From a virus, in the IMG/VR virus record IMGVR_UViG_3300033150_000806, positions 1 to 21,960 of that record: a stretch of DNA of 21,960 bases. The stretch is one strand, 5' to 3'. Positions 1 through 21,960 of this stretch are shown piece by piece. Numbering within the stretch: the stretch's first letter is position 1; each line of letters opens with the position of its first letter. Made by a program: the position numbers and the translations under genes. Under the pieces are notes generated by a model. That model ran no database searches and was not told the DNA's origin. It saw only the letters and a program-made list of their open reading frames with translations.

Positions 1-11
1 GGAGTATAATT

Positions 12-320
12 ATGGCTATCAGGGTGCAGACAGAATTTACTAGGCGTGGCGATGTCAGGATTATTTACTACAATTATGATGATGATGAGGCTTTGGTTGC
101 AGCTACCAGTGTTAGTATAAGTATTAAAGACCCTGATGGCACTGTTGTTGTGGATGAGGCTGCGATGGTTGAAGGGGATACAGGAGTCTACGAATATTAC
201 TATGCAACCACTGCATCCAGTGTCGTAGGCAACTATCAGGTTGAGGTAGATTCTCTTGATGGAGGGAAACATTCTTTTTATGCTGGTCACTTCCTATTGA
301 GGGCTGGCATAAATGAGTAG
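12..320 (+). CDS. small Ig-like phage structural protein
   Basis: A 102-residue protein, preceded by a GGAG box at the very edge of the window. The sequence alternates short beta strands (VSISIKDPDG, GVYEYYYATT, GNYQVEVDS) in the manner of an immunoglobulin-like or BppU-like domain. A DPDG turn near residue 42 and a closing stretch around FYAGHFLLR are visible. No signal peptide or membrane segment is seen. It lies 6 nt before a baseplate-like gene and close to a propeller protein, so a role as a tail accessory or adhesion-fold protein is inferred from fold and position. No named family is recognised. Confidence 0.75.
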   Translation: MAIRVQTEFTRRGDVRIIYYNYDDDEALVAATSVSISIKDPDGTVVVDEAAMVEGDTGVYEYYYATTASSVVGNYQVEVDSLDGGKHSFYAGHFLLRAGINE

Positions 321-326
321 GGTATT

Positions 327-1724
327 ATGATAGATATCGGGCCATTTTTACTCAGGGCGCAGAGAAGTAGAACTATACTCGGCAAGCACCTGCTAATCCG
401 ATGTGTTCTGACTTATGGAGCCAATACCTATACCTATGACCTGACCAGGATTAAAGAGCTATCGCACACACGGCAGACGTTTAGCCATAAGGGACAGGTA
501 ATGCTCGATGATACGGATAAGACTCTCCACGGTCTTGACTTGGAAGGCTACAAAGCCGTCATCAGCCGTGGTCTAATCACCAAAGCCGGCGAGGAATGGA
601 TAGCCTTGCCCCCCCTCTGGGTAGTAGGTCAGCAGAGAGATTCTTATCGGGACCGATTGGAGTGTAGCCTATCTCTTGAGGGAATCTTTGACCGAATGGG
701 GAAGCATAAAGCGGAGTCTACTCTTACTCTGGCAAGCACAGATACCCAGACTGTCAAGGATTTGCTTACAGGGCTGGCCGATACCACCCTGACAGATGGA
801 ACGAATACTCCCTATTCAAACTATCCTGCATATACCATTACCTTTGATAGTGAGGATGACCTGATTGATTCCTTTAAGCCTGCTGATAGCTTCAGGGTAA
901 ACGAGAATGACACCCGGCTGTCTAAGTGGAAGGAGCTTCTGAGATATACCGATTGCGTGTCCAGGATAGGGAACGATGAAGAAATCCATATCTTCAATCC
1001 TACGACTTCAGGCACTGATTATGATAATGAATATAGCTTAGTCCAAGGCAGGGATTACCATAACTTCTTCAGCAAGCGTTTCCGAAGAAGGATAGTCTCG
1101 CCGAACTATATTATCTTTAAGGACTTTGACGGTAATTACTCTGGTTTTGCCAAAGATGCCAGTGCTGACCTGACCGATATGCTTGAGATTGAGACCCATA
1201 CTACGAGAGCCACCAGTGATGCCCAATGCACGAATCTTGCTAACGCCTTGCTTTCTAAGAGGCAGATGGAAGATGAGAGAGGTTCTGGCGTTCTCCCCTT
1301 TGTTCACTTCGGACAAGAGATTTATGATTATGTGAACTTTGTTGACGCCAGGGCAGGTGATGAGAGAGCTGGCAATGTCGGGTTCATCACCGAATACTAT
1401 AAGCCGGGTCAGTTTAATATGCACATTGGCTTCGGCAGGACTCCGGCAGGTGTTTTGCCCTTGCAGCGATATTCTGTTGAAACGGAGGGCGAAAGGGAGG
1501 GTTTCGCTGTTGAGCAAATGAAGGCACGTTTGTTCGAGCTACAATCTTGGATTAACGAAGCCCTTTCCTATGCATTAACTAACAAAGAAAACATTGACAC
1601 TCTTTGGGATGACAAGGTATGGCAGGTAGACTATGACAAGCAAAGGATGAGGGACTTTATAGACTTCTACTCTATGAAACTCACTGCTTCTCGGGAAATG
1701 AATATACCATCAGAGGCAGCTTAA
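327..1724 (+). CDS. tail hub / baseplate-like protein
   Basis: A 465-residue protein starting 6 nt after the previous gene. The N-terminal 120 residues are rich in beta strands (LLIRCVLTYGANTYTYDLTRIKEL, broken by turns), and the middle holds DYDNEY and aromatic-rich segments. The C-terminus (about 390-440) becomes helical with Gln, Glu and Lys, suggesting a stalk or docking helix. Size, order and composition resemble distal tail or hub proteins placed just before receptor-binding proteins in siphoviruses. That assignment is contextual; no catalytic motif or peptidase signature is seen. Its stop overlaps the next start by one base (TAATG), implying coupled translation. Confidence 0.6.
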   Translation: MIDIGPFLLRAQRSRTILGKHLLIRCVLTYGANTYTYDLTRIKELSHTRQTFSHKGQVMLDDTDKTLHGLDLEGYKAVISRGLITKAGEEWIALPPLWVVGQQRDSYRDRLECSLSLEGIFDRMGKHKAESTLTLASTDTQTVKDLLTGLADTTLTDGTNTPYSNYPAYTITFDSEDDLIDSFKPADSFRVNENDTRLSKWKELLRYTDCVSRIGNDEEIHIFNPTTSGTDYDNEYSLVQGRDYHNFFSKRFRRRIVSPNYIIFKDFDGNYSGFAKDASADLTDMLEIETHTTRATSDAQCTNLANALLSKRQMEDERGSGVLPFVHFGQEIYDYVNFVDARAGDERAGNVGFITEYYKPGQFNMHIGFGRTPAGVLPLQRYSVETEGEREGFAVEQMKARLFELQSWINEALSYALTNKENIDTLWDDKVWQVDYDKQRMRDFIDFYSMKLTASREMNIPSEAA

Positions 1725-3025
1725 TGACAGTCAGGAAGATAAAGGTCAAGGGCGAAAAGCTCAGCTTCCTTGCCCACGCCGACAGTGCTGAACAACTAAT
1801 TGCTGGCACAGCCACAGGTGAAACTCCGACAGGCTGGAACTTGAAGGTCAAGGGGACTTATCTTTACTGGGTAGACAATGACGGTGCCGAGAGAAGGAAG
1901 GAAGGCACTCTCACTGGTGGTAGCAGGACTTTCGGCAGTATAAAGGTCAAAGGCGAAACTCTGCTTTTTGGTGATGAGGATGGGAATGAGAGGTCTTTGA
2001 GTGCAGTAGCCATAAGATATGCTTATGTGGCAGCAAGGGATGATAATTCTCTAACAGTGCTGGATTGTTCTGACCCGACAAATATAACATATCTGGGAAA
2101 TTTGAGTGGAACTGGTTCCCCAAACTATTTACAGACTGTTAATGATGTGGTAATCGCTTACCCTTATGCCTATACTTGCTCTAACGATGGTAATGATGGC
2201 TTTAGTATCTTTGACATCAGCGACCCGACTGCCATAACCAGAGTTGGGGGAATAATACCTGGGGATGCCCAAGACCCTACCTATCTCCTTAATGACTGCC
2301 ATAGCCTCATAAAGTCCGAGGATTACGTTTATATTGCCTGTCGTGCTAATGGCTTATTTGTCGTTGATGTATCTACCCCTGCAACTCCCACTAAGGCAGG
2401 GACATACGAAACCTATGGCTTATACCACATGGCAAAGAGTGGCAATACGCTCTATTGCACAGGTTCAGATGCCCTCATAATACTGGACATAACTAATCTA
2501 GGCAGTATCGCCCTATACTCAAGAACAACTGGCACTGGTTCGCCTAACTATCTCAATAATGCTAGGGGACTGGCTATCAATGGAACTGACCTATATGTAG
2601 TTGCTGAGGTAGATGATGCTATAGTCTGTTGGAATGTAACCGACCCAACTAATCCTACTACCAGGAGTTCTCTGGCTGGGGCTGGCAGCCCTAACTACTT
2701 GAATACGGCACAGGTGGTTCTTGTAAGCGGTAACTTTGCCTATGTTGGGGTTAATGGCGAACATGGGGTAACTGTCATAGACATAACTGACCCTGATGCC
2801 ATATCCTATCATGGTGGGGTTTATGATAGTTCTCCCTGGACTTACTGTTATGAGATTTATGACCTCAAAAAGTCAGGCAACTACCTTTTTATTGCCAACT
2901 ACTATTCGGGTGTAAGCTCGGTTGATATATCTGACCCATCTAGCCCCAGCTTCACAGGAAACATAAAGGGTGCAGGAAGCCCTAACTACTTGGATTACTG
3001 CCATGGGCTTGATTTGCAAGATTAA
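1724..3025 (+). CDS. LVIVP-type seven-repeat beta-propeller tail protein
   Basis: A 433-residue protein in two parts. Residues 6-92 hold three short repeats beginning I/L-KVKG (near 6, 40 and 73). From about residue 95 there are seven repeats of roughly 45-50 residues, each with a hydrophobic strand, then D-I/V-S/T-D-P and an aromatic or Gly pair (for example DISDPTAITRVG, DITDPDAISYHG). This is the signature of LVIVP-repeat propellers. Four of the repeats carry a G-[TA]-GSPNYL insert, and a fifth has a variant (DPTYL). Seven repeats fit a closed seven-bladed propeller. Its place at the end of the tail module suggests a receptor-binding or tail-tip role, which is inference; LVIVP proteins are otherwise often secreted or surface proteins of unknown function. 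Confidence 0.8.
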   Translation: MTVRKIKVKGEKLSFLAHADSAEQLIAGTATGETPTGWNLKVKGTYLYWVDNDGAERRKEGTLTGGSRTFGSIKVKGETLLFGDEDGNERSLSAVAIRYAYVAARDDNSLTVLDCSDPTNITYLGNLSGTGSPNYLQTVNDVVIAYPYAYTCSNDGNDGFSIFDISDPTAITRVGGIIPGDAQDPTYLLNDCHSLIKSEDYVYIACRANGLFVVDVSTPATPTKAGTYETYGLYHMAKSGNTLYCTGSDALIILDITNLGSIALYSRTTGTGSPNYLNNARGLAINGTDLYVVAEVDDAIVCWNVTDPTNPTTRSSLAGAGSPNYLNTAQVVLVSGNFAYVGVNGEHGVTVIDITDPDAISYHGGVYDSSPWTYCYEIYDLKKSGNYLFIANYYSGVSSVDISDPSSPSFTGNIKGAGSPNYLDYCHGLDLQD

Positions 3026-3037
3026 AGGAGACTAGCC

Positions 3038-3295
3038 ATGAAAGCAGCCGAAAGGGATGACCTGTTAATCCGCCTTGATGAGAGAGTCAACAATATATGG
3101 AAGCTCACCGAGGCTCAAGAGGCACACCTGAGCAGAATCAACTCCCACCTTGAAGACCACTCCAGAAGGATAGCTATTACTGAGACATTACAGAAAGAAA
3201 GAAACAAGCCCGACAAGAAAACTCTTAGTGGCTATGCTGCTGGCGCAGCAGCTATTGCAGTGGCGTTGTGGAAGGCTTTTACTGGTAGCCCCTGA
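3038..3295 (+). CDS. holin/XhlA-like membrane protein
   Basis: An 85-residue protein preceded by AAGGAG (3025-3030). Residues 1-55 form a charged amphipathic helix (RLDERVNNIWKLTEAQEAH) that could make a coiled coil. Residues 63-81 form one Ala-rich membrane helix (GYAAGAAAIAVALWKAF) with a short tail. A coiled coil followed by one C-terminal membrane segment is the arrangement of XhlA/hemolysin-type and some holin-associated phage proteins. It is the last gene before the terminator, where lysis genes often sit, but no endolysin is visible nearby, so the lysis role is an inference. Confidence 0.65.
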   Translation: MKAAERDDLLIRLDERVNNIWKLTEAQEAHLSRINSHLEDHSRRIAITETLQKERNKPDKKTLSGYAAGAAAIAVALWKAFTGSP

Positions 3296-3350
3296 CAACG
3301 CACAGAATTGATTTCTGACGCTTTTATGGCTATATAAGTAGAAAGGTATT

Positions 3351-3384
3351 ACCGCCCGCTTAATTGTGGGCGGTTTTCTTTTTT
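3351..3384 (+). terminator. intrinsic terminator after the tail module
   Basis: A 7-bp perfect stem (ACCGCCC at 3351-3357 with GGGCGGT at 3368-3374) has a 10-nt loop and is followed by a T-rich run. This is a textbook rho-independent terminator. It separates the late tail transcript from the early promoter 33 nt further on. Confidence 0.9.
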
Positions 3385-3416
3385 ATAAATCGTTACAAAA
3401 ATGGTTGAAAAAAGGG

Positions 3417-3450
3417 TTGACATTTCGACAAATCCTGTTATAATAATAGT
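3417..3450 (+). promoter_or_regulatory. strong extended -10 sigma-70 promoter, apparently leaderless
   Basis: A perfect TTGACA (3417-3422), a 16-bp spacer and TGTTATAAT (TG at 3436-3437, TATAAT at 3439-3444). Only six bases separate the -10 box from the ATG at 3451, so the expected start of transcription is the A of the ATG itself and no ribosome-binding site can precede it. It is placed to drive the whole early operon. Confidence 0.88.
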
Positions 3451-3615
3451 ATGCCTAAATATGATTCCAATACCAAGATAGAAAGAAACAAGGCTATCGT
3501 TGAGATGGTCAGGAGGCGACCAGATTTTTCGCTAAAAGAGATTGGCAAGATATTCGGCATCTCTGGTGCAAGAATATGGCTAATCAATAAGAAGTGGAAA
3601 GGTAAGCTAGATTAA
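3451..3615 (+). CDS. 54-aa helix-turn-helix protein
   Basis: The frame opens at ATG 3451 and reads MPKYDSNTKIERNKAIVEMV, then a helix-turn-helix: SLKEIGKIFGISGARIWLINK. This resembles the small homeodomain-like or sigma region 4-type HTH found in phage early regulators. It is the first gene after the strong promoter and would be read from a leaderless message. The C-terminus is lysine-rich (KKWKGKLD), fitting DNA binding. It may act as a small early repressor or activator; the target is unknown. Confidence 0.75.
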   Translation: MPKYDSNTKIERNKAIVEMVRRRPDFSLKEIGKIFGISGARIWLINKKWKGKLD

Positions 3616-3641
3616 AGCTAAACTAAAAGGGGGTAAAGGTG

Positions 3642-4097
3642 ATGAAGCCAAAGGATTTTTCCGAGTCTGCTGTTAATCTCTGTAATCCGCCGGAAGTCAG
3701 GCAACTGCTTGATAGTCTTTCCGATGAACAAGGTAAGCTGGATTTTTTCGAATCAGAACTCAAAAAGAACAATACTGACCTGATTAAGAAAATCAGTGCT
3801 CAATCGGAGAGAGTTGCTGAAGTCCAGACAGCTATCCGAGAAGCGATAAAGGCACACGGCAGTTATCAGGACCTGGAGGGAGAACGCTATGGTGTCCAGT
3901 ATGAGCGGAAAACACCTGTCTATAACCTCGAGCCATTCAAAAAGAACTTCCCTAAGTTCGTTGAGCTGTGCGTCAAGGAAACCATAGACATCAATGCACT
4001 CAAGGGGCAGGTCAAGGGCAAGCTTATTACCGAAGAGGAACTTGAAAAGGCTGGTGTTCTCTTATATGAGTTAAGCACAGCGTTCTATATTAGGTGA
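3642..4097 (+). CDS. Gp157/Gam-like coiled-coil protein next to RecT
   Basis: About 151 residues. ATG 3642 is chosen over the GTG three bases earlier because AAGGGGG (3627-3633) stands 8 nt before it. Residues 20-70 are a long heptad-bearing helix (DEQGKLDFFESELKKNN and onward), followed by a compact alpha/beta part (YGVQYERKTPVYNLEPF). A coiled coil followed by a small domain, directly before a RecT-like gene, is the pattern of the Gp157 or Gam/host-nuclease-inhibitor proteins of phage recombination modules. Sequence-level family assignment is not certain. It is probably cotranscribed with the next gene, 6 nt downstream. Confidence 0.65.
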   Translation: MKPKDFSESAVNLCNPPEVRQLLDSLSDEQGKLDFFESELKKNNTDLIKKISAQSERVAEVQTAIREAIKAHGSYQDLEGERYGVQYERKTPVYNLEPFKKNFPKFVELCVKETIDINALKGQVKGKLITEEELEKAGVLLYELSTAFYIR

Positions 4098-4103
4098 GGT
4101 AAG

Positions 4104-5258
4104 ATGCCGATTTATGAAGATGAAACAAGAACTAGAAAAGACTTGGACAAGCTTCGCAGAAAGAACAAGTGTGCGATATGCGGGGAAAGGCTAGACATAT
4201 TCCTTGATAGAGAATCAGGTAAGGTCTTTCTCGCTTGCCATAACTGGCCAACAAGCCCACCGGCAAGTCACCACGAAGGTATTGTGAGGGAATACCAAGC
4301 GCAAGATGAAGACTACGAATCTGATATAAGGAGGTTGGTAGAAATGGAAAACAGAGTAGGGGCAAAGGCTACAAAGGCTCTCCAAAAGATGCCGGCTCAC
4401 GGCCAGCTTACACAGCCACAGGCTGAACATATCTTGAGCCTTGTCTATCCAGGAGCACCAAAGGATGAGATTATCCGATGTGCTATCCTATGCAGGGACT
4501 TTGGCTTACATCCTCTAATGAAAGAGGTATACCTTATCCCATTCAAAGATAAGGATGGCAAAGCTAACTATGCGACAGTTCTCGGCATCAACGCCACTCG
4601 GAAGTTGATGGCACAGAGGGGGACTTATTCTTACATTGATGATACCCCGAGGCTTATGACCGAAGATGAGCAGAAGCGGATATTCGGAGAGGTTGATGCA
4701 AAGAATATAGTCGCCATCACCAAACTGAGGACAAAGGATGGGCTTGAGGCACCGGGCTATGGTAGGTGGCCAAGGGAAAAAGAGCCATATGGAACTGACA
4801 AGGGTAACACAAAAGCTAATATGGCTTTCATTCGGAGTGAGCGCAATGCCTTTAGCCGACTATCACCTGATGCTTTGCCTGAAGGCATTGAGGTTATTGA
4901 TGAAGCCTATGTTGAAGTGCCAGATGTGGGCAAGGTAACCACTGAGACTGGTGAAGTTATTGAGGATAAGGCAGAGGAAGTGAAGCCAGAAGAGAAGCCT
5001 AAGCCAAAAGCCAAGACAGATAAGGTGGTAGAGGAACAGCCTGAGTTACTTGTAGAGCCAGCCGAGAAAGATGAGACACCTATTGACATAGAGCAATTGA
5101 CTCATATCACGCAGATGATGAAGGATGCTGGTATGGACTTGGCAGCCATAGGTAAATACTGCAATGTGGACAAGGGCTGGAATATCAGGAAACTGGGAGA
5201 CCTTGTTAATTGGCAGTATGACGAGCTTGTAGAAGCCTTTGAGAAAGGGAAGGCTTGA
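4104..5258 (+). CDS. recT: RecT/Bet-family single-strand annealing protein with N-terminal zinc finger
   Basis: A 384-residue protein. Residues 23-60 carry CAIC, then CHNW and paired His (Cys 23, 26, 45; His 46, 56, 57), a likely zinc-binding cap. Residues 105-260 match the RecT/Bet annealase core: CRDFGLHPLMKEVYLIPF is equivalent to the conserved 'LNPLTKEIYAFP' strand, followed by TVLGINATRKL and a basic NMAFIRSERNAF helix. An acidic linker (about 270-325, KPEEKPKPKAK) joins a small C-terminal helical region (330-380). The role is annealing of single-stranded ends in recombination and replication. No separate RecE/exonuclease is present, but a VRR-NUC nuclease lies downstream. The extra zinc finger is unusual for the family. 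Confidence 0.8.
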   Translation: MPIYEDETRTRKDLDKLRRKNKCAICGERLDIFLDRESGKVFLACHNWPTSPPASHHEGIVREYQAQDEDYESDIRRLVEMENRVGAKATKALQKMPAHGQLTQPQAEHILSLVYPGAPKDEIIRCAILCRDFGLHPLMKEVYLIPFKDKDGKANYATVLGINATRKLMAQRGTYSYIDDTPRLMTEDEQKRIFGEVDAKNIVAITKLRTKDGLEAPGYGRWPREKEPYGTDKGNTKANMAFIRSERNAFSRLSPDALPEGIEVIDEAYVEVPDVGKVTTETGEVIEDKAEEVKPEEKPKPKAKTDKVVEEQPELLVEPAEKDETPIDIEQLTHITQMMKDAGMDLAAIGKYCNVDKGWNIRKLGDLVNWQYDELVEAFEKGKA

Positions 5259-5271
5259 GTTTACCCCCTGA

Positions 5272-5341
5272 CTATGGACTTGTTAGTGTCTGGATTATCG
5301 GTGTTCATTCCAGTAGGATAACCGAGCTAACAAGTCCATAG
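5272..5341 (+). promoter_or_regulatory. 15-bp perfect inverted repeat with nested pairing in its loop
   Basis: Arms CTATGGACTTGTTAG (5272-5286) and CTAACAAGTCCATAG (5327-5341) are perfectly complementary around a 40-nt loop. Inside the loop CTGGA (5290-5294) pairs with TCCAG (5309-5313). TCGGT (5298-5302) pairs with ACCGA (5321-5325) in an interlocked order, the topology of an H-type pseudoknot. There is no T-run after it, so it is not an ordinary terminator. It fills most of the gap between recT and the next gene and could be a structured RNA, an attenuator or a replication-origin cruciform. Confidence 0.6.
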
Positions 5342-5357
5342 ATGAGAGGATAAGCAG

Positions 5358-5561
5358 ATGAGCCTAGTTGAAGTAATGGAAGAGTGCGAAGTTTGTGAAG
5401 CCTGCGGAATTAGCAATCAGGGCGTTGAAGAACACGGGCTGGTTGAGTATAGAGAACACAGGATTTGCACTTATTGTGTTAGGTCGTGGGCTGCCAGGGA
5501 GAAACGGACTGGATATAAACTATCTTGGGAAGAGTTCACCACTGGTAAATTAAAGAGGTGA
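5358..5561 (+). CDS. 67-aa small zinc-ribbon protein
   Basis: A 67-residue protein with two cysteine pairs, CEACG near residue 13 and CTYC near residue 39, flanked by acidic and basic helices (SWAAREKRTGYKLSWEEF). The spacing of about 20 residues between pairs is that of a treble-clef or zinc-ribbon module. The ATG lies after AGAGGATAAGCAG, only 16 nt past the inverted repeat at 5272-5341, so that element may influence its expression. No further function can be deduced. Confidence 0.7.
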   Translation: MSLVEVMEECEVCEACGISNQGVEEHGLVEYREHRICTYCVRSWAAREKRTGYKLSWEEFTTGKLKR

Positions 5562-5595
5562 AAAAGTATCAGATATATGCTGAAAGGAGAAGGAG

Positions 5596-5775
5596 ATGGA
5601 AAACAATTATTTGGCAAAGGATGAAACCTACTACAAGGTGAGACGCTACAGCCCTGATAAGTTTTACGGCGAATTCAGTTTAGACCCAGAGAGGGAAGCA
5701 ATAAAAGAGGGAGAGATATTCTTTGATAATATAAGCCAAGAGTTTGTGATACGAATAGAAGTTATAAAGATTTAA
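5596..5775 (+). CDS. 59-aa unknown protein
   Basis: ATG 5596 follows an excellent AAAGGAGAAGGAG box and opens MENNYLAKDETYYKVRRY, ending in TAA at 5773. The protein is rich in Tyr, Asp and Glu with alternating strands (KFYGEFSLD, EIFFDNISQEFVIRIEV). No motif is recognised. It keeps the operon direction and close spacing, so it is likely real. Confidence 0.6.
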   Translation: MENNYLAKDETYYKVRRYSPDKFYGEFSLDPEREAIKEGEIFFDNISQEFVIRIEVIKI

Positions 5776-5820
5776 CTGGGGCAATGAGGCAGAGAGTGAT
5801 ATTGGGTTATAGGAGGCTCA

Positions 5821-6270
5821 ATGCCAAGAGGTAGATTTATATCCAAGAGCTTCTACAACAACTACAGGTTGAACTCTATGCCTGTAGAGGTTCATCACCC
5901 TAAGATACGGAAGCACATTGTCGAACACAAGGCAGAAGATAAGACGCCGGCTGAGATTAAGACTGATGACCTCAAGGTAGCTGGTATGATTAAATATTAT
6001 CAGGACCAACTAGGCAGAATGCTGACCCCGCATGATTACAACAACCTTGTTGATTATGCTGATAACTACTTGGATGGGTGGTTTGAGAAAGCAGTTGATG
6101 AAGCCATAAAGAATAATGCTCGAACCCCAATGAGATATATTGAGAAGATAATGGAGAATTGGAGAGAAGAGGGGGTAAATCCACTTGTCGGACCAAGGGC
6201 TAAGACAAATCGGGAGCAGTCTACCTCAACTGAAAAGCTCAAGGAAAGCACCACCAAAAAGCTTAGATAA
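5821..6270 (+). CDS. DnaD-domain replication protein
   Basis: A 149-residue protein after an AGGAGG box. Residues 55-118 match the DnaD/DnaB_2 C-terminal domain: MIKYYQDQLGRMLTPHDY, then YLDGWFEKAVDEAIKNN and the hallmark RYIEKIMENWREEG. The N-terminus is basic, and the C-terminal tail (120-149) is disordered and Lys/Thr-rich. DnaD-family proteins remodel the origin and, with a DnaC/DnaI-type loader, bring in the replicative helicase. The next gene is such a loader and overlaps this one by 86 nt. It is short because the winged-helix N-domain typical of full DnaD is absent. Confidence 0.85.
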   Translation: MPRGRFISKSFYNNYRLNSMPVEVHHPKIRKHIVEHKAEDKTPAEIKTDDLKVAGMIKYYQDQLGRMLTPHDYNNLVDYADNYLDGWFEKAVDEAIKNNARTPMRYIEKIMENWREEGVNPLVGPRAKTNREQSTSTEKLKESTTKKLR

Positions 6271-7000
6271 TGAGCTGGCGGTAGAAGAGGGAGTCTGCCC
6301 TATCTGTAAAGGGATTGGGCTTCTGCACCCAAAAGGTGAGGATGGAAAGCCAGACTATAGCAGGGCTGTAATCTGTGATTGCAAGCGTGAAGAGCATGAA
6401 CAGCAACGCAGGCAGAGCCTCTTGAGGCTTTGTGGACTTCCCTTCGGCACAGACAATCTAACCTTTGATACATTCTGCGTAGATAAACGCTGGCCTGCTC
6501 TATATGAAGCCAAGAGGTTATCAATCGAGTTAGCAGAGGAAACCTCGAACATTAGGTGGCTCTGCCTTTTAGGTGGGGCTGACTGCGGTAAGACACATCT
6601 TGCTATTGCTATATGCCGGCGCCGACTTGAGAGGAACAAGCCAGCCCGATATGTCTTTGTTCCCTTAATGCTTGATGAACTCCGAAGGGGATACAGCAAA
6701 GAGGGTGATGATGCCTACGATTCCAAGTTACAGTTCTTAATGAATGTGGACTTGCTAGTTCTCGATGACTTGGGAGCGCAGACACCTACACCCTGGGCAA
6801 TGGAACGCCTGATGATGCTTGTAGACTATCGGAGCGTGAATGGATTGCCACTGGTAGTCACTACTAATAAGCCCCTGACAGACTTGCCAGGTGATGATGA
6901 GCACCGAATTGGAAGCAGACTGCTGAGATTCCCTGCTGGACGGCAGATAGTTATTGATTCACCGGAATACAGGACTTGGAGAAATGAAAAAAGGAATTAG
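6185..7000 (+). CDS. DnaC/DnaI-like AAA+ helicase loader
   Basis: A 271-residue protein. The TTG start at 6185 is accepted because GAGGGGG lies about 9 nt upstream and no better in-frame start exists before the zinc motif; it creates an 86-nt overlap with the DnaD-like gene. Cys 38, 41, 64 and 66 form an N-terminal zinc-binding site (CPIC, CDCK). Walker A is GGADCGKT (130-137), Walker B LLVLDD (190-195), sensor 1 TTN (226-228), and RIGSRL (241-246) supplies the arginine finger. This matches DnaC-type loaders of the replicative DnaB helicase. No phage helicase is seen in the window, so it may load the host DnaB. Confidence 0.87.
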   Translation: MSDQGLRQIGSSLPQLKSSRKAPPKSLDNELAVEEGVCPICKGIGLLHPKGEDGKPDYSRAVICDCKREEHEQQRRQSLLRLCGLPFGTDNLTFDTFCVDKRWPALYEAKRLSIELAEETSNIRWLCLLGGADCGKTHLAIAICRRRLERNKPARYVFVPLMLDELRRGYSKEGDDAYDSKLQFLMNVDLLVLDDLGAQTPTPWAMERLMMLVDYRSVNGLPLVVTTNKPLTDLPGDDEHRIGSRLLRFPAGRQIVIDSPEYRTWRNEKRN

Positions 7001-7391
7001 CGAGACAGCCTTCTCAACTCAGATTGAGGACTTGTTTGAGAGGTTCGGCTGGTTATGGTGTCACTTCCGACCAGCTATGAGGCGAGATGGCAGCTGGTAT
7101 ACGGCATTATCTGGTTATGCGGGGATGCTTGACTATATTGTAGCCAGAGAGCGTGATGGTAGGCTCATTTTCGCAGAGTTGAAGGATGAAGCCTCTAAGT
7201 TAGACCCACTCCAGTTGAAGTGGTTTGAGACGCTGAAGGCTTGCCAGAGGTCAGTTCTTGCCGAGCCTATACCAGTGGCGAGAAATGTAGACCTGATAGC
7301 ATTTCTAAAGACCTGTAGTTTTATCAATATACCTGAAGTCTATGTCTGGAAACCAAGCCAGATTGACGAAATCGTGGAGATATTAAGATGA
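6984..7391 (+). CDS. VRR-NUC family nuclease
   Basis: About 135 residues. ATG 6984 is favoured over an upstream TTG (6954), although the GGAGA before it is very close. Conserved PD-(D/E)XK residues are visible: GMLDYIVA (Asp 50), IFAELKDE (Glu 65, Lys 67), and LQLKWFE with Gln 77. This matches the VRR-NUC nuclease family found beside phage replication genes, where a Holliday-junction or flap-processing role is often proposed. Its start overlaps the loader gene end by 17 nt. It may supply the nuclease partner for the RecT-like annealase, which is inference. Confidence 0.8.
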   Translation: MKKGISETAFSTQIEDLFERFGWLWCHFRPAMRRDGSWYTALSGYAGMLDYIVARERDGRLIFAELKDEASKLDPLQLKWFETLKACQRSVLAEPIPVARNVDLIAFLKTCSFINIPEVYVWKPSQIDEIVEILR

Positions 7392-7498
7392 GAATACAGT
7401 CGATGAAAGGTAAGCCCTGTCCATATAAGCCGATTACTTGTAGTGAGGGATTCTGCCAAGACTGCTGGATATATTTACAGAGGGGGAAGAAGAAATGA
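7388..7498 (+). CDS. 36-aa cysteine-rich protein
   Basis: ATG 7388 overlaps the nuclease stop (ATGA) and opens MRIQSMKGKPCPYKPITCSE; the next residues are GFCQDCW. The four cysteines (two spaced pairs) suggest a tiny zinc finger. The next gene starts inside its stop (ATGACTG), so the three reading frames are tightly coupled. Function unknown. Confidence 0.55.
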   Translation: MRIQSMKGKPCPYKPITCSEGFCQDCWIYLQRGKKK

Positions 7499-7650
7499 CT
7501 GACTTAGAAGAACTCCAAAGATTAGCTGACAAGAGAATCTTAATGAAGGTTATGTTTGAAATTCACTTTGAGGCACTTAAAATACGCTGTCAGACAAGTG
7601 AACTCAAGATGAAAAAGGATGACGGAGAGTTTAAGAGGGGTTGTAGATGA
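7495..7650 (+). CDS. 51-aa basic helical protein
   Basis: ATG 7495 overlaps the previous stop. The product opens MTDLEELQRLADKRI and is helical and lysine-rich, ending KRGCR. It has no recognised family. An ATG at 7647 overlaps its stop, but that reading frame is the antisense of an HNH gene, so an original downstream gene may have been displaced there. Confidence 0.5.
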   Translation: MTDLEELQRLADKRILMKVMFEIHFEALKIRCQTSELKMKKDDGEFKRGCR

Positions 7651-7667
7651 GCAAAACAAAAATTGAA

Positions 7668-8159
7668 TTACAGGAGTTGCGATTGGTTACTGAGCAATGC
7701 TTCAAGTTCCTGTATTCTCTTGGCTTTGGCCGAAAGAATAAGGCGATGTTTCCTGTCAGGGAGAGCTATGAGATTGACAGGTCTATTATCATTTCTTATT
7801 CCATTAAGGTGATGGATTACCCAACCATTTGGCAGGAGTTTATTGTGAGCCTTTTCCCATACCAATATATGCTCGCAGACATATCCTCTTTTATCTGCTC
7901 TAGAATGTTCTGGAAAGAGTATCTTAATATATCCTCTTATCTCACGCCTGCCACCTTTATATACAGCATTTCCAATTCGCCTCTCACCAGAACGAACGGC
8001 TATCTTGTAAGCGCAGGACTTACAATGTTGAGACCTATAATCAATGAGTTTACCACAAGAGCAAAGTTTCCTGTGCCTGAGACGGCTTTCTTTGCTTTGT
8101 CGCAACTTCTTTTCACGATGAGAATGATAATATTGACGATGATATTCTTTCGTATCCAT
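7668..8159 (-). CDS. HNH endonuclease inserted antisense in the early operon
   Basis: A 163-residue protein read leftward. It has a basic N-terminus, then a zinc pair set (Cys 33, 35, 46, 49: CSCG, CKSC), then the HNH core (GYVCEHILVW, GWVIHHLNGI, RPVNLIAL) with His 97, His 116-117 and Asn 129. This is the free-standing HNH homing-endonuclease type common in phages. It runs opposite to all surrounding genes and has its own promoter, the mark of an invading selfish element. The long rightward frame on the other strand is a shadow. Confidence 0.88.
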   Translation of the reverse strand: MDTKEYHRQYYHSHREKKLRQSKESRLRHRKLCSCGKLIDYRSQHCKSCAYKIAVRSGERRIGNAVYKGGRREIRGYIKILFPEHSRADKRGYVCEHILVWEKAHNKLLPNGWVIHHLNGIRNDNRPVNLIALPDRKHRLILSAKAKRIQELEALLSNQSQLL

Positions 8160-8194
8160 AATTTAATTGTAACACAAAATACAACAATATGCAA
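8160..8194 (-). promoter_or_regulatory. leaderless-type promoter of the HNH gene
   Basis: Read leftward: TTGCAT (8189-8194), a 17-bp spacer, extended TGT, then TACAAT (8166-8171), then exactly six bases to the ATG. The same -10/6-nt/ATG layout occurs at 3451. No ribosome-binding site lies before this ATG, so leaderless initiation is expected. The -35 half matches weakly (TTG only), but the extended -10 compensates. Confidence 0.6.
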
Positions 8195-8206
8195 GGGGGT
8201 AATGTA

Positions 8207-9028
8207 ATGCAAAAGACATCTATAGAGTGGGTTCGTAATCCTGATGGTAGTCAAGGATATACATTCAACCCCATCACAGGTTGCTTAAATAATTGTCCCT
8301 ACTGCTACGCCAGGAAGTTGGCTAATGGGCGGTTGAAGCAGAGGTATCTGGCGAATCATAATGTTGCTGATACTTCTCAACGATTGCGTGACCCCAATAG
8401 TTCATTATGGGATAGAGTAGTAACAGACCCCTTCTATCCCCGCTTCTGGCCGGAGAGGTTAAAGAAGCCTTACAATCCGATAATGCCAGTAGGAATATTC
8501 GTCTGCAATATGGGGGAATTATTCGGCGACTGGATACCACAAAATTGGCAAGAACAAATCTTTGAAGTTATCAAAGGCAGACCCCAACACCGCTTCTACT
8601 TGCTCACCAAGCAGCCCCAGAACCTGGTGAAGTTCAGCCCGTTCCCTGATAACTGCTGGGTGGGTGTGACGGCTACAGGATTGCAGATGTTCAACAAAGC
8701 GATGTTCAATCTCCAACAGATAGAAGCAGAGGTAAAGTATATCAGCCTTGAGCCATTGCTTGAGGAAATACCTATGAGTTCAAGTTGGCTGACTCTATTA
8801 GGGCAACCGATTATTCAATGGGTAATCATCGGGGCTCAGACCAAGCCTACTATTTACCCTAAGATAGAGTGGGTGCAGGAGATAGTAGAGGTTGCGGATA
8901 AGGCAGGGATATCGGTGTTTCTGAAGGATAATCTCGGCAATTTATTATTCGTTAAAGAACGCCTTGCCTTCCGAACATTCGATGATAGATTTATGCTTGA
9001 GAAACTAAGACAGGAGTTCCCGAAGTGA
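8207..9028 (+). CDS. DUF5131 (phage Gp37/Gp68) radical-SAM-like protein
   Basis: About 273 residues from ATG 8207, with AAGGGGG (8193-8199) at 7 nt; an upstream ATG at 8189 lacks a site. The motif C-x3-C-x2-C (GCLNNCPYCYA, Cys 26, 30, 33) is the radical-SAM iron-sulfur signature. TFNPITGC and PVGIFVCNMGELFGDWIP are hallmarks of the Gp37/Gp68 family. Later strands (HRFYLLTKQPQNL, VKYISLEPLLE) fit a partial TIM barrel. The family's reaction is not established. Partners often seen with it (three-Cys-motif proteins) are not present in this window. Confidence 0.85.
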   Translation: MQKTSIEWVRNPDGSQGYTFNPITGCLNNCPYCYARKLANGRLKQRYLANHNVADTSQRLRDPNSSLWDRVVTDPFYPRFWPERLKKPYNPIMPVGIFVCNMGELFGDWIPQNWQEQIFEVIKGRPQHRFYLLTKQPQNLVKFSPFPDNCWVGVTATGLQMFNKAMFNLQQIEAEVKYISLEPLLEEIPMSSSWLTLLGQPIIQWVIIGAQTKPTIYPKIEWVQEIVEVADKAGISVFLKDNLGNLLFVKERLAFRTFDDRFMLEKLRQEFPK

Positions 9029-9192
9029 GTGATACAACACCAAAGCCTGACTATCCCTGCTCTTGTGGTAGCAGTGATTGGTATTGGCCGGGTGATTACT
9101 ACTGGGGCAATAAGGGGTGGCTCTGTAGGGGGTGCCATCCACCGCCAGTAGGGTATATAATAAAGGATGATGAGGTAGTGAAAGATGAGTGA
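9025..9192 (+). CDS. 55-aa zinc-ribbon protein (GTG start)
   Basis: GTG 9025 overlaps the previous stop, with AGGAG 8 nt upstream. It reads MSDTTPKPDYPCSCGSSDWY and later WLCRGCHPPP. Two CxC/CxxC pairs about 20 residues apart, with Trp-rich strands between, give a zinc-ribbon-like fold as in many small phage proteins. Its stop overlaps the start of the next gene. Confidence 0.65.
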   Translation: MSDTTPKPDYPCSCGSSDWYWPGDYYWGNKGWLCRGCHPPPVGYIIKDDEVVKDE

Positions 9193-9505
9193 ACCGATGT
9201 TTGTAGATGGCAGGGTAGTAGGGCAGCTAGACTTCGGCGTTTTCTTTCAGCGTATCTCTACCAGGCATATATATCGGGCTATGAACGCTAAGGGGATGGA
9301 TGTCAACCTGCATCGTGCACTCCGGGGTAAGTGTTGGAAATGGCGCCTTGAGTTTGAGGATACCAAGAGGGTTATCGAGATAGACTATGATAGGATTGAG
9401 ATATCTGGCAAGCTAATACCAGTTGTGGGAGTTGGTCTTCAGTGGATGGTGAGGCTTGATTTGTTCGATGAGCTTATGCCAGCGACCCAAAGGAGAATGA
9501 TATGA
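9185..9505 (+). CDS. 106-aa unknown protein
   Basis: A 106-residue protein with a basic middle (NLHRALRGKCWKWRLEFE) and alternating beta strands (RVIEIDYDRIEISGKLIPVVGVG). ATG 9185 sits in the end of the preceding gene (8-nt overlap), and its stop overlaps the next ATG. No family is recognised. It may be a small RNA- or DNA-binding protein, judging by its net positive middle part; this is weak. Confidence 0.6.
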   Translation: MSEPMFVDGRVVGQLDFGVFFQRISTRHIYRAMNAKGMDVNLHRALRGKCWKWRLEFEDTKRVIEIDYDRIEISGKLIPVVGVGLQWMVRLDLFDELMPATQRRMI

Positions 9506-9786
9506 TAGGCAGGAGACTAAGCCCGCTTGTCTATTATGGAGAGGAAACGGTGATTATGGACTTTGACACCTATGAGGGAAGATTAGCTTGCTATAAAGAT
9601 GGGCAGGGTGGCCTTGCGTGTTTTATTCCCAAGTGTCCCAAGTGCGGTCGCTTCGTTAAGGCTGGTGATGTTTGGGTGAGTTTTGATGGCGAGGCGAATT
9701 TAGAAAGACCAAACGCAGTATGTAAAAAATGCGGGGAAGTAACTATGCCGTTTGACGGCTACTGGGGTGACGAAGATTTTGCCTAA
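9502..9786 (+). CDS. 94-aa zinc-ribbon protein
   Basis: A 94-residue protein with CPKCGR (near 44) and CKKCGE (near 73), the two knuckles of a zinc ribbon, separated by a strand-rich loop. The C-terminus is acidic (YWGDEDFA). ATG 9502 follows AAGGAGAATGAT. The first part of the gene contains one copy of a 20-bp direct repeat whose second copy lies just past the stop. Function unknown. Confidence 0.65.
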   Translation: MIGRRLSPLVYYGEETVIMDFDTYEGRLACYKDGQGGLACFIPKCPKCGRFVKAGDVWVSFDGEANLERPNAVCKKCGEVTMPFDGYWGDEDFA

Positions 9787-9812
9787 CACCCACTTGTCTA
9801 TTATGGAGAGGA
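9526..9812 (+). repeat. 20-bp direct repeat pair bracketing the 94-aa gene
   Basis: An identical 20-bp stretch beginning CTTGTCTATT and ending GGAGAGGA occurs at 9526-9545, inside the start of the zinc-ribbon gene, and again at 9793-9812, after its stop and just before the next ribosome-binding site. The spacing is 267 bp. It looks like the trace of a duplication or of recombination between gene starts. Confidence 0.85.
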
Positions 9813-9825
9813 GGGAGAAATAGAA

Positions 9826-10035
9826 ATGGGTAGGAGTAAATGTATTAGTCTCTGGAGATTCAAGGAAATAATCAATCAGTGTTGGAAAAGAAGAGGTGGT
9901 GCGAGGGGAATGAAAGTAATCTTCTACGTTGGCAATGATGAGTATGAACTAGATAGAATAGGGCAATTCGGTGTAATCCCTGATGTTACTATCACATTAA
10001 AGCCCAAAGGAGGGAAAAATGACACAGGAGATTAA
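9826..10035 (+). CDS. 69-aa unknown protein
   Basis: A 69-residue protein from ATG 9826 after GGAGGGAGAAATAGAA. The second half (MKVIFYVGNDEYELDRIGQF) could itself be a start (ATG 9910, close to AGGGG), so the true N-terminus is uncertain. The C-terminus is strand-rich (VTITLKPKGG). No family is recognised. It overlaps the next gene by 17 nt. Confidence 0.5.
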   Translation: MGRSKCISLWRFKEIINQCWKRRGGARGMKVIFYVGNDEYELDRIGQFGVIPDVTITLKPKGGKNDTGD

Positions 10036-10363
10036 CCAGCAGGAATTACAGGAGTTCTGGGAGTGGTGCGGGTTCTATCGTTGGAATTCACCTAATGACT
10101 ATATAGCAAGGAATTGGTGGCATAATCCCGACCCCAATAATAATGATAGTCACTCTTTACCCCCCATAGACCTCAACAGCCTCTTTAGGTATGCGGTGCC
10201 GAAAGTGGATAATGTCAGGCTTATTATGAATGTGGCTCCCAGTGGTGATGTGTTCTGGAATGGAGAAGTTGAGTATAGTGGTAGCGAGGGAAAGGTAACA
10301 CACGAAGACCCCGCTCTAGCCCTCTACCAAGCAATTCAGAAAGCAAGGAGGGAAACTAAATGA
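10019..10363 (+). CDS. phage ABA-sandwich-like protein
   Basis: A 114-residue protein after AAAGGAGGGAAAA. It has an N-terminal EFWEWCGFYRW segment, a proline-rich linker (PDPNNN, SLPPIDLNSLFRYAVPK) and a C-terminal helix PALALYQAIQKA. This pattern, with a WC-x-W opening, a conserved 'LFRYAVPKVD'-like strand and a final 'PALALxxAI' helix, resembles small phage proteins annotated with an ABA-sandwich domain. The function of that family is not known. Confidence 0.6.
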   Translation: MTQEINQQELQEFWEWCGFYRWNSPNDYIARNWWHNPDPNNNDSHSLPPIDLNSLFRYAVPKVDNVRLIMNVAPSGDVFWNGEVEYSGSEGKVTHEDPALALYQAIQKARRETK

Positions 10364-10836
10364 CAGATAGGATTGAGGAAGTAAAGAAGATACTTGAGAG
10401 GCATTGGCATATAGTCGTTGCAGACGAGCCACTAGAGAGATTTACTGATACCTCGCTTGATGATTTAGCTAAAGAACTCTCCCAGTTACTCTCCCAACCC
10501 TTAACTGATGAGGGACTCGGATGGAAAGATACGGTGATGAGTGATGAACAATTAGACATAGTAATGCGAGGTAGGCGAGAACAAATTGAATACCAAGCCG
10601 AAGCAACTTGGAACAAAGCCCTTACCCTACTCCAGTGCAGGGTAGAGGAAATGAAGCTTTACTACCAGACCTGTTTACTGGAAGCAAGGGAAGATGTCGC
10701 CAGGCAGGAGAGGGAAAGGATAATTGAATGGGGTGAAGAAGAATGTAGTGGACACGGGATTTACAAGTATAGCATCAAAAGACGACAGTGCTACAACTGT
10801 TGGCAAGCCCTCAAGGGTGATAAGGAGGGGATATGA
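10360..10836 (+). CDS. 158-aa coiled-coil protein with C-terminal Cys motif
   Basis: A 158-residue protein whose ATG overlaps the previous stop (ATGA). Much of residues 1-115 is helical and charged (EEVKKILERHWH, DDLAKELSQLLSQ, EDVARQERERIIEWG). The end carries CSGHG and RQCYNCW, a possible metal site. Such layouts occur in small phage accessory proteins of unknown role. No enzyme motif is seen. Confidence 0.6.
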   Translation: MTDRIEEVKKILERHWHIVVADEPLERFTDTSLDDLAKELSQLLSQPLTDEGLGWKDTVMSDEQLDIVMRGRREQIEYQAEATWNKALTLLQCRVEEMKLYYQTCLLEAREDVARQERERIIEWGEEECSGHGIYKYSIKRRQCYNCWQALKGDKEGI

Positions 10837-11045
10837 GGCAATTACCTTGCCCGGTCCCGGGGTGTCTTCGTAATATATCAATCACTTCAAAGTATGGAGT
10901 CTGTGCTCACCACAATGACCTATTCGTAGCCATAACTTACTATCTTCAACAGGCACAGAAGCAAGCGAGTCAGTCCACTAGGAAAGGGGGCAGACCTGGG
11001 GAGAGGGTAAGCCCAGGGGGATTGATACTACCACCAGGTTATTAG
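10833..11045 (+). CDS. 70-aa zinc-finger protein
   Basis: A 70-residue protein; the ATG overlaps the previous stop and follows AAGGAGGGGAT. The start reads MRQLPCPVPGC, then CAHH (Cys 6, 11 and CAHH near 24-27), a compact CCCH-type knuckle followed by a helix (YYLQQAQKQAS) and a Gly/Pro-rich tail. Possible nucleic acid binding; unproven. Confidence 0.6.
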   Translation: MRQLPCPVPGCLRNISITSKYGVCAHHNDLFVAITYYLQQAQKQASQSTRKGGRPGERVSPGGLILPPGY

Positions 11046-11054
11046 AGGCTCACA

Positions 11055-11258
11055 ATGCACAGCACATTAGACAGGAAAACATACCCGCTCTGGGAGTGCC
11101 TATCAGCTAAGGCGCTGGTTCTGCTAGTAGAATACCAGTGGGATACATACGGCTTGAGACTCGATTTACTGTGCCGGTTCCCTGAGATTGAAAAGTTGCC
11201 TGAGTTAGAGCATATAATGAAGCAGAGACCAAAAGCTGTATCACGGAGTAGGAAGTGA
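11055..11258 (+). CDS. 67-aa unknown helical protein
   Basis: A 67-residue protein with AGAGG before its ATG. Helical segments (ECLSAKALVLLVEYQWD, PEIEKLPELEHIMKQ) precede a basic tail (RPKAVSRSRK). Similar short proteins are common next to phage methyltransferases, but no family is recognised. Its stop overlaps a relict methyltransferase start (11255). Confidence 0.5.
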   Translation: MHSTLDRKTYPLWECLSAKALVLLVEYQWDTYGLRLDLLCRFPEIEKLPELEHIMKQRPKAVSRSRK

Positions 11259-11314
11259 AACCTTACTATCAAGATGAATGGGTAACGATATGTGGTATGA
11301 AGAATATGGAATAA
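11255..11314 (+). pseudogene. relict N-terminus of a second DNA methyltransferase
   Basis: The frame from GTG 11255 reads MKPYYQDEWVTICG and then runs out at a TAA by 11314. Aligned with residues 13-26 of the intact methyltransferase just downstream (TKPFYGDDWVAIIKG), it is clearly homologous: K-P-aromatic-Y-x-D-D/E-W-V-x-I. It therefore looks like the stump of another methyltransferase gene, or a partial duplication, left in front of the current one. Confidence 0.6.
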
Positions 11315-11943
11315 CCAAGCCGTTTTACGGCGATGATTGGGTAGCGATTATCAAGGGTGATTGCCGTGAGGAATTACCTAAAATAACAAAGCCTGTGGAC
11401 TTGGTGCTGACTGACCCGCCATATACTTCCGGCGATATTGGTAAAAGACACGAAAATAGTAATGGGCATATTCCCGATGCCTCTTGGTTCGGTGAGGCCA
11501 TTCGCTTGACGGGAAACCTTATTTTTACACCAGGCATCACTCATATATGGGATTATCCGCCGGCTAAGTGGGTGCTATGTTGGTATAAACCCAGTTCTCC
11601 GTCTTTCAGTAAATTAGGTGGTTACAATATCTGGGAGCCAATACTTTTCTATGGTAGATACAGGAAAGTTATTCACGATGTTTTGGAGCAAGTGCCTTTG
11701 AATTTCATCACAGAAGAATGGGCAAAACACCCCTGCCCTAAGCCCCCCCCACTTTGGGAGAAGTTAGTGAGCTACATTTCGGACCCGGGAGAAATTATTT
11801 TAGACCCCTTCCTCGGCTCAGGGACAACGGCTTATTGTGCCAAGAAGTTAAACCGCAAGTGCATCGGCATAGAGCTAGAGGAGAAGTATTGTGAGATTGC
11901 AGCGAAAAGGTGTTCGCAGTCTGTTATGAGGTTAGATATATGA
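11278..11943 (+). CDS. DNA N6-adenine / N4-cytosine methyltransferase
   Basis: A 221-residue protein. Motif IV is TDPPY (DPPY 46-49) and motif I is DPFLGSGTT (176-184). IV before I is the beta-class order. There is an ISDPGEIILDPF strand and a C-terminal GIELEEKYCEIA segment for S-adenosylmethionine binding. It transfers a methyl group to an exocyclic amine in DNA; the base (A or C) cannot be told from this. ATG 11278 or 11290 could start it; no clear ribosome-binding site is present. No restriction enzyme is nearby, so protection against host restriction is the likely job (inference). Confidence 0.85.
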   Translation: MGNDMWYEEYGITKPFYGDDWVAIIKGDCREELPKITKPVDLVLTDPPYTSGDIGKRHENSNGHIPDASWFGEAIRLTGNLIFTPGITHIWDYPPAKWVLCWYKPSSPSFSKLGGYNIWEPILFYGRYRKVIHDVLEQVPLNFITEEWAKHPCPKPPPLWEKLVSYISDPGEIILDPFLGSGTTAYCAKKLNRKCIGIELEEKYCEIAAKRCSQSVMRLDI

Positions 11944-12386
11944 CTAAGAAGGAATGGTATAGCCCTCACGCAGTAACCAGATATTCTAAGGCTCAGGTGA
12001 AGTGGCTCATACCTCATCTGCCGTTACTTCGGTCCGGCAGTTATCCAAGAAACCCCAAAGAGACAGGCTATACCGATTCAGCTATCAATCAGAGACAAGT
12101 CAAAGCCAGCGCCTCATTTGAATTATCAGCAAGTATCGCAGCAGAACTTGACATTCGTCTGCAACGTGCCGGGGTAGATGGTTTACTCTTGGAGTTCCTT
12201 TACGCCTTTGACCCAGCTGACGAGCTCTTTGTCATCGAACACATAGCACAATGCCTGAACCTGGAGAGAAGAGAAGTAACACAGCGTATCAGGAACGCAC
12301 TATACTTTGTCTCTGGTCAGGATAGAAAGAAAACCACCTATGCCAGATATATCAGGGACAATTATAGAACCTTGAGGGTGAAATGA
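11940..12386 (+). CDS. ArpU/RinA-like phage late regulator
   Basis: A 148-residue protein. ATG 11940 overlaps the methyltransferase stop (ATGA). The middle is helical (DIRLQRAGVDGLLLEFLYAF), and the C-terminal third (97-145) resembles a sigma-region-4-type helix-turn-helix (FVIEHIAQCLNLERREVTQRI) followed by a basic RKKTTYARYIRDNYR tail. Position at the end of the early operon and size fit the ArpU/RinA type of late transcription activators. Family identity is inferred from layout, not from a strong motif. Confidence 0.5.
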   Translation: MTKKEWYSPHAVTRYSKAQVKWLIPHLPLLRSGSYPRNPKETGYTDSAINQRQVKASASFELSASIAAELDIRLQRAGVDGLLLEFLYAFDPADELFVIEHIAQCLNLERREVTQRIRNALYFVSGQDRKKTTYARYIRDNYRTLRVK

Positions 12387-12430
12387 AAAGCAAACCTAAA
12401 TTATTAGACTTATTCTGTGGGGCTACTTAA
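12383..12430 (+). pseudogene. truncated cytosine-C5 methyltransferase start
   Basis: ATG 12383 overlaps the preceding stop and reads MKSKPKLLDLFCGAT before a TAA at 12428. LLDLFCGA is motif I of Dcm-type cytosine-C5 methyltransferases (normally continued by GG). The rest of the enzyme is gone, and the sequence after GGGGCT does not resume it in any frame. The ATGA coupling shows the operon formerly continued into a full enzyme. Confidence 0.75.
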
Positions 12431-12431
12431 C

Positions 12432-12461
12432 TTATTATGTGGCTTATGGTACAATTAGTGT
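12432..12461 (+). promoter_or_regulatory. weak promoter-like site in front of a five-codon ORF
   Basis: TGG-TACAAT (TACAAT 12450-12455) is followed by six bases and ATG at 12462. The frame is only MKIRF, then TGA. A TTAACT-like -35 stands 17 bp upstream. It repeats the -10/6-nt/ATG layout of the 3451 and HNH promoters and may be the left-over promoter of a deleted leaderless gene. Confidence 0.4.
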
Positions 12462-12493
12462 ATGAAGATAAGATTTTGATTGTAGTGCGTCTG

Positions 12494-12712
12494 TTAGCCT
12501 ATTTTCTCATAAGCATAAACCCCCTTGATATTGTCTGCCAGGTATTTACCCTTGCTACTGGCATCTAGGAACTCTTTAACAACCCCTTCCGGCACATTAT
12601 GGTAGACATACTCAGCCCCGGAACTGAACCGGACATAGAGCTCTCTCTCATCGGCGTCATAGCCGATAGCATCTATGTTGGATGATACTACCTCAGTCCA
12701 ATTGATGCCCAT
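12494..12712 (-). CDS. KTSC-domain protein
   Basis: About 72 residues from ATG (12712); the alternative GTG at 12721 is rejected because AAAGGGGG then stands too close. The sequence V-S-S-N-I-D-A-I-G-Y-D, LYVRFSSGAEYVYHNVP and KEFLDASSKGKYLADNI matches the small KTSC domain, often seen next to replication genes or fused to DNA-related enzymes. It may bind nucleic acid. It is the last gene of the leftward operon. Confidence 0.8.
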   Translation of the reverse strand: MGINWTEVVSSNIDAIGYDADERELYVRFSSGAEYVYHNVPEGVVKEFLDASSKGKYLADNIKGVYAYEKIG

Positions 12713-12727
12713 TCTATTCACCCCCTT

Positions 12728-12925
12728 TTATTCTGCTCCCGACCGCTGGTTGCGCCAATAGTCTCTCATATTCTCAGCTATCTGGTAGTCCTCGTAGTTC
12801 TCCATCATAGTCCGCATCATACCGAGCAGGTAAGCACGCCTGGCCAGATATGTCCAGCCCAATATGTTCTTTACTCTGCGTGCGCTGTGAAGTAGCTGGA
12901 AGAATAGCCGTCTATCATACGACAT
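12728..12925 (-). CDS. 65-aa basic helical protein
   Basis: A 65-residue protein with AAGGTG about 7 nt before the ATG. It is helical and rich in Arg, Tyr and Met (RRLFFQLLHSARRVKNILGW; GMMRTMMENYEDYQIAENM). No family is recognised. It lies 15 nt before the KTSC gene in the same direction. Confidence 0.6.
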   Translation of the reverse strand: MSYDRRLFFQLLHSARRVKNILGWTYLARRAYLLGMMRTMMENYEDYQIAENMRDYWRNQRSGAE

Positions 12926-13043
12926 AACTAATCACCTTCTTGCCGGTAAGCCTATCTAAGCCAAGCCTCAAGTGGCCGTATGCGTATATATCCAGTGTAT
13001 AGCCAAAGGTAAACAGGTAAGTCCATTCTTTTAGGTCTATCAT
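12915..13043 (-). CDS. 42-aa unknown protein
   Basis: ATG (13043) follows AAAGGGGG with a 9-nt spacer and reads MIDLKEWTYLFTFGYTLDIY; the stop at 12915 overlaps the next gene by 11 nt. It is Tyr- and Leu-rich with a basic end (LTGKKVISYVV). Short but with a good start signal and in line with the operon. Confidence 0.5.
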   Translation of the reverse strand: MIDLKEWTYLFTFGYTLDIYAYGHLRLGLDRLTGKKVISYVV

Positions 13044-13044
13044 C

Positions 13045-13200
13045 TTACTTAACCCCCTTTAATTTATTTGCGCACTTCTTGCAGTAGACTATGCCTCTTA
13101 TCAATACCCCCACAAAGACTTCAGTTCCGCAACCCTTATCACCATAGCCACCACATAGAAAATGGCCTGTCTTATGGTCTATCTTGTTCTTTATTTTCAT
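13045..13200 (-). CDS. 51-aa zinc-ribbon protein
   Basis: Opens MKIKNKIDHKTGHFLCGGYG, then GCGTEVFVG and VYCKKCANK. Four cysteines in two groups (LCGGYGDKGC, YCKKC) make a zinc-ribbon. AAAGGGAG stands 9 nt before the ATG. It ends one base before the next ATG, so coupling is likely. Confidence 0.55.
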   Translation of the reverse strand: MKIKNKIDHKTGHFLCGGYGDKGCGTEVFVGVLIRGIVYCKKCANKLKGVK

Positions 13201-13203
13201 AGC

Positions 13204-13323
13204 TCAACTCCCTTTACAGATAGGGCAACCGAGCGGGCAGGTGGCTTTCATTGCCGGGTCTGTTACATAGCATTTAATTGTCTTACTCCATGGGCATCGT
13301 TTATATGGCTCTTTCTTTCGCAT
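13204..13323 (-). CDS. 39-aa cysteine-rich protein
   Basis: Opens MRKKEPYKRCPWSKTIKCYV and ends KATCPLGCPICKGS. Five cysteines in a 39-residue peptide suggest metal binding. GAGAGGGGG lies 7 nt before the ATG. It fits the run of tiny Cys proteins in this operon. Confidence 0.5.
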   Translation of the reverse strand: MRKKEPYKRCPWSKTIKCYVTDPAMKATCPLGCPICKGS

Positions 13324-13366
13324 AGGCTAACCCCCTCTCTTTATTACTTTATATGGTTAGTGCTAA

Positions 13367-13585
13367 CTAAAATTCAAAAGATGCTCCGCAATTAGGGCAG
13401 ACTGCAAATGCCCGATAAGAATGAGTCTCGTCTTTGATAAACGGCTTGTAATTCATCCCTTTGTGTCCGCAATTCTCGCAGGTTAAACCGATGCAAGCCC
13501 CTTCATCTATTGAAGCCCCATCAATCATTCCCCAATATGGCCTACCTTGCCGGTATCCCGATTCATATAATTCCTGAACATCCAT
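13367..13585 (-). CDS. 72-aa zinc-ribbon protein
   Basis: A 72-residue protein after AAAGGAG. Two knuckles, CENCGHKG and CPNCGASFEF, are about 27 residues apart and form a zinc ribbon. The N-terminus (GYRQGRPYWGMIDGA) is a short strand region. Phage zinc ribbons of this form are often small transcription- or DNA-related accessories. Confidence 0.65.
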   Translation of the reverse strand: MDVQELYESGYRQGRPYWGMIDGASIDEGACIGLTCENCGHKGMNYKPFIKDETHSYRAFAVCPNCGASFEF

Positions 13586-13620
13586 TCCCCTACTCCTTTC
13601 TCCATTATATTAAAATAGTG

Positions 13621-13797
13621 CTAAACTACATCAGTATTGGCTGGTGCTACATTTGCGGGATAGCCACCGTTTAACCAAGCCACCCTTTCAGCAGCTGCTT
13701 CTTTTGTATCGTGGTCGCTCTCAGGATTCCATTTACCATCTGGGGAGTAGAACCCGACAGTCCACAAACCAGGCTCTGATTTAATATAAACATACAT
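13621..13797 (-). CDS. 58-aa unknown phage protein
   Basis: ATG (13797) stands 8 nt after AGGAGGGA and reads MYVYIKSEPGLWTVGFYSPD, later WNPESDHDTKEAAAERVAWLNGGYP. A beta-hairpin followed by an AAAERVAWLNGG helix is a recurring layout of small phage proteins of unknown function. The stop is TAG at 13621. Confidence 0.6.
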   Translation of the reverse strand: MYVYIKSEPGLWTVGFYSPDGKWNPESDHDTKEAAAERVAWLNGGYPANVAPANTDVV

Positions 13798-13841
13798 TTC
13801 TCATTCCCTCCTGATACATATTTGATTGGGTTATACCCCAG

Positions 13842-14012
13842 TTATTTACAGATATGTTCAATCTCAAACCGCCTAATTGCCCTTGCCCACTCTTCATAAA
13901 TATCTGCTTGCTCAACCCAAGTTACGGCATTTGCTAGTCGCTCATGTCCAATCACATCCATTAAAGTGATAGACTCTTCGCAAGCTGGACACTTAAAGAT
14001 TAAATTCTCCAT
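13842..14012 (-). CDS. 56-aa unknown protein
   Basis: ATG 14012 is preferred over 14030 because GGGAGG lies between the two, before the second. It opens MENLIFKCPACEESITLMDV and ends RAIRRFEIEHICK. The CPAC knuckle and the final HIC could bind zinc. Similar size to its neighbours. Confidence 0.5.
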   Translation of the reverse strand: MENLIFKCPACEESITLMDVIGHERLANAVTWVEQADIYEEWARAIRRFEIEHICK

Positions 14013-14044
14013 TTCCTTATTTCCTCCCATATTTGAATTATAAG

Positions 14045-14281
14045 TTAGTGAGATTTACCCCATTCTTGGCCTGCGACATCGTAATCAGAATATGTTAGTG
14101 GTTTAGGGCAGGGTTCTAATGGAATTGCACCAATTACAGACCCCTTGTATTCTTTGGGCTTTACCTTATAACCTAGCAGGCATATAGGGTAAATGCGATG
14201 GTAATCAATAGCTTTGCACCGTTCGCAAGTTCGCTTTTGGTGAATAATCATTTTGCTACCGCCTAAATTATGATGCCTCAT
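14045..14281 (-). CDS. 78-aa cysteine-containing phage protein
   Basis: ATG 14281 follows the previous stop by one base (TAGAATG), with AGGAGG 12 nt upstream; ATG 14251 (AGGCGG at 7 nt) is an equally possible start. The core CERCKAIDYHRIYPICLLGYKV followed by PLEPCPKPLTYSDY is a recurring small phage domain (four Cys) of unknown function. Confidence 0.5.
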   Translation of the reverse strand: MRHHNLGGSKMIIHQKRTCERCKAIDYHRIYPICLLGYKVKPKEYKGSVIGAIPLEPCPKPLTYSDYDVAGQEWGKSH

Positions 14282-14282
14282 T

Positions 14283-14450
14283 CTAATATCCAGCCTCCTG
14301 TGCTTCCCTAACATTCTTAAAGCCATTTCGCTTGAGCCAATTCATCTGTTCTCGTAACTGTATATCTTGTAGTATCGCTGTGGCATGAGGATTTATTCTT
14401 GGCATTTTGGGGGTTGATATAACTAAATGTTTCCGTGGAAACTTTTTCAT
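14283..14450 (-). CDS. 55-aa basic helical protein
   Basis: ATG 14450 follows AGGGAGGGTGAAAGAAA and opens MKKFPRKHLVISTPKMPRIN. The second half is one basic helix (QLREQMNWLKRNGFKNVREAQ). Fits the operon; no family recognised. Confidence 0.55.
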   Translation of the reverse strand: MKKFPRKHLVISTPKMPRINPHATAILQDIQLREQMNWLKRNGFKNVREAQEAGY

Positions 14451-14465
14451 TTTCTTTCACCCTCC

Positions 14466-14642
14466 CTATATACCTTGCTCGTTTATTATCTTCCTTACTG
14501 CCTGCCGGGTGATGCCATACTGCCGGGCAATCTCCGCCATATTACCTTCACCACCCTGACTGTAAAGCCATCTGATATACTGGTTCCGCTTGTATGTTTT
14601 CTTTGCCTTCTGTTGTAGTATGCTGCGTTGCTGCTTATTCAT
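14466..14642 (-). CDS. 58-aa helix-turn-helix protein
   Basis: ATG 14642 with AGGAGAGG 7 nt upstream; the earlier ATG (14663) has no site. It reads MNKQQRSILQQKAKKTYKR and then MAEIARQYGITRQAVRKIINEQG, a resolvase/homeodomain-type helix-turn-helix. Part of its ribosome-binding site lies inside the left arm of a 27-bp inverted repeat (14655-14681). It may be a small DNA-binding regulator. Confidence 0.6.
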   Translation of the reverse strand: MNKQQRSILQQKAKKTYKRNQYIRWLYSQGGEGNMAEIARQYGITRQAVRKIINEQGI

Positions 14643-14654
14643 TTGCTTACCTCT

Positions 14655-14681
14655 CCTTAACAACTCAATAGAACTGGCGGG
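14655..14681 (+). repeat. left arm of 27-bp inverted repeat
   Basis: A 27-bp stretch beginning CCTTAACAACTCAATAGAAC is repeated perfectly in inverted orientation at 14904-14930. The two arms enclose 222 bp containing a single gene, the 63-aa ORF. The flanks outside the arms show no match and no obvious target duplication. Confidence 0.95.
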
Positions 14682-14692
14682 CGATTTTTATT

Positions 14693-14884
14693 TTATTTAA
14701 TTACCCTGCAGGCGGTTAGGAATTTATCTCTTTGGAATCTTGGGTTTTGAGTTTCAAAATAGGATGCTAAATCTATGGCTATTTTTGTGGCGGTTTCTCG
14801 TTCTGGTTTTGTATTGCAGTATGTTGAATCAATGTAGGGGCGGAGATAACGGGCGATTGCCTCAAAGTGTTGCTTCGTAAACAT
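14693..14884 (-). CDS. 63-aa phage protein between inverted repeats
   Basis: A 63-residue protein after AAGGAG. It opens MFTKQHFEAIARYLRPYI and continues with TATKIAIDLASYFETQNPRFQRDKFL. This is a recurring small phage protein (helical, with the ETQNPRFxRxxF end), function unknown. It is the only gene between the two 27-bp inverted repeat arms. Confidence 0.6.
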   Translation of the reverse strand: MFTKQHFEAIARYLRPYIDSTYCNTKPERETATKIAIDLASYFETQNPRFQRDKFLTACRVIK

Positions 14885-14903
14885 TGGGTTCTACTCCTTC
14901 CTA

Positions 14904-14930
14904 CCCGCCAGTTCTATTGAGTTGTTAAGG
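14904..14930 (+). repeat. right arm of 27-bp inverted repeat
   Basis: Perfect reverse complement of 14655-14681 (ends with GAGTTGTTAAGG). It lies in the 104-bp gap upstream of the 63-aa gene, which otherwise holds only a weak hairpin (TTATC/GATAA near 14946-14961). Confidence 0.95.
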
Positions 14931-14988
14931 TGCTGTTAGGCTTTTATCGCTGGAGATAACCCCTCTTAGTTACCCCCAGAGTAAGAGT

Positions 14989-15270
14989 CTAACTGTTAAG
15001 GTCTGTCAATATATATGTCCCGTCTTTTATCTTTGCTTCGGTTTCTTTGCGTGTCTCTCCTAAAAACTGATTGCGGTATTTGCCAGTGGTCTTTGAGCAA
15101 TCCCATCTGTAGTCAAGGATAACCTCACCGTGTAGTGGATGTCCTGGCATAACTTTGGCTATTACTGTCCTGTAGCTCTGGAAGTAAGTAACGCCTTGGT
15201 CGTCGACGATGATAAACTGGTTTGGAACTTCTCTCCCGGTGCTGTTGCTAGTCATGTTTTGGACTTTCAT
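14989..15270 (-). CDS. 93-aa conserved phage hypothetical protein
   Basis: A 93-residue protein after AAAGGGGA. The elements NQFIIVDDQG, VTYFQSYRTVIAKV, LDYRWDCSKTTGKYRNQFLG and the C-terminal KIKDGTYILTDLN recur in small phage proteins of this type (FIIxxxxGxYFQSY and YRNQFLGE). The fold is a beta-rich small domain. It is the first gene of the leftward operon. Confidence 0.65.
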   Translation of the reverse strand: MKVQNMTSNSTGREVPNQFIIVDDQGVTYFQSYRTVIAKVMPGHPLHGEVILDYRWDCSKTTGKYRNQFLGETRKETEAKIKDGTYILTDLNS

Positions 15271-15301
15271 TGTTTATCCCCTTTTTAGCTTTGATACACC
15301 C

Positions 15302-15330
15302 ATATTAAACTATTTACTGGCTGTTGTCAA
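15302..15330 (-). promoter_or_regulatory. leftward operon promoter (TTGACA, 17 bp, TAATAT)
   Basis: Read leftward: TTGACA (15325-15330), a 17-bp spacer and TAATAT (15302-15307). It leads directly to the gene at 15270 after a short leader with AAAGGGGA. A second TTGACA stands at 15375-15380 with an AT-rich -10 candidate (15351-15356), so tandem promoters are possible. Confidence 0.7.
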
Positions 15331-15742
15331 GCCCCCCTCACGCCTGAGCCTTAATATTTATTTTGAGCCTGACTTGTCAAAATCCCCACATCTTTATAGC
15401 TGATATTGATGGGGTTCTTCCGGGCAAGGGTTTACATTATAATGTTATGTCGGTGTCGCTTCCGTGCCTGAGTAAGATTTATTTACTCTTACCTATTGAC
15501 TTTTCAAAGGATATAGTTTATGCTTGACATTAGCCGTGCCTTGGCGCTCACCACCCAGGAACACGGCCTCCGTTTTCCTCCTCACTTACCCACCCCCTTT
15601 TAGCTGCCCGGGGAGCTGACCCCGGGCAATGCCCTTGATTAGCCTGGGCAATACTCCCAGGTTTGATTATATCTGACTATAAATCAATTGCTTGCTTTAC
15701 CCGCTTTTTGTATACATTATGTTAGTTTTCGGAGTGTGAACT
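15331..15742. promoter_or_regulatory. divergent control region with promoters and hairpins
   Basis: No convincing gene is found here. Rightward promoter candidates are TTGACT-17-TATGCT (15496-15524) and TTGCTT-17-TATACA (15688-15716), the latter just before the small-terminase-like gene. A perfect palindrome ACATTATAATGT lies at 15434-15445 and a related TACATTATGTTA near 15713. Hairpins: TGCCCGGGG/CCCCGGGCA (15605-15628), CCTGGG/CCCAGG (15643-15661) and GAGTAA/TTACTC (about 15469-15488). None ends in a T-run. Its place next to packaging genes allows a pac/cos role, which is only a suggestion. Confidence 0.55.
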
Positions 15743-16180
15743 GTGCCTGATAATGAGAAGGAAGAGACATTAAACGCAGAGACTGCCGAAAGTCCAGTCT
15801 CAGAGCAAAAACCAAAGCCCAAGCATCCAGGAGGCAGACCACCAAAAGCTTACTTTGCGGTGCCGGTCCAGGAGGTATTAAATCTAACCGCACCGGTAGC
15901 AGCAAGGATATTACAGGCTCACATAGAGCGCAAGCGTGGCTATAAGACGCTCTCTGCCGGCTTGCAGCGGGCGTGTGAATATGTAATTGACCACGCTATC
16001 GGCAAAGCCCGGCAGAAGATAGAGCATAGCGGGGGAGTCCTGACATATTCCGACCTGGCAAAGAGTGCCGAAACCCTGGAGAAAAAGCCCAGGGAAGTGC
16101 TAGCCGATGCGGAAGAGATAGCCCATAAATACCAGCAAGAGACGGCGGTCAAGACTGAAGAGACGCCAGAGTCTCTTTGA
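15743..16180 (+). CDS. small terminase subunit-like protein
   Basis: A 145-residue protein; GTG 15743 follows GGAG at 8 nt. The N-terminus is acidic and disordered, then comes GGRPPKAYF (30-38), a motif shared by small phage packaging/DNA-binding proteins. A helical core follows (VAARILQAHIERKRGYKTL, QRACEYVIDHAIGKA). The C-terminus is acidic. Such proteins stand near the terminase in many phages, but the large terminase is 2.4 kb further on, so the assignment as small terminase is a reasonable inference, not proven. Confidence 0.5.
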   Translation: MPDNEKEETLNAETAESPVSEQKPKPKHPGGRPPKAYFAVPVQEVLNLTAPVAARILQAHIERKRGYKTLSAGLQRACEYVIDHAIGKARQKIEHSGGVLTYSDLAKSAETLEKKPREVLADAEEIAHKYQQETAVKTEETPESL

Positions 16181-16841
16181 CTACCTGCTCATCATCGGGG
16201 TTATCGGGGTTGCTCTCGTCATTAGCTTTGATAGCATTGAAGGCAGACATAAAGAGCCGGCATAGCCTAGTGCCCTTCATATCGGTCTTATCGGTCTTAC
16301 TCCAGCCATACTTATCCCAGAAGTATTGACTGGTGGCAAGGTCATCACCCAGCCCGCCAGCCTTCTGGTGATTATCCAGGGCGTCGTAGTCCTCGCAAAA
16401 CATCTCATAGGTATAACCCAGGTCTTCACCGTATCCGAGTTCCGGGTTATCCTTGAGGGCTTGAGCTGCCTCGAGGTGGTGGCGCTTCTTCTGGCGGTAG
16501 GGCTTCTGGCGGTCATACTCAGATTGATACTTTGACCAGTTAGTAATGTGATAGCCCGTCTCATCCCGGGTAAGCCGGCCCTCGGCAAGGCACTTGTCAA
16601 TAGTGCTCTTTAACAAGGAGAGTTTAACATTGAATCGGTTGGCAATGTAGGTATCAGGAAAGGGGTTACCATCTCTGTCACAGATGTCCCCGGTGTTACT
16701 ACAAAGACTGCTGAACGACAGCAAGTCGAACCATACCCCCCTTTCGGCACTACTAAGCTGATATCGGATTGAGCCCTGGAGAGATTCCGTTGGATATAGT
16801 TTTATCCAACGCCTTTTCGTAGACCTGAAATCCTTAACCAT
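16149..16841 (-). CDS. replisome-organizer-like protein
   Basis: A 230-residue protein with AGGAGGAGG 8 nt before the ATG. Residues 13-105 (RWIKLYPTESLQGSIRYQLS, ERGVWFDLLSFSSLC, YIANRFNVKLSLLKSTI, EGRLTRDE) form a winged-helix layout as in phage replisome-organizer N-domains (DnaD-type start). Residues 108-230 are charged and low-complexity, without a DnaD C-domain. It stands alone on the minus strand, ending inside the last 32 nt of the opposing gene, and has its own strong promoter. A replication or regulatory role is likely; the partner is unknown. Confidence 0.65.
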   Translation of the reverse strand: MVKDFRSTKRRWIKLYPTESLQGSIRYQLSSAERGVWFDLLSFSSLCSNTGDICDRDGNPFPDTYIANRFNVKLSLLKSTIDKCLAEGRLTRDETGYHITNWSKYQSEYDRQKPYRQKKRHHLEAAQALKDNPELGYGEDLGYTYEMFCEDYDALDNHQKAGGLGDDLATSQYFWDKYGWSKTDKTDMKGTRLCRLFMSAFNAIKANDESNPDNPDDEQVVKETLASLQS

Positions 16842-16881
16842 AGCTAAAACCTCCTCCTAAGTTATATTCTTACCTGAACTA

Positions 16882-16910
16882 ATGATACACCTAAAGTTAT
16901 CATTTGTCAA
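16882..16910 (-). promoter_or_regulatory. strong promoter with operator-like palindrome
   Basis: Read leftward: TTGACA (16905-16910), a 17-bp spacer, TATCAT (16882-16887). On the same stretch ATGATA and TATCAT form an inverted pair with a 10-bp gap (16882-16903), covering the spacer and the -10 box. This is the layout of an operator that would let a dimeric repressor block the promoter. Confidence 0.75.
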
Positions 16911-17314
16911 TACCTTTTCGAGTCACCTTTTCTGTTTTATGTTATAACTCTTGCGGTCACTTTTTTGCACAGAGAGAGTAGAGGAAGAGTAGAGAGAGAG
17001 AAAGAGTAGATAAGACCCCCCTTACCCCCCTGGTTGATTGGAACTGACAGTATGATAGACTTTATCGTTTCAGGACTGGGTTTGATTGCCCTGTTGCTCT
17101 GTGGGTTAAGGTTGCTTAGGGAGTAACCGCCCCTCCCCTTTAAGAGACATTCCGGGGCGGGGGGGATGCTTATTATCACAGGCATTGGTAATGTGATAGC
17201 CCCCCTCGCACAATTTCAAAATTTGGCAGTCTCGAAATGAGCAGAACAACCCAAAATCAAAGCTAAGATACCATTGATTTAATTACCATTGATTTAATTA
17301 CCATTGGTGGAGGA
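16911..17314. other. gene-poor stretch with purine tract and repeats
   Basis: A long purine-rich run (about 16969-17015) holds three AGAGTAGA copies (16975, 16986, 17003). A 24-codon frame at 17052 (MIDFIVSGLGLIALLLCGLR) is membrane-like but lacks a clear start signal. CCGCCCC (17127-17133) pairs with GGGGCGG (17154-17160) as a hairpin. Just before the next gene, a 15-bp unit starting TACCATTG is repeated in tandem (17269-17298) with a partial third copy. No other gene is seen. Confidence 0.6.
17269..17306 (+). repeat. 15-bp tandem repeat upstream of the next operon
   Basis: TACCATTGATTTAAT occurs at 17269-17283 and 17284-17298, followed by a partial copy TACCATTG (17299-17306) that runs into the GGTGGAGGA ribosome-binding site. 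Such AT-rich iterons are typical of regulator or replication-initiator binding sites. Confidence 0.85.
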
Positions 17315-17590
17315 ATGAACGAGTTTTACGAGAACATAGAAGAGCCGATACGGGATATTGTTAGGGTATTGCGGGATAATGGGGTAAACACGACCTGTTC
17401 CTGCGGGCATGAAATGTATGTGGAGGCTGATTTAATTCCCGATGGGATGTTACAGATTATTCACAGAACACTCTTTAATTATCTAGCGGAGAAAAAGTTG
17501 CCGTTGAATTATTCCATTGTCATAAACCATGTGGTCAAGAACGGTCAGGTATTTCAGTGCTTTGCTTATATATCATTGGTGGAGGAGTAG
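17315..17590 (+). CDS. 91-aa conserved phage hypothetical protein
   Basis: A 91-residue protein with GGTGGAGGA before the ATG. It opens MNEFYENIEEPIRDIVRVL, followed by TTCSCGHEMYVEADLIPDG and a helix LFNYLAEKKLPLNYS. The segments NGxNTxCSCGHEMYV and FNYLAE are recurring features of small phage proteins of unknown function. The SCGH motif may bind a metal. Confidence 0.65.
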   Translation: MNEFYENIEEPIRDIVRVLRDNGVNTTCSCGHEMYVEADLIPDGMLQIIHRTLFNYLAEKKLPLNYSIVINHVVKNGQVFQCFAYISLVEE

Positions 17591-17592
17591 CT

Positions 17593-17922
17593 ATGGCGAT
17601 AGAAAGGATATTAAAGCGCCGGGCATATTCTCTTAGCCGGGTAAAGAATAGTGGGTTAAAGCCATATCCAAGGGGCAGGAGAGGCGGGTGGGGAGCTACT
17701 GTTCCCGAACCGCAGATGGACTGGGGAGAACTGAGGCGGATAAAGATGCGGTGTGCCACGGAGTGTGCCGAGTTCAATCACATAGAGGGGGGTTGCAGGT
17801 TTGCCCTTCTACCCAGTCTGGAATGCTCCAGATTTCGACCTGGTGGCTTCTCAGAGGGGGCGGAAGAGAGCAGACCTGAACTGGTTTGTATAATGTCATC
17901 ACGGTCGAAGCTGGTAGTTTGA
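17593..17922 (+). CDS. 109-aa cysteine-containing unknown protein
   Basis: About 109 residues; ATG 17593 is chosen because GGTGGAGGA lies just upstream (a repeat of the site at the previous gene), though an in-frame start exists at 17557. The first half is basic (AIERILKRRAYSLSRVK, RGRRGGWG), the second has CATECAEF and LECSRFRPGG with four to five cysteines. It could be a zinc-binding protein; function unknown. Confidence 0.6.
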   Translation: MAIERILKRRAYSLSRVKNSGLKPYPRGRRGGWGATVPEPQMDWGELRRIKMRCATECAEFNHIEGGCRFALLPSLECSRFRPGGFSEGAEESRPELVCIMSSRSKLVV

Positions 17923-17923
17923 A

Positions 17924-18343
17924 ATGGAGTTGCCTTTTTATAATGACATTGGGAGGTATAGAGTGAAGAGGGAGAGGAACAGTTTTAAGACGCCGCTGGT
18001 TGTTGAGGTAATGGAGAGCGGTAAGCGGTTCAGGCTTCACCATGGGTTTACTTATTATTGGGCGAGGGCGTATTACCAAATAAGAATACCGAGAGGTTTC
18101 GAGACTGACTTCGCCTCAGTGCCGAGGTTGTGCCGACTGATTATCCCAAAGTTGGGGAAATATACTAAGGCTGCCGTTGTCCATGATGCTATATATCAGG
18201 GTGAAACAGCTACATTTACCCGAGCGGAAGCTGATAGGATATTCCGAGATGCCATGGCAGACCTGGGCGTGGCGAAGTGGAAAAGGGTGCTGATGTATTG
18301 GGCGGTCAGGATAGGTGGCTGGATGGCGTGGAGAAAGAGGTAG
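17924..18343 (+). CDS. DUF1353-family protein
   Basis: A 139-residue protein. Signature segments are YQIRIPRGFETDFASVPR and KYTKAAVVHDAIYQGE, with DRIFRDAMADLG following. These match the DUF1353 phage family, which is often found near tail or lysis genes and has been suggested to have a peptidase- or lysis-linked role (unproven). The conserved T-D-F-A-S-V-P and V-H-D motifs are intact. Confidence 0.8.
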   Translation: MELPFYNDIGRYRVKRERNSFKTPLVVEVMESGKRFRLHHGFTYYWARAYYQIRIPRGFETDFASVPRLCRLIIPKLGKYTKAAVVHDAIYQGETATFTRAEADRIFRDAMADLGVAKWKRVLMYWAVRIGGWMAWRKR

Positions 18344-18348
18344 ATTAA

Positions 18349-18615
18349 ATGCCTATTTACGAATACAAGTGCGTCAAGCACGGTAAATTTGAGAAATTAT
18401 GCCCTCTCAGCGAGGCTTCAAAGACTGCACTGTGCCCGGTTTGTCAGGAGGAATCACCCAGGGTAATCTCTCTTGTCCACTGGGCAATAGGCTGGAATTT
18501 TTTGAAGGATAAATCCAAGAAATCACCGCCGGCTCCCGAGGACTCAGGATTTTATCCAGAGTGGGACCAGGCTTATGCGCCATACAGAGGGGGTGACACG
18601 ATTGTCGGTGGCTAG
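18349..18615 (+). CDS. FmdB-like zinc-ribbon protein
   Basis: An 88-residue protein that opens MPIYEYKCVKHGKFEKLC and has CPVCQ (29-33). The MPIYEYxC start followed by a second Cys pair is the FmdB putative regulatory zinc-ribbon family. The C-terminus is proline-rich. It stands immediately before the terminase, whose start lies inside its last codons. Confidence 0.75.
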   Translation: MPIYEYKCVKHGKFEKLCPLSEASKTALCPVCQEESPRVISLVHWAIGWNFLKDKSKKSPPAPEDSGFYPEWDQAYAPYRGGDTIVGG

Positions 18616-20047
18616 TGAGTTGGTGAGGACGCCTGAAGTGGATGCTAGAATCCGTGCTCAGGCAAGGAAATTCCCTGATTGGTGGATTGAAAAGGTGCTG
18701 GGTTGCCGGCTCTGGCGTATGCAGAAGGCTATTGCTCAGTCTACTTTTTATTATCCTAGAACAACTGTTCGGAGCTGTGAGGCTTCCGGTAAGAGCTATG
18801 ACGCTGCCAGGATTGTTCTTGCCTTCCTTTATAACTTTCCCCCGGCAACTGTCGTCACTACAGCGCCGACTAACAGGCAGGTCGAGGATGTTCTGTGGCG
18901 TGAAATAAGGCTTGCCTTTAATGAATCCAAGATGGCACTTTCTGGCAACCTGACCCGGAAATCTTTGGAGATAGCCGATGATTGGTTTGCTATAGGCTTT
19001 GCTACCGATGAGCCGGAGCGGATGCTTGGCTATCATAATGTAAATGTGCTGGTGGTTGGCGATGATGCTGCTGGCCTTTCAAGCGATATTTTCGGTGCCA
19101 TTGAAAATCCTCTCTCTACTGGCAACACACATGAGCTCCTGCTGTCTAACCCGACTCAATCAGTAGGTGCTTTCCGGGATACCTTTAACTCAGACCTCTA
19201 TAAAAAATTCCATATTTCTGCCTTTAATACGCCGAACCTGGCTTACTTTGGTATAACCCAGGATGATATAGAGTCTGGGGAATGGGAAAAGAAGTGGGGC
19301 GGACAGGAACTGCCATATCCCCAGCTTATCAGTCCGCAGAAAGTGGCAGAGAGATATAAGGAATGGGGTAAGGGCTCTTACCTCTATACTGTCTTTACCC
19401 TGGGCGACTTCCCTGAAGCCGGTGTCAATAACCTTTGCCGGCTGTCTGATATAGAGTCCGCTATGGCAAGGGAGATTGAGCGGAAAGACTATGAGAAGTC
19501 GCTCAAGGTCGCTGCTCTTGATGTGGCAAGATACGGCGATGACGAGTGCTGCTTCGCCATCAGACAGGGTAACAAGGTTTTTGAACCTCATACTTGGGGG
19601 CATCAGGAGTCAACCTACACTGCCGGCCGGACTGCAAACCTCATCAAAGAATATAAACCGGTCAGAACTTATGTTGATGTGGTCGGGCTTGGTGCCGGCG
19701 TCTACGATATTCTAAAGAAGGAAATCGGGGAAGAGTATAAGATTGTTGAGTTTGATTCGGGCAAACCGGCACTTGACACGGAACGCTACCTCAACCGCAG
19801 GGCTGAGGGATGGTGGGACTTTAACCGGAAGTTATCTGACGGCGAATTGGATTTGCCAAACAACGGGAAGCTGAAGGCACAACTCGCCGATATACGGTAT
19901 ACCTACAACACAAAGGGGCTTCTCCAGATAGAGAGCAAAGAGGATGCAAAGGATAGAGGCAGCAAGTCTCCCGATGTCGGCGATGCTGTTATGATGACCT
20001 TCAGCAAGAAAAAGGGTGGCGGTGGCTCGCAAGTTTGGAGATACTAA
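18602..20047 (+). CDS. terL: terminase large subunit
   Basis: About 481 residues. The TTG start at 18602 is preferred because GAGGGGG (18587-18593) stands 8 nt upstream, although an ATG exists 27 nt earlier without a site. Motifs: Walker A variant SCEASGKS (Cys 59 to Ser 65), TTAPT (86-90), VLVVGDD (Walker B, Asp 154-155), coupling SNPT (182-185), and nuclease acids in ALDVARYGDD (307), YVDVVGLG (359) and SPDVGDA (458, 461). It is the ATP-driven motor and nuclease that packs and cuts phage DNA at the portal. The Walker A is atypical but within terminase range. Confidence 0.92.
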   Translation: MSVASELVRTPEVDARIRAQARKFPDWWIEKVLGCRLWRMQKAIAQSTFYYPRTTVRSCEASGKSYDAARIVLAFLYNFPPATVVTTAPTNRQVEDVLWREIRLAFNESKMALSGNLTRKSLEIADDWFAIGFATDEPERMLGYHNVNVLVVGDDAAGLSSDIFGAIENPLSTGNTHELLLSNPTQSVGAFRDTFNSDLYKKFHISAFNTPNLAYFGITQDDIESGEWEKKWGGQELPYPQLISPQKVAERYKEWGKGSYLYTVFTLGDFPEAGVNNLCRLSDIESAMAREIERKDYEKSLKVAALDVARYGDDECCFAIRQGNKVFEPHTWGHQESTYTAGRTANLIKEYKPVRTYVDVVGLGAGVYDILKKEIGEEYKIVEFDSGKPALDTERYLNRRAEGWWDFNRKLSDGELDLPNNGKLKAQLADIRYTYNTKGLLQIESKEDAKDRGSKSPDVGDAVMMTFSKKKGGGGSQVWRY

Positions 20048-20059
20048 GGAGCAGACTAT

Positions 20060-21847
20060 ATGGCTTACGAAAAGAACTACCAGCTAGTCATTGACAAGAA
20101 ACAGGAAATGGGCGACCTCTTCAAGCGGATGGACGCCGATAAGAAGATGGCTATTCTCGATTGGGATGGTATGAAAGACCTTGATGGCCAGAAGACTCCT
20201 GATGTTATCAATGTAACAATGAATGAGGCTATGGTCTATGCCAATCGCTGTGTCGCTATAATGAACGGCGCCAATATGCACCGCTATATCGTTGGGAAAA
20301 ACCTTTCCGATACAGAGGCGACTACCCTTGAGAATTTTTACAAGGATATCTATTACACCAATGACCTGATGCTGGCAAACTCCCTCTTCGTTAGCTTATA
20401 TGGATTCCTCATCGAGCAGATACTCCACCGGGGAGCGATAGCAGCACGAATACTTATGAGGGAACAGGGAGACAAATTCATCCCGGAGATATTTCCGCTT
20501 GATACCAGATACTTTATGTATGAGACTGATTCAACTGGGCTGATATGGGGCGCTTATGAGACTACCCGGACAAAGGCGCAGATTGAAAGAGATTATGGAA
20601 TCGTCATCAGGGGCAAAAACGCTTTAGTCACCGACTTCTGGGATGATGAGGTCAATGAGCTTTATATAGCCACGAGGTTATACAAGGGTGGCTCAGAGAC
20701 TAATGACGCAAAGAAGCACCCTGAAAGAAAGAGAGAACACGGCCTCGGTTATCCACCCTTAATCTTCCAGAAGTCAGGCGCTGGCTTGCAGAGCTTTATG
20801 GATGTCGGCATATTGAAATACCAGGGGGAGAGTATCTTTGCGCCTAACCGGGGATTGATTCCAGAGCTGCACAGGGCAGCCTCTATTATGATGACCCTTA
20901 CCGATATGAGCTTTGAGGGCTCACTGGAGTATGGGAGCGAGGAAGGGACAGAGGCAGAAAAGCCACCTAATCCCTTTGGGCGCCGGAAGGTTATACCGGT
21001 TGAGAAAGGCGGGGGTTTCAAATTAGTTCCTGTTGCTGATGTTAATAATGCTACCAGATTACTCTATAATATGCTGGTTGGTGCCTTGCAGCGTGGTGGT
21101 CTGCCTAACATAGACTACGGCAACCTCAGTTTCCCACTGAGTGCTGTTGCTATCTCCAAGCTGACATCTACCAAGGATGCGATATTTACACCGAGGCTTA
21201 ATGCCCTTGCGCTATTCTACAGGGCTGCCTCTCAGATGATAAAAAAGCAGTATATTCAGGGCGGTTACAGTGTTGAAATTGGCGATGAGGGAGAAGAGAG
21301 GGAATACTCAAACAGCGAGATTGACAAGAAATTCTCCACCAGGTATGAGTTCCACTCCGTTTCGCCGGAGCAGGACATAGCCAACACAGCCATAGCACAG
21401 CAGCATCTGGCAATGGGATTGCCCCGGCATTATGTTTATGAAAAAACTCTGAAGGTGGATGACCCCGGCGGGCTGATAAACGAATCGAGGGATGAACTGG
21501 CCGAAAAGGGCGACATTGCCATTACTCTTAACCGCCGGCTCAGAAGCCTTGCAGATAAAGACGGTAATTTCGTAGAGGCTCAGGGTAAGGATATTGAGGC
21601 CGAAATGATACTGCAACAACTTGAAATGGTGCTGAGGGATAGGGCAAGGGGAGGTGCTATGGGGCTGGAGCCGGCAAAGGGCGGTATCGGTGTCGGGCAA
21701 TCTGTTAAGCCGATGCTTCCGTTGATGGAAGGTGGTGGCGCTGGCAGGGCACCGGCAGGCGAAGAGGCAATGATGGAACCTGAAGAAGCAGAAAATAGAG
21801 CTGAAAGGCGCGAGGAAACTGTGCGCCGAAGCCGAGCGGAGGAATAG
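20060..21847 (+). CDS. portal protein
   Basis: A 595-residue protein starting 12 nt after the terminase, with AAGGAG before the ATG. The length, the order terminase-portal and segments such as FIPEIFPLDTRYFMYE, YLATRLYKGG-like, IPELHRAASIMMTLTD and a helical Glu/Gln-rich C-terminus fit phage portal proteins, the dodecameric channel through which DNA is packed. The last 60 residues are Gly/Glu-rich and disordered. No other function is suggested by the sequence. Confidence 0.8.
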   Translation: MAYEKNYQLVIDKKQEMGDLFKRMDADKKMAILDWDGMKDLDGQKTPDVINVTMNEAMVYANRCVAIMNGANMHRYIVGKNLSDTEATTLENFYKDIYYTNDLMLANSLFVSLYGFLIEQILHRGAIAARILMREQGDKFIPEIFPLDTRYFMYETDSTGLIWGAYETTRTKAQIERDYGIVIRGKNALVTDFWDDEVNELYIATRLYKGGSETNDAKKHPERKREHGLGYPPLIFQKSGAGLQSFMDVGILKYQGESIFAPNRGLIPELHRAASIMMTLTDMSFEGSLEYGSEEGTEAEKPPNPFGRRKVIPVEKGGGFKLVPVADVNNATRLLYNMLVGALQRGGLPNIDYGNLSFPLSAVAISKLTSTKDAIFTPRLNALALFYRAASQMIKKQYIQGGYSVEIGDEGEEREYSNSEIDKKFSTRYEFHSVSPEQDIANTAIAQQHLAMGLPRHYVYEKTLKVDDPGGLINESRDELAEKGDIAITLNRRLRSLADKDGNFVEAQGKDIEAEMILQQLEMVLRDRARGGAMGLEPAKGGIGVGQSVKPMLPLMEGGGAGRAPAGEEAMMEPEEAENRAERREETVRRSRAEE

Positions 21848-21848
21848 T

Positions 21849-21960
21849 ATGACAGTAAAAAACATAAAGGAAGCAGAAGCTCGAATCCGCAAAGCTATGG
21901 AACCGCCAGCTACTCAAGCTGGCCCGACCTTTGCCCCCAGTATTCAGAAGATGAGGCAGA
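21849..21960 (+). CDS. next head gene (partial, runs off the window)
   Basis: ATG 21849 lies 1 nt after the portal stop and opens MTVKNIKEAEARIRKAMEPP, continuing with KMRQ at the window edge. Helical and basic; only 37 codons are visible. In this position a scaffold, protease or minor head protein is usual, but nothing more can be said. Confidence 0.5.
   Translation, partial: MTVKNIKEAEARIRKAMEPPATQAGPTFAPSIQKMRQ

Follow-up and report, generated by a model that had tools for sequence, protein, structure and literature searches.

Distant complementary stretches of one transcript can form a long helix around a complete unit, as in the long-range stems cut by RNase III, of which the stems of pre-rRNA and the sites in phage T7 early mRNA are examples. 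At the DNA level, phages carry inversion modules such as Gin of Mu and Cin of P1, in which inverted repeats surround a gene-bearing segment, and small elements such as MPME1 and MPME2, which carry one small open reading frame (ORF). Each of these small elements spans a few hundred bases and has inverted repeats close to its ends; MPME1 measures 439 bp, recurs in several phages and is marked by a 6-bp addition at its insertion (PMC3029335). Perfect reverse-complement repeats and RNA stems are known to arise by template switching, and the repeats so formed are long, perfect and abruptly ended (PMC8794818).

Here we analysed a 21,960-base viral contig (IMG/VR record IMGVR_UViG_3300033150_000806; hereafter, 'the window'), which is taken whole, is classed as linear and is probably a fragment. 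The original prediction of a perfect inverted repeat around a single gene is confirmed: 27 of 27 bases are complementary between positions 14655–14681 and 14904–14930, 222 nucleotides (nt) apart, and the gap holds one 63-amino-acid (aa) ORF (p63) as a complete translation unit with Shine-Dalgarno sequence, reading frame and stop codon. Each of the described systems resembles this arrangement in part. The RNase III stems share its long helix around a complete unit, whereas the repeat in the window encloses a single small phage mRNA unit, is not conserved in relatives and has a cleavage that is only proposed. Template-switch repeats could equally form an RNA stem, but theirs are hairpins with loops much shorter than the 222-nt spacer (PMC8794818). 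In contrast to Gin and Cin, the unit has no invertase gene, dyad-symmetric sites, alternative gene end or internal promoter, and, unlike MPME1 and MPME2, it is present in a single copy, has perfect 27-bp arms and bears no insertion signature (PMC3029335). Our preferred explanation is an inverted duplication of local origin, whose action, if any, is that of a stem in mRNA. A real role at the RNA level is a tentative proposal to which we give somewhat less than an even chance, and a neutral scar is almost as likely.

A perfect 27-bp inverted repeat in a module of small genes

The repeat is real, rare and far beyond chance. Its 21-base arm core, with up to three mismatches allowed, occurs twice in the whole window, these copies being the arms themselves, and none is expected by chance. 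In 150 first-order random sequences with the dinucleotide frequencies of the window, perfect inverted repeats with up to 1 kb between their arms reached maximum lengths of 11–15 bp. Across about 1.1 Mb of other phage loci, at spacings of 80–1000 nt, the longest was 20 bp, a single case (contig L106) that belongs to that contig's own dispersed palindromic repeat family. An aligned extension of the arms to 36 nt at 89% identity reflects a few scattered matches outside the perfect stretch. The exact 25-base arm pattern was absent from 2.9 million viral contigs, a collection that may omit the records closest to the window; a blastn search of a phage collection with the 3-kb region gave no match, and the only Rfam match, at the promoter region, was at chance level.

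The two arms lie entirely between genes, provided that the downstream gene begins at the ATG at 14640–14642, and both fall in a single leftward module, whose genes are small. In minus-strand order, the module runs from promoter-like boxes through a 93-aa gene, a 104-nt gap with the 5′ arm, p63 and a 50-nt gap with the 3′ arm to a gene for a helix-turn-helix (HTH) protein. The candidate promoter, TTGACA-17-TAATAT, lies at 15302–15330, with a second TTGACA box upstream at 15380–15353, and the surroundings of this promoter-like stretch are 82% identical over 57 bases in one relative (L095). The first gene (14989–15270, minus strand) has a profile match to phrog_21575. The 5′ arm of the leftward transcript (CCTTAACAACTCAATAGAACTGGCGGG, 14904–14930) ends 2 nt before the Shine-Dalgarno sequence of the enclosed gene (GGAAGGAG, 14894–14901), and p63 itself occupies 14693–14884, also on the minus strand. 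The 3′ arm (CCCGCCAGTTCTATTGAGTTGTTAAGG, 14655–14681) begins 11 nt past the p63 stop codon and ends, as originally noted, inside the ribosome-binding site of the next gene (AAGGAGAGG, 14650–14658), of which it contains the AAGG. No promoter-like or terminator-like match was found between the arms, and no U-run or terminator-like site after the 3′ arm.

The HTH gene (14466–14642, minus strand) is best read from its ATG; a TTG further upstream, at 14663, has no Shine-Dalgarno sequence. Its small product resembles sigma-70 region 4 and Mor-like HTH domains, with Sigma70_r4, HTH_28, HTH_7 and Mor all just below their Pfam cut-offs, and it matches PHROG 836, 'late transcriptional activator', at E=9e-5. 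The protein had been described as a helix-turn-helix protein with a resolvase-like HTH; the first part holds fairly, if weakly, on these sub-cut-off profiles, whereas the likeness to resolvases is not specific and comes with no catalytic domain. Pfam and PHROG profiles detected no recombinase domain in it, and searches of viral and phage collections gave no match.

The product of the enclosed gene is a member of a small-protein family that is widespread in phages and marked by the motif NPRFxRxKFLxACG, and its match to phrog_19432 is weak. Family members include gp44 of Mycobacterium phage Predator, a protein of Rhizobium phage RHph_X3_9 and members at 35 viral loci. p63 is an ordinary small phage protein and not a transposase. 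A family profile found no match in genome contigs, p63 had none in plasmids, and the protein was absent from 15 related or comparison records. In three loci (L123, L124 and L127), the motif also begins much longer open frames of 160–260 aa, and it may therefore occur as a domain in addition to forming a protein by itself.

Relatives of the window differ in gene content at this site

Related phages were compared for one or both arms. In the relatives recognized by terminase and portal genes (L004–L007), no comparable version of the region is present. The module itself recurs in three syntenic relatives (L093, L094 and L095), flanked by orthologues of the window genes at 12494 and 15743, but there it is made up of different small genes; it contains no orthologue of p63 or of the HTH gene and no perfect repeat of at least 14 bp. 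Neither arm occurs in any relative, and neither a reversed orientation nor an empty site was seen; since the relatives have other genes at this place, a site that was empty or had one arm could not be seen. The search for homologous sequences carrying the arms found none, and there is therefore no covariation showing selection on pairing.

The terminase of the window (18575–20047) has as its best named relative that of vir525, a virus assigned to Methanosarcinales, at 39.5% identity, and the host of the window could therefore be archaeal. A terminase search of genome contigs returned no relative. In a comparison of window positions 21848–21960 with L004 positions 5503–6227, the last 113 bases of the window are 99% identical to L004 while the portal gene is 90% identical, and L004 has 612 extra bases after the portal gene. 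This difference may reflect the gain or loss of a gene, or a join made in assembly at the end of the contig.

A predicted stem in the leftward mRNA

Folding of the region as minus-strand RNA gives the 27-bp stem, with a z-score of −3.8 that beats all 100 shuffles. The arm duplex has a calculated energy of −49.2 kcal/mol, and the mean pair probability of the stem in the predicted ensemble is 0.99. Both arms would lie in one transcript, judged from their single leftward module and the promoter-like stretch upstream of it, and the stem that they are predicted to form is stable, as in a long-range mRNA stem. The same ensemble pairs the AAGG of the HTH Shine-Dalgarno sequence (0.00–0.01 unpaired); when the 5′ arm is barred from pairing, the first two AAGG bases are predicted to open (0.97 unpaired). 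This pairing covers only the first half of the Shine-Dalgarno sequence, and the GAGAGG just downstream could still serve. The proposal that the arms pair across the gene in the leftward mRNA and hide the HTH start agrees with the predicted stem as far as the AAGG, and masking would be partial. Among the three readings first offered for the repeat (an invertible segment, an RNA stem and the scar of a transposable unit), the RNA stem alone has positive evidence, namely the position of both arms in gene gaps of one leftward module behind a conserved promoter-like stretch, the predicted stem and its pairing of the AAGG; the original interpretation as a whole is partly supported.

The repeat most likely arose by one local inverted duplication, for example through template switching during replication. 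The template was probably the segment whose end lies in the HTH Shine-Dalgarno sequence, and an inverted copy of it would have been set into the gap ahead of p63. Once transcribed leftward, the arms would pair into a 27-bp helix closing a 222-nt loop that holds exactly one translation unit. A perfect 27-bp helix is a plausible substrate for RNase III, its length being sufficient. The likely effect is on the RNA: the helix would serve as a double-stranded site of processing, parting p63 from its neighbours, and would partly mask the HTH ribosome site while p63 goes untranslated. If the stem works in this way, the phage would have a simple means to release or silence one operon gene, namely an mRNA fold around that gene, and sequence alone would suffice to find brackets of this kind. 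Weighing against a function of the stem, a translating ribosome would cross the loop, and some 19 other p63-family loci have no bracketing stem, which argues that the family has no need of one.

Those loci come from a survey of 20 non-redundant p63-family loci, each tested for a bracketing stem against a control of 8,000 segments drawn at random from the gathered phage loci. Scoring was by ungapped pairing, which replaced full-length flank duplex energies, a measure insensitive enough that the window itself reached a z-score of only −1.1. Apart from the window (score 27.3), one locus stands out, L109, at 23.6 against a control maximum of 20.3; the other 19 of the 20 have no bracket. A rough estimate of the probability is 20 in 8,000. 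L109 is an unrelated, AT-rich phage contig in which arms at 1826–1853 and 2304–2331 enclose a 45-aa gene together with a p63 homologue. Its arms are 28 nt long, 17 of them perfect, and two of the three DNA mismatches would be U–G pairs on the transcribed strand; as in the window, the 5′ arm lies just upstream of the Shine-Dalgarno sequence of the first gene.

A possible neutral scar and a possible family-wide stem

The closest rival is a neutral scar, in which a recent template switch left an inverted copy of 27 bases at a distance of a few hundred bases. The scar would survive because it landed in gene gaps and had no function of its own. We rate this explanation only slightly below an RNA-level role. 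Template switching is known to produce perfect repeats and stems (PMC8794818), and the perfection of the arms suits a young event. The gap upstream of p63, at 104 nt, is wide beside those among the six next downstream genes (−44 to 50 nt), as an insertion would give, yet two gaps farther downstream, of 119 and 166 nt, exceed it. L109 also contributes to this side of the argument: its two repeats lie within 2 kb, and the second, of 18 bp, is inside a coding HNH gene (3340–3545), where selection for an RNA stem is unlikely; this second repeat suggests that repeats in that region arise by mutation. What a neutral scar accounts for less readily is the precise placement of the arms, 2 nt before one Shine-Dalgarno sequence, 11 nt after a stop codon and ending in the next Shine-Dalgarno sequence, and the presence of a second bracketed p63-family gene in an unrelated phage. 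As a scar, the repeat would cleanly illustrate how small-gene regions of phages gain perfect inverted repeats.

A broader version of the stem reading would be that p63-family genes in unrelated phages are repeatedly enclosed by mRNA stems that cut out or isolate one translation unit of a polycistronic transcript, in effect miniature rRNA processing stems applied to mRNA. We regard this generalization as unlikely.

Inversion, misassembly and mobility as unlikely readings

Inversion by a site-specific recombinase that flips p63 in and out of its operon was the first mechanism proposed for the repeat. The inverted repeats are indeed perfect, the unit has its own Shine-Dalgarno sequence and stop codon, and flipping would keep the neighbouring ribosome site intact. 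However, profiles for serine and tyrosine recombinases (PF00239 and PF00589) were unmatched in the window and in 11 other records, including relatives of 39 kb and 41 kb, in searches that detected their controls. The arms do not resemble an invertase-type site either: they have no dyad-symmetric core, their best internal dyad matching at 6 of 13 positions, and no flipped copy is known. A recombinase could lie elsewhere in the phage genome or in the host, because the window is a partial genome, but the evidence does not support inversion and we consider it very improbable.

Equally little weight falls on an assembly artefact, in which the arms would wrongly join two fragments. The window is one metagenome-derived virus contig, which leaves room for such an error, but reading frames, ribosome sites and gene order continue smoothly across both arms, and the joins made by assemblers usually put repeats at contig ends.

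Least probable of all is a small mobile cassette, MITE-like or MPME-like, carrying p63, or the scar of such a transposable unit: the small size and terminal inverted repeats fit, and MPMEs are phage elements of comparably small size (PMC3029335), but the outer flanks (TTACCTCT and TGCTGTTA) share no target duplication or similarity, the unit is present once in the window with its exact arm absent from the viral collection, p63 is not a transposase and its relatives have no terminal repeats, and the syntenic relatives lack the p63 and HTH genes altogether.

Other hairpins and repeats

The window holds a second intergenic hairpin, at 5272–5341 on the plus strand, directly downstream of the RecT gene and a short way ahead of the following Shine-Dalgarno sequence, with perfect 15-bp arms, a 40-nt spacer and a z-score of −4.9. 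The arm of this hairpin and the core of the 27-bp arm are alike (CTATnGAnTTGTTA), at a probability of about 0.0024 per comparison, or about 0.03 once the other repeats are roughly allowed for, so that kinship between the two is suggestive only. A dispersed family of sites like the arm core was considered and rejected: there are four exact matches, all in these two repeats, and with two mismatches allowed there are 5 sites against 2.3 expected.

Hairpins of another kind are dispersed in five of the other contigs (L008–L012). They have perfect arms of 21–24 bp and spacers of 31–49 nt, start with TGTTTGTGTTGGGCT and number three or four per 3 kb in L008–L010; examples in L009 lie at 5195–5285, 6424–6504, 7064–7147 and 7813–7896. 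They look like a phage-specific repeat family. The palindromic repeat of L106 (TCTCAGGGTCCTGAGAACC) is likewise dispersed, with at least three copies between 197 and 1717.
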